A stretch of DNA of 64,000 nucleotides from positions 62,001 through 126,000 of the forward strand of contig NZ_JACJPX010000011.1 of the NCBI RefSeq assembly GCF_014696315.1, in the 5' to 3' direction. The translations under genes and the position numbers were made by a program. This DNA is from Calothrix membranacea FACHB-236 (GTDB lineage Bacteria > Cyanobacteriota > Cyanobacteriia > Cyanobacteriales > Nostocaceae). The notes under the pieces are model-generated. The model was not told the origin of the DNA. It searched no databases and worked only from the letters and a program-made list of their open reading frames with translations. Shown here one piece after another: positions 1-64,000 of this stretch; position 1 is the first letter of the stretch, and every line of letters starts with the position of its first letter.

Positions 1-1
1 C

Positions 2-1441
2 GTACCACCTTTAGACTATGCTCAAGCTCTAGAGCGCTGTATCGATGAATTTAAACCCACACTGCTAGTATTTTCTTGGCGAGATATTCAAATATATGCG
101 CCAGTGGGTGGTCGTGGCGGTAATCCGTTACAAAACGCCTTTGAATTTTACTACGCGAAGAATCCGCTAATCAAATTACGCGGAGCTTTGGGCGGCTTGC
201 GAATTTTCATTGCTTACTACGTAGAGTTATGGCGCAATCTGGGATTAATTAAACGTGGTTTAAAACGCGCCCAGAAGTATGCGAAAACTGCGCGTGCAGT
301 TGTTGGCGGTGGAGCAGTTAGCGTATTTTACGAACAGTTGGGTAAAAGCTTACCTGCAGGAACAATTATTTCTGTAGGTGAAGGAGAAACCCTGTTAACT
401 AAATTTTTAAGTGGTAAAGAGTTTCGCGATGAACGCTGCTATGTAGTAGGAGAAGCGCAACCAAGACAGCGCTTAATTCACGAACAACCAACCCCCTTAG
501 AAAAGACTGCCTGTAACTACGACTATATCGAAAGCATCTGGCCAGAATTTAACTATTATCTCCAAGGGCAAGACTTTTATATTGGTGTCCAAACCAAACG
601 CGGATGTCCTCACAACTGCTGTTATTGTGTTTACACCGTAGTTGAAGGCAAACAGGTACGCATCAATCCAGCCGATGAAGTAGTAGCGGAAATGCGTCAA
701 TTATACGATCGCGGCATTCGCAACTTCTGGTTTACCGATGCCCAATTCATTCCCGCTAGAAAATTTATCGATGATGCAGTGGAACTGTTACAAAAAATCG
801 TCGATTCTGGGATGACGGATATCCACTGGGCAGCATACATCAGAGCTGACAACCTCACACCCGAATTGTGTGAATTGATGGCGAAAACTGGGATGAATTA
901 CTTTGAAATTGGAATTACCAGTGGTTCTCAAGAACTAGTACGCAAAATGCGAATGGGTTACAACCTACGTACTGTCTTGCAAAACTGTCGCGATTTAAAA
1001 GCCGCTGGGTTCAATGATTTAGTGTCCGTCAACTACTCCTTTAACGTTATTGACGAACGTCCCGAAACCATCCGCCAAACGATCGCCTACCACCGCGAAC
1101 TCGAACGCATTTTTGGTGCAGATAAAGTCGAACCTGCCATTTTCTTTATTGGACTGCAACCACACACCCATTTAGAAGAATATGCCTTTAAAAAAGGTAT
1201 TCTTAAACCTGGGTATGATCCTATGAGCTTAATGCCGTGGACAGCCAAAAAACTGCTGTGGAATCCAGAACCCTTGGGTTCATTTTTTGGTGAAGTTTGC
1301 TTGCAAGCTTGGCAGCAAAACCCCAACGATTTTGGACGTGAAGTCATGAAAATCTTGGAAGAGAAATTGGGTTGTGCTGATTTAGAATCAGCACTATCAG
1401 CACCAATTGAGAAAAACGACAAACAATTGGTAGGTGTTTGA
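2..1441 (+). CDS. B12-binding-type radical SAM protein, 5' end outside window
   Basis: The reading frame is open from the left edge, so the first in-window GTG is not the true start and the N-terminus is missing. The visible N-terminal part resembles a cobalamin-binding-like Rossmann region (a VVGGGAVSVFYEQL stretch followed by GEGE). The radical SAM core follows, with the [4Fe-4S] cluster motif CPHNCCYC (Cys-x3-Cys-x2-Cys) after KRG. Members bind S-adenosylmethionine and an iron-sulfur cluster to start radical chemistry; the substrate cannot be read here. From memory the sequence resembles a cyanobacterial family annotated as 'photosystem II high light acclimation radical SAM protein', but that name is a recollection, not a test. 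The class is sure, the role is not. A hairpin follows the stop codon. Confidence 0.85.
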   Translation, partial: VPPLDYAQALERCIDEFKPTLLVFSWRDIQIYAPVGGRGGNPLQNAFEFYYAKNPLIKLRGALGGLRIFIAYYVELWRNLGLIKRGLKRAQKYAKTARAVVGGGAVSVFYEQLGKSLPAGTIISVGEGETLLTKFLSGKEFRDERCYVVGEAQPRQRLIHEQPTPLEKTACNYDYIESIWPEFNYYLQGQDFYIGVQTKRGCPHNCCYCVYTVVEGKQVRINPADEVVAEMRQLYDRGIRNFWFTDAQFIPARKFIDDAVELLQKIVDSGMTDIHWAAYIRADNLTPELCELMAKTGMNYFEIGITSGSQELVRKMRMGYNLRTVLQNCRDLKAAGFNDLVSVNYSFNVIDERPETIRQTIAYHRELERIFGADKVEPAIFFIGLQPHTHLEEYAFKKGILKPGYDPMSLMPWTAKKLLWNPEPLGSFFGEVCLQAWQQNPNDFGREVMKILEEKLGCADLESALSAPIEKNDKQLVGV

Positions 1442-1743
1442 TAGAGCATTTGGGGTAGGTTTTTACCTACTCCAAATTTGATACTCGCATCAAAATGGCG
1501 ATCGCATCTTCAAAAGCAACCCACAACCAAACAAGAAAATCTTTCTTCTCTAGTCCCTCATCCCTATTGCCAAAGCAGTAGCAATTACAACAGCTTGATT
1601 TACATAAGTTAACTTTTGTATAAATATTCAGACTTTTGGTCTGTAGCGTAATTCATACAGCAAAAAGTAAACTGAAAAAGTTATAGACAAAATTAAAATT
1701 TTTTATCTTACGCCCACCTTCGCGGTTGATTTAAACAAACCCC
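1442..1743. other. Intergenic region, about 300 nt
   Basis: Apart from the hairpin at its left end, this stretch holds no convincing ORF or RNA gene. It is AT-rich near the next start codon and presumably carries the promoter of the DICT gene. No box could be assigned with confidence. Confidence 0.5.
1448..1477 (+). terminator. Hairpin after the radical SAM gene
   Basis: A 13-bp stem with one G-U pair (ATTTGGGGTAGGT pairing with ACCTACTCCAAAT) and a TTTT loop begins 7 nt after the stop codon. No strong T-run follows, so it may be a weak terminator or a 3'-end stabiliser. Confidence 0.5.
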
Positions 1744-3138
1744 ATGTTAGAAGGCTCCATACTCCAACAATTAGAAAGTAATCATCGCCGTAGTGTTAGA
1801 CCAATTCGCTTCGGAGTGTATTACAAAAATACCCTAGTTGCCTTGTGTCATGCCTTGGAAGACCATATCCTCAAAGATGATGGTAAACCCTTAGTAATTA
1901 CTGCCTTCCAACGAGGTAAATGGTATCTTCAAGAAGCAGAAAGATACGCAGACATCGCCCAAAATAGCGGTCAGATTGCGATTATGGCTGCCTCCGATAG
2001 TGGCTTTGCAGAACATTCCACAAGCCTTCTACCCAATGTAGACTTAGTAGCTTTAGATCCAAGCGACCCTGTAGCTCAAGAGTGGCATTTAATTATCCTG
2101 TCACCCAACTACACAGCAATGGTAATTTGTCAAGAATTATCAGAAGCTGATTATGGCAGTACTGGGGTACCGGCATCAGACTTAGAGCGTAAATTCTATG
2201 GCTTATGGACATTTGAACCAGAGTTAGTCAAAGAGACAGCAGAATTAGCGATCGCTCACATTAAACCATTGAACCCAGAACTAGCAGACAAGTTAACTGC
2301 CTATAAAGATGCCATTAAGCCAAGTTTTGTAACGCCAGAAGATTTGAGTACAGTTGTTTCCCTTGTCGTTGATTATCTCCAGACTGGGCAGGAAAATTTA
2401 CCCGTTCCCACAGCGCTACGTCAGCAAGTACTAGACAACAACTTGGTTTCTAATGAAATCCAAGCATTCTTGCGGATGGCGCAATTAATAGATTTGGCAG
2501 ATATTAATAACCCAATGGCCGCGGCGGAAGTCGTAGCCCTGTCAGAAACAGTGGGGCAATTATTAAATCTCCCTGCATGGCAAATCAAAAGATTGCGCTT
2601 AGCTGCTTTGCTGCACCGCATAGATCCTTTACAAAAAGCCGAAAGCGTTCTGGTGCCAGGTAGTTCTAGACGTTACCACGAAGAAGACCCCAATCGTCCC
2701 TTAAGCTGTCCCCTAGTACCAGGCGCACAAGTATTGCGAACCATGCCCAGGTTACGAGCAGTTGCTCAAATTATTACTCACCAAACCGAGTGGTGGGATG
2801 GTTCAGGAGAGCCAGCCGGGTTGGCTGGAGATGAAATTCCCCTAGAATCGCGTATTTTAGCCTTAGTTGCAGACTTTCAATGGCGAGTCAATCAGAAAAA
2901 ATCCTCCCAAATCAGCCGAGAGGAAATTTTTACCCAAGCTTTAGATGAGTGCAAACAACAATCAACCCGCTTTGACCCTAAACTTGTAGATACCCTAGCT
3001 TTGTTAGTCATGGGTTTGCAACAAGGATTAGACTTACCTTTAATAGAAACCAAAGTCAGTGCCGGAATGTGGCTAATTGATTCCCGTTGGGATAGTCACA
3101 GCAAGAGTAGTGAGGAGATTGGTAGTTACCCACAATGA
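1744..3138 (+). CDS. DICT sensory domain protein with degenerate HD-GYP domain
   Basis: The 464-residue protein has two parts. Residues about 15-175 match the DICT domain, a sensory module found with diguanylate cyclases and two-component proteins in cyanobacteria. Residues about 240-440 look like an HD-GYP c-di-GMP phosphodiesterase domain, but the signature residues are altered: the expected HD dyad reads HR (291-292, LLHRID), and the GYP loop reads HQTEWWDGSGEPAGL (346-360), with GEP for GYP. Metal-dependent hydrolysis is therefore doubtful, and a binding or scaffold role is more likely (inference). There are no membrane segments. Its stop codon overlaps the start of the next gene by 4 nt (ATGA), so the two are very likely translationally coupled. 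Confidence 0.85.
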   Translation: MLEGSILQQLESNHRRSVRPIRFGVYYKNTLVALCHALEDHILKDDGKPLVITAFQRGKWYLQEAERYADIAQNSGQIAIMAASDSGFAEHSTSLLPNVDLVALDPSDPVAQEWHLIILSPNYTAMVICQELSEADYGSTGVPASDLERKFYGLWTFEPELVKETAELAIAHIKPLNPELADKLTAYKDAIKPSFVTPEDLSTVVSLVVDYLQTGQENLPVPTALRQQVLDNNLVSNEIQAFLRMAQLIDLADINNPMAAAEVVALSETVGQLLNLPAWQIKRLRLAALLHRIDPLQKAESVLVPGSSRRYHEEDPNRPLSCPLVPGAQVLRTMPRLRAVAQIITHQTEWWDGSGEPAGLAGDEIPLESRILALVADFQWRVNQKKSSQISREEIFTQALDECKQQSTRFDPKLVDTLALLVMGLQQGLDLPLIETKVSAGMWLIDSRWDSHSKSSEEIGSYPQ

Positions 3139-3773
3139 ATATTGAAGCTATTAAATTAGGAACTCTCAAACAACTCCCAGGAGCAAATTTAGAAGACGAG
3201 GAACTCAGCCAACTGGATTTAAGCCGGATAAATCTTGCAGGCGCTACCCTTGTAGGTGCCAATTTCACTGGTTCCAAATTTGAAGGTGGACATTTAGAAG
3301 GCGCAAATTTGATGGGAGCAAACCTTCAAGCCACTGACTTGCGAGCAAACCTCATGGGAGCAAATTTGATGCAAGCAGATTTAACTGGTGCTGACTTGCG
3401 TGGTAGCAATTTGCGCGGTGCTAACTTTATGGGTGCGACACTCAGTGACGTGTCATTGACAGGCGCTTTTTTGAGTGGAGCTAATTTGATGAACGTCAAT
3501 CTGCAAGGCGTTGATTTACGCAGTGCTGACTTGCGCGGTGCTAACCTCACAGGAGCAAATCTCAAAGGTGCAGATTTAACCCGTGCTGATTTGCAAGGGG
3601 CGTTGTTAAGCGAAGCCAATCTCGAAGAAGCCGATTTGCGTGGAGCAAACTTAGCTGGTGCCAATTTTACTGGCGCAAATTTATTATGTGCTGAGTTAGA
3701 AGGTGCGAATTTAAACGGTGCGAATTTAGATAGGGCTTGCGTAGTAGGAACGGTTGTTGAAACATTGAAGTGA
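3135..3773 (+). CDS. Pentapeptide-repeat protein
   Basis: The 212-residue protein consists mostly of tandem A(D/N)LXX pentapeptides from about residue 27 to the end (GANLMGANL, LRGADL and LTGANL types). Such repeats fold into a right-handed quadrilateral beta-helix. The first 25 or so residues form a short non-repeat cap. There is no signal peptide or membrane segment, so it is probably cytoplasmic. Pentapeptide proteins of cyanobacteria have varied roles and repeats alone do not give function; gyrase-protecting members exist, but nothing here argues for that. The ATGA overlap with the DICT/HD-GYP gene suggests the two products act together. A 12-bp perfect hairpin follows the stop. Confidence 0.93.
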   Translation: MNIEAIKLGTLKQLPGANLEDEELSQLDLSRINLAGATLVGANFTGSKFEGGHLEGANLMGANLQATDLRANLMGANLMQADLTGADLRGSNLRGANFMGATLSDVSLTGAFLSGANLMNVNLQGVDLRSADLRGANLTGANLKGADLTRADLQGALLSEANLEEADLRGANLAGANFTGANLLCAELEGANLNGANLDRACVVGTVVETLK

Positions 3774-3780
3774 TAGATAT

Positions 3781-3811
3781 TTTCAGGTAAATAGACAAAA
3801 TTTACCTGAAA
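3781..3811. terminator. 12-bp perfect inverted repeat between convergent genes
   Basis: TTTCAGGTAAAT and ATTTACCTGAAA are separated by 7 nt and lie between the end of the pentapeptide gene and the end of the toxin remnant. The T/A flanks are compatible with a bidirectional terminator, although the T-tract is short on both sides. Confidence 0.6.
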
Positions 3812-3847
3812 AATTCACAGATGAAATACAACAATCACATACCTATT

Positions 3848-4234
3848 TCATAACCATACCCGCTGAATAGAATAGGCATCAAAAGCTGGATCGCGACTAA
3901 TCAAAACAAGGCAATTATTCATTGCCTGCGCGACTAAAATCCGATCAAATGGATCTCGATGATGCAATGGTAAATAACGGAATTGAACAGTATCAGCAAA
4001 TGTAATAGGAAGAATTGTGATACCCGCAGCTATCAGTTTTGGTTCAATATCTTCAAAAACTCCCTGTAGGGTTAGTTTTCCAATGTTGAACTTGATTGCC
4101 ATCTCCCAAAGACTGGCTATGCTGAAGAAAACAGTTTCCACAGATTAAATTTTTTCTTTAGTTGCAACTGGCAAGTTTGTATCATTAGAAACAAACCAGA
4201 TTAAAGCATGAGTATCTAATAGTAATTTATTCAT
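3848..4234 (-). pseudogene. PIN-domain (VapC-type) toxin, interrupted by in-frame TAA
   Basis: Read from the ATG at 4234, the frame gives MNKLLLDTHALIWFVSNDTN and continues to KEKI. It then meets a TAA at 4147-4145 and resumes in the same frame with SVETVFFSIASLWEMAIKF through to the C-terminus. Without the stop this would be a normal 128-residue PIN ribonuclease toxin. The acidic residues are all present: the Asp of LLDTH, the Glu of LWEMAIK, and the Asps of DPFDRILVAQA and ISRDPAFDAY. VapC toxins cleave RNA and are held in check by a cognate antitoxin. The start overlaps the antitoxin stop by 4 nt (ATGA), the usual arrangement. Translation could only restart at an internal codon such as the GTG at 4141, which loses the first catalytic Asp. 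A single-base sequencing error remains possible. Confidence 0.88.
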
Positions 4235-4458
4235 TCCATATATTCTTTCATATCCTCAAGCGGCTCATCAAAATTATCAGGTAATGGTAAAACAAACATT
4301 TCTTTCATCGTGCCTGCAACACGACGTTTTGTTTTTGGTTTTTCTTGAGTAGATTTTTGAGTGTGCTTCTCTATTAAAAACTCAATGTAATGCAATACTT
4401 CTGTCTGAAGAGACTCAGGGAGTTCTTCTAATTTTTGTAAAATTAGTGGCTCTATCAT
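4231..4458 (-). CDS. DUF2281/VapB-like antitoxin
   Basis: This 75-residue protein starts MIEPLILQKLEELPESL and contains the helical EVLHYIEFLIEK segment, followed by a basic linker (KTKRR) and an acidic tail ending MKEYME. This is the layout of DUF2281/VapB-like antitoxins paired with PIN toxins: the N-terminal part oligomerises or binds DNA and the C-terminal tail blocks the toxin. The frame extends 25 codons upstream, but the ATG at 4458 is preferred because it gives the usual family length and has a purine-rich AGAGAAG just upstream. It is intact, whereas its partner toxin carries a nonsense codon, so it may now be an orphan antitoxin or an autoregulator. Confidence 0.82.
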   Translation of the reverse strand: MIEPLILQKLEELPESLQTEVLHYIEFLIEKHTQKSTQEKPKTKRRVAGTMKEMFVLPLPDNFDEPLEDMKEYME

Positions 4459-4561
4459 GATGTCTTCTCTTGGATAATTGTGAATTAAACCATCACAGCT
4501 ATAGTGTTTTAATATCAAACACATTTTTGCCAATTGAGTTACTTTGTCCTCTGCATATACC

Positions 4562-5386
4562 TTAATTCTTCATGTTTCTGCCTCGCATCCACAAAGCTAA
4601 TATAGTCATAAATATTACCCCCATTGCACCTTGTAAAGGATTATTATTCACACCTGTAACCCAATCAGGAACTTGCCCAGAATATTTGATTAATCGCCCA
4701 ATATTAATAATGTAATAGCCCCAAATTAAACCACCATGTAATCCAATTGGTAAGCCCAGTCTGCCTCTACGCCAGCGCTTACCCCATACCTGCGTTAATC
4801 CTAATAATACTAAAGCTGGAAATTGCGGTAGTGTATGAATAATTGCCGCTAAGGGCTTAATAAAGTGCAATCCAGCAAATACAATTGCATCTATCCATAA
4901 AGAAAGAGTTGGGCTGTAATTACGTTCCAATTCATTCAACAACCAACCTCGGAATAATAATTCCTCTGCAAAACCTACACCAAAACCAACAATTAAACCT
5001 TCTAAAACAATTTTTAATAATAAAACTTGCGGTTGTTGCCACACTAACCAACCAAAAGCACCTTGTAATCCAAATACTATCAATACAGTAATTAATCCCA
5101 TCGCCAAACCACGCAGCAAATCTACACAGTTCTGGCGAGAAATTTCTAAGCCATAATGCCGTAATATCCGAGGTTCTTGATAGACATACTTACCCCATAA
5201 CCGCAGTAGAAAAATAAATTCTACATATAGCAATACCATTGTTAATATACTTTCTAAATTAGAATCATGCACTAGTAAGTATATTGGCGCAGCAACAGGC
5301 AACCATAGCAATAATAAAGCCAAAATAAAACAACCCAGCCTTATAGGGGCAGGGCGTTGAGCTAAATCGAACAAGTTAATTTTCAT
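4562..5386 (-). CDS. CPBP family intramembrane metalloprotease
   Basis: The 274-residue membrane protein has about eight hydrophobic segments. It carries the three CPBP (Abi/CAAX-protease-like) motifs: EELLFRG with paired glutamates at 141-142 and Arg146, FAGLH with His174, and GLHGGLIWG with His217. These glutamates and histidines form the metal site of the family, whose members are site-2-type or Rce1-like proteases in the membrane. The substrate is unknown. In cyanobacteria such genes are numerous and usually stand alone. It lies on the same strand as the antitoxin, about 100 nt upstream of it, but nothing shows shared function. Confidence 0.9.
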   Translation of the reverse strand: MKINLFDLAQRPAPIRLGCFILALLLLWLPVAAPIYLLVHDSNLESILTMVLLYVEFIFLLRLWGKYVYQEPRILRHYGLEISRQNCVDLLRGLAMGLITVLIVFGLQGAFGWLVWQQPQVLLLKIVLEGLIVGFGVGFAEELLFRGWLLNELERNYSPTLSLWIDAIVFAGLHFIKPLAAIIHTLPQFPALVLLGLTQVWGKRWRRGRLGLPIGLHGGLIWGYYIINIGRLIKYSGQVPDWVTGVNNNPLQGAMGVIFMTILALWMRGRNMKN

Positions 5387-5450
5387 GTAAAATCAGTCAA
5401 CAGTTACAAGTCAACATTTTAAATTGAGACTCATAATTGATGACGAATGA

Positions 5451-5732
5451 TTATTCATCAGGTTCAATAGTGCTACTCAAACCATGACTTTTCAAAGTTT
5501 CACAGTAGAACTCAGCGTGTTCCTGAGCGCAAGTAATCACTAAAGCTAGCCCGTTAGTGTGGGCTTCCATCATAATGCTAATAGCCTGGGGCTGGGTGAT
5601 GCTCGGTACTGTGGTCATTAGCACCTGTACCACGTACTCCATAGAGTTGTAGTCGTCATTATGGAGCAAAACGCGATACTGAGGCGCGAGCTTGCGGGTT
5701 GTGGAACGCTTCTCAATTGTTTCGACTGACAC
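5451..5732 (-). CDS. clpS: ATP-dependent Clp protease adaptor ClpS
   Basis: The 93-residue protein has the canonical ClpS core: YRVLLHNDDYNSMEYVVQVL, then a middle helix with EAHTNG and a C-terminal CAQEHAEFYCETLKSHGL. The Asn/Asp pair of LHNDD and the His of EAHTNG line the pocket that binds N-terminal destabilising residues. ClpS docks on the N-domain of ClpC/ClpA and hands N-degron substrates to the ClpCP protease. Its length and short charged N-terminal tail match the usual cyanobacterial ClpS1. It stands alone between divergently or differently oriented genes. Confidence 0.95.
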   Translation of the reverse strand: MSVETIEKRSTTRKLAPQYRVLLHNDDYNSMEYVVQVLMTTVPSITQPQAISIMMEAHTNGLALVITCAQEHAEFYCETLKSHGLSSTIEPDE

Positions 5733-5992
5733 GGCTCTTGCTCTTTCTTCGTTGATTTACTACAACAGAGTATCTGTCTTGCGATCGCTTAACAGTTATT
5801 CACCTATTTTATAACATTTATATTCAGATACCGTGGTAGGAAAAATTTTGCTGCCTGAGTTTGATTGCGAAATCGAGGTCTAAAAAATTGTAGCTGTCAT
5901 AGTCTTACCTTCAGGTTACACCTGTAGTGCCATCTCAGTTTTACCATGAAGAAAACTACAATATTATTCCTGCTGCTTTAAGCTGCTTGATT

Positions 5993-6340
5993 ATGGAGAT
6001 AAGCCTGGAATTTCAATCAGGACAAATTGTTTCGTTAAAACATGGCGACAAGAATTTATATGCAGAAGTCATTCAAGTCGTGGTTTCGCGCCAGTTGTGC
6101 TGGGTACGTCCTTTAGTGCTGGTAGATTTTTTTACAGAACCCCCGCAAATAACGGACTTACGAGATGCATCTGATTTGCTATGGCCTGTAAATTTATTTC
6201 AACCAGCCTTAGACACAGAAGTCATTACGGTATTGAGTCAGGTTTTAGCGAAAGAACCCAAAACAGAACCTGACGCACTAGCCAAGCAGCAACTGCATCA
6301 TTTTATTCACTTAGTTTGGCAGGAAGGAGTTAGGGGCTAG
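5993..6340 (+). CDS. Conserved cyanobacterial protein of unknown function
   Basis: The product is about 115 residues from the ATG (MEISLEFQSGQIVSLKHGDK). A GTG 66 nt further upstream would add a segment with no obvious character, so the ATG is preferred. The protein is soluble with no signal peptide. The N-terminal half, with GQIVSLKHGDKNLYAEVIQV followed by CWVRPLVLVDF, looks like a small beta-barrel-like domain. The C-terminal half is helical and ends in LHHFIHLVWQEGVRG. I recall similar short proteins annotated as hypothetical across cyanobacteria. No function can be given. A tandem-repeat tract lies directly after the stop. Confidence 0.7.
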   Translation: MEISLEFQSGQIVSLKHGDKNLYAEVIQVVVSRQLCWVRPLVLVDFFTEPPQITDLRDASDLLWPVNLFQPALDTEVITVLSQVLAKEPKTEPDALAKQQLHHFIHLVWQEGVRG

Positions 6341-6402
6341 AGAGACGAGGGATCTGAGGGGGATGAAGGAGATAAGGGAGTAAGGGAGAAACTCAAAAGT
6401 TT

Positions 6403-6443
6403 CATTACCAATGACCAATTACCAATTACCAATGCCCCATGCC
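6403..6443. repeat. Short tandem heptamer repeats (STRR)
   Basis: Degenerate tandem units of the ACCAATT/ACCAATG/CCCCATG type fill the gap between two convergent genes. STRRs like this are a known hallmark of heterocystous cyanobacterial genomes. Confidence 0.75.
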
Positions 6444-6444
6444 C

Positions 6445-7620
6445 TCACGTTTCATATCTAATCCCCGCATCCTTCAAGCGTTGAATGGCTTCATGCATTC
6501 GCTCATCGGGTATGGTTAAGGCTATCCGGAAAAAGCCTTCTCCAGATGCGCCATAACCGTTACCCGGAGGCACAAGAATACCGCATTTGTCAAGTAATAA
6601 AGTGACAAACTCTGTGGATGTATATCCTGGCGGAACTGGAACCCAGACGTAAAGAGTTGCTTGTGGCGGCTGAATTGGCCAGCCTAGAGATTGTAACCCT
6701 TTCACAATAATGTCCCGACGATTTTGGTAAACAGAGATGAGAGATTGCAATTCTACTTCATTGGTAGAATAGGCTGCGATCGCACTCTGTTGAATTGCCT
6801 TAAATACCCCAGAATCGACGTTGCTTTTCACCTGGGTTAAGCCTTTAATCCCAATGGGATTACCAACTGCAAAACCAATCCGCCAGCCCGTCATATTGTA
6901 GGACTTAGACAGACTATGAAACTCAATTGCTACATCTTTAGCACCTGGAACCTGTAGCACACTTGGCGGTTTGTAGCCATCGTATGCCATTTCTGAATAA
7001 GCGTTGTCATGACATAGCAAAATATCGTACTGCTTACAGAAAGCTACCAATTCTGCAAAAAAATCTACTGTTGCTATTGCTCCTGTCGGATTATTAGGAT
7101 AGTTAATCCATAAAAGTTTCGCTTTATGAGCAACTTCCTCTGGAATCATATTTAAGTCCGGCAAAAATTGATTTTCTGCCTTCAGAGGCATTGTATAAGG
7201 CTCACCACCAGCAAATAATGTTGCAGTTCGGTATACAGGATAACCAGGATCTGGTATTAGCGTATAGTCTCCTGCTTCGACAAAGGCTAAAAAGGTGTTG
7301 TGAATCGCTTCTTTAGAACCAATCGAACACACAACCTCTGTATTTGGATTTAAGTCAGCCACACCAAACCGACGTTCCATCCATTTAACCGCTGCTTCCC
7401 GAAATTCTTGAGTACCTTGATACGGTGGATAGTTGTGAGTAGCAGCGTCATCTATCGCCTCATGCATTGCCTGGAGAATATAAGCCGGAGTTGGTTTATC
7501 TGGATCGCCGATCGCCAAATTGATGATATCAACTCCCTGAGCTTCGAGTTCATGCCGTTTGCGGTTAATTTCAGCGAACAGGTAGGGAGGAATTTTTTCT
7601 AGGCGTTTAGCGAACTGCAT
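6445..7620 (-). CDS. LL-diaminopimelate aminotransferase-type class I/II aminotransferase
   Basis: The 391-residue PLP enzyme is of fold type I. The N-terminal INLAIGDPDKPTP is typical of the LL-diaminopimelate/aspartate aminotransferase group. The binding-site motifs are NYPNNPTG (173-180), the cofactor Asp in LLCHDNAYSE (Asp205), and SLSKSYNMTGWR with the Schiff-base Lys239. It most resembles the DapL-like family that converts tetrahydrodipicolinate and glutamate to LL-diaminopimelate in one step (lysine and peptidoglycan synthesis). Cyanobacteria also have the other DapL type, so an aspartate-family transaminase role is possible. The N-terminal start MQFAKRLEKIPPYLF fits family members exactly. 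Confidence 0.82.
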   Translation of the reverse strand: MQFAKRLEKIPPYLFAEINRKRHELEAQGVDIINLAIGDPDKPTPAYILQAMHEAIDDAATHNYPPYQGTQEFREAAVKWMERRFGVADLNPNTEVVCSIGSKEAIHNTFLAFVEAGDYTLIPDPGYPVYRTATLFAGGEPYTMPLKAENQFLPDLNMIPEEVAHKAKLLWINYPNNPTGAIATVDFFAELVAFCKQYDILLCHDNAYSEMAYDGYKPPSVLQVPGAKDVAIEFHSLSKSYNMTGWRIGFAVGNPIGIKGLTQVKSNVDSGVFKAIQQSAIAAYSTNEVELQSLISVYQNRRDIIVKGLQSLGWPIQPPQATLYVWVPVPPGYTSTEFVTLLLDKCGILVPPGNGYGASGEGFFRIALTIPDERMHEAIQRLKDAGIRYET

Positions 7621-7943
7621 GGCGGCTTACTACTAATGCAAATTTTTGATGCTCATTAGCACAGTTTACGCCAGAGTAGGTAACCAAATCTTAAAACTCA
7701 CACAAAAATAACGCCAAGGTCATTATGCTGGTATCGCTGCGGTAGTAGCCTTCTTCAGAACTTTATAGCAATGGATATGCTGACCATTTGCACTTAAACG
7801 TTTCCCTAGGGTTGGTTAAGGTAGCTTTGATCTTACCAAGCTGTACTATTTGTCAAGGCTGCAGTCTTACAATTCTGTGAAATATTCTAAATTATATAGC
7901 TCTAGATAGAGGCAAAAGCTGCAATTGTCAGCGATGTTTGTTA
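7621..7943. other. Intergenic region, about 320 nt
   Basis: I see no coding potential or RNA motif. An imperfect CTAATG/CATTAG dyad lies just upstream of the aminotransferase start. The rest is presumably the aminotransferase promoter and the 3' flank of the small hypothetical gene. Confidence 0.4.
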
Positions 7944-8141
7944 CTAACCTAAGCTAGGAACCAATTTAATTCGGCCTGCATCCATCTCTGCCATTAATAA
8001 CTCTAAAGCTTCATAATCAACATCAGAGATGTAACCCATTTCTGTTAATTCTGAATTGATTTCATCTTCAATTTCAGGAGTTAATTTTTTAATATAAAGG
8101 GCTTTTTCTACCAATTGACGAATAGCATGTCTAGTTCTCAT
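7944..8141 (-). CDS. Small conserved hypothetical protein, 65 aa
   Basis: The product starts MRTRHAIRQLVEKALYIKKL and then becomes acidic and helical (EIEDEINSELTEMGYISDVDYEALELLMAEMDAG). It is soluble and has no signal or membrane segment. Small proteins of this composition with the MGYISDVDYEALELLMAEMD pattern are, to my recollection, common in filamentous cyanobacteria, often in several copies, and have no assigned role. A perfect CRP-type palindrome is centred about 90 nt upstream of its start codon, a usual place for an activator site, so this gene may be the regulated one. Confidence 0.7.
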   Translation of the reverse strand: MRTRHAIRQLVEKALYIKKLTPEIEDEINSELTEMGYISDVDYEALELLMAEMDAGRIKLVPSLG

Positions 8142-8613
8142 AAAGACTCAGCCAATTTGTATTTGCTGTTAATTATCCAAGATCAAGTTTGGTATAAAAA
8201 GTGATCCCAATGCCTAAGATAGTGTGATCTAGATCACAAAGTGTTTGTTAAAGGAATACACGATTACAGTTAGTATCTGCCACTGACAGGGTCGAATATA
8301 TAAGGGCTTTTACTAATGACCAAACTTATTCTAAATCATCCTTAGCTATAGATAAAATCAACTATCTCAGCATAGCTACGGAGATTGATTCTGCTCTTGG
8401 AATTGCTATGTTGATTGTTTTTGAACTGGAGTGAAAAAAAAGTATATATACATACATTTTAACTATTAATTATGACAATCTTTAAACAGAGGTATGAAAC
8501 CTATAAAGATTTAGCAAAGAAACATAATACAAATGGTCGATGTTATGAAAAAAAGTTTATGTTCAAATACATCTAAGCTTTAAGGTTCAATAACTTTAAA
8601 TTAGGATTTCATT
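8142..8613. other. Divergent intergenic region with CRP-type site and a 34-codon ORF
   Basis: This gap separates the divergent 65-aa gene and STAS gene. Besides the CRP-type site, it holds an ATG-initiated ORF of 34 codons on the plus strand (8472-8576) encoding a Lys-rich peptide starting MTIFKQRYETYKD. Its reality cannot be judged and it may be chance. The rest is AT-rich. Confidence 0.45.
8223..8238. promoter_or_regulatory. Perfect CRP-family binding palindrome
   Basis: TGTGATCTAGATCACA is a perfect match to the TGTGA-N6-TCACA consensus of cAMP receptor proteins, which cyanobacterial SYCRP1 and AnCrpA also recognise. It lies between the divergent small hypothetical gene (start 82 nt away) and the STAS gene (start about 375 nt away). 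The six-base spacer TCTAGA is itself palindromic. Confidence 0.75.
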
Positions 8614-8916
8614 ATGCAAGCGGTACTTAAATGTCCAAAAGTTACAGTTATTCGTCCTCAAGGCTGCCTTAATGCCGCCAACGCTTTAGAATTTGAGCGG
8701 GATCTAACTACAGCGTTGACGCAAGATGATACTTCTATCTTGTTAGTGGATTTGGCAGCAATAGAATCATTAGACAGTGCGGGATTGATGGCATTGGTAT
8801 CTGCGCTGAAACTGGCTGGGAGTTTAGGGCGAAGCCTCCAGCTTGGCTCAGTGTCTCCGTCAATTAGAATTATTTTTGAATTGACACAACTCGATCAAGT
8901 ATTTGAAATCGTTTGA
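8614..8916 (+). CDS. STAS-domain protein (anti-sigma factor antagonist type)
   Basis: The 100-residue protein is a single STAS domain. The N-terminal strand VTVIRPQGCLNAANALEFERDL is followed by LLVDLAAIESLDSAGLMALVSAL, where the Ser of DSAGL is the residue phosphorylated in SpoIIAA-type anti-anti-sigma factors. The C-terminal half ends FELTQLDQVFEIV. In this family, dephosphorylated antagonists bind an anti-sigma kinase and so free a partner. Cyanobacterial members take part in partner-switching modules, but no kinase or PP2C phosphatase gene is next to it. The ATG follows a TAGGA-like purine stretch. Confidence 0.92.
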   Translation: MQAVLKCPKVTVIRPQGCLNAANALEFERDLTTALTQDDTSILLVDLAAIESLDSAGLMALVSALKLAGSLGRSLQLGSVSPSIRIIFELTQLDQVFEIV

Positions 8917-9101
8917 GGCTAACCCTGATGTTGCAGCAGCTTGACTTCATAGCAAATAAGCAATGCTGCTGTTGAGGGTGGCTTGGACAGCCAGCTTTGT
9001 AACGGAATTGTAAGTTGCGGCAAACAATTCTGTAGAAAGACCTAATCAATGCTAAGGTTGGAGGTGAGTAGCTGTAATTAAGGTAGCTAGAAGATAGCAC
9101 A

Positions 9102-11714
9102 GTGGCTGTTGCAGTTGAAAAGTTAATCACACCGGATATTTTAAAACCAGCGCGTTACTTAGGTAATGAGCGCTTAGCAGTACATAAACCTTGGGACACG
9201 GCATCAATACGTTGGGTGCTAACCTACCCAGAAGTATATGAAGTTGGAGCTTCCAACCTAGGGCATATTATTCTCTATAACATCTTGAACGCCCAGCCGC
9301 GGCAGTTATGCGATCGCGCATATCTCCCTGGGCCAGATCTGTCAGCTAAACTCCGGACAACAAACACACCATTGTTTGCAGTCGAGTCGAAGCGATTGCT
9401 GACAGAATTTGACATTTTAGGGTTTAGTCTTAGTTACGAACTGGGAGCCACCAATATTTTAGAAATGTTGGATTTGGCAGGTATACCCCTAACTTGGCAA
9501 GAACGCACAGCAGGTAATTACCCCCTAATTTTCGCGGGAGGCCAAACAGCAACCTCTAATCCAGAACCTTACACAGACTTCTTCGACTTTATCGCTCTTG
9601 GCGATGGCGAGGAACTACTACCAGAAATTGGTTTAGTCTTGGAAGAAGGTAAACAAGCTCTTTTGAGCCGCAGAGAATTACTGCTGGACTTAGCTCAAAT
9701 CCCAGGGGTATACGTTCCCCAGTTTTACCAAATGGCGGCGGATGGTTCAGTCCATCCTGTAGCGGACAATGTCCCCAAACGGATTCTCAGGCGGGTGGCT
9801 ACACCTATACCGGCTTATTCCATTGGGCTAGTGCCTTATGTCGAGACAGTACATGATCGCTTAACAATTGAAATTCGCCGTGGTTGCACTCGCGGTTGTC
9901 GCTTTTGTCAACCAGGAATGCTTACCCGTCCAGCGCGGGATGTAGAACCAGACAAGGTAGTAAAAGCCATTGAACAGGGAATGCGGGCGACTGGTTACAA
10001 TGAGTTTTCCCTGCTATCCCTCAGTTGTTCAGATTATTTATCTCTACCAGCAGTAGGGATGGAAATTAAAAATCGTTTAAAAAATGAAAATATTACACTG
10101 TCTCTTCCTAGCCAACGAGTAGACAGATTTGATGAAAATATTGCCAATATTCTAGGCGGAACAAGACAATCAGGGCTAACCTTCGCCCCAGAAGCTGGCA
10201 CCCAGAGAATGCGGGACATTGTCAATAAGGGTTTGACTAATGAAGAACTGCTCAGGGGTGTGAAAACAGCTTGGGAACAAGGCTGGGATAAAATCAAATT
10301 GTATTTTATGATCGGCTTACCAGGTGAGACAGATGCCGATGTGATTGGCATTGCGGAAACGGTGAGTTGGTTGCAAAGAGAGTGTCGCGGACAGGGGAGA
10401 AGACCGCTAAACTTTAACTTGACAATTTCTAACTTTACCCCTAAGCCCCATACACCATTTCAATGGCACTCAGTTTCTACTGCTGAATTTCAACGCAAGC
10501 AAAAGTTACTCAGACAAGAATTCCGCCGCATTAGAGGAGTAAAAGTAAATTTTACTGATGTGCGGCTGTCGGCAATGGAAGACTTTATAGGTAGAGGCGA
10601 TCGCACTTTAGGAAAAGTTCTCCGCCGAGCGTGGGAATTGGGTGCAGGTATGGATTCCTGGTATGAGAGTATGGACAAAGCGTTTGCAGCTTGGGGAAGC
10701 GCGATCGCGCAAGCAGGTTTAGACTGGAAATACCGTCAAGTGGAACAGGGTGAATGGAATTTATTTGCCACCACCCAGGAGCAAAGCAGTGAAGTTGGTT
10801 TGTCTCCTTCCCTCGATGCTCCTCTCCCCTGGGAGCACATTGATACAGGAATTGACAAAAAGTGGCTTAAAGAAGACCTGCAACGGGCCTTAGAAGCCGC
10901 GATCGTTCCTGACTGCTCTTTTGATGGGTGTTCTCACTGTGGTGTCTGTGGCACCGATTTTGGACATAATATTGTCATTGAGCCACCAGCAGTCCCAGAA
11001 TTTGCTGGGGAATTTGTGCCAAATACCGCTAGAGTCCAACGCCTGCGAGTCTGGTTCGGCAAGCAGGGAGAGATGGCTTTAGTGAGCCATTTAGATTTGA
11101 TGCGTCTATTCGATAGAGTAGTGCGAAGAGCTAGCTTACCAGTATCTTTTACTGGTGGTTTTCATCCCCATCCCCGGATTTCTGTGGCTAATGCTTTAGC
11201 TTTAGGAGCTACAAGCACAGGAGAAATTGTAGATTTTGAGTTAACTGAGCCAATAGATGTCAATACATTCCGAGCCAATTTAGCGAAGGAGTTACCCCCA
11301 GACATACCTATATATAATGTAAAGGAATTGGATTTAAAAGCTCCCGCAGCTAGCCAAGTCATAGAAGCAGCAGAATATTTAATTACTGTTTCCACCACAG
11401 GGGAAGCCACACCTGCACAATGGCAAAGCTGGATTGAGCAAATTCAAGCCAAAACAGAAATTCTCTGGGAACAAATTACCAAGTCAGGTAAACACCAAAT
11501 CGTAAATCTGCGCGATCGTTTATTTGAACTCGGATTAGTCGCCACCAACAACATCCAGTCTGAGCCTATAGTTATCTTGCGTTATGTAGGTATCTGTCGT
11601 CCCGATGGTGTGCTGTTGCGTCCCGAACAAATCCTGTTTATGCTAGAAAATGTGGCTAACACAGAATTTCATCTCTGTCATATCCAGCGCAATCGGCTCA
11701 TTTTGGGTATATAA
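9102..11714 (+). CDS. TIGR03960-type radical SAM protein fused to DUF2344 domain
   Basis: The 870-residue protein starts at GTG (VAVAVEKLITPDILKPARYLG). Residues about 1-600 match the B12-binding/radical SAM family TIGR03960, with the cluster motif CTRGCRFC (Cys262, Cys266, Cys269) after IRRG. Residues about 640-870 match DUF2344 (TIGR03936), recognisable from RVWFGKQGEMALVSHLDLMRLFDRVVRRA and GFHPHPRISVANALALG. In many bacteria these are separate adjacent genes; here they are fused, as is usual in cyanobacteria. A Cys-rich linker (CSFDGCSHCGVCGTDFG) lies between the two parts and could hold a second cluster or zinc. The substrate is unknown. The neighbouring rne gene is a recurrent partner, which suggests a link to RNA modification or processing (inference). 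Confidence 0.9.
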   Translation: MAVAVEKLITPDILKPARYLGNERLAVHKPWDTASIRWVLTYPEVYEVGASNLGHIILYNILNAQPRQLCDRAYLPGPDLSAKLRTTNTPLFAVESKRLLTEFDILGFSLSYELGATNILEMLDLAGIPLTWQERTAGNYPLIFAGGQTATSNPEPYTDFFDFIALGDGEELLPEIGLVLEEGKQALLSRRELLLDLAQIPGVYVPQFYQMAADGSVHPVADNVPKRILRRVATPIPAYSIGLVPYVETVHDRLTIEIRRGCTRGCRFCQPGMLTRPARDVEPDKVVKAIEQGMRATGYNEFSLLSLSCSDYLSLPAVGMEIKNRLKNENITLSLPSQRVDRFDENIANILGGTRQSGLTFAPEAGTQRMRDIVNKGLTNEELLRGVKTAWEQGWDKIKLYFMIGLPGETDADVIGIAETVSWLQRECRGQGRRPLNFNLTISNFTPKPHTPFQWHSVSTAEFQRKQKLLRQEFRRIRGVKVNFTDVRLSAMEDFIGRGDRTLGKVLRRAWELGAGMDSWYESMDKAFAAWGSAIAQAGLDWKYRQVEQGEWNLFATTQEQSSEVGLSPSLDAPLPWEHIDTGIDKKWLKEDLQRALEAAIVPDCSFDGCSHCGVCGTDFGHNIVIEPPAVPEFAGEFVPNTARVQRLRVWFGKQGEMALVSHLDLMRLFDRVVRRASLPVSFTGGFHPHPRISVANALALGATSTGEIVDFELTEPIDVNTFRANLAKELPPDIPIYNVKELDLKAPAASQVIEAAEYLITVSTTGEATPAQWQSWIEQIQAKTEILWEQITKSGKHQIVNLRDRLFELGLVATNNIQSEPIVILRYVGICRPDGVLLRPEQILFMLENVANTEFHLCHIQRNRLILGI

Positions 11715-11717
11715 TCC

Positions 11718-11749
11718 GTCAAGGGCAACTGGCTAGTAGTTGCCCTGAC
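11718..11749 (+). terminator. Hairpin after the radical SAM/DUF2344 gene
   Basis: GTCAAGGGCAACT pairs with AGTTGCCCTGAC, leaving one bulged A, and starts 4 nt after the stop codon. There is no T-tract, so it may be a weak terminator or a 3'-end stabiliser. Confidence 0.45.
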
Positions 11750-12055
11750 ATCATACATCGTGGGAATTGATTTTTGGTAAGGTTGCGTTAGAATGGGATG
11801 AAGAGAAATTTTCTGGCGCTGCATTGAATCAGCTGGTTCACTACCCTGATACCCAGGGGGCAAAGGCAAAGATATGAGAGTGCAACTTCTAGGATTTTAT
11901 CCCAGATAAACTGAGGCAGGTTAAAGAACACACTCTCTCTATAGCTACCGTGTGAATCAGTAACTCACAATAGGCTCCGTCGGCAACTCTTCCTCTATGC
12001 TTTTTAAACAACTGCTGAATACCTAATCTTTCAATGGTGAAGGTATAGCATCAAA

Positions 12056-12077
12056 AATCAACCATAGATGGTTGATT
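12056..12077 (+). repeat. Perfect inverted repeat in the rne leader
   Basis: AATCAACCAT and ATGGTTGATT are separated by AG, about 190 nt upstream of rne. In RNA only part of it can fold because the loop is short; on DNA it is a symmetric operator-like site. Confidence 0.5.
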
Positions 12078-12269
12078 CAATTGCTTAAACATATGCAGCC
12101 TTTCTGGAATAATCAGGCGTGTAAACGCAATCACAGTATCCATAGCTCTTTAACTGGGAGCTTAAATTCACAATTATTATTATCAGCTGCACCTTTTGGG
12201 GCTTGCAGGGGAGAGAGGCTAAAAAAACCTCCTTTACCCATCGGTGCAACGAATTTTTGAGGGAATTGA

Positions 12270-14390
12270 ATGCCAAAGCAAATTATCATCGCGGAACAGC
12301 ATCAAATTGCTGCTGTATTTTCGGAAGATCAAATACAAGAACTTGTTGTAGCCACTGGTCATCACCAAATTGGTGATATTTACTTAGGAGTGGTAGAAAA
12401 TGTACTACCAGGTATTGATGCAGCTTTTGTAAATATTGGCGATCCAGAGCGTAACGGCTTTATTCATGTCACTGACTTGGGGCCGTTAAAACTGAAGCGG
12501 ACAGCAGCAGCAATCACAGAATTATTAGCACCACAACAAAAAGTGTTGGTGCAGGTAATGAAAGAGCCAACGGGGACAAAAGGGCCAAGGCTGACAGGTA
12601 ACATCACCATGCCTGGACGCTACGTAGTTCTGATGCCCTATGGTAGAGGTGTAAATTTATCTCGACGGATTAAAAGTGAAAGCGAGCGTAACCGCCTGCG
12701 AGCACTAGCAATTTTGATCAAACCCGCAGGTATGGGTTTACTGGTACGCACAGAAGCCGAAGGTAAACCAGAAGAAGCAATTATCGAAGATTTAGAAGTA
12801 TTGCAAAGGCAATGGGAAGCAATTCAGCAAGAAGCGCAATCTACCCGTGCTCCAGCATTGCTGAACCGAGATGATGACTTTATCCAACGCGTCCTGCGAG
12901 ATATGTACGGCGCGGATGTGAATCGCATTGTGGTTGATTCTAGTACTGGTTTGAAGCGAGTCAAGCAGTATTTGCAAAACTGGAGTGGGGGTCAAACACC
13001 GCAGGGATTGTTAATTGACCATCACCGCGATCGCTCACCGATTTTAGAATACTTCCGGATTAATGCCGCGATTCGTGAAGCCCTCAAACCAAGGGTAGAC
13101 CTACCTTCTGGTGGCTATATCATCATTGAGCCAACCGAAGCCTTAACAGTTATAGATGTTAACTCCGGCTCTTTCACACGTTCCGCAACAGCTAGAGAAA
13201 CAGTACTGTGGACTAACTGCGAAGCGGCTACAGAAATTGCCCGGCAGATGCGTCTGCGGAATATCGCCGGGGTAATCGTGGTCGATTTTATTGATATGGA
13301 ATCACGACGCGATCAACTGCAAGTGCTGGAGCATTTTAACAAAGCCCTAAAAGCAGACAAAGCTCGTCCTCAAATTGCTCAACTCACCGAACTAGGTTTA
13401 GTAGAACTGACCCGTAAGCGCCAAGGTCAAAATATTTACGAATTATTTGGTGAAACTTGCCCGACCTGTGGAGGTTTAGGGCATACCGTGCGTCTACCAG
13501 GAGAACTAGAAGGTAGATTGCCCACCATACCCACAGAGATACCAGAACGCTTTATCCCCCTACCGAATAGGGAACCCAGAGAGGCGAGAGAACCACGGGA
13601 AGCCAGAGAACCCCGTCTGCCAGTTGCCCGCATTCCCGAGCCACGGGAAACCTACGATGGATTTGGCGATTCATTTGATAACGATTCTGACTTGGGTGCC
13701 CTCAACTTAATGAATCATCCCAGCTATCAAGAGCTGAGCGATCATAACAAGCGTCGTACCCGCACCCGTCGTAGTCGCATTGGTATTGGTGCGCCAAATG
13801 GCAAAGATGAAGGACGGATTGTCAACAATCCACTCGCTTTTGTTAATGATCCAGACTTAGACCTGGATGCTGATAATGAACTAGCACCAGCACCTGAAAT
13901 TCCCCCACCCAGCTTGAACAAACAAGGTTGGAATGAAAGAGGAGAACGAGCTAAAGTTACCAAAGTAGAACCAGTCAAACCAGTGGTAGAACCACCGGAA
14001 ATCAGGACTGTAGAAATGACTTTAGAGGAACAAGATGTTTTCGCTTTGATGGGTGTCTCTCCCTTGGTGAAGCTGGATCGGGAAGTGAAAAATCCGAAAT
14101 CAGTAATTATCAATATTGTGCAACCAGGACAAATTCCCGCTCCGTCTACGGAATCTACCTCTGATACCACCGCCACTGAAAAAGTCAGCAGTGCAGTCAG
14201 CACCATCAAAGTACCTACACCACAAGTTGAGCTAGAACAAAAACCATCACCCCAACCAGTAATTGAATCACCTGGGTTCACTGCGATCGCAGAAGAAGCT
14301 GAAGTTAGTGAAGCTAATAGTGCTTCTGCTGCTAGTCGTCGCCGTCGTCGTCGCTCCTCGGCCATAGATGACAACAATGAAGAAAGCTAA
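12270..14390 (+). CDS. rne: Ribonuclease E/G family endoribonuclease (RNase E)
   Basis: The 706-residue protein has the RNase E catalytic half. It opens with MPKQIIIAEQHQIAAVFSED and an S1-like domain (GDIYLGVVENVLPGIDAAFVNIG). The catalytic aspartates lie in VIDVNSGSF (Asp296) and VVDFIDME (Asp339), and the zinc-link CPTCGG is at 397-402. The C-terminal half is low-complexity, with an EPREAREPREAREPR repeat near residue 430 and a Pro/Glu/Ser-rich stretch. It ends with RRRRRRSSA (690-698), the nonapeptide reported for Anabaena RNase E to recruit polynucleotide phosphorylase. The enzyme starts mRNA decay and processes rRNA. It is followed after 5 nt by rnhB, so the two form an operon. Confidence 0.97.
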   Translation: MPKQIIIAEQHQIAAVFSEDQIQELVVATGHHQIGDIYLGVVENVLPGIDAAFVNIGDPERNGFIHVTDLGPLKLKRTAAAITELLAPQQKVLVQVMKEPTGTKGPRLTGNITMPGRYVVLMPYGRGVNLSRRIKSESERNRLRALAILIKPAGMGLLVRTEAEGKPEEAIIEDLEVLQRQWEAIQQEAQSTRAPALLNRDDDFIQRVLRDMYGADVNRIVVDSSTGLKRVKQYLQNWSGGQTPQGLLIDHHRDRSPILEYFRINAAIREALKPRVDLPSGGYIIIEPTEALTVIDVNSGSFTRSATARETVLWTNCEAATEIARQMRLRNIAGVIVVDFIDMESRRDQLQVLEHFNKALKADKARPQIAQLTELGLVELTRKRQGQNIYELFGETCPTCGGLGHTVRLPGELEGRLPTIPTEIPERFIPLPNREPREAREPREAREPRLPVARIPEPRETYDGFGDSFDNDSDLGALNLMNHPSYQELSDHNKRRTRTRRSRIGIGAPNGKDEGRIVNNPLAFVNDPDLDLDADNELAPAPEIPPPSLNKQGWNERGERAKVTKVEPVKPVVEPPEIRTVEMTLEEQDVFALMGVSPLVKLDREVKNPKSVIINIVQPGQIPAPSTESTSDTTATEKVSSAVSTIKVPTPQVELEQKPSPQPVIESPGFTAIAEEAEVSEANSASAASRRRRRRSSAIDDNNEES

Positions 14391-14395
14391 CTGCC

Positions 14396-15067
14396 ATGAT
14401 GGTAGAGCCAGAGCCAACCGCCGCTAATAATAAGTCTGTAGTACCTCCTCAAAGTGAACTGCTGTGGCTAGAGTTGTCAACATTAGCAGGTACTGCGGGT
14501 ATGGCTGGTGTAGATGAAGTAGGGCGAGGTGCTTTGTTTGGCCCTGTAGTTGCGGCAGCAGTTATGCTACCAGAGAGTGCTTGGCCAGAATTGATAGCAG
14601 CTAAAATTAAAGATAGTAAAAAGCTGTCTAGCTCTCGCAGAACGGAACTAGCACAGCAAATTTGTGCATTAGCAATAGACTGGAAAATTGGTTTCTCTTC
14701 CACTGCTGAAATTGACCAAATCAACATTTTGCAGGCAACATTACTAGCAATGAAGCGGGCTGTGCTAAAACTGAAAGTACAGCCTGCTCTTTGCTTAATA
14801 GATGGTAATCAATCGGTAAAAGACTTATTACTACCGCAACAAACAATAGTCAAAGGAGATGAGCGATCGCTCACTATTGCTGCAGCGAGTATTGTGGCTA
14901 AGGTTTGGCGTGATGAGCTAGTACTGCGCTTGGCATCAAAGTATCCCATGTACGACCTAACAAGTAACAAGGGTTATGGTAGCCAAAAGCATTTGCTAGC
15001 TCTAAAAAAATACGGGCCTTCACCTTTACACCGTAAGTCTTTTCGTTCTTGTCAAATTCAGATTTGA
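14396..15067 (+). CDS. rnhB: Ribonuclease HII
   Basis: The 223-residue protein carries AGVDEVGRGALFGPVVAAAVML near residue 37, with the DE of VDEVGRG as the first catalytic acids. It also has KDSKKLSSSRR, CLIDGN, and KGDERSLTIAAASIVAKVWRDELV, which hold the remaining catalytic Asp residues, and SNKGYGSQKHLLAL near the C-terminus. RNase HII nicks RNA-DNA hybrids and removes single ribonucleotides from DNA. The start is 5 nt after the rne stop, so the two are likely co-transcribed. The first 30 or so residues precede the conserved core and are a non-conserved extension. Confidence 0.96.
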   Translation: MMVEPEPTAANNKSVVPPQSELLWLELSTLAGTAGMAGVDEVGRGALFGPVVAAAVMLPESAWPELIAAKIKDSKKLSSSRRTELAQQICALAIDWKIGFSSTAEIDQINILQATLLAMKRAVLKLKVQPALCLIDGNQSVKDLLLPQQTIVKGDERSLTIAAASIVAKVWRDELVLRLASKYPMYDLTSNKGYGSQKHLLALKKYGPSPLHRKSFRSCQIQI

Positions 15068-15169
15068 GGTTAAATAAAATCCAGAGGTTCTTAGAGTAGC
15101 TAGTGTGACTTAGTCTGGTTAAGGCTAAATCTGCTGGAAAATTTCCGAGCAAACCAATTAAGAGTAAAT

Positions 15170-15757
15170 TTACTCTATATGTAAAATGGGTAATTCTCCA
15201 CTATCGTCTTTAAGGCTTGGGACATTCGTTTGAGAAATTACCCAACGACGATAATCAGCTAACAGCTGATGTAGTAGCCGTTGTTTTACAGTCAACAGCA
15301 CACTCTTAAGCAAACCATTACCAGTGGTTTCTAAAATTGGTTTGGGAGTAAAGGAAAATGGCGGTGGTAGCTCTACTTGTACTTCTAAATCCGCTTTGCC
15401 TTGTAGGTGAGTACCTGTACTGAGTTGTGATGGCGACAGGTAGCCTTTTAAATTTAATGCAAAACGTTGATTAATATACTCAATACCAAGAATTTCACAG
15501 CCTACAGATCGCAAATAAATAGTTCCATTAGATTCTGCCCATACTCTCATGTCTACAGTTGGTTGCAGGCTAAGTGACATGAAAGTCAGAGGACGCATTT
15601 TTAACCGAAATACTTCTTCTGAAATTTGCTGAATGCGATTATTGTCAACCAAAGCATGAACTAAACGTTGGGGTTGACGTAAGTAGTGCTGGATGGGAAT
15701 AGGCTGCTTTGGAACAGCAATTTCAACTGATTGAGAAGCCGTAAACCGGGTAGCCAT
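15170..15757 (-). CDS. DUF1997 family protein
   Basis: The 195-residue soluble protein has recognisable DUF1997 traits: YLRQPQRLVHALVDNNRI, FRLKMRPLTFMSLSLQPTVDMRVW, and the C-terminal LLTVKQRLLHQLLADYRRWV. The family occurs in cyanobacteria and plant plastids and resembles START/SRPBCC-like lipid-binding folds; its function is not established. No signal peptide or membrane segment is seen. The start MATRFTASQSVEIAVP is the only reasonable one. A long perfect AT-rich inverted repeat lies about 30 nt upstream of the ATG. Confidence 0.85.
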   Translation of the reverse strand: MATRFTASQSVEIAVPKQPIPIQHYLRQPQRLVHALVDNNRIQQISEEVFRLKMRPLTFMSLSLQPTVDMRVWAESNGTIYLRSVGCEILGIEYINQRFALNLKGYLSPSQLSTGTHLQGKADLEVQVELPPPFSFTPKPILETTGNGLLKSVLLTVKQRLLHQLLADYRRWVISQTNVPSLKDDSGELPILHIE

Positions 15758-16125
15758 GAGTAAATGAATATATATGTTGTCTAATTTTAATATTTTTTAA
15801 AATATTAAAAATATTTTGAGATAAAGTTGCGACTTTATTGATTATAAAAATTATTGTGTCTCATAACCTCTACATTATGAATAATAAACTTAATAATTGA
15901 ATTACTATCTTTAGTTAAAAAAATATACTAGTAATCATCAAAAGTAGTGATTGACAAAGTAGATACTATGTGTAACTAAAAATATAAAAGTAATAAAATT
16001 TTTATCAATTCTCTTAAGAATTAAAATACAGGTTAATCAGCGCAATTTTTTAAGAAAACATCTGTCAGGAATGTGTAGTTGACCTATCTGTAAACAAATC
16101 AAATTTGCATCTCAAGGTTAAGAAT
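15758..16125. other. AT-rich divergent intergenic region
   Basis: Nothing coding is seen between the divergent DUF1997 and pheA genes. The region is very AT-rich and must carry both promoters. Apart from the inverted repeat near the DUF1997 start I could not assign a regulatory site. Confidence 0.45.
15785..15810. repeat. 12-bp perfect AT inverted repeat upstream of DUF1997 gene
   Basis: TTTTAATATTTT and AAAATATTAAAA are separated by TT. The dyad lies about 28-53 nt upstream of the DUF1997 start codon, where an operator or leader hairpin would be placed. In a very AT-rich region it could also arise by chance. Confidence 0.45.
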
Positions 16126-17019
16126 ATGACACTAGCGATCGCACATTTAGGCCCACCCGGTACTTATGCAGAGCAAGCAGCTGTTTTTTTTCTCAACTGG
16201 TTGGCTCAAACAACAGGAGTTGAAGCCTCATTACGTCCTTATCCCAGCATTGCTCAGTCACTCCAAGCTGTTACCCAAGGGCAGACTCAATTAGCAGTTG
16301 TGCCAGTGGAAAATTCGATAGAAGGTAGTGTCACCATGACAATGGATACACTATGGGTATTGGATAGTTTGCAAATACAGTTAGCGTTGGTATTACCTAT
16401 TACCCATACTTTAATTTCTTGTGCAACTAGTTTAGATAACATTAAAACAGTTTATTCCCACCCCCAAGCTTTGTCCCAATGTCAAGGATGGTTAGGACAA
16501 TATCTCCCCACAGTGCAGATCATTCCTAGTAATTCCACAACTGAGGCATTACAACTATTAAAGGAAGATTTAACAGCAGCAGCGATCGCATCCATGAGAG
16601 CGGCTGAACTATACAATCTGCCAATACTAGCTACTGGTATTAACGACTATCCAGAAAACTGCACTCGCTTTTGGGTAATTAGTCAAGCTCAAACAAAGAT
16701 TTCGTCCCAGAAATCTCATACAACGAATACTCATACTTCGCTAGCTTTCAGCTTACCTGCTAATCTCCCAGGCGCACTTGTAAAACCACTGCAAACATTT
16801 GCCCAACGAGGAATTAACCTCAGCCGCATTGAATCTCGCCCCACAAAGCGTTCTTTGGGAGAATACTTATTTTTTATGGATTTAGAAGCAGATAGCAATT
16901 CATCCAAAATGCAATCTGCTTTAGCAGAACTCAGCACCTACACAGAAATTTTAAAAATTTTTGGTAGCTACAGTATCCTACCTATTACAATTCCACAGTC
17001 GGTGGAATCCATTGATTAA
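16126..17019 (+). CDS. pheA: Prephenate dehydratase
   Basis: The 297-residue enzyme converts prephenate to phenylpyruvate, the committed step to phenylalanine. The N-terminal catalytic part starts MTLAIAHLGPPGTYAEQAA and includes VVPVENSIEGSVTMTMDTLW. NCTRFWVIS marks the end of the catalytic domain with the conserved TRFW. The C-terminal ACT domain has LPGALVKPLQTFAQRGINLSRIESRPTK, the site for phenylalanine feedback. The start is the ATG preceded at good spacing by AAGG; an upstream TTG in frame is less likely. It is a monofunctional enzyme without a chorismate mutase domain. It ends 1 nt from the convergent LON-domain gene. Confidence 0.96.
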   Translation: MTLAIAHLGPPGTYAEQAAVFFLNWLAQTTGVEASLRPYPSIAQSLQAVTQGQTQLAVVPVENSIEGSVTMTMDTLWVLDSLQIQLALVLPITHTLISCATSLDNIKTVYSHPQALSQCQGWLGQYLPTVQIIPSNSTTEALQLLKEDLTAAAIASMRAAELYNLPILATGINDYPENCTRFWVISQAQTKISSQKSHTTNTHTSLAFSLPANLPGALVKPLQTFAQRGINLSRIESRPTKRSLGEYLFFMDLEADSNSSKMQSALAELSTYTEILKIFGSYSILPITIPQSVESID

Positions 17020-17020
17020 C

Positions 17021-17671
17021 TTATAACTTTTGATTAAAAGTGTCTTTGAGAACTGTACGAGCAGCCAAGTGATTTCGAGTAGAAGTCAAAATTTCTGATT
17101 CTCTTTCTAGCCGAGCCGCTGTATCACGCATTTCTAGCAATGACTGCTGTTCCGCGGCTACGCCATAAAGGTTACTTGCCACCCAATAAGATAACTCTGT
17201 AGGCAAATCGGGTACATCTTCTGGTAATTCAATATTTTGTTCTGTTAACTTCGCTGAAAGACGCACAACATCTCGTAGCAGCTGTTCTACTTCAGAAGCT
17301 AAAGGTCGCAAATCCTTGATTGGTGTTTGGTCTTCAAACCACTCAACCAAAGCCACGCGGTAGGGTTTTTCTCGAATATACTCTAAAACACGGAATCTTT
17401 GCTGACCTAAAGTTAACATCTTCATTCGGTCATCTGGCAGTCGCTGATAATGAATAATCTCTGCACAGCAACCAACATTAGCAATGGTACCTTTGACCGG
17501 ATCAACCATCAAAACACCAAACCTGCGATCGCTTTCGAGAATCGTGTTCATCATGATTCGGTAGCGAAATTCAAAAATATGCAGGGGTAATGGTCTGCCA
17601 GGAAAAAGAACTACTTCAGGTAACGGGAACAGAGGTAGTTCGCGAACTGCAATTCTAGAAGAGGATGTCAT
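17021..17671 (-). CDS. LON peptidase substrate-binding domain protein
   Basis: The 216-residue protein is a stand-alone Lon N-terminal (LAN/PUA-like) domain. It opens with VRELPLFPLPEVVLFPGRPLPLHIFEFRYRIMM and continues with RRFGVLMVD and LTLGQQRFRV. There is no AAA+ or peptidase domain. Such proteins are common in cyanobacteria and may present substrates to proteases, but the role is not established. The C-terminal half is helical, with heptad-like leucines. The gene ends tail-to-tail with pheA with a 1-nt gap, so the two transcripts must share or overlap their 3' ends. Confidence 0.88.
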   Translation of the reverse strand: MTSSSRIAVRELPLFPLPEVVLFPGRPLPLHIFEFRYRIMMNTILESDRRFGVLMVDPVKGTIANVGCCAEIIHYQRLPDDRMKMLTLGQQRFRVLEYIREKPYRVALVEWFEDQTPIKDLRPLASEVEQLLRDVVRLSAKLTEQNIELPEDVPDLPTELSYWVASNLYGVAAEQQSLLEMRDTAARLERESEILTSTRNHLAARTVLKDTFNQKL

Positions 17672-17762
17672 AGTTACTCTGGTATAAATTTAATCGTTAA
17701 AATTTATGAGTCTCTGTTTCTCCCGTACTATGTTTACATTCTATCATTTGTTTTAAAGCTCA

Positions 17763-17794
17763 GAAAAAGCCCTGAGAGATATTTCTTCAGGGCT
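17763..17794 (-). terminator. Rho-independent terminator of the str operon
   Basis: On the minus strand AGCCCTGA and TCAGGGCT form an 8-bp stem with an 11-nt loop, followed directly by TTTTT. It lies about 85 nt downstream of rpsJ, the last str gene. Confidence 0.8.
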
Positions 17795-17879
17795 ATGTAA
17801 GTATTAATACAAAAGTCATTGTCAAAAGGCAAATGTCAATGGTTATGACTTATGTGACTTTTGACTCTTGAGCATAGAA

Positions 17880-18197
17880 TTAAAGTTTTACTTCGATGTC
17901 CACACCAGATGGCAGATCCAGCTTCATTAGCGCATCAATAGTTTTAGAGGAAGGTTGATAAATGTCAATAATCCGGCGATGGGTGCGAGTTTCAAAGTGT
18001 TCGCGGGAATCTTTATCTACGTGAGGCGATCGCAATACACAATAGATCTTACGTTTTGTTGGTAAAGGAATGGGCCCGATAGCTGTAGCGTTAGTGCGGT
18101 TAGCTGTGTCTACAATCTTCTCGCAAGATGTATCTAATAAACGACGATCAAAAGCTTGTAAGCGGATTCTAATTTTCTGCTGCTGTAGAGTTGCCAT
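17880..18197 (-). CDS. rpsJ: 30S ribosomal protein S10
   Basis: The 105-residue protein contains the S10 core [49 protein letters not shown] and the C-terminal [13 protein letters not shown]. It is part of the 30S head and the NusE transcription factor. In cyanobacteria rpsJ sits after tuf at the end of the str operon rather than heading the S10 operon, as here. About 210 nt separate it from tuf, including a strong hairpin and STRR sequence, so it may also have its own promoter or be processed separately. Confidence 0.98.
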
Positions 18198-18235
18198 CTT
18201 TAGTTTTCTAGGTTCTGATTATTTAAGGGACTGGA

Positions 18236-18285
18236 AGGGAGTGGGGATTAGGGGTAATGGGGGCTGGGGATTGGGGAGTAGGAGA
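18236..18285. repeat. STRR tract between tuf and rpsJ
   Basis: Tandem GGGGATT/GGGGTAAT/GGGGGCT-type units (GGGGATTAGGGGTAATGG and similar) lie inside the str operon, just upstream of rpsJ. Such repeats are normally found between transcription units. Confidence 0.7.
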
Positions 18286-18352
18286 TAAAATTCCCATCCC
18301 TGATCTCTCATTCCCAATCGCTAATCCCTTTAATCGTTAATCGAAGGAAGAG

Positions 18353-18389
18353 AAAGGAGCAGAGAAGATTTTGCCATCTCTGCTCCTTT
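18353..18389. terminator. 13-bp hairpin between tuf and rpsJ
   Basis: AAAGGAGCAGAGA pairs perfectly with TCTCTGCTCCTTT. It starts about 20 nt after the tuf stop on the minus strand. A short T-run (TTTCTCTTCC) follows on that strand, so it may attenuate or terminate tuf transcription, or stabilise the tuf mRNA end. Confidence 0.65.
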
Positions 18390-18408
18390 TGAATTAAGTT
18401 GAAAGGTG

Positions 18409-19638
18409 CTATTTGACGATTTTAGAAACGACACCAGCACCGATGGTACGACCACCTTCACGAATCGCAAAGCGCATTCCTTGCTCAATTGCGATTGGGT
18501 TGATCAATTCTACAGTCATCTTGATGCGATCGCCTGGCATTACCATTTCTGCCGCAGCGCCTTCATCAGTGGTGAAAGCTTGGATGGTGCCGGTTACATC
18601 TGTTGTCCGTACATAAAACTGGGGACGGTAGCCTGCGAAAAATGGGGTTTTCCGACCGCCTTCTTTTTCTGTCAGAACATACACTTCACCTTCAAATTGA
18701 GTGTGAGGTGTAATAGAACCGGGTTTAGCTAGTACCATACCCCGTTCAATATCTGCCTTTTGGATACCGCGCAGTAATACACCTGCGTTATCACCAGCTA
18801 AACCTTCATCTAGACTCTTCTTGAACATTTCAATCCCAGTAACTGTGGTGTTACGGGTATCTCTAATGCCCACCAACTCGACGACATCGCCGACCTTAAC
18901 TTTACCCCGTTCAATCCGTCCAGTAGCAACAGTACCACGACCTGTGATGGAGAATACGTCTTCTACGGCCATCAGGAAGGGTTGGTCAACAGCACGCTCT
19001 GGGGTCGGGATGTAGGAGTCTACAGCATCCATCAGTTCATAGATTTTATCTACCCACTGATTCTCGCCACGCTGGGTCTTGGGGTTAGCAGTCATAGCTT
19101 CCAGTGCTTGTAGACCAGATCCTTTGATGATGGGTATGTCATCGCCAGGGAAATCATAGCTAGAAAGCAGTTCTCTAAGTTCTAGTTCTACTAGTTCTAG
19201 TAGTTCTGGGTCATCCATTAAGTCTTCTTTGTTCAAGAAGACAACCAAGCTGGGAACGCCTACCTGTTTTGCTAGCAGGATGTGTTCGCGGGTTTGGGGC
19301 ATGGGGCCATCGGTAGCAGCTACTACCAGAATTGCTCCGTCCATTTGGGCTGCACCAGTGATCATGTTTTTCACGTAGTCAGCATGTCCTGGACAGTCTA
19401 CGTGAGCATAATGGCGATTTTCGGTTTCATACTCAACGTGAGCGGTATTGATAGTAATACCCCGCGCCTTTTCTTCTGGTGCGTTGTCAATTTGGTCGTA
19501 GCCTTTAGCTACAGCTTGGCCTAGAGCCGCCAAGGTCATGGTGATGGCTGCTGTTAATGTTGTTTTACCGTGGTCAACGTGGCCAACAGTACCGATGTTA
19601 ACGTGAGGTTTTTTCCTTTCAAACTTTGCGCGTGCCAT
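18409..19638 (-). CDS. tuf: Elongation factor Tu
   Basis: The 409-residue GTPase delivers aminoacyl-tRNA to the ribosome. The G1 P-loop is GHVDHGKTT near residue 19, DCPGHADY gives G3, and [10 protein letters not shown] gives G4. The C-terminal domains 2 and 3 end in [14 protein letters not shown]. The 10-residue insertion after the G4 region ([22 protein letters not shown]) and the length of 409 match cyanobacterial EF-Tu. It follows fusA after 22 nt in the str operon. Confidence 0.99.
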
Positions 19639-19660
19639 GAATGCTCGTTTCCTTTTTTAA

Positions 19661-21739
19661 TTAAGCGTTCCCTTTGCTTTTTGCAATGATTGCCTCAGCC
19701 ACGTTGCGAGGCACTTCGTCGTAGTGGCTAAACTCCATTGAGAAGATGCCCCGACCCTGAGTCTTTGACCGGATATCGGTAGCGTAGCCAAACATTTCTG
19801 CTAATGGGACTTTAGCAGTCACTTTAGCAAGACCTTGCTCAGATCCCATACCCTCAATTTGCCCACGACGGGAATTGAGGTCACCCATGACATCGCCAAG
19901 GAAGTTTTCTGGAACTTCAACTTCAACTTTCATCATAGGCTCTAAAAGGACGGGTGCAGCTTTAGTTACTGCTTCTTTCAACGCCATAGAACCGGCGATT
20001 TTGAAAGCCATTTCTGAAGAGTCTACATCATGGTAAGAGCCATCAACCAAAGTAGCTTTCACATCAATAAGTGGATAGCCAGCTAAAATCCCAGATTCAC
20101 AGCATTCTTTCATTCCTTGTTCTGCAGGGCCAATGTACTCTTTAGGTACAACACCACCCACAATCTTAGAAACAAATTCAAAGCCGCTTCCAGGTTCACC
20201 TGGTTCCAAATCGATCACAACGTGACCGTATTGACCTTTACCACCACTTTGGCGGATAAACTTACCTTCTACTTTGGAGACTGCTTTACGAATTGTTTCG
20301 CGGTAAGCTACTTGGGGCGCACCCACATTTGCTTCCACTTTAAATTCACGTAACATCCGGTCTACCAGAATTTCCAGGTGTAGCTCTCCCATCCCTGCAA
20401 TCACTGTTTGGTTGGTTTCAGGATCGACGTGGACACGGAATGTCGGATCTTCTTCTGAAAGAGATTGCAGCGCCTTGGATAATTTATCCATGTCGTTCTT
20501 GGTTTTGGGTTCAACCGCCACCGAGATCACAGGCTCAGGGATGAATAGAGATTCCAGAATAACTGGTGATCCTTCATCAGTAATAGTGTCACCTGTTAAG
20601 GTATCTTTCAAACCCAATGCTGCGCCTAGATCCCCAGCCCGCATTTCTTCGACATCTTGTCGTTCATCTGCTTTTAAAATAACTAGGCGAGAGATCCGTT
20701 CTTTCTTACCCTTAGTAGCATTGAGAATGTAGCTACCCTTCTTCAGAACACCAGAATAAACGCGCACAAAGGTTAGGCGACCATATGGATCAGCCATAAT
20801 CTTGAATGCCAAAGCCGATAAAGGTTCGTTATCATCAGCCCGACGTTCAACGGTATCACCATTGGGTAATGTGCCTTGAATTGCTGGGACATCAATTGGT
20901 GCTGGCAGGTAATCTACCACTGCATCCAGCATTAGCTGTACGCCTTTGTTTTTGAATGCTGAACCACAAAGCACCGGCACAATCGTACCAGCAATTGTTC
21001 CTTTCCGTAGAGCAGCCTGAATTTCCGCTTCTGTAAGTTCTTCACCCTCGAAGTACTTAGTCATCAGATCGTCGTCGGTTTCTGCTACCGCTTCGATCAG
21101 TTTTGTGCGGTATTCTGCTGCTTGCTCTTGCAATTCGGCGGGAATTTCAGTTTCCTGAATATCTGTTCCCTGATCGTTGTTGTAAATATAGGCACGCATG
21201 CGTACCAGGTCAACGATGCCTTTAAATTCGGTTTCACTACCAATTGGCAATTGAATGGCAATAGCATTAGCTCGCAAGCGATCGCGCATTTGCTCATGAA
21301 CTCTGTAGAAGTTCGCGCCTGTACGATCCATCTTGTTGATAAAGGCTATCCGCGGCACTTTATAGCGGTCTGCTTGTCGCCATACTGTTTCTGACTGTGG
21401 TTGTACACCACCCACAGAACAGAATACGGCGATTACACCATCCAACACACGCATGGAGCGTTCAACTTCGATAGTGAAGTCAACGTGACCTGGAGTATCG
21501 ATAATGTTTATTTGATGATCTTTCCAGCTGGTACTAATAGCAGCCGCGGTGATGGTAATTCCTCTTTCCCGCTCCTGCTCCATCCAGTCTGTAACGGCTG
21601 TTCCTTCATGAACTTCGCCAATTTTATGAATTATCCCAGAGTAAAACAATATTCTCTCTGTTGTTGTTGTCTTGCCCGCATCTATATGCGCCGCAATACC
21701 GATATTGCGTACTCTCTCTAGCGGGATCGTACGTGCCAC
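19661..21739 (-). CDS. fusA: Elongation factor G
   Basis: The 692-residue translocase has the GTPase motifs [27 protein letters not shown] and NKMDRTGA in domain I. The decoding-tip domain IV segment includes [15 protein letters not shown], and domain V carries the [16 protein letters not shown] stretch. It drives tRNA-mRNA translocation. The length is normal for bacterial EF-G. It lies 138 nt after rpsG in the str operon and 22 nt before tuf. Confidence 0.99.
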
Positions 21740-21877
21740 AGTAGCCTCCTATAGTTTTTGCCTCATGATATCTTGTATATTACTCTTTGTTAAGATTCTA
21801 TACTTTTACGGAAAACCGTCTGCTTTTGAAAATCCGCGATATATCGCTCTTGGATGTACGATATATCGCTTCTAAAA

Positions 21878-22348
21878 TTAGTAACGATAGTGAGCAAAGG
21901 CTTTGTTGGCTTCTGCCATGCGGTGTGTTTCTTCCCGCTTACGAATGGCATTTCCGGTCTCATTGGCAGCATCCATTAGCTCATTAGCTAATTTGCCAGC
22001 CATTGTCCTTCCGGCTCTAGAACGAGAAAATTGTACCAGCCAACGTAGCGCTAGGGTAGTGCCCCGTTCTGAACGCACTTCCATTGGTACTTGGTAAGTC
22101 GCTCCCCCAACTCGGCGAGCTTTTACCTCTACTAGAGGCGTTGCATTACGCACCGCTCTTTCAAAGGTTTCTAACGCAGGATTACCAGTGCGTTCCTCTA
22201 TTGTTTTTAAGGCATCATAAACAATGCGTGCAGCTAGTGATTTTTTACCATGACGCATTACTCGCCGCATCATCATGCTAACTAGGCGGCTATTATAAAC
22301 TGAGTCAGGCGGAACTGGGCGCCTTTGACTAACACCACGACGAGACAT
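21878..22348 (-). CDS. rpsG: 30S ribosomal protein S7
   Basis: The 156-residue protein matches S7 throughout: [68 protein letters not shown] and the C-terminal [20 protein letters not shown]. It nucleates assembly of the 30S head. It is separated from rpsL by 386 nt, unusually wide for this gene pair. Confidence 0.99.
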
Positions 22349-22734
22349 ACTTCACCCTTAATTCGGTTTTGGCAACGAAATTATATGCTATCAGACACCG
22401 GAAACTAAAAGCGGTAGGAAACGCCGCTCAAACTTCCTCTATTTTTCTTTTACAGATGCAGCCAGGCAAACTTACTTTACTTGTTACCTGCCACCAGATA
22501 GACAAGGCGACAACATTAATAAACCTTAATATCTAGATTAAAGCGTTGCTGTCACTTTATACGATTTGGTTCAAAATTTCCTACACTTGCTCGCTTAGTG
22601 CAGGAGCTTGATTTGTTTACACAGACACAAGAACTATAACTAATGCTGCGATCGCAAATACCACTTTTTCCGTCCCTGAGCTAATCAAAATTAGACGATT
22701 AATCGTAAATTTTATGCGATTAACCGCCTATTTC
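22349..22734 (-). other. Wide intergenic gap inside the str operon
   Basis: The gap between rpsL and rpsG holds no gene. It contains a GCGATCGC octamer, several AT-rich blocks, and no obvious terminator. It may contain an internal promoter for rpsG-fusA-tuf. Confidence 0.45.
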
Positions 22735-23118
22735 CTATTTTTTCGCTTCTTTTGGACGCTTAGTTCCATATTTGGAACGACCTTGCTTACGGTCTTTGAC
22801 TCCTGCTGTATCTAACGTGCCACGGATGATGTGGTATCTCACGCCAGGGAGGTCTTTAACCCGACCGCCACGAATCATCACAACAGAGTGTTCTTGCAAG
22901 TTGTGACCAATGCCTGGAATGTAAGCTGTAACTTCAAATCCAGAAGTTAGCCTGACTCTTGCCACTTTCCGGAGTGCTGAGTTAGGCTTTTTAGGCGTAG
23001 TCGTGTATACTCTGGTACAAACACCCCGACGTTGGGGACATTGCTTCAGAGCCGGAGATTTGGTTTTCTGACGCGCTTGTTCGCGTTCATTACGGATGAG
23101 CTGCTGTATTGTTGGCAT
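22735..23118 (-). CDS. rpsL: 30S ribosomal protein S12
   Basis: The 127-residue protein has the decoding-centre segments [21 protein letters not shown] and [21 protein letters not shown], including the PNSALRK lysine and the [10 protein letters not shown] loop where streptomycin-resistance changes arise in other bacteria. The wild-type lysines are present. It is the first gene of the str operon. The C-terminus [17 protein letters not shown] is normal. Confidence 0.99.
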
Positions 23119-23242
23119 GAGTTACAGCGCGTTAGCTGCTTAGTGTCTAAGTTTTAACAAATCCTAATTATAACTTTTTTCAAGGTTTCGTGTCAATTAT
23201 TATTTAGAATTTGGTTCAGTTGCTCAAGAATAGTTGCTTTTA

Positions 23243-23590
23243 CTACTGATTATTGACCAATGAATCTTGATGAAGGTCAAAAGAATTACCACAGCCACAA
23301 ATGGCGTTAGCTTGGGGATTTTGAAAGCGAAAGCCACCACCCATCAGATCTTCTGAATAATCAACTGTTAATCCATCAATATATTTTAAACTTTCGGCAT
23401 CGACAACTAACTGGATGCCATTTAAGTCAAAAATGCGATCGCTAACTTTTACCGTTTCATCAAAAGACATATCATAAAACCACCCAGAACAACCGCCAGG
23501 TTTAATTGCTAAACGAAATAAAACATTTTGTGGCTGCTTTAACTTTAATCGCTTAATTTCATTTGCAGCGGCTGGACTCAATTGAATCAT
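23243..23590 (-). CDS. HesB/IscA-type iron-sulfur carrier protein
   Basis: The 115-residue A-type carrier has the three conserved cysteines: one in PGGCSGWFYDMSF and two in the C-terminal ICGCGNSFDL. These bind the Fe-S cluster that it passes to apoproteins. The ATG giving MIQLSPAAANEIKRLKL is the family-typical start; an upstream ATG would add ten residues. It is not inside a nif or suf cluster here, so it is a housekeeping IscA/HesB-like carrier rather than the nitrogenase-linked hesB, as far as context shows. Confidence 0.92.
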   Translation of the reverse strand: MIQLSPAAANEIKRLKLKQPQNVLFRLAIKPGGCSGWFYDMSFDETVKVSDRIFDLNGIQLVVDAESLKYIDGLTVDYSEDLMGGGFRFQNPQANAICGCGNSFDLHQDSLVNNQ

Positions 23591-23638
23591 GGAATTTAGT
23601 CTAAAAATTTCCAACTCCATATTTACAGTATTACAGAA

Positions 23639-23689
23639 TGGGGATTGGGGATTAGGGACTGGGGATTAGGGTGATGAGGAAGATGGGGA
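23639..23689. repeat. STRR tract upstream of the IscA-like gene
   Basis: Tandem GGGGATT/AGGGACT/GGGGATTAGG units lie between the IscA-like gene and the cupin gene. The type is typical of Nostocales. Confidence 0.75.
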
Positions 23690-23790
23690 AATAACCAAAC
23701 ACCATATAATAAAAAATCCCACCAAATAGAAGGTGGGATGAGTATAAAAAACTTATAAGGCAAAAATAAGGCTAAATGAGCGATCGCATT

Positions 23791-24219
23791 TTAACGGCTT
23801 TGATCGCCAGTGCGGGCATAATCATCTTGATAGCGGATAATATCGTCTTCACCCAAGTATTCACCATTCTGTACTTCAATCAGCACTAAGGGAATTACGC
23901 CAGGATTTTCGAGGCGGTGGGCTGTACATTGAGGTACATAGGTAGACTGATTATTGCTTAATAAAACTTCTTTTTCACCACAAACTACCCTTGCAGTACC
24001 AGAAACGACAATCCAGTGTTCGCTGCGGTGATGATGCATTTGCAGGCTAAGGCGGTGTCCAGGCTTAACTTCGATACGTTTAATTTTGTATCCCCGCCCT
24101 TCTTCCAAAACTGTAAAAGAACCCCAAGGGCGTAATTCAGTTGCTGCAACGCCTCTGGAAGTTATCGCTGGAGGTAAGGGCAGAGTGTTAGTTTGTGTTG
24201 TTTCTGAAATTTGAACCAT
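23791..24219 (-). CDS. Mannose-6-phosphate isomerase-type cupin (PMI type II C-terminal domain)
   Basis: The 142-residue single-domain cupin has RPWGSFTVLEEGRGYKIKRIEV, PGHRLSLQMHHHRSEHWIVVSGTARV (metal-binding histidines in MHHHRSEHW), and STYVPQCTAHRLENPG with a further His. This matches the C-terminal isomerase domain of bifunctional mannose-1-P guanylyltransferase/mannose-6-P isomerase, here stand-alone. It would interconvert fructose-6-P and mannose-6-P for GDP-mannose and exopolysaccharide supply. The ATG following GAGG with a 5-nt spacer was chosen over the ATG 7 codons upstream. Confidence 0.88.
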   Translation of the reverse strand: MVQISETTQTNTLPLPPAITSRGVAATELRPWGSFTVLEEGRGYKIKRIEVKPGHRLSLQMHHHRSEHWIVVSGTARVVCGEKEVLLSNNQSTYVPQCTAHRLENPGVIPLVLIEVQNGEYLGEDDIIRYQDDYARTGDQSR

Positions 24220-24524
24220 AGTTACCTCATTTAAAGACATAACAAACCGTCTGTACTTTAGGAACCATTGATGAGAATTCTGGCGTTACCGTGCAGTTGC
24301 GAAAATCGAGAATCGAGGTCGCACCTTGCCAACGATAACAAAAGCAATCTTGAGGATGTAAAAGACTCCTACTAAAACTACAGCGTCTATACCAATTCTT
24401 CATCAAACACATGGGCAGCTTTTTCTTAACTTTATGAAGGAATTGGGGATTAGGTAATTGGTAATCGGTAATTGGCAGAAATAAAAAATAATAAATAACA
24501 ATCCCCAATGCCCAATGCCCTAAA
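24220..24524. other. Intergenic region, about 300 nt, with STRR
   Basis: The region between the cupin gene and the glycosidase gene contains STRR sequence (ATTGGGG, GTAATTGGTAATCGGTAATTGG, CCCCAATGCCCAATGCCC, about 24441-24520). An open frame of 93 codons crosses it, but its product is biased by the repeats and looks non-biological. Confidence 0.6.
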
Positions 24525-26480
24525 TCACTTTTGTTCCAAGAAAATACCTATCCCGTTGTGGACACGTGCAGCGGTACTGGGAGAACGATCAATTAGTTGC
24601 CCTCCTAAGTAAAGACTGGTAGAACTACCACCATCTAAATTGAGTGCATCTACACAACCTAGAAGTTGCATTAGCCGTGCGTGTTCCGCTAAGGTAGGGC
24701 CAGGGCCGCCAGCACGGTTATGTACAGCAGCAATCATCAAATTACCTGTGGCATTTGTGCAAATACCACTGCGAATTGCTCTTTCAGCAATAAAAGCATC
24801 ACTAAATTTTTCGCCTTTTGCATCGAGGACAATTTGACGGTTTTTGATTAGTAGTGGCCCCGCACCGATAATATTGGCATAACGACTAATTTCATTAGGA
24901 ACTGTGCCACTTGTAATACTAACTGCGCTACCAATAGGTAATTGGGCAGCAGTATTCACTGCATTACCTCGTAAAGTTAAAAGGTAGCCATCTAAGGGAA
25001 TAGGAAAGTTTGTTTGCCCAGCTTTACCACCGGGTAATTGATTGGTAACTTGGTCTTTCTGAACAATTAAGATGATTTCGTTATCTGTCAGGGGAGTGTA
25101 AGTTTGACCCCAAGTTGGCGTATAACGGGCAATACCACTCTGAACATAGGCACTATTAAGAAACAGAATTGGCGATCGCAAATTATTCGGAGCAATTAAA
25201 GTTTCCTGTAAGGTGAGGCGATCAAAATAAAATTCGCCGGCATCATTCCAAGCGATCGCACCTCGGTTTAATATCGGCCCTGATATCCACTGACCATTTT
25301 GGCGAATAGCACCTAAAGGTAAGCGATTATTGCGGTTAAAGTAACCACCATTAATTGCTGCTGCTGCTGAGAATTTAGGTGCTATCTGAATTAACGGTGC
25401 AGTCCCCGCTACACCATTAACGTTACTGCGGATAGGTTTGAGAGTTAGCCCAAAGGAACGAGGATTAATTTCTAACCAAACTACCGGAAAGCGTTCTGTC
25501 CCTAAATTAACTAACTGCTGCCGCCAGTTCAATCCCCTAGCCCAACTAATATTCTTTTCTACCAGTGCATCGGGTCGAACTTCTATAATTAAGCGATTGG
25601 GATTAGCAACAGTATTAATTCGGGGAGACATCCCAAAGGGAATGCTTAAACTAATTACAGTTTGGTTTTTCACTACCTCCACTTGCTTAATTAGTGGTTC
25701 TGATGTGGGCGTTGGTAATAATTGTTTGAGCAGATTTGGTAATGGTGTTGGCAAGGGTGCTGGCGGTATAGGAGTATACCTTTGTATTAAAGCGGGATCG
25801 GCAATGCCATCTATGGTAATTTTCCAGATTCTATGAGGAATTTTAGGAGCTTTCGCTGTTGTTGCAGTATCGGGGTCTTGCGGACTTTTAGTTGGTAATT
25901 CTTGTGTAACTTGCCAAGGAGTTGGGCGGTCTAAATTTATAGTGATGCGATCGCCAAAACTTTCTTGATTTTGTGATATTTCTGTGACATTTGCAGCAGG
26001 TGTAGAAATCACTAAAATGTTGCCATTAGCTTGCATCTGCCATCCTGCGGTTTGAGCAAAATTAGTAATATCTAAATAGCGATATCCTCTTTGCAACCAA
26101 GCACCTAAAATTAATGGTGTTGTACTAGACGAAAACCAATTTATTGGTTGTCTAGCTGGATTGTTGCTGCTCAATAAATCTACGCCAATTAATTGCCTAA
26201 GTACGCCATCACTCAATTGAGTTGTCAGTTGAGCGGCATTTCCTGGTTGCTGCAACCAAGCTCCTGATAAAGTACGACCATTGAGCGATATTTGATTGCC
26301 AGAGGCGATTACCCTAGAGAAGGAAGCTTGAGATGACTGTGGCGTTAATGATGGTGTGGGAATATTCGTTGAGGGTAACTGTTGGGCCCTTGTAGTACTG
26401 GTAGTATATAAACACAGTGCTGTAGCAATTATGGGCGAAATATGAGCCAAAATAAACCTGCTATGACTTCTTTTGACCAT
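24525..26480 (-). CDS. Secreted phosphodiester glycosidase (NAGPA-like) family protein
   Basis: From the chosen start the product is 651 residues and begins with a signal peptide (MVKRSHSRFILAHISPIIATALCLY, cleavage after TRA-Q). Upstream ATGs in frame add about 16 or 35 residues without signal character, so this start is preferred but not certain. The N-terminal half is Pro-rich and carries AMIN-like beta repeats (ISLNGRTLSGAWLQQ, ITINLDRPTPW, NRLIIEVRPDALV). The C-terminal half is a NAGPA domain (PF09992 type), shown by AAINGGYFNR, NLDGGSSTSLYLGG and the final ARVHNGIGIFLE. Members remove phosphodiester-linked sugars or act on exopolysaccharide. It is exported and likely works on the envelope. 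Confidence 0.85.
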   Translation of the reverse strand: MVKRSHSRFILAHISPIIATALCLYTTSTTRAQQLPSTNIPTPSLTPQSSQASFSRVIASGNQISLNGRTLSGAWLQQPGNAAQLTTQLSDGVLRQLIGVDLLSSNNPARQPINWFSSSTTPLILGAWLQRGYRYLDITNFAQTAGWQMQANGNILVISTPAANVTEISQNQESFGDRITINLDRPTPWQVTQELPTKSPQDPDTATTAKAPKIPHRIWKITIDGIADPALIQRYTPIPPAPLPTPLPNLLKQLLPTPTSEPLIKQVEVVKNQTVISLSIPFGMSPRINTVANPNRLIIEVRPDALVEKNISWARGLNWRQQLVNLGTERFPVVWLEINPRSFGLTLKPIRSNVNGVAGTAPLIQIAPKFSAAAAINGGYFNRNNRLPLGAIRQNGQWISGPILNRGAIAWNDAGEFYFDRLTLQETLIAPNNLRSPILFLNSAYVQSGIARYTPTWGQTYTPLTDNEIILIVQKDQVTNQLPGGKAGQTNFPIPLDGYLLTLRGNAVNTAAQLPIGSAVSITSGTVPNEISRYANIIGAGPLLIKNRQIVLDAKGEKFSDAFIAERAIRSGICTNATGNLMIAAVHNRAGGPGPTLAEHARLMQLLGCVDALNLDGGSSTSLYLGGQLIDRSPSTAARVHNGIGIFLEQK

Positions 26481-27287
26481 AGCAGTGGGACACTTTTGTC
26501 GATAATAATAATGCGGCATTTTTAACATGATTTGCTGGTACTTTTGAAAGCTATCACCCAAAATGTAAGTTGACTTATGATGCAAAATCTAAAAAAACTA
26601 TGATCAAAGCTATCAAAAAACGTGATAATATACATGATGGCTTGTTATCTCTTGTAGACACAAACAAGCATTTGTTACTCCAAACCACTGCAATTAAGTG
26701 TTTTAACTGGCACTTCCAGTAGTCTAAGACGGTAGTTTTAGAAATCAGCGCTGGATTAGAATATTCCCTCCTCACCGATGTTTGCTACTGTTGCTACTTA
26801 AGTGAGGTAAAGCTAGTAGTAACGCAAGTGGCAATCGATAATTAACCAAAATCTAGATAACAACAGAAATATTTAGGAATTGTCAAATGGGCATATAGTG
26901 TAATAGGCTGATTTTGTTACCGCAATCAGGTAATTTCGGCAACAAAATTGGTGAAGCGATCAGATTGATTTTCGTTTCAGGTGAGCTATAAATAGCTTTA
27001 CTTGAAAAATAGCCATCATCTGGAAAAGCAAGAATTGAGAAACTACTTAGCTTCACGCGGGATATAAATATAAAGGCATTTAGGGCAAAAGTAATTTGTC
27101 TAACTCAGCATAAACACATAAAAAAATAACGCGATTATTTTAACACGGGAGAACTACAACAACAGACCGAAGTTAAAATTTTTTTTCCCTAAATTTCGGT
27201 GAATGTCTATATTCTCCACTGTAAATCTTAGAAATTTTTCTCATCGGCGGCGGCAAAATTAGTAACTCAGCATTTCAGGATTAGGCT
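26481..27287. other. Intergenic region upstream of the glutamate synthase gene
   Basis: This 800-nt gap lies between divergent genes. It contains an imperfect inverted repeat at 26911-26948 (ATTTTGTTACCG against CGGCAACAAAAT, 11 of 12 positions). I looked for an NtcA box (GTA-N8-TAC) and did not find one; a GTA-N8-AAC half-match occurs in the same region. No gene or structured RNA was recognised. Confidence 0.5.
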
Positions 27288-30200
27288 ATGAATAATACAC
27301 CAAGGAATCAAGTGCAGAACATGTCATTTGCAGATACGGAAAAAGATAGTTATCAGGGTCAAAGGTGGTTAGTTGAGGAAAGAGATGCCTGTGGTGTGGG
27401 ATTTATCGCCCATCGCCAAAATTCTGCAAGCCACGAAATTATTGCCAAAGCCTTAACAGCCTTAACTTGCTTGGAACATCGGGGTGGTTGTAGTGCTGAT
27501 CAAGATTCCGGGGATGGTGCAGGTATATTGACCGCCATACCTTGGGAGTTGTTCCAGCAAGAGTATATCCAAAGGGGGATAGAATCTTCATCCACAGGGA
27601 ATTTGGCTGTGGGGATGATCTTTTTACCCCAAGACCCCCAAGCAGCCGCCAAATCACGAGCGATGGTTGAGGAAATTGCGGCTGAGGAAAAATTCACGGT
27701 ACTGGGTTGGCGCGTAGTTCCAGTACAACCTGATTCATTAGGTATACAAGCAAAAGAAAATCAACCTCAGATTGAGCAGATTTTTCTAGCTGCTGCTAAC
27801 AAAAGTGGCGAAGAACTAGAAAGGGCACTTTATATTACCCGTCGTCGCATTTTTAAAGCCGCGAAAAGTATTTCCGATGACTTTTATGTTTGTTCGCTGT
27901 CGAGCCGGACAATTGTTTATAAAGGCATGGTGCGTTCCGCGGTGTTGGGAGAGTTTTATCTCGATTTAAAAAATCCCGCTTATAAAAGTGCCTTTGCTGT
28001 TTATCACCGCCGATTTAGCACCAACACTATGCCCAAGTGGCCCTTAGCGCAACCAATGAGGTTGTTGGGACATAACGGTGAAATCAATACTTTGTTGGGT
28101 AATATCAACTGGATGATGGCGCGAGAAGCAAGTTTAGCTAATCCAGTTTGGGGCGATCGCATTGAAGAATTCAAGCCCTTAGTTCATATTGACAATAGCG
28201 ACTCTGCCACCTTAGATAACGTCTTAGAACTATTGGTGCGTTCCGGCCGCAGTCCTTTAGAAGGCTTGATGATGCTGGTTCCAGAAGCTTACCAAAATCA
28301 GCCTTCATTACAGAATTATCCCGAGATTACCGATTTCTACGAGTACTACAGCGGCTTGCAAGAAGCGTGGGACGGCCCAGCACTTTTAGTATTTAGTGAT
28401 GGGCAAAAAGTTGGTGCCACATTAGATCGTAACGGGCTCAGACCAGCTCGCTATGTCATCACCAAAGACGACTACATCGTCGTTGCTTCCGAAGCTGGTG
28501 TAGTAGACTTACCAGAAGCTAACATCGTGGAAAAAGGTAGACTTGGCCCAGGGCAAATGATTGCCGTGGATTTAACTACCCATGAAGTGCTAAAAAATTG
28601 GGAGATTAAGCAGCGGATTGCTAAGCAACACCCCTATGGGGAATGGTTGCAACAATATCGCCAAGACCTGAAATCGTTGGTAAATACTGATTCTCCAGTC
28701 GCCAATGGTAATGGCAATGGAGCAACCAACAGCAACGGTAACGGGTATTCTGCAACTAATAGCGGACACATACCCACAGAAAAAATTGACAGACAAACCT
28801 TGCTGCAACAACAAGTAGCCTTTGGTTACAACACAGAAGATGTGGAAATGGTGATTCAGCCAATGGCTATGCAAGGTTCAGAGCCAACTTTCTGTATGGG
28901 TGATGATATTCCCCTAGCAGTGTTGTCTGAAAAACCCCACTTGCTGTATGACTATTTCAAACAGCGCTTTGCTCAAGTCACAAACCCAGCTATTGACCCA
29001 CTCAGAGAAAAGCTAGTCATGTCTCTGAAAGTCGAGCTAGGCGAACGGGGTAACTTATTAGAAGTAAAGCCAGAATATGCTAAGAGAATCAAGCTTGATT
29101 CGCCAGTACTAACCGAAGCAGAATTAGAGGCAATTAAACTCTCTGGCTTCACAACTGCTCAATTGTCAACTTTATTTGAAATTGCCGCAGGGCCAGAAGG
29201 TTTAAAAAAAGCAGTAGAGGCTTTACAAGCCAAAGCGGCGGAATCGGTACGGGCGGGTGCAAAGATTTTGATATTGAGCGATCGCTCTCCCCTGGGAACT
29301 GAATACAGCTATATTCCGCCTTTATTGGCCGTAGGTGCAGTACACCATCACCTGATCCGTGAAGGGTTGCGGATGAAAGCATCCCTAATTGTTGATACTG
29401 CTCAATGTTGGAGTACCCATCACTTTGGCTGTCTGATTGGCTATGGTGCTGGTGCAGTTTGTCCTTACATGGCTTTAGATACTGTCCGCGATTGGTGGGG
29501 CGATCCGAAGACTCAGCAGTTTATGGCTCGGGGTCAAATTGCTAGCATTACCCTAGAACAAGCGATCGCTAACTATCGCAAAGCCATTGCATCTGGATTG
29601 CTGAAAATTCTCTCAAAAATGGGAATTTCGCTGCTTTCTAGCTATCAAGCAGCGCAAATCTTTGAAGCTATTGGAATTGGTGGAGATTTATTAGCACTGG
29701 GATTCAAAGGTACAGCTTCCCGCATTGGTGGGTTGACTGTCAGCGATTTAGCCCAAGAAATTCTCTCCTTCCATCAAAAAGCTTTCCCCGAACTCACAAT
29801 TAAGAAGTTAGAAAACTTGGGCTTTGTGCAGTACCGTCGTGGCGGCGAATACCACATGAACAGCCCCGAACTAGCCAAAGCATTGCATAAAGCTGTAGAT
29901 GGCAAGCAATACGACCACTACGAAGTATACAAAGAACACCTGAAAAATCGACCAGTTACCGCCCTGCGCGACTTGTTAGATTTCCAAAGCGATCGCGCCT
30001 CCATTCCTTTAGAAGAAGTCGAATCAATCAGCGAGATTGTCAAACGCTTCTGCACAGGTGGGATGTCTTTAGGTGCGTTGTCCAGAGAAGCACACGAAAC
30101 TTTAGCGATCGCCATGAACCGGATTGGTGGTAAATCCAACTCTGGGGAAGGTGGCGAAGATCCAGTCCGCTATAAAGTTTTAGATGATGTTGATGAATCT

Positions 30201-31988
30201 GGTCACTCAGCTACTCTCCCCCATTTAAAAGGGTTGCGGAATGGTGACACAGCTTCCAGCGCCATTAAGCAAGTTGCATCGGGAAGATTTGGTGTCACAC
30301 CAGGTTACTTAGCTAGCGCCAAACAAATTGAAATTAAAATTGCCCAAGGTGCCAAGCCTGGGGAAGGTGGACAATTACCAGGGCCAAAGGTCAGTCCTTA
30401 CATTGCGATGTTGCGGCGTTCTAAGCCTGGTGTCACATTAATTTCCCCACCACCACACCATGACATCTACTCCATTGAAGACCTTGCCCAACTAATTTTT
30501 GACCTGCACCAAATTAACCCCAAAGCCCAGGTATCTGTGAAGTTAGTTGCAGAAATTGGCATTGGTACCATTGCGGCTGGGGTAGCGAAAGCTAACGCTG
30601 ATATCATCCAAATTTCTGGTCATGACGGCGGTACAGGTGCCTCACCTTTAAGTTCGATTAAACACGCAGGTTCACCGTGGGAACTCGGGTTAAGTGAAGT
30701 GCATCGCGTCCTGATGCAAAATAGCCTGCGCGATCGCGTCATTCTGCGTGTAGATGGCGGTCTCAAGAGTGGCTGGGATGTGCTAATCGGTGCATTGATG
30801 GGTGGCGAAGAATTCGGTTTTGGTTCCATTGCCATGATTGCTGAAGGCTGTATTATGGCGCGGATTTGCCATACCAATAACTGCCCTGTCGGTGTTGCTT
30901 CCCAGAAAGAAGAACTCCGTAAGCGGTTTACAGGTATGCCCGAACACGTGGTTAACTTCTTCTACTTTATCGCGGAAGAAGTGCGGAGTCTGTTGGCGAA
31001 ACTAGGTTACCGTTCGCTATCGGAAGTAATTGGACGTGCAGATTTGCTCAAACAGCGTGAGGATATCAAACTCGCCAAAACCCAATCACTCAACCTCAAC
31101 TGCTTACTGCAGCTACCAGATACCAAAAATGACCGTAGCTGGTTAGTGCATGAAGAAGTTCACAGTAATGGCCCGGTTGTCGATGATGAATTACTGGCCG
31201 ATCCAGATATTAAAGCGGCAATTCGCCACCAGTCTACGATCGCTAAAACCGTGAAAATCGTCAACACCGATAGAACAGTCGGTGCAAGATTAGCAGGTGC
31301 GATCGCTTCTGAATATGGCGATAGTGGCTTCGCAGGACAAATTCATCTCAACTTTCAAGGTAGTGTAGGGCAAAGTTTTGGAGCCTTCAACCTCCCCGGG
31401 ATGATTCTCCGCCTGGAAGGAGAAGCTAACGACTATGTCGGTAAAGGAATGCATGGTGGTGAAATCATCATCAAACCCCCCGCTAATGCTACCTACAACC
31501 CTGCACAAAATGTGATTGTCGGCAATACCTGCCTCTACGGTGCTACCGGAGGGGTGCTATTTGCCAACGGTTTAGCCGGAGAACGCTTTGCTGTACGTAA
31601 CTCCAAAGGTTTAGCAGTCATTGAAGGCGCAGGCGATCATTGCTGTGAATATATGACTGGTGGTGTGATTGTCGTTCTGGGTAAAGTTGGACGCAACGTT
31701 GCTGCGGGGATGACTGGCGGATTGGCTTACTTCTTGGATGAAGATGGTTCCTTCCCTGAATTAGTCAATAAAGATATAGTCAAAATTCAGCGAGTAATCA
31801 CAGAAGCCGGGGAGAAGCAACTGCAAGAATTAATTCAAACCCATTGCGATCGCACTGGTTCACCAAAAGCGCAGTTGATTCTGCAAAACTGGCAAGAATT
31901 CTTACCTAAATTCTGGCAATTAGTTCCACCTTCTGAGGCTGATAGTGCAGAAGCAAATCCCCAAATCAAAGAGTTGAGTACAGTTTAG
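27288..31988 (+). CDS. gltB: Glutamate synthase large subunit, probably ferredoxin-dependent GOGAT
   Basis: The 1566-residue enzyme makes two glutamates from glutamine and 2-oxoglutarate. The mature N-terminus is likely Cys35 ([14 protein letters not shown]) after a removed propeptide; this Cys is the glutaminase nucleophile. The glutaminase domain is followed by a central domain, an FMN domain ([28 protein letters not shown]), the 3Fe-4S motif [11 protein letters not shown], and the C-terminal beta-helix ([22 protein letters not shown]). No small NADPH subunit gene (gltD) is adjacent, so the ferredoxin type (also named glsF/gltS) is more likely. An Asn/Gly-rich insert ([17 protein letters not shown]) lies near residue 475. 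Two terminators follow. Confidence 0.94.
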
Positions 31989-32000
31989 TAATTGAGTTAA

Positions 32001-32026
32001 ATTGTTAGGGATTTCCTAACAATTTT
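32001..32026 (+). terminator. First hairpin after the GOGAT gene
   Basis: ATTGTTAGG and CCTAACAAT form a perfect 9-bp stem with a 5-nt loop, followed by TTTT. It starts 12 nt after the stop codon. Confidence 0.65.
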
Positions 32027-32048
32027 AAAATCTAATTATTTTTTGTGG

Positions 32049-32075
32049 GGTGGGCATATTGCCCGCCTTTTTTTT
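32049..32075 (+). terminator. Second, strong terminator after the GOGAT gene
   Basis: GGTGGGC pairs with GCCCGCC (one G-U pair) over a 5-nt loop, followed by a run of eight T. This is a classic Rho-independent terminator. Confidence 0.85.
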
Positions 32076-32082
32076 ACCGAAT

Positions 32083-32300
32083 TTATACCAAGTTGAAGAA
32101 TGATTGCTACAAATGTAGGTTGGGTTGAGGAACGTAGACGCGCAGCGGCTTCCCGCAGGGTAACCCAACATCCCAATGCCTTATATATGTTGGGGTTCAC
32201 TTCGTTCAAACGGCCAGTTGCTACAACGGGGGGAACTCCCGCAACTCACTGGCTCCCCAACCTACGCATCTGTCGCATTCTTTTTTTAAATTGGTATTAG
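32083..32300. mobile_element. MITE-like non-coding element with terminal inverted repeats
   Basis: The left end reads TATACCAAGTTGAAGAATG and the right end, on the opposite strand, reads AATACCAATTTAAAAAAAG followed by AATGCGACAGATG. The inner flanks GTAGGTTGGG and CCCAACCTAC are inverted too, so the terminal repeats run about 40-50 nt with gaps. The 218-nt body has no believable gene. Its outer repeat is also present near 55.9 kb, so it belongs to a family. TA dinucleotides at the ends would fit an IS630/Tc1-type target, an inference. No transposase is present in the window. Confidence 0.7.
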
Positions 32301-32432
32301 ATGATTATGCTTAATTTTGAATTTATATAAAACCCCACCTACGCTTTGGAAAGGCTAATGCCAATAACTAAAGGTAAGGTGGGGAAATTAATTTATAAGT
32401 TAACTTAAATAGTAAATTATTAGTAATAAATT

Positions 32433-33341
32433 TTACTTTTTATTAGCAATTAACTTTTGGTCTTTATCTTGCATTTCTAAAAGTTCTGGAACAGTTACAA
32501 AACTGTAACCTTCTTTCTTAAATCTGGCAATAATACTGGGTAAAGCTTGCACTGTTTGGGAACGATTACCACCGCCATCATGCATTAACACGATTCCACC
32601 TGGTTTTGCTGCCTGGAAAACATTATTGATTAACCGTGGCACACTAGGACGGGAGTAGTCCATAGAGTCTGAAGACCACATGATAACTGCATACTTACTA
32701 TTTTTTGCATAATTAGCTACGCCATTATGCATCATGCCTCCTGGTGGACGAAACAGATTTGTTTTCACACCTGTAGTTTTAAAAATAATATCTGTTGTGT
32801 GGTCAACTTCATAAGCAGCTGTTTGTGGATTCATAAAATGATACCAGTGATGCCAAGTATGGTTGGCAATAGTATGACCTTCAGCTGCCACTTGCTTTAA
32901 AATATCGGGGAAATTCTTGACGTTCTGTCCAACGACAAAAAATGTCGCTTTGATATCATTTTTTTTGAGAATATCTAGTACTTGTGCAGTACTCTCAGGC
33001 CAAGGGCCATCATCAAAAGTCAGGGCAATGACTTTCTGTCCTTGGGTGAGTTTTGCAGCTTTGATGGTTGCCCCTAAAGCACTTGCTGGTAAAGGATAAG
33101 CCATCCCCTTAGCTTGTGCTTGTTGTTGCCAACTAGTCAGCATCATGGCTTTTAAATTCTCTATCCGCTGTTGAGTTCCGGCTTTAGCAGATACAGTGTT
33201 TTCATTTATACTAGGCTGTCCTTGAGCATCAGAGGCATTTGGTTTGACAAGCATCATCAAGCCCAGACTGAAAGTCCCAACCAAGGCAACTAATGCAATC
33301 AATATTCCTTGTGGCCAAAAAAACGACTTACTGTTTTCCAC
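32433..33341 (-). CDS. Membrane-anchored polysaccharide deacetylase (NodB family)
   Basis: The 302-residue protein has an N-terminal membrane anchor (about 11-32, ILIALVALVGTFSLGLMMLV) and a NodB domain. Motif 1 is LTFDDGP (107-113) with the catalytic and metal aspartates. Motif 2 is NHTWHH (160-165), supplying the two metal histidines. Motif 3 is FRPPGG (197-202), and motif 5 is IVLMHDGGG (250-258) with the catalytic His. It should remove acetyl groups from an envelope or exopolysaccharide N-acetylhexosamine on the periplasmic side. The exact substrate is unknown. It stands alone, next to a long gene-free stretch. Confidence 0.93.
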   Translation of the reverse strand: MENSKSFFWPQGILIALVALVGTFSLGLMMLVKPNASDAQGQPSINENTVSAKAGTQQRIENLKAMMLTSWQQQAQAKGMAYPLPASALGATIKAAKLTQGQKVIALTFDDGPWPESTAQVLDILKKNDIKATFFVVGQNVKNFPDILKQVAAEGHTIANHTWHHWYHFMNPQTAAYEVDHTTDIIFKTTGVKTNLFRPPGGMMHNGVANYAKNSKYAVIMWSSDSMDYSRPSVPRLINNVFQAAKPGGIVLMHDGGGNRSQTVQALPSIIARFKKEGYSFVTVPELLEMQDKDQKLIANKK

Positions 33342-34912
33342 TTAAAATAGCTCCTTCAAGGGACTAACCATCAGTTAAGTACCTGACGGTAAGTTATAAC
33401 ACATTTTCTCTAGATACTTAGATACAAAGATAAATATTGATAATCCCGAAATTTGAATCAAGATTAACAGATAATTTAGCAGTCGGTCATTATAGATATA
33501 ACAAGTTTCACTGAAACCTAGATTATCTGGCTTCATGATAAATACTAACCTGACAATTTTTGGTAATGTGGAATGCCCAAGACCAAAACTGCAAAGGTCA
33601 GAATTTGTACTTGTAAATATCAATAATTAAATCTACGAAACAGTACAATCATAATAAGGGAATGTACTTTTCAAGATGTATGCTAGTAGGATTACTGAAC
33701 TAAATCAGCTACCTTATCTAATCAGTTGATTAAGTTGCAAACTCTTTACCTATTAGTAATAAGCTTTGTTTTGCTTTTATGCAAGAGGTTGAGACTCAAA
33801 TTGGCGTATACACTAGGCTATATATAAGCTCCCAGCATTTAACGGATTATTCAATTTCATAGTTTATCAGGTATATTGTACTACTGAGAGTGATTTTTTT
33901 CTTTTTAAGAAAAAGTTAAATTATCAACTCTCTGGCTGTTACTGTTTGATGCCATAAACTAAATAGACTACATTCAATTAAATATAGTTTCTCATTGCTT
34001 AAATAAACTTAGTCGTTAAGTTAGATACTCTTTAAGCATGACAGTAAAGAAAATATTATTAGTATCTAAACTATAGTTTTTGAGACTGATACTTTATTAA
34101 TTAAGTGTTTAAGAATTATTACTAATGCCAAACAGCTAAAATAATCAAATTTGTCTGTATTTTATGAATTCATGGATTTAATAATTAGAGTATATATTAC
34201 TATAATCAAAAACTATATATTCCTGTATATTTACGGAGAAAGTCGTAGGAGTTGGCTGTAATCATATCATAACTTCTGATTAATTCAAATATAAATTCCG
34301 CTGTGAGAACTGTCATCAGCAGTTTTCAAGTATTTTTCTAAAATAAAAAGTTTCAAATTATACAGGGTAATTATATTTATGCCGCTTGCATAGATATAAT
34401 TTGCTTTGATTTAACAGATTTTGAATTGGCACTTAACTTAAAGGCTGAGACTAGGCATAAATAATGACAGAAAGTATAGCACTTGTGTAAACAGTATTAA
34501 ACCCAAGTTTTCAATCTGGTCTCGGAACAATCCAATTTATGTAAAAACTAAAACTCAGTGTTAATTACCTTGATTGCAACTGCTGAGATACTAGCTTGAA
34601 AATGGGCATGGGGCATGGGAAAGACAGATTTTCATCCTTGGTTGTGCCAAAACCTGGCGTGAATGGCTGACTTGTAAATAGTGTTGACGGTTGATGGATA
34701 ACTGTTGACTGGAAGAAGAGATTTTCATGGGTGCTGGTGTACGCAGTTCATGACAACTGTTGGTAAGTAGGAACAATTAAAATGAGATGCGATCGCCACT
34801 TATGTGTCAGTTCAGTACTAAAATACTCTCCAGAGGAAAAAAGTCAGGGGTGAATGCTCAACAACAATTTTGATGAGTTTGTAGTCAGTCTTGGGTAAAT
34901 TTTTTTATCAAT
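33342..34912. other. Gene-free stretch of about 1.6 kb
   Basis: Both strands lack a believable gene; the few open frames of 60-80 codons show no recognisable protein features. The sequence is AT-rich with many short direct and inverted runs. Near 34602-34619 there is a GGGCATGGGGCATGGG heptamer pair, and near 34680-34710 a TTGACGGTTGATGG/AACTGTTGACTG repeat-like patch. I did not recognise a structured RNA (rnpB, tmRNA and SRP RNA signatures were not seen). It could hold decayed sequence or small RNAs. Confidence 0.5.
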
Positions 34913-37351
34913 ATGGCTTCTTCTAATTCTTCTCTAATTAATAAAGATTATTTCATATTATTAATAATTTGGTCGTTTGCGTTCATTATAGATAGAACGT
35001 GGTTTTTTTTAGATGAATCTATTCCCTCTTATGATCAAAGTGCCCATTTAACAACGGCATTACATCATTATAGAATTTTTCATAATTTTAATATTTTCTC
35101 AGGTGATTGGTGGTTATCTTTGTGGCAACTTACTCCTAGTTACCGCGCACCTTTCGTTTATATCTGTACTGTGCCTTTCCTATTATTATTTGGTACAGGA
35201 TACGATCAAGCTGGTTTAGTTAATTTATTGTTTACCGCAATAATTATCGTATCGGTATATCATTTAGGCAATTATTTATTTGATAGTCGCAAGATTGCCT
35301 TAACCGCCAGTATATTTTGTCTGATATTTCCTATTTTAGGAATTATGCGGACAGATTATTTATTAGATTACGGTTTAACGGCACTTGTTATCCTAACTTT
35401 TGCAATTTTAACTATTTGGAAAAATAGCTATACAGGTTTTTATCCATTGATATTAACCCTAGGCTTAGGATTAGGTCTAGGATTGATCATGCTAGCTAAA
35501 CCCACAGGATTTATTTTTATTTTAATACCTAGCATTTGGACAGTTATTAGCTTTATTAAAAGCCGCAAATATATTAAACTTCTGCAAACGGGTTTAGCTT
35601 TAATTGTCACTTGGTTAATTTGTGGTTTTTGGTATGGCTTAAATTGGTTAACAATTATTACCTCTGCATTAAATGCTAACAATGTTGGTAAAGCAGAAGG
35701 CGATCCGCCACCCACAACTATTGCTGGATGGTTAGTTTATCCGAATATGATACCTGATAGCGTTGGATTACCAATATTATTTGTAGGCATTGGTATTCTC
35801 ATAGTTTATCTAATTAAAAACAAATTTAATCAGGAAGCAATTACAGCTATATGCAATAAACCAGGTTTAAATTGGTTATTAATTTTCTTATTCAGTAGTT
35901 ATATACTTTGTTCGCTGGGCACAAATAAAGATATTAGATTTATTTTGCCTTGTTTTCCTGTAATTAGTTTAATTTTAGCTTACTTATTTAATTTAATTGA
36001 AAATATATGGTTTGATAGAATCAGATTCATAGCTATTGGACTAAGCGGGATAGTTTTACTCAACAATTTATTTCCCTTACCTCTAATTCAAGCATGGGGA
36101 GGAAGGCATTTACCTAATAATGAGGGTAAAAAATATCCCCTAACTCAATTAATCGATACAATTAACCAAACCAATCCCTACTTAAGATCAACTTTAGGAA
36201 TAATCCCTGTTTCTACTCCTCAAGTTAATGAATTTACCTTAGATTATTTCGGCACATTAGCTGATTTTCGCGTTTATGGACGAAAATTAACTACTAAATT
36301 ATCTCAAGTAGAGCAAGATTTACAATATTTTTCGTGGTATGTTACCAGAGATAATGAACCAGATGAACCTGGTGAAAGGGGCGAAACTAAACGCAAATTA
36401 AAATCTTTCGTGGAATCTTCTCCTGATTTAAAATTAAAGTCGGAGTGGGTATTACCTAATGGTGATAAATTACGACTATATCACCGCATAAATCCATCTC
36501 TAGTCATTAACAAATTAAATAATAGTGATTTTCCCGTTACTTTAAAACAGATAATAACAGAAAATCAGTTAATTGTAGGTCGAAATAATCCTATTAGTTA
36601 TCAAATAACAGGTTCATGGGATGATTTGCAAAATGGCTTGTTACTTTTAAAATGGCAAAATGGGCAATCGGTTTGGTATCACGATCATGCAATTGCTTTA
36701 GGCAATTTATATTGTGGTCTTAAATGCCATCCCAAAGGTAGTTTTCAAGTAACTGAGAATCTAGCTACATTTATCCCTAAATCAATACCAATAGGTAAAT
36801 ATCAACTATCAGCCCTGTATTTAGATAGAAGAAATGGCAAAGTTACCCATTTAAATATTCCTAATATTAATGTAGATGTGACGGATAGAGTAAATCTAGG
36901 AAAATCACCAGCATTAGATTTAATATCTAGATTGTCACAATTAGCCGCAGAGTTTCAACAAGGAAAGCTAGAGAATATCTTTGTGCAAATCGATAATTTT
37001 AATCAATATGATCCTACCCAAGACTATTTAAAACAAACTGAAGTAGCGGCTAAATATTATTTACAAAATGAACCAAATAACTTGAATTGGCGTTATACTC
37101 TAGCTCTATCGCAACTTTTACAGCGCCAAGTTACAGAATTAATTCAAAATTTAACAGAGATAACTAAATATGATGCCAAAAATCCCTATGCATGGATTTA
37201 TTTAGCGTTTGTTTATTTATATAATTTTCAACCTAGACAAGCAGAACCAAAATTAGCGATCGCAGAAAAACTCAAACCAGATGTACCCGAATTAAAAACT
37301 CTAAAAACAGTCACAAATATCATGAAATTTTTGCCGTTAATTCACTTTTAA
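34913..37351 (+). CDS. GT39-like membrane glycosyltransferase with C-terminal helical repeats
   Basis: The 812-residue protein has an N-terminal multi-pass membrane part (about residues 12-380, ten or more segments). An acidic first external loop, FFLDESIPSYDQSAH (32-45), matches the catalytic-loop position of GT-C enzymes of the PMT/ArnT (GT39) class. The C-terminal 400 residues are soluble, with a beta-rich region followed by TPR-like helices (LNWRYTLALSQLL, NPYAWIYLAFVYLYNFQPRQAEPKLAIAEKL). Such enzymes transfer sugars from polyprenyl-phosphate donors on the outer face of the membrane. The acceptor is unknown. Codon use is strongly A/T-biased compared with the surrounding core genes. It is followed after 3 nt by another GT39 gene. 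Confidence 0.78.
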   Translation: MASSNSSLINKDYFILLIIWSFAFIIDRTWFFLDESIPSYDQSAHLTTALHHYRIFHNFNIFSGDWWLSLWQLTPSYRAPFVYICTVPFLLLFGTGYDQAGLVNLLFTAIIIVSVYHLGNYLFDSRKIALTASIFCLIFPILGIMRTDYLLDYGLTALVILTFAILTIWKNSYTGFYPLILTLGLGLGLGLIMLAKPTGFIFILIPSIWTVISFIKSRKYIKLLQTGLALIVTWLICGFWYGLNWLTIITSALNANNVGKAEGDPPPTTIAGWLVYPNMIPDSVGLPILFVGIGILIVYLIKNKFNQEAITAICNKPGLNWLLIFLFSSYILCSLGTNKDIRFILPCFPVISLILAYLFNLIENIWFDRIRFIAIGLSGIVLLNNLFPLPLIQAWGGRHLPNNEGKKYPLTQLIDTINQTNPYLRSTLGIIPVSTPQVNEFTLDYFGTLADFRVYGRKLTTKLSQVEQDLQYFSWYVTRDNEPDEPGERGETKRKLKSFVESSPDLKLKSEWVLPNGDKLRLYHRINPSLVINKLNNSDFPVTLKQIITENQLIVGRNNPISYQITGSWDDLQNGLLLLKWQNGQSVWYHDHAIALGNLYCGLKCHPKGSFQVTENLATFIPKSIPIGKYQLSALYLDRRNGKVTHLNIPNINVDVTDRVNLGKSPALDLISRLSQLAAEFQQGKLENIFVQIDNFNQYDPTQDYLKQTEVAAKYYLQNEPNNLNWRYTLALSQLLQRQVTELIQNLTEITKYDAKNPYAWIYLAFVYLYNFQPRQAEPKLAIAEKLKPDVPELKTLKTVTNIMKFLPLIHF

Positions 37352-37354
37352 AAT

Positions 37355-38884
37355 ATGCGTCCATTCACAGACAAAGAATGGTTAATAGCTTTATTAGCAG
37401 CTTCCCTAGTTTTGTGGCTGATATTTTTAGGGAATTTACCCTTACGAGACTGGGATGAAGGGACTTATGCGATTGTCGCTAGAGAAATTTATCGCAAAGG
37501 AAACTGGCTTTACCCTACTCTTCAGGGAGAACCATTTTTATTGAAACCACCTTTAATGCAGTGGTTAATTGCACTGTGCTACCACATCGGAGGAGTGCAA
37601 GAATTTACCACTAGATTTCCTGGTGCGGTGTTAACAGCCTTGGGAGTACCTTTACTTTATATGGTGGGGCGTTTAGTTTTTTTAGAAACTTTACCAGCGC
37701 TGTTTTCTGCTTTAGTTTACTTAACTATGCTACCTGTGGTGCGTCACGGTAGATTAGCAATGTTAGATGGAATGACAATTTCGTTTTTTCTACTATTGCT
37801 GTTTTGTTTATTGAAGTCGCGTCATCATCAAAAGTATGCTTTGGGTGTAGGTTTTTGTTTAGGACTAATAACTCTCACCAAGGGAATGTTAGTTGTAGTT
37901 TTGGGAGGAATTGCTGGATTATTTATTCTGGTAAATAGACAATTTGCTTTACTAAAAAATCCCTATTTATGGATGGGAATGTTGTTAGGTAATGCACCTG
38001 CGATCGCATGGTATGTTGCCCAATATCAACATTATGGTGATGCATTCTTACAAGTGCATTTTCAAGCCCAAGCTTTAGATAGGCTGGGAACAGCAGTAGA
38101 AGGAAATACTGGCCCGCCTTGGTACTATTTACTTGAGATTATCAAATATGGTTTTCCCTGGCTATTGTTTTTACCAGGAGGTTTATATTTAAGTTGGAAA
38201 AAACGTCAAACTGCTTGGGGTTGTTTAATTCTCATCGGTACAATTGTCTATTTAGGAATTATTTCCTTGATGAGGACAAAACTACCTTGGTATGTAATGC
38301 CTATATATCCTTTTTTAGCTTTAGCAATCGGTGTCAACTTAACTGAGATGTGGCAACAAAATAAGTTGAAAGCGAACGCTTTAACTGTGTTCTTTGCCGC
38401 CTTATCTGTGGTTGGTTGTGGAGGTTGTGCTTACTTTTTAATTGACGATCCCCAGCCTAGTTTAATCATCATGAGTATTGTTTTAGCAATTAGCATGGGT
38501 ATTACAGCATGGTTGATAAAGCAGCAAAATCGTCAGTTTATTCCAGTATTATTTATTGGGATGTATTTAGTTTTAGCCTTGTTAATGAGTTCACAATCTT
38601 GGGTTTGGGAGTTAAATGAAACTTTCCCCGCCAAGCCAGTAGGTGCATTAATTCGGGCAAATGTGCCAGGCGGAACGCAAATTTACACTTCTTTCGCTTA
38701 TGGTCGTCCTAGTGTAGATTTTTATAGTGATTGTAAGGTTACTGCTGCACCTGTGCCTGTTTTACAAGAAATGTTAGCTAAAAAGTCTTATTTGTTGTTA
38801 GATAAAGATGCTATGCAGAAAATAAATATAACTAATAGTAAAGTTAAAGGTGAAGATGAAGGATTTACTCTGATTTCACCATAA
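37355..38884 (+). CDS. GT39 (ArnT/PMT-like) glycosyltransferase
   Basis: The 509-residue protein has about 11-12 membrane segments. The first periplasmic loop carries RDWDEGTYA (31-39) with the Asp/Glu pair typical of PMT_2/ArnT enzymes, and EPFLLKPPLMQWL follows, another hallmark. It would move a sugar from a lipid-phosphate carrier to a lipid or protein. The start is 3 nt after the preceding GT stop, so the two form an operon. It ends 5 nt before the convergent DUF2079 gene. Confidence 0.88.
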   Translation: MRPFTDKEWLIALLAASLVLWLIFLGNLPLRDWDEGTYAIVAREIYRKGNWLYPTLQGEPFLLKPPLMQWLIALCYHIGGVQEFTTRFPGAVLTALGVPLLYMVGRLVFLETLPALFSALVYLTMLPVVRHGRLAMLDGMTISFFLLLLFCLLKSRHHQKYALGVGFCLGLITLTKGMLVVVLGGIAGLFILVNRQFALLKNPYLWMGMLLGNAPAIAWYVAQYQHYGDAFLQVHFQAQALDRLGTAVEGNTGPPWYYLLEIIKYGFPWLLFLPGGLYLSWKKRQTAWGCLILIGTIVYLGIISLMRTKLPWYVMPIYPFLALAIGVNLTEMWQQNKLKANALTVFFAALSVVGCGGCAYFLIDDPQPSLIIMSIVLAISMGITAWLIKQQNRQFIPVLFIGMYLVLALLMSSQSWVWELNETFPAKPVGALIRANVPGGTQIYTSFAYGRPSVDFYSDCKVTAAPVPVLQEMLAKKSYLLLDKDAMQKINITNSKVKGEDEGFTLISP

Positions 38885-38889
38885 ATTAA

Positions 38890-40275
38890 CTAATTTTTAC
38901 GAAATAAATATACATCCTCACGCTGATATTGCAATTTAAATTCTGGCTGAGTTTGCAACTTATTGTATAAAATCTGATAATCTTCTGCGCTTGCTGCCCA
39001 ACCAGGATGACGCAGATTCAGCAATATATAATGATAATTATTTAAATCGTTGAGATTATATTTAAAGCTAATTAATTCTCTATGGGTTAAATGTGGCGTA
39101 ATTACATCTGTCGTGAAAACGCTATCTGGAGTTTTAATTAAAGCGATCGCATCTTTCGTGGCTTGCCAATTATCTACATTTCTGAGATATCTGGAGGTAA
39201 ATAATCCCCATTTTCCTAATACTAAAAACCCCACTAAAGACCATAAAATAATTACTCGATTTTGCTTTATCCAGGTTTTACCACTTGCAAGGCTGGCGAT
39301 TATCGCTACCATCAAAAATGGCAAGGCTGGTAGGGAGTAATGTAAAACTAAATTTTTCTGTGAGGGATGATCGGCAAGTATATTCAATGCAATGCAAGGA
39401 ATTGCACCTATTAGAGGTAACATATATTGAGGGTTTAAACCCCATAATATAGGCGCTATTAAACTAACTAAATATTCTAAATTGATTGATGCAAAAATAT
39501 TTTTGAAAATAACTTCTGGGTGGGATAGTAAAATTTGTATCGTTTCCGAGAATGAGTTTCCTAAATAGCTATAGCGATAAAGATGGCGGTTGAGTAATGC
39601 TGCTTCGCCGCCAAAAAATGGGATAATCAATTCATTCGCAATCAAAAACCAAGCTGTACCGCTAAAAAGTGCGATCGCACCATATAATCGTCGCTGTTCA
39701 AAAAATAGTAACCACACCCCCATAGCCGCTACCGTCAAGGAAAGTACAGCTTTACAACTCAAAACCAAAATAATACTAATGCAAAACCAAATTATTCTTT
39801 GGGATCTAGCAGCAAAAATTGCTGTTAAAAGTGCAGGAACAGCAATTACATCTGGGTGAAAATCAGCCAAATTGCTGTTATATACTACTGGATATAGTAG
39901 GTAAACAGCCATCATAACAACTGCTTGAGTTTTTTCTAAACCTGCTTGTAGTGCTAGCGAGTATGTAGGTAAAGCACCTAACGCCAAGGCTAAAGATTGC
40001 ACTGCAAACAGCCAATAAATGCTAGGGTAAATTTTGTATAGTAAAGCTAAAAAATATAAAATCCAAGCAGCATGATCCGCTAAAGCATGAAAGCCAATTA
40101 TCGAAGAAATTGGTGTTTTACCCTGACTAATTAAGTAAATACCTTGGTCAAAAAATGCTAAATCCCCAGATGAGTTAAATAATTCATGTCTGAGGGTACT
40201 AGAGATAAATAAGATGATGGTGCTAATCACAATAATTGCACCAACAGTATTTAATTTGGGAAAATTCTTCTCCAC
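38890..40275 (-). CDS. DUF2079 membrane protein (GT-C-like)
   Basis: The 461-residue polytopic protein has the DUF2079 pattern: an acidic first loop SSGDLAFFDQGIYLISQGKTP, then LADHAAWILYFLALLYKIYP and PTYSLALQ, with about 10-11 membrane segments and a C-terminal soluble tail. The family is thought to belong to the GT-C glycosyltransferase fold, but activity has not been assigned. It is convergent with the GT39 operon, 5 nt apart, and has a second GT-like gene 23 nt upstream on its own strand. Confidence 0.85.
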   Translation of the reverse strand: MEKNFPKLNTVGAIIVISTIILFISSTLRHELFNSSGDLAFFDQGIYLISQGKTPISSIIGFHALADHAAWILYFLALLYKIYPSIYWLFAVQSLALALGALPTYSLALQAGLEKTQAVVMMAVYLLYPVVYNSNLADFHPDVIAVPALLTAIFAARSQRIIWFCISIILVLSCKAVLSLTVAAMGVWLLFFEQRRLYGAIALFSGTAWFLIANELIIPFFGGEAALLNRHLYRYSYLGNSFSETIQILLSHPEVIFKNIFASINLEYLVSLIAPILWGLNPQYMLPLIGAIPCIALNILADHPSQKNLVLHYSLPALPFLMVAIIASLASGKTWIKQNRVIILWSLVGFLVLGKWGLFTSRYLRNVDNWQATKDAIALIKTPDSVFTTDVITPHLTHRELISFKYNLNDLNNYHYILLNLRHPGWAASAEDYQILYNKLQTQPEFKLQYQREDVYLFRKN

Positions 40276-40298
40276 TAGAAGTTACTTATCAGGATTAT

Positions 40299-41468
40299 CT
40301 AGGAAATTTTAGTTTTCAATTTCGGATAAATCATATCACAATGGCGCACAATAAACCAAAGCGTAAAACCTAATGGGAAAGAAAATAATTGAATAAATAT
40401 TGGGGTTCCTAAATAACCAAAAAATGAAGCCATTTGGACTGATATCGCTACCCAACGATATTGAGGAAAGTAAAATGCAAATATAATTGATAAAATATCT
40501 GCAGGATAAAAATATCTTTCGTGCATTTTAGGCAGAATATAGGGCATAAACAAAACTGATATAGTTGCCAAATGTATCAGTCTGTCTTGAGTAATTTCTA
40601 GCTTATTTTTGAAAACAACAAGATAGGCTAATAGCAACATAGCTGCTACCGTTAAAGCCAAACCTATTGGCACTACAATATTATAAAAATCGTTGGGAAT
40701 CCATTGATATAAATTCGGTGAACCTTTCGCTAGTTCCTTGTATTTATTAGCTTGGTTAAAGTAGACTAACAGCAAATCTGGCATGGGTCTGCCTGCAAAC
40801 CAAGCTGGTAGCATTAAAACTATATATACTAAAGGTACTATAGGCAGAAAATACCAAGATATTCTTTTTTTCAGCACCATAATTAATAATAAAGGTGCTA
40901 AAAACATAGCTTGTAATTTAAAAGAAACAGCCACACCGAAACTGATTAAAGCTGGAATTTGCTTATAAATAGATAAAAAGTAAACGCAAGCAACTAATCC
41001 TGTTGTGTAGATAACGTCACATTGACCCCAAAGGGAACTATTGTAAATAACTGTAGGGCTTAGAATAACTGCTAAAAAAGCAAATATTGCCATTCTTCCG
41101 GCAGGATATTTTAATTTAACGATTTTGTAGGTGAAGAAGGCACAAACAAAATCCATAGACATGGCAAAAAGCTTAATTGCCAGTATTTTTGGCAATCCAG
41201 AAAGCAGCGTTGCCGCAATCAAAATCCAGTAAAGATAGGGGGGAGTATAATCAGCAAAACCATGTTTTAAGGCGCTAAATCCGCCATTAGAGGCGAGAAA
41301 ATCATACCAAGGATCTAAAAAATATTTATAATCAACCGATTTATTGGGAATACAAAGCCACCGGATGAACACGGCGAAAATAATACCAAGACCCAAATAT
41401 ACGCTAACGGGGTAATTGAGCGGAGATTTGATAAATTTAAAAAATGTCTGCTCTGAAGTTTTCGCCAT
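40299..41468 (-). CDS. Gpi18-like mannosyltransferase family membrane protein
   Basis: The 389-residue polytopic protein carries motifs of the COG5542 group: a DYKYFLDPWYDFL loop (47-58), DYTPPYLYW (73-81) and SSLWGQCDVIYT (about 143-154), plus PKMHERYFYPAD near the C-terminus. These acidic-loop signatures are shared by GT-C enzymes using dolichyl or polyprenyl phosphosugars. Donor and acceptor are unknown; mannose is a guess from the family name. It lies 23 nt upstream of the DUF2079 gene, so they are probably co-transcribed. Confidence 0.82.
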   Translation of the reverse strand: MAKTSEQTFFKFIKSPLNYPVSVYLGLGIIFAVFIRWLCIPNKSVDYKYFLDPWYDFLASNGGFSALKHGFADYTPPYLYWILIAATLLSGLPKILAIKLFAMSMDFVCAFFTYKIVKLKYPAGRMAIFAFLAVILSPTVIYNSSLWGQCDVIYTTGLVACVYFLSIYKQIPALISFGVAVSFKLQAMFLAPLLLIMVLKKRISWYFLPIVPLVYIVLMLPAWFAGRPMPDLLLVYFNQANKYKELAKGSPNLYQWIPNDFYNIVVPIGLALTVAAMLLLAYLVVFKNKLEITQDRLIHLATISVLFMPYILPKMHERYFYPADILSIIFAFYFPQYRWVAISVQMASFFGYLGTPIFIQLFSFPLGFTLWFIVRHCDMIYPKLKTKIS

Positions 41469-41660
41469 AAATAATTATCTATTCTTCAGAAATTATAAAA
41501 TCTTTCTATTCTTTTTCTGCAAAAATTGGGATACCGCATCTCGTTATGAAAGTTAGTAGGGAAAACTAAGTTTTGGACAAAGGGCGAGGCTGTCAATCTT
41601 CCTGTTTTCGTTAATTCAATAGGACACAGCATTGCTGTGCCCTAAAAGCCTGATCAATAT

Positions 41661-42947
41661 TTACCCTACCCAAATTTGCTTGGCAAAGCCTACAGCTAGC
41701 CTGGCAAGTAAGATAGCAAACAAGCCCAAGGTTAAATAACCCCAGCGATGATGCCGAGATAGCAAAACACCTACGCCTACGCTTAAAGGCACAATACCAT
41801 AAGCAAGACGGCTCAATGAGAGCGTACCCCCAGACGCTAACAGTAAACCAATACCGCAAAAGCCATAGATTGTGGTTACTGGGGTGAGTTGCTTACGTAA
41901 TCGCCACAAAATGAAGCCGCCACCCAATACTGTAAACAGGTTCAGGAAATTATTAATGAATTGTTCGTTGACCAGAAAGAAAAATATTCCAGCTAAAGCA
42001 TACAATCCATAAAATACCTTGGTCTCAATTAAGTATTTGCGGAAGCGCCATAAAGGATAAGCGCTGACAAGTATGATGCTAAACAAAAGAGGGTGCCAAG
42101 GATTTTTCACCCAAGCATCCTGCCAATTGGATGTTCCGATCGCAATTTCCATCACCATGTTCCACCAACCTCGCCAATCAAACCCAAGGGAAGGCCGCCA
42201 GCCGCGTTGCGCTTGAATGAAGGCTAAAGGGTGACCAAATTTAATGAAGCAAAAAAGGCTGAATAACAGGATACCAATAACTGTGGCAAAAGAAGCGATA
42301 TAAGCGATCGCAGGTCTACGTTGTTTCCAAGATGCGATCGCTAATGCTGGAATCAGCGCCATCCCCGTTGGGCGTGTGGCTGTGGCTAGTGCGCCCCACA
42401 AAGCTGTCCAGCGATATTGCTGTTGATCAAAAGCCCGCAAAGCCGCAGTACTCAAAAATAAATACAGCCCCTCTGTATAAACCACTCCAGTAAACATAGC
42501 TTGAGGACACCAAGCCACCACAGCAGTCACCCACTGCGCGGCGATGATTCCACAATGCTGCTTCACCCAAAAGTAAATACAGTACAGGGCGGCACAAAAT
42601 GCGATGTTGTTGATCAGTGTTCCTGCCAATTCAAACGATAAGCCCAGCTTCATTAACAGCCAGATACCTAGGGGAAATAAGGGAAAGAAAGCCAAATTAT
42701 GTTGGTTGCCATCATCCACAAACTCATAGCCAGACGTGACTATTGAGCGATAATGTACGCTATCCCACGCATTAACAACTTCCCAGCCAAAGTTAGGAGT
42801 TGTTCCGTCCGTTGGATCTGATAAATGTGGGGCTAGCAGCAGCATGGCTATAAAGATGAAAATTCGGCTGAAAACCCAGACTGCTGCCGGAAAAATGAGT
42901 TCATTTTTCCATAAAGATTTTGCTATAAATATTTGAACTTTAGCCAT
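41661..42947 (-). CDS. PIG-V-like mannosyltransferase family membrane protein
   Basis: The 428-residue membrane protein has about 11 predicted segments. The first large loop contains NAWDSVHYRSIVTSGY (59-74), the WDxxHY motif of PIG-V-type GT-C enzymes, and HNLAFFPLFPLGIWLL follows. A further conserved region, YTEGLYLFLSTAALRAF, lies mid-protein. It would act on a membrane-linked sugar acceptor. It is the first of three minus-strand GT-like genes in a row, with a gap of 192 nt to the next. Confidence 0.85.
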   Translation of the reverse strand: MAKVQIFIAKSLWKNELIFPAAVWVFSRIFIFIAMLLLAPHLSDPTDGTTPNFGWEVVNAWDSVHYRSIVTSGYEFVDDGNQHNLAFFPLFPLGIWLLMKLGLSFELAGTLINNIAFCAALYCIYFWVKQHCGIIAAQWVTAVVAWCPQAMFTGVVYTEGLYLFLSTAALRAFDQQQYRWTALWGALATATRPTGMALIPALAIASWKQRRPAIAYIASFATVIGILLFSLFCFIKFGHPLAFIQAQRGWRPSLGFDWRGWWNMVMEIAIGTSNWQDAWVKNPWHPLLFSIILVSAYPLWRFRKYLIETKVFYGLYALAGIFFFLVNEQFINNFLNLFTVLGGGFILWRLRKQLTPVTTIYGFCGIGLLLASGGTLSLSRLAYGIVPLSVGVGVLLSRHHRWGYLTLGLFAILLARLAVGFAKQIWVG

Positions 42948-43723
42948 AGACTTGAGTTTTTCAACCGACTCCTTGATGCATTCTCTGAGTTATGGCTATC
43001 ATTCTAAAATTTTTAAGTATCATTAAACACCTCACACTCATCCACTCACTCAATTAATCAACTGTAAAAGAAAAAGGCTTGTAATCTTATTAGCCTTTCT
43101 TATTCATTACTAGCTGTCGGTTACTAATTGCACAAATTCTAGGCAATTATGATTAAATTTATAGTATTTATATACACTGTTTTGAGCCATGCTCAGGAAG
43201 AATGAACTAGATAGCCCTGTACAGAAGTCAAGAGACACAGAGACGCAATGAATTACGTCTGTACTCAAGAGTCAAAATTCAAAATTTCCGGGTAAAGTAT
43301 ATGTCTGAATTTTGAATTAAAAAGTGGCAGCGAATCAATCAGGGAATTTATTCAAAGAATATTTCTTGATCCTCTCTGCTCCCTGCTAAGGGACTTCCAG
43401 AAATTAAATTATCTATTTTTTAGGGCGAAGCCCATCATTGTATTCCTCCTCTAAGATGAAAGTGCTGAGTCTAAATTCCATTACAGCTTTCATGCAAGGC
43501 TTTTGAAATTTTTTTCATTGGGACTGCTTACGGGAGCGATCGCTTATTTGTTGAATGAGAAGCTTGTATCCTCCAGCTTCAGATATCAATAGGGCTGATA
43601 GCAGTATGACTTCTTAATCAAGAGTAATTTCTCTATCTTGAGTTGCATTGATTCTGCCCATGACTGTGATTAAGAGTCCTCAGCAATTTATAGTGAGAAT
43701 TGTTTGTAAATCCTTAAACAATT
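42948..43723. other. Divergent intergenic region, about 780 nt
   Basis: No gene is seen. Features inside are an AAAGGCT/AGCCTTT hairpin at 43073-43098 (T-rich on the minus strand), a degenerate AGACGCAAT/ATTACGTCT palindrome at 43241-43260 followed by TACTCAAGAGTCAA, and a perfect 11-bp inverted repeat AATTCAAAATT/AATTTTGAATT (43276-43286 and 43308-43318). The promoters of the PIG-V-like gene and dxr must lie here. Confidence 0.5.
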
Positions 43724-44920
43724 GTGAAAGCTATTACTCTTGTTGGTTCCACTGGCTCTATTGGTACTCAGACTTTAGATATTGTCTCTCAGTACCCAGA
43801 TCAGTTTCGGATTGTAGGATTGGCAGCGGGGAGCAATGTAGAAATGTTAGCTGCTCAGATTCGGCAGTTTCGGCCGCAGATAGCAGCTATTTGTGTAGAA
43901 GAAAAATTGCCAGCGCTGCAAGCAGCAATCAAAGACCTTGATCCGCAACCAATTCTTCTAGGTGGTGAAGCTGGGGTTATAGAAGTTGCTCGTTATGGTG
44001 ATGCCGAAACTGTTGTGACTGGTATTGTTGGTTGTGCAGGTTTGCTACCGACAATTGCGGCCATTGAAGCAGGTAAAGATATTGCCTTAGCAAATAAAGA
44101 AACTCTCATTGCTGGTGGGCCTGTAGTTCTGCCTTTAGTAGAAAAACATGGCGTAAAATTGCTACCTGCCGATTCCGAACATTCCGCAATTTTTCAATGT
44201 CTCCAAGGTGTACCTAAAGGCGGTTTAAGAAAAATTTTACTCACTGCTTCTGGTGGTGCTTTCCGGGATTGGGAAGTAGAGAAGTTAGCAGAAGTCACCG
44301 TTGCCGATGCCCTCAAACATCCTAACTGGTCGATGGGGCGGAAAATCACAGTCGATTCTGCGACTTTGATGAATAAGGGTTTGGAAGTAATTGAAGCTCA
44401 TTTTCTCTTTGGCATGGATTATGACCAAATTGAAATTGTGATTCATCCCCAAAGTATTATTCACTCCCTGATTGAACTGCAAGATACTTCCGTCTTAGCT
44501 CAACTTGGCTGGCCAGATATGCGCTTACCCCTACTGTATGCTTTATCTTGGCCCGATCGCATTTACACAGATTGGGAAAGATTGGATTTGGTAAAAGCTG
44601 GGAACTTAACCTTCCGCGAACCAGACCATCAAAAATATCCTTGTATGCGGCTAGCTTATGCTGCAGGTCGCGCTGGCGGTTCCATGCCGGCTGTGTTAAA
44701 CGCTGCCAACGAGCAAGCTGTGGCTTTATTTTTAGAAGAAAAAATTCGCTTTTTAGATATTCCCCGTTGTATTGAATCGGTGTGCGATCGCCATCAAAAT
44801 GATAACTGTAAAAATCCCTCTTTAGATGACATTTTGGCAGCAGATAAATGGGCAAGACAAGAAGTTTTAACAGCAACTGAAAATTTAACAACCCAATCGC
44901 GAGTAATTTCTCTGCGATAA
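43724..44920 (+). CDS. dxr: 1-deoxy-D-xylulose 5-phosphate reductoisomerase
   Basis: The 398-residue enzyme starts at GTG ([21 protein letters not shown]), where GSTGSIG is the NADPH-binding loop. [29 protein letters not shown] (metal-binding Asp and Glu), [11 protein letters not shown] and [23 protein letters not shown] follow in the usual order. It converts DXP to MEP, the first committed step of isoprenoid synthesis in cyanobacteria. The length is normal. A strong terminator lies directly after it. Confidence 0.97.
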
Positions 44921-44926
44921 ATTATC

Positions 44927-44965
44927 AAACCCAACAAAGCAATCTTGGTTTTGTTGGGTTTTTTT
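44927..44965 (+). terminator. Terminator of dxr
   Basis: AAACCCAACAAA pairs with TTTGTTGGGTTT in a 12-bp perfect stem, loop 11 nt, followed by a T-run. It starts 6 nt after the dxr stop codon. Confidence 0.88.
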
Positions 44966-45034
44966 AAAGTTTGGGGAGATGAGGGGGATGAGGAAGTAGG
45001 TAAGAGCAAGAGGATAAAGGGAAAAGCAACAAAA

Positions 45035-45087
45035 TTCCCATTACCAATTACCAATTACCAATTACCCATTACCCATTACCCATTACC
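45035..45087. repeat. STRR: ATTACCA/ATTACCC heptamers
   Basis: About seven tandem heptamers, first ATTACCA and then ATTACCC, lie between the ends of dxr and the antiporter gene. This is the cleanest STRR array in the window. Confidence 0.85.
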
Positions 45088-45096
45088 AAAAACTTT

Positions 45097-46656
45097 TCAC
45101 TCTCCTTTTTGTAAAACTTCCTGAAGCATAGGCGAGAGTTCTTTATTTAAACGACCAGACCGCACAAATTCTGCGTAAGTGTCTGCCTCAATAGATAAAA
45201 GTTCTCCACGCAGCTGTTCAAATGTAAAGCTTTTGAGATTGGGATATTCATTTTGTAATTTGTCAATGTCTGCTTGTAAATCTTCAAGTTCACCTTTAAT
45301 TAATGCCTCTTGATAACGGTAAAATTCTTCATCTACACCTGGACGCTGATCGGTTTGGAGGTGTTGCAGAACTCGTTCTAAAGCTACATGACGAGCCACT
45401 AATTCTAAATAGCGATCGCGTAAGGGAGCATCGCCTAAAAGATTAAGCTTTTGCAATAAAGGTTTAATAGTTAATCCTTGGACTAACAACGTAAAAAGAA
45501 CTACTCCAAATACGGTAGCGATAATTTTTTCTCGCTCTGGCAATATTGTTGGTACGCTCAATGCTAAAGCTATAGAAACAGAACCGCGTAATCCTCCCCA
45601 CCACAAGATAGTTTGGTCAGGTAAAGAAATTTCTGAGTTAGTCAACCTCGTACTTAAGTTGCTGAGAAGATAAATCGCAATTAAGCGCATCAAAATCATT
45701 GCTGCAATTGTGATAGCAATGATGTGGAGGTTGGCGGCCAAACTTGTAAAGTGAATTTGGTCGCCAATCAACAAAAAGACTATTGAGTTAACAAAAAAAG
45801 CTAAGAATTCCCAAAATTCAGAAACAATAATTCTGGTACGGGGATTCATGCCAATGCGAGAGCCAAAATTTCCCAAAATTAAGCTTGTAGTTACTACCCC
45901 AATTACCCCAGAACCCCCTAAGTCTTCAATAATTAGGTAAGTTCCATAAGCCGAAACTAGAGTTAAAGATTGTTCTACTAAAGGTAAATCGAAGCGTTGA
46001 GTCAGGTAGGAAATACCAAACCCAATGAGACTTCCTACTGCCACACCAATACCAATAACTTTCAAAAGCTGTAACAAAATTGCTTGGATTTCTAATTCTG
46101 CATTTCCTAAAGGTAATGCCACTAAAAAACCAAAAGCAACTACCGCCATACCATCATTGAATAAGCTTTCGCCTTCCATGAGAGTGACAAGTCGGCTGCT
46201 TACTCCCAATTCTCGAAACACAGCAGTAACAGAAACCGGATCGGTAGCCGACAAACTCGCCCCAATCAACAGCGCTGTAGTTAAAGATAGCCCAGCGAAT
46301 TGATTGAGACCTATTGCCACCCCCACAATAGAAATTACTACTCCCAAAACTGCATATAAGCAAATTGGCAGCAAATCACGCTTCAAATCAGACCATTTCA
46401 AATTCCAGGCAGCTTCAAATAGTAGGGGTGGTAAAAAAATTAACAATATCAATTGCGGCGAAAGGTTGACTAAGCGAATATCCACAAATGCCAAACCCAA
46501 TCCGACAATTACCAGTAGCAAGGTATAAGGTATCTGGCGAAACCAGCTAAATATTTGTGGTAGGGTCGCTACTCCTAAAGAGACTGACAGGACTAAAAGA
46601 AATTGCTTTAAATTAGCTGCAATAACTTTTTCAGCAATTGCTGGTTCAAGCGTCAT
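45097..46656 (-). CDS. NhaP-type Na+/H+ antiporter (CPA1 family)
   Basis: The 519-residue protein has about 12 membrane segments in its first 410 residues. The ion-binding signatures are SLSATDPVSVTAVFRELGV and GESLFNDGMAVVAF, where NDG holds the transport Asp. A C-terminal cytoplasmic tail of about 110 residues (LVARHVALERVLQHLQ onwards) is charged and helical. It exchanges Na+ or another cation for H+ and so helps pH and salt tolerance. The tail may be regulatory. It is transcribed divergently from the DUF389 gene. Confidence 0.93.
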   Translation of the reverse strand: MTLEPAIAEKVIAANLKQFLLVLSVSLGVATLPQIFSWFRQIPYTLLLVIVGLGLAFVDIRLVNLSPQLILLIFLPPLLFEAAWNLKWSDLKRDLLPICLYAVLGVVISIVGVAIGLNQFAGLSLTTALLIGASLSATDPVSVTAVFRELGVSSRLVTLMEGESLFNDGMAVVAFGFLVALPLGNAELEIQAILLQLLKVIGIGVAVGSLIGFGISYLTQRFDLPLVEQSLTLVSAYGTYLIIEDLGGSGVIGVVTTSLILGNFGSRIGMNPRTRIIVSEFWEFLAFFVNSIVFLLIGDQIHFTSLAANLHIIAITIAAMILMRLIAIYLLSNLSTRLTNSEISLPDQTILWWGGLRGSVSIALALSVPTILPEREKIIATVFGVVLFTLLVQGLTIKPLLQKLNLLGDAPLRDRYLELVARHVALERVLQHLQTDQRPGVDEEFYRYQEALIKGELEDLQADIDKLQNEYPNLKSFTFEQLRGELLSIEADTYAEFVRSGRLNKELSPMLQEVLQKGE

Positions 46657-46777
46657 AGAGAAAATCCTGGTAAGGTGTTGTACTTACTCTGCATCTGACT
46701 ATTTCCAGATGACATCAGTCAAATATAGGATTTTAATGAACCAATGACTAAAAATTCACCTTTCAAGGAGGATGGTC

Positions 46778-47782
46778 TTGGGTAATAACATTCGAGACCG
46801 CTTTAAAAATTTTCGTCGCCAAGGATCTCAACCTGAGCAACTCCAAAAAATCCAAACGGATTTGCTGGCGGAATCAACCTTAGACGCATCCTACCTAACT
46901 TTGATTGTGGGTTCCTGTGCGATCGCTACTTTTGGTTTATTGTCTAATAGTAGTGCTGTCATTATCGGTGCGATGATTATCGCGCCCCTGATGTTACCGA
47001 TTAGGGGATTAGCTTTCGGTGCTTTAGAAGGTAATGTGATTCTCTTCCGCAAAGGGATCATAGCTGTGGTGCTGGGTACGTTTATTGCGGTGGTCATGGC
47101 TTGCAGCCTGGGAATGCTTGTGCCTATACCCAGCTATGGTAGTGAAGTGCTAGCCCGTTCTGAACCCACGCTATTAGATTTAGGCATTGCTGTAGCAGCA
47201 GGTGGTATTAGTGGCTACGCCAAAGTTGAGCCAAAAATTTCTGGTAGTGTGGCGGGAACTGCGATCGCAGTTGCACTTATGCCTCCTATCTGCGTAATTG
47301 GTTTAGGCTTGGCACAAGGAAACTGGTCACTGAGTATAGGTGCAACCCTGCTTTATCTCACCAACTTGCTGGGGATTACTTTATCCTGTATGCTGACATT
47401 CTTGGTAGCGGGATACACATCTTTCTCACGTGCCCGTCGTCCTATCATTTGGACATTAGCTTTAACCGCAGTTTTGCTCATTCCTTTAGGTGTTAGCTTT
47501 GCTCGACTGGTAAGACAAGGGCAATTGGAAATGAGCTTACGCAGAGCATTATTGAGCCGAACCGTCACCTTTCAACGCTTACGCTTAATTAACAGTAATA
47601 CAAACTGGCTAGCAAATCCGCCAGAAGTTCGTTTAATTGTGCGATCGCAGGAACCAGTCACACCTCGACAAGTACAATTATTAGAAAAATTTATCGAGCG
47701 CGAAATGGGTCAATCCTTCACCCTAATTTTTGAAGTTGGTCAGGTAGAAGAAGTTCGCGCACAAGAAAGTCAAGCGAAATAA
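46778..47782 (+). CDS. DUF389 membrane protein
   Basis: The product is about 334 residues. An ATG exists two codons upstream, but the perfect AAGGAGG ribosome site ends right at that ATG, whereas the TTG two codons later (LGNNIRDRFKNF) has the ideal 6-nt spacer; the TTG is therefore chosen. The DUF389 hallmark follows: LIVGSCAIATFGLLSNSSAVIIGAMIIAPLMLPIRGLAFGALEGN, then four or five more membrane segments with VGTAIAVALMPPICVIGLGLA-like sequence. The C-terminal 100 residues are soluble (EVRLIVRSQEPVTPRQVQLLEKFIERE). The function of the family is unknown. Confidence 0.86.
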   Translation: MGNNIRDRFKNFRRQGSQPEQLQKIQTDLLAESTLDASYLTLIVGSCAIATFGLLSNSSAVIIGAMIIAPLMLPIRGLAFGALEGNVILFRKGIIAVVLGTFIAVVMACSLGMLVPIPSYGSEVLARSEPTLLDLGIAVAAGGISGYAKVEPKISGSVAGTAIAVALMPPICVIGLGLAQGNWSLSIGATLLYLTNLLGITLSCMLTFLVAGYTSFSRARRPIIWTLALTAVLLIPLGVSFARLVRQGQLEMSLRRALLSRTVTFQRLRLINSNTNWLANPPEVRLIVRSQEPVTPRQVQLLEKFIEREMGQSFTLIFEVGQVEEVRAQESQAK

Positions 47783-47802
47783 TAGTATTTTCAGAATTGT
47801 AG

Positions 47803-47822
47803 AGACGCGATTCATCGCGTCT
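47803..47822. repeat. Palindromic interspersed repeat
   Basis: AGACGCGAT-TC-ATCGCGTCT is a perfect 9-bp hairpin 20 nt after the DUF389 stop. The same 20-mer occurs at 59487-59506, and a degenerate copy near 43241. Confidence 0.8.
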
Positions 47823-47849
47823 TTACTCAAGAGTCAAGGATTATTTTTA

Positions 47850-47875
47850 CCCAATCCCCAGTCCCCAATCCCCAC
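47850..47875. repeat. STRR: CCCCAGT/CCCCAAT
   Basis: Short tandem CCCCA(A/G)T heptamers lie directly at the 3' end of the MFS-HEAT gene, abutting its stop codon. Confidence 0.75.
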
Positions 47876-50800
47876 CTATACCTCCTGCGTCATTTTAGGA
47901 TTTTGGAGATGATATTTCGCAATCAAATTTTTAACTTGAGCCACTACTAGAGGATGTTTGTCTTTTTGCAGCTGGGGAAGTAATTCTAAAACAACACGAC
48001 GTGAAACTACGCTGAGGTAAGTAATTGCTGCTTCCCTGACAAAGCCTGTGGGATGGCGTAAAGAAATCATAATTTCGGGGATTGTCAAACGAATATGGCT
48101 AACTTTGGCAAAGTGGAAACAGCAAGCTAAACACCAGTCAGATAGGAAGTTGGATAACATTAATAAGCGACACAGGCGATCGCTAATTGACATTTTTTCA
48201 TATTCTCCTAACCCAGCTGCACCCAGAAGATAGAGTTTTTCTTCAGGCGATCGCCGATCTAAAATATTCAATAACAATGTTTTGCAAGGCAAATTCACGG
48301 TATGGTCTAGAATTTCTAACCCTCGTGCTAAATTAGTGCCGGAATCAGACCGGAGATTAAACGCTGCTGCTTGCATTTTGTCTGGTGAATAAAGCAACTT
48401 TAATAGCAGTAATATTCTTTCTCTCACATCAATTTCTAACTCTGCAAGGGAACGTTGCAGTAAGTCAAAAACTATTTTTGACTGTTGCTCTTCGCTGGTT
48501 TGTTGTTTATTAAAATCTATAAAAGCTGCATAGATTTCACCTAAAAACTTTAATTCCTGTTCTATAAAAATTCCAACTCTACCTTCGTAGAATCTATCTT
48601 CTAAACTCTTAATTTCTGGTTGTTTATGTATTTTCAATAAGCTACGCAGAATATGATATCTAGTAGCACCCCAAGATTGTTCTAAGTTTTGCCATAAACA
48701 ATCTACAGCTTCCGCAGTGCCTATTTGTCCAATGGTACGCCAAGCGTACATCCTGACTATTTCCGGTTTGTAATTATTGGTAGCCAATTGCAACAGCATT
48801 TCTAGAGCTTCATTTTCTAGTTGCACTAAAGCACGCATTGCTGTGCTGCGGGTGGATTTATAGTATAGTGCTGCTAATAATGCTGAATAGTATTCTTCTA
48901 ACCGAGTAGATGCAATCATTTCCAAAACGGCACAGCGTACCCGTAATGATTCATCTTGCAATAAATTTGGAATATGAATCCGCAAGGCTTGCAAATAAAC
49001 TGCTTCTCTTAAGGCTTTAACTCCATTCACCCGTTCTCGCTCTAGTTTATGAGTTAGCATCCTCCGCATGGTTGTGGTCGCTGCCACCTTTTGCATTGGC
49101 GTTCCTTGACGCAAAAGCAAGGCGGCGGCTGTAGCACGGATGAGTGAGTGTTGCCGGGGATTGAGGTAGTCTTCTAGTGCAGCCAAATTAGGATGTGGTT
49201 CAGCCAGCCAAACGTAGCGCAGAGCTAGGGCAAATACTTCTGGAGTCACACGCTGTTCGGAATATTCCAACAAAGGCCGCACATCGGGTAAATATTTAGG
49301 ATTGGCCTCTGCCATGAGCATGACTTCCAAGCTTTGACATTGCAAATCTGGAGCTAACTTGACTAGTAAAGGTGCTAAAACTTCCACCGCACCTTGAAGA
49401 TCAATTTGGGTTAAAAGTTCAATACAAGAACGTTTATCTGCTAAGCTACCCTTTTCTTCTAAAGCTTTGACTACACCTTGTTGCAGCACCCGCAAACCGA
49501 CGTTTGTCGCACTTAGCTCTCCGCGATCAGCACTAAGAACTAATAAATCGACATAGTGCGATCGCAGTAACATCACTACTTTTAAACAGATAGCGGCTAC
49601 GATCACTGTTTCCGCAATAAATACCCACCTTTGTAACTCTGGGGGAACAAACCTGCTACAAACTATCAAGGTAATAAAAATTACTACTCCCGCCAAACCT
49701 GTAGCGATCGCATCTGCGGTTCCTCCCGATAATATCTGCGTTCTGTTCCGAATGCGTTCGGGGATTGGTTGGTACAGTGCTGGGCCGCTACTCATAATAA
49801 AGGTGTAGCGCAGCAGTTCATCGCAGAATTTGAGAATTATTAATCCCCAGAAAAAACTGGAGAATTGCATTGTGGGAAAAAGATTGAATAAAGCAATTCC
49901 AACAGGGATGAAACAGCCTACGGTAATTGGTAACAATGCTGCAGCAAAAAATACTCCAATCCTTTCGATTAAGCGGCTGGAAATAAACCACTGTGTCATT
50001 AATTCACACAGCCCCACCATTCCACCAAATAGGCCTAAGAAACTCGCCAGTTCTCGCTCACCAAAATTAGATTTCAGTTCGCGCAGATATTGAAAATCGA
50101 TTAACAATCCCAGTACTTGCAACAGACCAACAAAGGCGAACAATTGCCAAATATAAACTTTAAGTGGTTTTTCTAGACGACGATGTCGGGAGGTTGGTTC
50201 TGGGGCCTGTAGTCTTTGTGGTGCGTCGGGGAAAGAAGTGCGATAGTGATGACTAAGATATAAAAGAATTACTGATCCTAAAATAATTACTACACAAGCG
50301 ATAACAATTACGTTACTGAGCTTGGCATATTGCAGTAACCAGGGCAAACTAAAACCGCTGATCACATCGGCTACTAACAAACCACTGCTTACTAGTGGAT
50401 AGGTGCGTTTAATCTCGCGAATATTAAATAGTTGATTAGCGACTATAGAGGTATTAAGGTCATTAACTACATAAAGTGCGTCTACCCATAACCGCATCAA
50501 AAATACAATAACTACTGTTAAGTAGGAAATTTGGATTTCTAAATGTAAAAATACTAATAAAACTAATGGCGTAACCATGCAAGGTGCGATCGCCACAATT
50601 ACCCAGCGCAAAGGAAATATCTTTTGTAGCCAAGAATATAAAACAACTAGTCCAAAACCGATTACTGCGCTGGCAATATACATTAAAGGCAGCGGATCGG
50701 CTCCATATTCGTCTAAAAACAGCGCTACTGTACTGTCTTCAGCCCACCGTAAACCTACAGATACAGTTGTATAAAAAGCAAACATCATCCATGTGCGTTC

Positions 50801-50887
50801 GCTTTCTTCAGGCCGGAGATTCAACCACTGTAGCAGTCGTGCCACAGCTCCTCTATTTGCAGGTAACCAGTTATTTTTCTGTTCCAT
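47876..50887 (-). CDS. MFS-like (possibly nucleotide-transporter-like) protein fused to HEAT repeats
   Basis: The 1003-residue protein has two halves. Residues about 25-440 form roughly 12 membrane segments with transporter character (RTWMMFAFYTTVSVGLRWAEDSTVALFLDEYG, LPLMYIASAVIGFGLVVLYSWLQK). The general look resembles MFS or ATP/ADP translocase (TLC)-type carriers, but I cannot tell which. Residues about 470-1000 are soluble and composed of HEAT-type helical repeats (GAVEVLAPLLVKLAPDLQ, LRVRCAVLEMIAS, VREAAITYLSVVS). No known motif names a substrate. It stands alone, with no partner genes. The start MEQKNNWLPANRG is the only suitable one. Confidence 0.8.
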   Translation of the reverse strand: MEQKNNWLPANRGAVARLLQWLNLRPEESERTWMMFAFYTTVSVGLRWAEDSTVALFLDEYGADPLPLMYIASAVIGFGLVVLYSWLQKIFPLRWVIVAIAPCMVTPLVLLVFLHLEIQISYLTVVIVFLMRLWVDALYVVNDLNTSIVANQLFNIREIKRTYPLVSSGLLVADVISGFSLPWLLQYAKLSNVIVIACVVIILGSVILLYLSHHYRTSFPDAPQRLQAPEPTSRHRRLEKPLKVYIWQLFAFVGLLQVLGLLIDFQYLRELKSNFGERELASFLGLFGGMVGLCELMTQWFISSRLIERIGVFFAAALLPITVGCFIPVGIALFNLFPTMQFSSFFWGLIILKFCDELLRYTFIMSSGPALYQPIPERIRNRTQILSGGTADAIATGLAGVVIFITLIVCSRFVPPELQRWVFIAETVIVAAICLKVVMLLRSHYVDLLVLSADRGELSATNVGLRVLQQGVVKALEEKGSLADKRSCIELLTQIDLQGAVEVLAPLLVKLAPDLQCQSLEVMLMAEANPKYLPDVRPLLEYSEQRVTPEVFALALRYVWLAEPHPNLAALEDYLNPRQHSLIRATAAALLLRQGTPMQKVAATTTMRRMLTHKLERERVNGVKALREAVYLQALRIHIPNLLQDESLRVRCAVLEMIASTRLEEYYSALLAALYYKSTRSTAMRALVQLENEALEMLLQLATNNYKPEIVRMYAWRTIGQIGTAEAVDCLWQNLEQSWGATRYHILRSLLKIHKQPEIKSLEDRFYEGRVGIFIEQELKFLGEIYAAFIDFNKQQTSEEQQSKIVFDLLQRSLAELEIDVRERILLLLKLLYSPDKMQAAAFNLRSDSGTNLARGLEILDHTVNLPCKTLLLNILDRRSPEEKLYLLGAAGLGEYEKMSISDRLCRLLMLSNFLSDWCLACCFHFAKVSHIRLTIPEIMISLRHPTGFVREAAITYLSVVSRRVVLELLPQLQKDKHPLVVAQVKNLIAKYHLQNPKMTQEV

Positions 50888-50948
50888 TTAGTTTTACTTT
50901 CTGGTAGTTTTATCGTGTGTTGGGTGTTTGGTGTTTGTTTCCCTCGTC

Positions 50949-50980
50949 TCCCCAGTCCCCATTCACCAGTCACCAATCCC
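50949..50980. repeat. STRR-like C-rich tract
   Basis: CCCCAGTCCCCATTCACCAGTCACCAATCCC units lie upstream of the MFS-HEAT gene. Confidence 0.6.
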
Positions 50981-51011
50981 TGACCAACAGAACTTACCTA
51001 GAAATGGCAAA

Positions 51012-51058
51012 AGTCCTGAACAACTGAGTATTATTTTTCCCACTCAGTGTTCAGGACT
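51012..51058 (-). terminator. Long hairpin terminator of infC
   Basis: AGTCCTGAACAACTGAGT and ACTCAGTGTTCAGGACT form a 17-bp stem with one bulged base and a 12-nt loop. On the minus strand TTTT follows. It lies about 90 nt after the infC stop. Confidence 0.78.
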
Positions 51059-51146
51059 ATCATCTTTGGATAAATTTTACCGACTTATATGTCGAGGTGA
51101 AATCTTCAGTTGTAATTTATACTTCTTAGATAAAACAGCTGGAAGA

Positions 51147-51680
51147 TTACTTTTTGGGAGAAATCAGCATCATCATATTTCTGCCTTCTTTTTTCGGTGC
51201 TTGCTGCACTTCCCCAAACGGCTCCAAATCAGTAGCCATCCGCTTGAGCAATTCTTCTGCTAAGTCACTGTGTTGAATTTCTCGACCCCGGAACATGACA
51301 GTAGCTTTGACTTTGTCACCATCTTTCAAAAAGCGCTCAGCTTGCTTGACACGCACGTTGTAGTCGTGTTCTTCAATTTTATAGCGCATCTTTACTTCTT
51401 TGACATCAGCCGTGTGCTGCTTTTTCCGGGCTTCCCGCGCCTTCTTCTCTTGTTCAAACTTGTATTTCCCATAGTCCATAATCCGACAAACTGGCGGGTC
51501 GGCCTTGTCACTGAGTAGCACGAGATCTAACTCTTTTTCTTCGGCTAGCTGTAGTGCTTCTGAGGGAGTAATAATTCCTAATTGGCTGCCATCAGTGTCA
51601 ATGACCCGAATTTTCGGGAATCGAATACGTTCGTTAATTTGGGGCAGATCGCGAGTTCTTTTTTTCTCAATCACAGGCAT
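51147..51680 (-). CDS. infC: Translation initiation factor IF-3
   Basis: The 177-residue factor has the N-terminal domain [61 protein letters not shown], shown here by its elements, then a lysine-rich linker and the C-terminal domain [42 protein letters not shown]. It prevents premature 50S joining and checks initiator tRNA. Many bacteria place infC before rpmI-rplT; here those genes are not adjacent. The start ATG gives [19 protein letters not shown]. Confidence 0.97.
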
Positions 51681-52205
51681 TATGATTTGTGGGAGCTCTT
51701 TATTTAAGAATTTGGCTTGGTTTTGATTGGCCTAGGTTTTGGTTGGTACGCCTCAGAGTTAAAATAGAAAAACGACTGAGGACTTAAAAATCAGCCATAT
51801 AGTTATAGATTAACTAATCCACAAAATGGTTGTGTCTGATTCTGTATTTGTCATTCTACTCATTCTGAGAGAATTTCTCTAAAATCGTTAATCTAAATTA
51901 CACAACCAGGCGAAACGTTAAGTATTGTAACAAGTATTTAACACTTGGTTGACATAGAGTTTTACAAGTGTATTTTCAGAATAACAAGTTTATAGATAAA
52001 ATAGGTTTTCGCCAATAAAATGTAATATTTTATACAATAATTTACAATTCGACAGAAAGTCAAGCCGTAAGCCTGAAACATTCTTGATTTTACTCTGTTT
52101 GAGGTAGTAATCCGGAATCAATGAACTGAATAAATGCGATCGCTCTCTTTGCCCTCTTAATATGGAAGTTGAGAGGGTTTTGATATTGAAACCAGGGAGG
52201 GATAT
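51681..52205. other. Divergent intergenic region, about 525 nt
   Basis: No gene is seen between infC and the hydrolase. Close to the hydrolase a terminator-like hairpin is present (52152-52181). The rest is AT-rich. Confidence 0.5.
52152..52181 (+). terminator. Terminator-like hairpin in the hydrolase leader
   Basis: CCCTCTTAA and TTGAGAGGG form a 9-bp stem (one G-U pair) with an 8-nt loop, followed by TTTT. It lies about 25 nt before the GTG start, so it could act as an attenuator or end an upstream transcript. Confidence 0.5.
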
Positions 52206-53186
52206 GTGACCACTGGATTACATTGGCAGCAGCGGGTTGGTAATCAAAGAGACTGGATTTGGCGAGGTTGGCAAACTCGCTATACTTACATCCGTTCTAC
52301 CCAAAATCACCAAAACACAACGCCCCTCATCTTGCTGCATGGGTTTGGTGCTTCTATTGGTCATTGGCGACATAATTTAGAAGTTTTGGCAGAACACCAA
52401 ACAGTCTATGCTCTGGATATGCTGGGTTTTGGCGCTTCGGAAAAAGCCGCAGCTAATTACAGCATAGAATTGTGGGTAGAGCAGGTTTACGATTTTTGGA
52501 AGGCATTTATTCGTCAACCCGTTATCTTAATTGGTAATTCAACTGGTTCACTCATTTCCTTAGCCGCTGCTGCCGCTCACCCAGAGATGGTAAAGGGTAT
52601 AGTCATGATGAGCTTGCCCGATCCTTCATTGGAGCAAGAGGCGATTCCACCTGCACTGCGACCAATTTTAATGCCGCTGATTACGACAGTTAAAAAGATA
52701 GTCGCCTCACCAATCATACTTAAACCTGTGTTTAATTTTGTACGCCAACCGAGTGTACTACGTCGCTGGGCTAGTCTAGCCTACGCTAACCCAGAAGCCA
52801 TTACCGATGAACTGATAGACATTCTAGCTGGGCCTCCGCAAGACAGAGGTTCCGCCCGTGCATTTAGTGCCTTGTTCAAAGCCACTATGGGCGTTAACTT
52901 TAGTCCTAGCGTCAAAAAAGTATTACCAACCCTAAAAATTCCTATGCTGTTGATTTGGGGACAAAAAGACCGCTTTGTTCCTCCTATACTGGGTAGCCAA
53001 TTTGCTCAATACAATGAGAAATTGCAACTGCTTAACTTAGAAGATGTAGGTCATTGTCCCCACGATGAATCACCAGAGCAAGTCAACCAAGTGATTTTAG
53101 ATTGGATTAATCGGTGTCTTGAGGATAACCAACAGCCTGTTATCATCCCAAATCCAGAATCTATCCCAGAAACTCAACAATTTTGA
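52206..53186 (+). CDS. Alpha/beta fold hydrolase
   Basis: The 326-residue protein starts at GTG, with a GGAGGG site 4 nt upstream. The core reads PLILLHGFGASIGHWRHNLEVLA (oxyanion HGFG), ALDMLGFGASEKA, and the nucleophile elbow LIGNSTGSLISL (Gly-Asn-Ser-Thr-Gly). The catalytic Asp is likely in LLIWGQKDRFVPP and the His in VGHCPHDESPEQV. It is soluble with a Trp-rich N-terminal segment. The family includes lipases, dehalogenases and cofactor-ring hydrolases, so the substrate stays open. No operon partner is evident. Confidence 0.9.
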   Translation: MTTGLHWQQRVGNQRDWIWRGWQTRYTYIRSTQNHQNTTPLILLHGFGASIGHWRHNLEVLAEHQTVYALDMLGFGASEKAAANYSIELWVEQVYDFWKAFIRQPVILIGNSTGSLISLAAAAAHPEMVKGIVMMSLPDPSLEQEAIPPALRPILMPLITTVKKIVASPIILKPVFNFVRQPSVLRRWASLAYANPEAITDELIDILAGPPQDRGSARAFSALFKATMGVNFSPSVKKVLPTLKIPMLLIWGQKDRFVPPILGSQFAQYNEKLQLLNLEDVGHCPHDESPEQVNQVILDWINRCLEDNQQPVIIPNPESIPETQQF

Positions 53187-53257
53187 TGGGTATCTTTGAT
53201 GTCATTAATCAAGACTGAAGTCTTGATTGTTAATGTGCTAGAAACAAATGTATTTCA

Positions 53258-53647
53258 CTAGCCTATCGTTACTTGGTTAGTCTCAACGCCTGTAGCGCCA
53301 TTGACTGAACGTGCTACAGAAACCATGCGGTTGAGAATGTCCTGGCTGGGAACTTTACCTTTAAGGACTACAGTACTACCTGTCTGAGCCACCCAGAGAG
53401 TATCGACATCGTCAAGTTGCTGATCTTGGTCAAATGCTAATGCTACCCGCTTTGCTAATCCGCTTTGATCGTATTCTCCGTTTAAACCTAACCGTTCTGG
53501 GGGAATAGTTTGAGTAGCAGCGGAAGCAGCGCTAGTCTCAGGAGCAAAGTTAGCGTTATTAGAAGATTGTGGTACTGCTTGGGGAGTAGGATTTACTTGT
53601 GCATTTTGCGGTTTTTCTAAACCAAATAGTCTTTTTAGCCAACCCAT
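53258..53647 (-). CDS. BON-domain protein
   Basis: The 129-residue protein has a short amphipathic N-terminus (MGWLKRLFGLEKPQNAQ), a low-complexity Ala/Ser/Gln linker, and a BON domain (GEYDQSGLAKRVALAFDQDQQLDDVDTLWVAQTGSTVVLKGKVPSQDILNRM). BON domains bind phospholipid or other hydrophobic ligands and often occur in envelope or osmotic-stress proteins. There is no clear signal peptide; the N-terminus could attach to membrane. It is monocistronic. Confidence 0.86.
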   Translation of the reverse strand: MGWLKRLFGLEKPQNAQVNPTPQAVPQSSNNANFAPETSAASAATQTIPPERLGLNGEYDQSGLAKRVALAFDQDQQLDDVDTLWVAQTGSTVVLKGKVPSQDILNRMVSVARSVNGATGVETNQVTIG

Positions 53648-53924
53648 AACATCTTTTCTCCTGTAAGAGGTCTGTACAATTTGAGGATAAAATTTTTACA
53701 GACACTCCACATCTGCCAGTAAAAAGATATCAATGCTCAGGGGTTTCTGCTTACAGGATGATTTATATAGAAATTTAAGTTCTATCAGAAAGTGTAATCA
53801 GTGCAGCCTTGAGTTTAAAATTAGAAAACAGATTTACTTATAAATTTAGTAGGCAGTACTTGTAGGGTGGTCATTAGCTAATGTTTGTATTAGTAAAATG
53901 ATGCCTGAGCCTGTGTTGGCAAAG

Positions 53925-54446
53925 ATGAAACATACCCTTTCAGTTTTGGTAGAAGATGAGGCGGGGGTTCTATCCCGCATTTCGAGTTTATTTGCTCGTC
54001 GCGGCTTTAATATCGAAAGCTTGGCTGTTGGGCCAGCTGAGCAGGGAGGAGTATCCCGAATTACGATGGTTGTACCTGGTGACGATCGCGTGATCGAACA
54101 ACTCACCAAACAACTCTATAAGTTAGTTAATGTTCTCAAGGTGCAGGACATTACCGAAACTCCTTGCGTAGAAAGAGAATTGATGCTGATTAAGGTTAAT
54201 GCTACTAGCAGCAACCGCTCAGAAGTCATCGAACTATCTCAGATTTTCCGGGCGCGAGTGGTGGATGTCGCAGAAGATTCTCTCACGCTAGAAGTAGTAG
54301 GTGACCCCGGTAAAATAGTGGCGATTGTCCAAGTGCTACAAAAATTTGGGCTAAGGGAAATCGCCCGGACTGGCAAAATTGCACTGACACGTGAATCTGG
54401 TGTGAATACTGAATTGCTTAAGTCTTTGGAAGCAAAGGTGAGTTAG
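53925..54446 (+). CDS. ilvN: Acetolactate synthase small (regulatory) subunit
   Basis: The 173-residue protein has the N-terminal ACT domain [36 protein letters not shown], the site for valine feedback, and a C-terminal domain ([43 protein letters not shown]). It regulates the catalytic IlvB subunit in branched-chain amino acid synthesis. The ATG of MKHTLSVL is the standard family start and is preferred over two ATGs 9 and 8 codons upstream. The large subunit gene is not adjacent. Confidence 0.95.
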
Positions 54447-54452
54447 CAAGAC

Positions 54453-55307
54453 TTATAAACCCATTGAAGCTAAAACCAAACGGTCATAAACTTTATCGGG
54501 TAAAAAATACTTGAGCAGTGAAGCAATTTTCGCGTCTTGTCCTACGAGATAGCTCCTTTTGGGCTGTTTTGCTGTTAGTGCATGGACAACAGCCTGAGCG
54601 ACAAGATCCGCTGCAATTCCCTTACTTGCCATAATTCCGACTTGTTTGCGGACTGCATTCATCGCCTGTCCGTAGAGATGTTGCGCGGATTCGGGAAGAG
54701 TTTCTCTATCTATGTCAGCTTGTGTTAAAGATTTATCCCAAATTGGTGTAGCGATTGTTCCAGGCCGAATAATTGAGACCGAGATTCCCCAAGGTCGCAA
54801 CTCCAGGCGCATCACTTCAGTAAGTGCTTCTAGGGCAAATTTGGAAGCATTGTAAGCACCGAGAAAGGGAGCTGCACTTTTGCCACAAATCGAACCCATA
54901 TTGACAATTCGACCCTGACCTTGGCGCAATAAACCGAGAAATGCTTGTGTGACTGCCAGTTGTCCGGTGACATTAACTCGCATTTGATTTTCAAATTCGG
55001 CAAGTGGGAGCAGTTCTAAAGGGCCAGGAATGGCAATTCCTGCATTATTGACTAAACCAGCCAGCTTTCCATTGCTGGCTTTGCTGACGGTTTCAACTGC
55101 TAATGCGATCGCATTATTATCTGTAACATCTAAAAAAATTGGGGTCAGTCTGGGTGAGGCTTTAGCTTTAAGCTTTTCAGCATCAACTTCTTGACGCACA
55201 CCAGCAAACACACAAAAGCCTAATTTATCTAAAAGCAAAGCTGATGCTTCGCCAATTCCTGTTGATGCACCTGTAATTACTACTGTACCTGGAGTTTCTG
55301 CCAGCAT
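54453..55307 (-). CDS. Short-chain dehydrogenase/reductase
   Basis: The 284-residue enzyme is a classical SDR: TGASTGIG (12-19) binds NAD(P), NNAG is at 87-90, and the active site has a Ser near 139 with YNASK (Tyr152, Lys156). PGTIATPIWDKSL follows. The C-terminal region contains ASKGIAADLVAQAVVHALTAKQPKRSYLVG, typical of SDRs related to retinol-type dehydrogenases. The substrate is unknown. It is convergent with ilvN, with a gap of only 6 nt. Confidence 0.92.
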   Translation of the reverse strand: MLAETPGTVVITGASTGIGEASALLLDKLGFCVFAGVRQEVDAEKLKAKASPRLTPIFLDVTDNNAIALAVETVSKASNGKLAGLVNNAGIAIPGPLELLPLAEFENQMRVNVTGQLAVTQAFLGLLRQGQGRIVNMGSICGKSAAPFLGAYNASKFALEALTEVMRLELRPWGISVSIIRPGTIATPIWDKSLTQADIDRETLPESAQHLYGQAMNAVRKQVGIMASKGIAADLVAQAVVHALTAKQPKRSYLVGQDAKIASLLKYFLPDKVYDRLVLASMGL

Positions 55308-55542
55308 TCTTCTTCTCTGGTCTACAACCTCTCAAATATAGAATCACTGGCTAGCTACAAATGACAGCTTTGTGACGGCCGCATCTTTGTCACGCTTTTG
55401 TAATACTCACGTCAAAACCCTGTGTGATATTGGACATGGTATTTGGTTACAAAATGCTTTCAATTCGGTTAGAGGTAGGGTTTCTACCTTTAACTGATTT
55501 TTTTATGAGCAATTTTTTTGTCACAGTATAGACACAAGATAA

Positions 55543-55570
55543 ATAATTCGTAATTCGTAATTCGTAATTG
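55543..55570. repeat. STRR: TAATTCG heptamers
   Basis: Four tandem TAATTCG/TAATTGA units lie in the repeat-rich gap after the SDR start. Confidence 0.8.
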
Positions 55571-55702
55571 AGTAAGCTAGAGTAGTGGACTAATACGATT
55601 TTGGATTTTAGATTTTGGATTGAGAATCAGTCTTTATATCACAATAAGCTTGGGTGAAGCTCATTATCGATTGATTTGTCACTTATTAAAGGAGCCAGAA
55701 GA

Positions 55703-55760
55703 TTTGGGGGAGAATCCCCCAAACCCCCGATTGGGTGACGGTTGCGTCCCCCAAACCCCC
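55703..55760. repeat. C/G-rich hairpin and direct repeat
   Basis: TTTGGGGGA and TCCCCCAAA form a 9-bp hairpin with a 3-nt loop. CCCCCAAACCCCC occurs twice (55716-55728 and 55748-55760). The element is much more G+C-rich than its surroundings. Confidence 0.75.
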
Positions 55761-55869
55761 TCCAAAATTATTGTTCTGTTTTTTTGTTGAGTAAGTAGTT
55801 TTTTGGTTTTGTTAAGCTGTTAATTTTCTTAACTGAACTGTACTTCTTTATACAAGATTTCTGTCAATC

Positions 55870-56021
55870 CATCTGTCGCATTCCTTTTTCAAATTGGTAT
55901 AACACAGCTAATACCAATTTGAAAAAAAGAATGCGACAGTAGGGGCACGGCACGCCGTGCCCTCTAGGATATCCCTCTAGAATATATTGATGTGTCGCAA
56001 ACATTATTTGAATTGGTATAA
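55870..56021. mobile_element. MITE-type termini with inner palindrome
   Basis: A terminal repeat of the ATACCAATTTGAAAAA...GAATGCGACAG type occurs inverted at 55870-55900 and direct at 55911-55941. The two form a near-perfect 28-bp inverted repeat with a short spacer. A third, diverged copy on the opposite strand (GTGTCGCAAACATTATTTGAATTGGTATAA) closes a 113-nt element at about 55909-56021. Inside lies a perfect GGGCACGGC-AC-GCCGTGCCC palindrome (55943-55962). The same termini bound the element near 32.1 kb. Confidence 0.72.
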
Positions 56022-56105
56022 TTTGGTGCATTAACAAAAATCTATTTTATCCGCATGTATCAGCGTTTATCTGCGGTTAATTTCATCAAGCTTGTGATAG
56101 ATAGT

Positions 56106-58307
56106 TCACTTGAGATAGATCAGCAAATTCAATCCGGGGATGGTGCGGGAAAGTGTCCACAGAACTAATGTGATATATAGTAAACCCAAACCCCACTCAT
56201 ACCAGCCTAATGTGGCGATAATGCTGGGTAGATGCTCATCTCGCATCCGAATATCGTTAAATCCTAACCTGACTAAATTATTCAGGCTAAAGTCATAATA
56301 ATTCAGCCAGTTCCAACGCCGATCCCACAATAGATGCATATAGCGTTCGCGAAAGGTAGGATTTCGGGGAATTACAGGTAAGCGTCCAATGAGTAATCGT
56401 AGCTGGCGAAAGGTACCGTCTTCTGTGAAGTAGGAAACCTCTAGTAAATCGTGATAACGACCTTGCTGGTAAAGTCTAATTAATAAAATTATCGGTAATG
56501 GGACAATAATAATCAACAGACATCCCAGCGTTAGCCAAGGTTGTTCTGCACTGCGGAAAATGGCTAATAAACTCAAAAATTCTAAGCAGCTGAAACTAAT
56601 TAATATAGATATGGTTTCATAATAGGTGGGAATAATCGGCACGGGACGCAAACGTCGAAAGCGATCAGCTAGCCAAAATAGTAAGCCAAAAAAAGCGATC
56701 GCTACGCCACCTACGCCAAAAACTAGCCAAATATTTGTACCATAACCACTCAATAACAGCAGTACACTCAAAGCTAGCCAACTCCAAGCTTGGAGTAACC
56801 ACACACCTATTGATAGGGGTTCGGTGACAATTAGGCGATCGCGTAATTGGGTGTAGGTTTCTAAATCAATATCTGCTAAAGTTAGCAACTCATTGCTGTT
56901 GCGGAATGGTTTTACTTGACGACGTTGGGCGATCGCGTCTGCTTGAGTTGCAGAAAAACCTAGTTTATTCAACCTCGTTACGGTAGCACTATTGATATTT
57001 GTCCCTAGCAAACGCCGAGTTAACTCCATCAGTCGCAATCGCTGTTTTGTATATTCCAACTGATTTGCATCGGCTATTTGCTGTTGCTGACGAAAATTTT
57101 GCCCCAAATTCCGCAAGACATTTTGATTTCCTTGCAAGCTAGTGACGCAAAATCTCTTGCCAATTTCGCCAGAATTACCTAATATTTTTGCCTGATTAGA
57201 ATTAAAGCTAAGACCAGATACACCTAAAAAAGCTGCTTTGGCAAAGTTAGCATCGCTAAAATCTGCCAGATTAAGAATGCTAGCACCTTGCAGGCTCACA
57301 GGTTGATCAAACTGTGCTTCACGAAAAATCACTGCTTGATCAAAAGTCGCTGCTTTTAACAACAAAAACTGATCGAAATTAGCTTTAGTGAATTGTGCTT
57401 GATTGAAAAAATGCACATCCGAAAAATCAGCATTTCCTAACCACTGCACATTACTAAATTTAGCCAACTGCTTAAAATTTGCATGATTAAAGTTGGCGAT
57501 ATCTTCAAAGATACTATTTTGAAAGTCAACAACTTCCTGAAATTGAGTTTGTTTAAAATTAGCTTTGTTAAAAAAAATACTTCCTTGAAAATTGCTTGAT
57601 TGCCGGAATATAGCACTAGTAAAGCTGACAGTACGGCTAAATCTGGTTTCTGCCCAGTTTGTAGGTTGAATAAATGTTGCGCCTTGGGCATCTACAGACT
57701 GAAGAAAGAAAATATTAGGAAACCATACTTCGCCATTGAAGCGAGTATTTACTAGTGTCAACGAACCACGAAATACAGTAATTTCACTAGATGTATCTGA
57801 CTGCGTTCCTAATAGCGATCGGCAATCTTTAGCGTTGGGTAAGGTAACTGCTAATGATTGTAAACAAACAAAGCGCAAATTTTCTAATTGTTCTTGTTCA
57901 GTTGGAGTAAAAATTGGGGCAATTTCTTGGGCGTAAAGAGGAGTTCTTAAACCCAAATCGCTACCCATAAAATCCCCTTGAATCAGAGAATAGCTCAGAT
58001 CTAAACCCAAAGGTTTCGCGCCAGTTTTTTGTAATTCTTTACGCAACAGTTGATAAAAAGCATCGCGGAAGCTGGCATTTTCTGGGCGTAAATCAATCAC
58101 CATCTGCCGCAAATCTATTGTTAAATTACCTTCCCGAAGTATGGGTGTATGTACCCTTTCTTGTAAAAGTTCCAGAGTTAACGGTGTACGTTGTAGAGAG
58201 GTTTGAACTGCAAAGGCTGGGAGAGAAAAGCAGAAGAGAATTAATAAAACGCAGAGGAACGCAGAGGTAAAACGCAAAGATACACAGAGTAGTTTCTCTG
58301 GAATCAT
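56106..58307 (-). CDS. Signal-peptide pentapeptide-repeat protein with helix-hairpin-helix-like region and C-terminal membrane segments
   Basis: From the ATG the product is 733 residues: a signal peptide (MIPEKLLCVSLRFTSAFLCV, then LLILFCFSLPAFA, cleavage before VQT), and a domain of about 150 residues with no named family. Pentapeptides of the phenylalanine-rich AxF type follow (ANFKQTQF, ANFDQF, AIFRQS), about residues 190-360. Next is LNKLGFSATQADAIAQRRQVKPF, resembling helix-hairpin-helix/PsbU-type modules, then about four C-terminal membrane segments and a soluble segment. A TTG 16 codons upstream is open but has no signal character. The signal peptide is encoded by a repeat of the CGCAGAGG type (see findings). 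Function unknown. Confidence 0.82.
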   Translation of the reverse strand: MIPEKLLCVSLRFTSAFLCVLLILFCFSLPAFAVQTSLQRTPLTLELLQERVHTPILREGNLTIDLRQMVIDLRPENASFRDAFYQLLRKELQKTGAKPLGLDLSYSLIQGDFMGSDLGLRTPLYAQEIAPIFTPTEQEQLENLRFVCLQSLAVTLPNAKDCRSLLGTQSDTSSEITVFRGSLTLVNTRFNGEVWFPNIFFLQSVDAQGATFIQPTNWAETRFSRTVSFTSAIFRQSSNFQGSIFFNKANFKQTQFQEVVDFQNSIFEDIANFNHANFKQLAKFSNVQWLGNADFSDVHFFNQAQFTKANFDQFLLLKAATFDQAVIFREAQFDQPVSLQGASILNLADFSDANFAKAAFLGVSGLSFNSNQAKILGNSGEIGKRFCVTSLQGNQNVLRNLGQNFRQQQQIADANQLEYTKQRLRLMELTRRLLGTNINSATVTRLNKLGFSATQADAIAQRRQVKPFRNSNELLTLADIDLETYTQLRDRLIVTEPLSIGVWLLQAWSWLALSVLLLLSGYGTNIWLVFGVGGVAIAFFGLLFWLADRFRRLRPVPIIPTYYETISILISFSCLEFLSLLAIFRSAEQPWLTLGCLLIIIVPLPIILLIRLYQQGRYHDLLEVSYFTEDGTFRQLRLLIGRLPVIPRNPTFRERYMHLLWDRRWNWLNYYDFSLNNLVRLGFNDIRMRDEHLPSIIATLGWYEWGLGLLYITLVLWTLSRTIPGLNLLIYLK

Positions 58308-58310
58308 TTG
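58240..58310. repeat. CGCAGAGG-type interspersed repeat overlapping a gene start
   Basis: On the plus strand the units AACGCAGAGGAACGCAGAGG and GTAAAACGCAAAGATACAC follow each other; the phase repeats CGCAGAGG every 10-13 nt. This sequence type is familiar as an intergenic repeat in Nostocales. Here it overlaps the signal-peptide codons of the pentapeptide/membrane gene. Confidence 0.65.
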
Positions 58311-58367
58311 CGCTTTTCTCTGCAATTCTTTGCGATTCACAAGTAATTTACCCAAATTGTTTTATGG

Positions 58368-59375
58368 TTATTCATCGCTAATCAGCAGAACAATTTTACC
58401 TGTGATAGAACCACTTTCAAGTAATTGGTGAGCTTTTGCTGCTTCTTCTAAAGGCAATTTGTGGCTAACATGGATTTTTAACTTCCCTTGATCGATCCAA
58501 GTGGCGCATTGTTCGAGAATTTCTGCATGGTGTTGAAGACTTTCTACTAAGCTTTGAACCATCGGAGTTAACATCAATTCCAAACCGATGCGGAGGTTGC
58601 GATTTCGCGCAACTTTCCAAACAGTTTGGGGATCGGGTTCCAGAATCGTCACAATATCGCCATAAATTCGCACGGCGGGGAAAGTTTTACCAAAGGTTTC
58701 GCCACCGACAGTGTCAAAAGCCAAATCTACGCCTTCGCCATTCGTCCAATCTAAAGCAGCTTGCACAAAGTCAGTTTGTTTGTAAAAAATGACTTCATCA
58801 GCACCTAGTTCTTTGACAAAGTTCGCCTTATCTTGTGAACTGACTGTAGTCGCGACATTCGCACCTTTAAGTTTAGCTAGTTGAATTGCCACATGGCCAA
58901 CTCCACCAGCACCCGCATGAATTAAAACATTGTCCTTGGGTTCTAGCCGTCCCCGTTCATATAAAGCTTCCCAAGCGGTAATCAATACCAAAGGTGCGGC
59001 TGCTGCTTCGGCAAAAGATATAGAATTGGGTTTATGGGCAACAAAGCGCTCATCCACAACAGTATATTCAGCATAATTGCCTTGGTGTGCGCCTAAGCCG
59101 CCATAGCAAAAATAGACTGCATCCCCTGGACGAAAGCGTTGCACTGCACCACCTACCGCTTCCACTACACCTGCACCATCACATCCTAAAACAGCAGGCA
59201 TTTGTTCGGGGTAAAAAGTACCTCGTTGACGAAGTTTTGTATCGATGGGATTTATACCAGCTGCTACCAAGCGTACTAAAAGTTCCGTATCTCCTACAGG
59301 AACACCAGGATTTGTAATTTCCTGCACTTTTAATACGTCAGGACTACCTGCGGCTGTCATTAAGACTGCTTTCAT
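58368..59375 (-). CDS. Zinc-independent MDR oxidoreductase (quinone reductase type)
   Basis: The product from MKAVLMTAAGSPDVLKVQEI is 335 residues; an AGGAGG ribosome site lies about 9 nt before this ATG, so the 15-codon upstream extension is rejected. It has a GroES-like N-terminal domain (VLGCDGAGVVEAVGG) and a Rossmann domain with IHAGAGGVGHVAIQLAKLKGA. The structural zinc cysteines of alcohol dehydrogenases are absent, fitting the zeta-crystallin/quinone oxidoreductase branch. It reduces a quinone or enone with NADPH; the substrate is unassigned. It is monocistronic and oriented as its neighbours. Confidence 0.9.
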   Translation of the reverse strand: MKAVLMTAAGSPDVLKVQEITNPGVPVGDTELLVRLVAAGINPIDTKLRQRGTFYPEQMPAVLGCDGAGVVEAVGGAVQRFRPGDAVYFCYGGLGAHQGNYAEYTVVDERFVAHKPNSISFAEAAAAPLVLITAWEALYERGRLEPKDNVLIHAGAGGVGHVAIQLAKLKGANVATTVSSQDKANFVKELGADEVIFYKQTDFVQAALDWTNGEGVDLAFDTVGGETFGKTFPAVRIYGDIVTILEPDPQTVWKVARNRNLRIGLELMLTPMVQSLVESLQHHAEILEQCATWIDQGKLKIHVSHKLPLEEAAKAHQLLESGSITGKIVLLISDE

Positions 59376-59486
59376 AAGTTTTTTCCTCCTAACTCCAGCT
59401 AGATGCACGCACATTTGCAACTTTAGCTTAATCGGGCGTATCGAGCGATCGCTTTTATGGAGTAGTTGAAGATGAAAACTTTGTAG

Positions 59487-59506
59487 AGACGCGATTCATC
59501 GCGTCT
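59487..59506. repeat. Palindromic interspersed repeat, second copy
   Basis: AGACGCGAT-TC-ATCGCGTCT, identical to the copy at 47803-47822, lies between the MDR gene and the hypothetical gene. A GTAGAG prefix is shared as well. Confidence 0.8.
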
Positions 59507-59644
59507 TTGCAACTAGTGATGCGAAGATTTGTCGGTTAAGGGTAAAAAGGGGAATGGGAAAAGGGAAAAAACCTTTAACCCTTCACCTTTAGCCTTTTCC
59601 CCAAAACCAATTTTGGGTTCAAAACGCTTAACCGAGTAGTATTG

Positions 59645-60226
59645 CTAGTGATGCAGTATCGATTGTACTTGCTGTGTACTTTGTAATGGTGCTTCTGGAG
59701 TTCTGTTGAGTATAGTCACGGTTACCCCCAAAGCCGAAAGCGCAGCCACAGAGACCCCAGCTAGCCATCGGACTTGCTGACGCAAAGTTTTAATCTCTAG
59801 ACTCATCTTGTTTACTTCTAACTGAGAGTAAGGTTTAACTTCTGAAGCTGCTACAGCGATTTCTTGAGGTAAATTTGTGGGATCTTCAAAAGCAACCTTT
59901 ATTTTTAGCCAATCAGCAATTAATTGCGGACAGTTCTTATGAAACCAATGCCATGCAAAAATTCTAAACACTGGTTTAGACATTCTGGCAATTGATTTCA
60001 CTGTGCGGTTTAAAATACGCGATCGCAATTTCTGATTAATTAAGTTAACCGAGCCAATATCATAAAGACAATCAATAATTAGCTTAATAGTCGCTTCTTC
60101 ACTATGAGCTAAATTTTGTAGTAATAGCTTCACATCTTGCATTCGCTCTGCTGCCAGACGTTCTTGAGCTAAACTCTCAGGAGCTATTACCGATTGATGC
60201 AGACGATTCCTGGTAACTATTGTCAT
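59645..60226 (-). CDS. Conserved hypothetical protein with C-terminal membrane segment
   Basis: The 193-residue protein is mostly helical. It starts MTIVTRNRLHQSVIAPESLA, contains AAERMQDVKLLLQNLAHSEEATIKLIIDCLYDIGSVNLINQK and an IFAWHWFHKNCPQLIADWLK segment, and ends with a likely single membrane helix (WLAGVSVAALSALGVTVTIL). Preceding the helix is a short coiled-coil-like stretch (MSLEIKTLRQQVR). It looks like a tail-anchored or inner-membrane protein. I do not recognise a named domain. It is monocistronic. Confidence 0.75.
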   Translation of the reverse strand: MTIVTRNRLHQSVIAPESLAQERLAAERMQDVKLLLQNLAHSEEATIKLIIDCLYDIGSVNLINQKLRSRILNRTVKSIARMSKPVFRIFAWHWFHKNCPQLIADWLKIKVAFEDPTNLPQEIAVAASEVKPYSQLEVNKMSLEIKTLRQQVRWLAGVSVAALSALGVTVTILNRTPEAPLQSTQQVQSILHH

Positions 60227-60933
60227 ATTTGTATATTAAAATCGCGATCGCTGAAATAGGAGTATCTTTAGTTAGAAATATTAAGTATTAAAAAAGCATT
60301 TAAACAAATAATATTTTTGGGTTTTCGACAATCTGTCTAAAGGCACAAACTAAAAATAATATAGATAGAACTAACCAATTTATATAATTTTTAATTTTGT
60401 TTTTGAATCACATTTTTAGTAATTCAAAATATCCTCAGATACCAGGATTATAGTAAAACATTGATTTCAACAAAAGCTACTTAGTAACGATAGCAGGCTA
60501 ATACTTTTGATAGAAGTGATTTTAATCTTATGATAGACGTTTAGGCAAACGACAGCAGTTATTCTTAATCAAAGTTACCTTGACCGATAGCAAACCGTCG
60601 AGGGGGTTTTTACGAGGGTATGGAAATATTATTTCTTTAATGTTGCAGATCTAAGTCAAGTACCAGGATCATACTAAAAGCAGAACTTTTTTAAGAACAT
60701 AAAGATCCTTATGAAGATAACGGTAAATCTCTTGTTCTTTCAATATCCCTGAAAACTGCCCAGGCTTTCTTCTAATCTTATCTATTCGGATGTTTTAAAC
60801 CTTTCATCATTAGTTGAGGGGTTCCTCAATCTGTCGTGTTTAAAAAGACTGAATTGAGTAGCAGATTCATTTGCAACAGCATTTTGACAATCTATCAAGC
60901 ACAGAAATCTAAACTATATAAGGAACCATAATC
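60227..60933. other. Divergent intergenic region, about 700 nt
   Basis: No coding capacity or structured RNA is recognised. The two genes around it are divergent, so both promoters lie here. A 'GAGGGGGTTTTT' patch near 60600 breaks an otherwise AT-rich sequence. Confidence 0.45.
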
Positions 60934-61980
60934 ATGAGGCGTTGGAATTTATCTCAAGTTGTTTTGGCTGGTGTGTTTGCTCTCAGTTTTACTACAGTAC
61001 CCTTAAGTATGTCTGCCTCAGCCCAGAGTGGCTCTTCTGGTAGTGGCAGTTCTTCTGGTGGTAGCACGGGTACAGGTACAGGCACCACAGGTACTACAGG
61101 TAACGGCTCTGGACTTGGTACTTCTGGTACAGGTACAACAGGTAACGGCTCTGGACTCGGTACTTCTGGTACAGGCACAGGCACCACAGGTACTACAGGT
61201 ACAGGCACTGGATTCGGTACTTCCGGTACAGGCACTGGCTCAACAGGTACAACAGGTAACGGCTCTGGACTTGGTACTTCTGGTACAGGCACAGGCTCAA
61301 CAGGTACTACAGGTAGCGGCTCTGGACTTGGTACTTCCGGTACAGGCACAGGCACTACAGGTAGCGGTACTGGACTCGGTACTTCTGGCACAGGTACAGG
61401 CACTACAGGTAGCGGTACTGGACTCGGTACTTCCGGTACAGGCACCACAGGCACTACAGGTAATGGCTCTGGACTCGGTACTTCTGGTACAGGCACCACA
61501 GGTACTACAGATAGTGGCTCTGGGCTAGGTACTTACGGTACAGGCACAGGCAGCACAGGCACTACAGGTAGCGGTACTGGACTCGGTACTTCCGGTACAG
61601 GAACTGGCACCACAGGTACTACAGATAGTACAGGTACAGGTTCCACTGGTAGCGGTATTAATAGTACAGGAACTGGCACCAGTACTACAGGGACTGGGAC
61701 GGCTACTGATGGTACAGGCACTACAGGTCTTGGCACCGATGGTACAGGCACTACGGGTACTGATGGCACTAGTACAGGAACTACAGGCACTGGTACCACA
61801 ACCAACCCCTCATTCCAAGGAACTAGCGATGTCAGAGGCGATCGCGGTAGTTCTAATTGGGGTTGGTTAGGTTTACTTGGTTTAGCTGGTTTAGCGAGTT
61901 TAGCTCGTAAGCGCGAAAAACCCAAAGCTTACCCAGATCCTAATCAAGTCACAGGTTCTGGTTCCTCAACAAGATATTAA
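60934..61980 (+). CDS. Gly/Thr-rich repeat protein with WGxxGxxG sorting domain
   Basis: The 348-residue protein starts with a signal peptide ([20 protein letters not shown], cleavage near ASA-Q). About residues 45-300 are nearly pure Gly, Thr and Ser in a diverging repeat; ten units contain a (G/S)LGTS-like core ([14 protein letters not shown], one GFGTS, one GLGTY). The end is [21 protein letters not shown] (308-328), the WGxxGxxG-CTERM-like anchor, followed by a short tail. Proteins of this type are thought to be exported and anchored, and perhaps processed. No partner gene for sorting is adjacent. The codon repeats (GGT ACA GGC) cause antisense open frames that are artefacts. Confidence 0.88.
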
Positions 61981-62060
61981 TCCCTGAGATATTGTGGTTA
62001 GCGACTAAGCATCAGGCGATCGCTTTTTCAGAGAAATAGTTGTCTTACTGCCAAAAACAC

Positions 62061-62091
62061 AGCCTTCATGATCATAAGTGAGGGCTTTTTT
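62061..62091 (+). terminator. Terminator downstream of the Gly/Thr-rich gene
   Basis: AGCCTTCA pairs with TGAGGGCT (one G-U) across a 10-nt loop and is followed by TTTTTT. It lies about 80 nt after the stop codon. Confidence 0.78.
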
Positions 62092-62207
62092 GCCATTTAT
62101 GTGCGAACTAGTACACTGCGGCGTAAATAAAGCTACCCTTTCAAATTGTCAAAAGTCTTGATATATGAACTTTTTGACTTTTGACTTTTGACTTCCGCGC
62201 AGCGGTA

Positions 62208-64000
62208 CTAGGGTAGTTGCCAAATTTTTATAGTCTTATCTTTGCTACCGCTGACTAAAGTTTTGCCATTAGGACTAAAAGCCACAGCATAAACTTCGGC
62301 TGTATGTCCTTTAAAAGTTTGGATTACTTCTCCTGTAGTTTTCTGCCAGACTTTGACAGTTTTGTCATCACTAGCACTAGCAAGATACTCACCATTGGGG
62401 CTAAAAGCGATCGCATTGACATCAGCTGTATGTTTTTCAAAGGTACGAATGGGTTTACCTGTGTTCAGATTCCAGAGTTTGATAGTTTTATCATCGCTGG
62501 CGCTGGCTAATAACTGGCCATTGGGACTGATGGCTAAGGCATTAACATCGAGGGAATGTCCTTGAAGAGTATGTATTTTTTTACCTGTTTGTAGCTGCCA
62601 AATTTTGATAGTTCTATCGGCACTAGCACTAGCAATTTTCTCACCATTGGGGCTGATAGCAACAGCTAAAACTTCTCTTGTATGCCCCTTGAGGGTGCGA
62701 ATTTCCTTACCTGTAGGCAAATCCCAGAGTTTAATAGTTTTATCGTAACTGCCACTCACTAAAGTTTGACCATCTGGGCTAATCGCTACAGAATTGACTA
62801 AGCCTTGATGTCCTTGGAGAGTGCGAATTTTCTCACCAGTATTGAGATTCCAGATTTTAATAGTTTTGTTTTGATAACCTGCGATCGCAGTTTGGCTATC
62901 TGGAGTAACCGCCACAGCATAAACCCAACCAGAATCTGCTTTCAGGGTGCGAATTACCTGTTTTTTCTGCAGATTCCAGATTTTCACACTCTGATCGTCG
63001 CTACCACTCGCTAAGATGCCCTCTTGCCCTGTAGCTACTTGCTGGAGTGGTAGAATTGCCACATTTGTTTGTTTACTTTGGGAAGTAGAAGATGGGGACA
63101 TCGGGCTAAAAGCAAGGGTATTAACTTCACCCCGATGCCCAGTCAGGGGTAAACTTTGCCAATATGTATATCCTGCCAACCCCACTAGCAGAATTGCACT
63201 CCCCATTAGTAGTTGATATGGTAGGTGGATTTTGCTGATCAGCGTGTTTTTTAGATGAATTGAAGGTTGGAGGCTAAAACCAGAAACTTTCGCTTTACCA
63301 GCACGATCCTGGAGAAAAGTTTCTGGTTGCGGTTGCTGTGGTAAATCTTGCAAAACTGCAGTTGCTGATTGGTAGCGATGCTCAATTTCTTTTTGCAATA
63401 ACTTGTCTAATATCTGTTCTAATTGTGCAGATATGGGATATTTCAGATGTTCTCGCCAACCTTTCACCCAGTTATATCCTGCTTCCATGTACAGATGCGA
63501 TGGCTGAATTCCCGTTAACAGGGAAAAGCAGGTTACTCCCAAACTGAATAAATCGCTAGCTGGTGAGGCTAAGCCATACTTCATTTGTTCCATTGGCGCG
63601 TAACCATAAGAACCAATGCTAGTACCTGTGTGTTCTATCGAAGTGGCTGTTAATTGCTTAGATACACCAAAATCAATCAACACTAAATTCCCCCCTGCAC
63701 TTTGAGACTGGGGGGAACGACGCATAATATTATCGGGCTTAATATCGCGATGAATTACCTGATTTTCGTGAACAAAATTGAGTATAGGTAATAATTCACC
63801 TAAAAGTTGCCAAATTTTTGCTTCGCTAAAAGTTCCTTGCAGTTTTAGTTCCTGTCGTAAACTTTGGCCTTGGATAAACTGCTGTACTAAGTAGAGGTAG
63901 CTATCTTCACCAAAGTAAGCATACAAAGTGGGAATTTGGGGATGTTCTCCTAGCTGCTGCAAACGCCGTGCTTCTTCCTGAAAAAGTTCAGTAGCTTTAC
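62208..64000 (-). CDS. WD40-repeat serine/threonine protein kinase, N-terminus outside window
   Basis: The frame is open to the right edge, giving KATELFQEEARRLQQLGEHPQIP before the first in-window start candidate, so the gene continues upstream and the ATP-binding loop is missing. The kinase part shows VIHRDIKPDNIM (catalytic HRD), LIDFGVSK (DFG) and SDLFSLGVTCFSLLTG. A single membrane segment (LLMGSAILLVGLAGYTYW) joins it to seven WD40 repeats, each ending in (I/V)(K)(I/L/V)W, from GHRGEVNTLAFSP to IKIWQLP: a complete seven-bladed propeller. It is a membrane signalling kinase of the cyanobacterial Pkn type. Its targets are unknown. Confidence 0.95.
   Translation of the reverse strand, partial: KATELFQEEARRLQQLGEHPQIPTLYAYFGEDSYLYLVQQFIQGQSLRQELKLQGTFSEAKIWQLLGELLPILNFVHENQVIHRDIKPDNIMRRSPQSQSAGGNLVLIDFGVSKQLTATSIEHTGTSIGSYGYAPMEQMKYGLASPASDLFSLGVTCFSLLTGIQPSHLYMEAGYNWVKGWREHLKYPISAQLEQILDKLLQKEIEHRYQSATAVLQDLPQQPQPETFLQDRAGKAKVSGFSLQPSIHLKNTLISKIHLPYQLLMGSAILLVGLAGYTYWQSLPLTGHRGEVNTLAFSPMSPSSTSQSKQTNVAILPLQQVATGQEGILASGSDDQSVKIWNLQKKQVIRTLKADSGWVYAVAVTPDSQTAIAGYQNKTIKIWNLNTGEKIRTLQGHQGLVNSVAISPDGQTLVSGSYDKTIKLWDLPTGKEIRTLKGHTREVLAVAISPNGEKIASASADRTIKIWQLQTGKKIHTLQGHSLDVNALAISPNGQLLASASDDKTIKLWNLNTGKPIRTFEKHTADVNAIAFSPNGEYLASASDDKTVKVWQKTTGEVIQTFKGHTAEVYAVAFSPNGKTLVSGSKDKTIKIWQLP

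Follow-up and report, generated by a model that had tools for sequence, protein, structure and literature searches.

The intergenic gap of 472 nt at 8142-8613 of the window (the whole 64-kb stretch of DNA that was analysed), which separates the gene of a 65-residue protein from a STAS-domain gene, contains the palindrome TGTGATCTAGATCACA, and comparison with related genomes gives good support to the view that this palindrome is a CRP-type site, deeply conserved in cyanobacteria and located upstream of the small gene (Table 1). The encoded protein, in turn, is well supported as a homologue of the CdgR N-terminal module that stands alone. We propose that the locus specifies an interaction module which is controlled by cAMP-CRP and takes part in the CdgR pathway, an explanation to which, taken as a whole, we assign a probability of about 0.7; its parts that we infer are cAMP as the effector, activation as the sign of control, the position at which transcription starts and how the protein acts.

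Table 1. Features of the small-gene promoter and its surroundings, with positions in the window.
Feature	Position	Strand	Remarks
Gene of the 65-aa protein	7944..8141	-	ORF; well-supported stand-alone homologue of the CdgR/ComFB N-terminal module
Inferred 24-nt 5' leader	8142..8165	-	start assigned from spacing, 7 bases past the -10 box
-10 box GATAAT	8172..8177	-	lies 22 bp beyond the second 16-bp position
Weak -35-like hexamer TTTTTA	8195..8200	-	17 bp before the -10 box; read from sequence
Second, degenerate CRP-type position	8200..8215	-	half-site GATCAC at 8201-8206; centre about -42.5
CRP-type palindrome TGTGATCTAGATCACA	8223..8238	.	centred at about -65.5 relative to the inferred start of transcription; core conserved in 106/113
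STAS-domain gene, divergent neighbour	8614..8916	+	PF01740, E 9.5e-15; judged not to be the main target

As claimed in the initial annotation, the palindrome is a perfect match to TGTGA-N6-TCACA, and it is the single exact occurrence in the window, where 0.08 were expected; exact matches were present in 8 of 100 shuffled windows. As to the additional claim that such a site is unlikely by chance, in the complete genome (8.8 Mb) there are 10 exact matches to TGTGA-N6-TCACA versus 6 for the reversed control pattern, so that rarity by itself is a weak argument, and it is conservation at a specific position that lifts the site above chance. According to a script count, eight of the 10 perfect sites in the genome are inside reading frames of at least 70 aa, one of them being counted solely via an alternative GTG start, while TGTGATCTAGATCACA and one other perfect site (2/10) are outside such frames. 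One perfect site elsewhere in the genome (L004, 1501-1516) lies right at the beginning of a reading frame that opens with VCDEVHKMKLRELL; it may in fact be located upstream of the true start of this frame.

Relatives of the small gene were detected in 189 of the 192 family genomes and in 71 of the 292 genomes of a phylum sample, the latter count leaving out three genomes (G284, G294 and G410) whose matches are longer ComFB proteins, as seen for G294 and G410 and assumed for G284. The upstream DNA was read in 128 of the 189 gene-bearing family genomes, which comprised the best-scoring ones, then at least one per further genus, and then all 15 gene-bearing genomes without a CRP match. When the best core within -115 to -62 was taken for each genome, and GTGA-N6-TCAC was scored as intact, 106 of the 113 CRP-positive family genomes proved to have an intact core, located about 88 bp ahead of the small gene; 105 of these cores fall between -87 and -98, and a single one is at -70. 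Among the non-intact cores, six are one base off and one is two bases off. The full 10-base TGTGA-N6-TCACA was kept in 32 of these 113 genomes, the outermost T and A being variable. None of the 128 family genomes had the core in an equally wide control interval located further upstream. Outside the family, the core was intact in 24 of 39 CRP-positive genomes, located between -84 and -129, another four genomes being one base off and 11 having nothing close to the site, versus 2 of 40 with a core in the control interval. Conservation of the palindrome in relatives, named in the initial annotation as a way of checking the site, is thus borne out for its core. Although the 10 perfect sites found genome-wide versus 6 places with the control pattern would be compatible with a chance occurrence, this origin is refuted by the core counts at the specific position, both within and outside the family, when set against the control intervals, and its probability is practically nil. 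In one genome (L202, G043) a long inverted repeat replaces the usual promoter ahead of the small gene.

The site had been described as lying at a divergent promoter, which is a loose description, given that the centre of the palindrome is 89 bp from the ATG of the small gene but 383 bp from that of the STAS gene. Regulation of the STAS gene, alone or jointly with the small gene, would be in line with its position as divergent neighbour in many relatives and with the nearly constant length of the gap, which in 27 sequences measures 480-509 nt when 24 nt of coding sequence are counted in. However, the core is kept in 26 of the 27 examined CRP-positive family genomes that have no STAS orthologue (no STAS match reaching 1e-20), as it is in 80 of the 86 that have one, indicating that STAS is not the main target. 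Considered together with the 383-bp distance and with a separate conserved block closer to the STAS gene, this persistence suggests that the site goes with the small gene; the earlier suggestion that it also controls STAS was therefore rejected as very unlikely. The STAS-proximal half of the gap (8410-8610) is in itself strongly conserved, apart from the CRP site, in an alignment of 27 sequences from 26 genomes (two from one genome). An RNA element in the gap was also considered and rejected, since no Rfam match was obtained within 7600-9100 and RNAalifold gave no convincing structure for the gap alignment.

In cyanobacterial genes activated by CRP, the -10 box is reported about 22 bp downstream of the CRP site (PMC2633013). 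At the small-gene promoter this spacing is found from the second, degenerate position, the distance from the perfect palindrome being larger. Among the 112 CRP-positive family genomes in which the core is intact or one base off, 109 have a TCAC, TCGC or TCAT that follows the TCAC of the core at a shift of 22 or 23 bp, and in 99 a stretch of 22 bp separates the second 16-bp position from a -10 box. If transcription starts at 8165, as the spacing suggests, the palindrome and the second position would be centred at about -65.5 and -42.5, respectively. In the genome G004 (L066) there is one full palindrome, at the downstream position, and in G226 and G276 there are near-complete sites at both positions. 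A generic promoter scan did not list the small-gene promoter, which fits its poor -35. As the second position overlaps the -35 region, and position alone is no proof of the sign of control, CRP might repress the small gene instead of activating it. Nevertheless, a weak -35 and a -10 box at a distance of 22 bp correspond to the layout reported for CRP-activated genes (PMC2633013), and if a repressor were lost, a promoter sufficient in itself should remain. We consider repression unlikely, and activation by CRP the preferred reading.

Regarding the regulator, the genome itself encodes a CRP-family protein of 232 aa (L106), which we take to be the SyCRP1/AnCrpA-like CRP. In phmmer searches of the PDB, this protein matched a Crp-family regulator at 7.6e-32 and E. 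coli CAP at 2.5e-18, and against the NCBIfam CRP model it scored 80.5 bits, below the cut-off of 266. At a threshold of 1e-60, CRP matches were obtained in 176 of the 192 family genomes, and 15 of the 16 genomes without CRP carry the small gene. In these 15 genomes the core is intact in six (G097, G109, G114, G135, G154 and G173) and damaged or gone in nine, being one base off in G042, G137, G152, G161, G176 and G178, two bases off in G081, and gone in G013 and G062; the damaged sites are spread over three genera (g13, g42 and g27). Intact cores in 106 of 113 genomes with CRP versus 6 of 15 without it represent a clear trend, to which exceptions exist (Fisher p = 2e-6, or 4e-7 when the incomplete genomes G135 and G154 are left out, the genomes not being independent). 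Four genomes rated 99% complete (G114, G173, G097 and G109) have an intact core and no CRP match, G114 retaining a CRP fragment with an internal stop. In the phylum sample of 292 genomes, 65 have both the gene and CRP, six the gene only, 21 CRP only and 200 neither. The CRP count excludes G114 as well as eight weak matches, and part of the co-occurrence is accounted for by common descent.

The possibility that the palindrome is bound by another protein of the CRP/FNR family (an AnCrpB-like paralogue, NtcA, DevH or other) has to be weighed here, as the genome contains 14 matches to the CRP-type helix-turn-helix family, 11 of them over the cut-off. Moreover, 11 of the CRP-less genomes are also without an AnCrpB-like match, so that the two losses are inseparable there, and G097 and G109, which have no CRP match, keep both an AnCrpB-like gene and the site. 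On the other hand, in G027 and G103 the AnCrpB-like match has internal stops, yet CRP and the site are intact, whereas G280, from outside the family, keeps an AnCrpB-like protein (52% identity) and has neither CRP nor site. These patterns favour, rather than prove, the CRP orthologue over AnCrpB as the predicted binder, and the sequence of the palindrome also agrees with the published cyanobacterial CRP consensus (PMC2633013); binding by another member of the family seems rather unlikely. The proposal that the 65-residue protein is under cAMP control accordingly stands with regard to a conserved CRP-type site ahead of its gene, while for cAMP as the effector we infer its role from the protein family.

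The 65-residue protein had been presented as one of unknown function, a description that turned out to be incomplete. No Pfam family was matched at E<=1, hence no ComFB domain, and nothing usable was obtained from NCBIfam or PHROGs. Weak matches in the phylum sample pointed to ComFB proteins, and in two of the sequences (L185 and L186) a similar stretch precedes PF10719. When the profile of the small-protein family was compared with the PDB, the best match was 8hja, a 'c-di-GMP receptor', over residues 2-57 with E 0.0037, the next one being at 0.77; the CdgR of the own genome matches 8hja at 4.8e-55. An hhalign comparison of 127 small proteins with 31 CdgR N-termini (out of 32, one without the split motif being left out) gave a probability of 96.2 and an E value of 2.5e-9 for this one comparison, with a score of 46.6 over 62 gapless columns, whereas the ComFB domain part was matched with a probability of 0.23. 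By BLASTP, 20 of 62 residues are identical between the small protein and the CdgR N-terminus. Judging from these comparisons, the protein matches the N-terminal module of the CdgR/ComFB receptor and is not itself a member of the ComFB family, as the ligand-binding ComFB domain is missing.

With 62 residues only, 31-32% identity, shallow family alignments (Neff below 2) and a structure model too weak for testing homology, the match could reflect convergence of short helical sequences, the role of the small protein being then unrelated to CdgR. However, in 30 column shuffles of the hhalign comparison the best score was 18.4, far from the 46.6 obtained, and the match is gapless, nearly end to end, and stops at the ComFB boundary, which makes convergence quite improbable and homology to the CdgR module the better reading. 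The AlphaFold model was poor (mean pLDDT 58.5, three helices) and Foldseek gave no match to it at E<=0.001, an outcome that speaks neither for nor against the CdgR match.

No co-occurrence of the small gene with CdgR was seen among the 29 genomes with the gene and 11 without it that were compared: CdgR is present in 25 of the former, with no match in G013, G031, G272 and G274, and in nine of the latter. The gene occurring without CdgR in 4/29, and CdgR without the gene in 9/11, they are not obligate partners. In the same genome there is a second small protein of about 70 aa (L331 935-1147, C12; TRIRDVVQKAL...ESRERCGIK), which matches the module profile weakly (E 0.0157) and has relatives in other family members (L334, L337, L339 and L340). 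Another small group carrying the module consists of L335, L336 and L338, and CRP-type cores are present upstream in L335 (-240 and -99) and L338 (-120), with none in L336.

In the mechanism that we propose, the palindrome would be the upstream operator of a CRP-dependent promoter reading towards the gene of the 65-aa protein. A CRP dimer would bind the palindrome at about -65, and CRP would also be placed at about -42 via the conserved half-site, just upstream of a good -10 and with a poor -35, the likely outcome being activation at high cAMP. The product would be a stand-alone N-terminal module of the CdgR/ComFB type, probably helical and without the ligand-binding ComFB domain, that most likely acts by contacting another protein, which may be CdgR or one of its partners, such as the CRP-family regulator DevH, and cAMP levels would thereby adjust the cyclic-di-nucleotide pathway. 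CdgR is reported to modulate cell size through DevH, and c-di-GMP-free CdgR to decide size and viability in Anabaena (PMC13075795). ComFB binds both c-di-AMP and c-di-GMP, and in a ComFB mutant some proteins controlled by SyCRP1/2 or LexA are changed (PMC12313861). A more far-reaching version, possible but doubtful, is that the 65-aa protein is induced by cAMP and mimics the N-terminus of CdgR, competing with CdgR on DevH or capping it there, so that control of cell size and development by c-di-GMP is overridden by cAMP-CRP, and that it is one of several stand-alone copies of the module in cyanobacteria (the others being L331-L340, with CRP-type cores before L335 and L338), forming a family of small signalling adaptors.

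A target kept in most of the family genomes examined, and in many cyanobacteria beyond the family, would belong to the core of the CRP regulon and be a good handle on the role of cAMP in these organisms. The combination of a CRP promoter with a piece of CdgR/ComFB would, in addition, offer a concrete route for crosstalk between cAMP and cyclic di-nucleotides, and this crosstalk would fall in a pathway where free CdgR is reported to decide cell size and survival (PMC13075795).

With CdgR/ComFB (8hja, PF10719), the small protein shares the N-terminal module, in a gapless alignment, but it differs in having no ComFB domain and no Pfam match, and in being encoded by a separate gene with a CRP-type promoter; no description of a separate CdgR N-terminal module under a CRP promoter was found in the literature searched. 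Enterobacterial CRP promoters with tandem sites (class II plus upstream) have one position near -42 and one upstream. The small-gene promoter resembles them in having positions near -42 and upstream, and is unlike them in that the strong site is the upstream one and the half-site the downstream one, at a spacing of 22-23 bp. In Nostoc sp. PCC 7120, we presume from gene order that asl4328, which encodes a small protein of similar size, is the orthologue of the small gene. This gene is described as encoding a 68-residue hypothetical protein specific to Nostocales, Oscillatoriales and Chroococcales, and is listed as a clade signature (PMC2823733), the sole paper found for asl4328 and its neighbours in the literature searched. 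The main text of PMC2633013 does not mention asl4328. According to the same study, most predicted cyanobacterial CRP targets are unshared, the most conserved being common to just 5 of 12 genomes, and unlike those targets the small-gene site is shared far more widely. In its fit to TGTGA-N6-TCACA, the spacing of about 22 bp to the -10 box and the CRP-family protein encoded in the genome, the predicted promoter agrees with the cyanobacterial CRP regulon as represented by SyCRP1 of Synechocystis and AnCrpA of Anabaena, to which, from its sequence, it is an unusually conserved addition.
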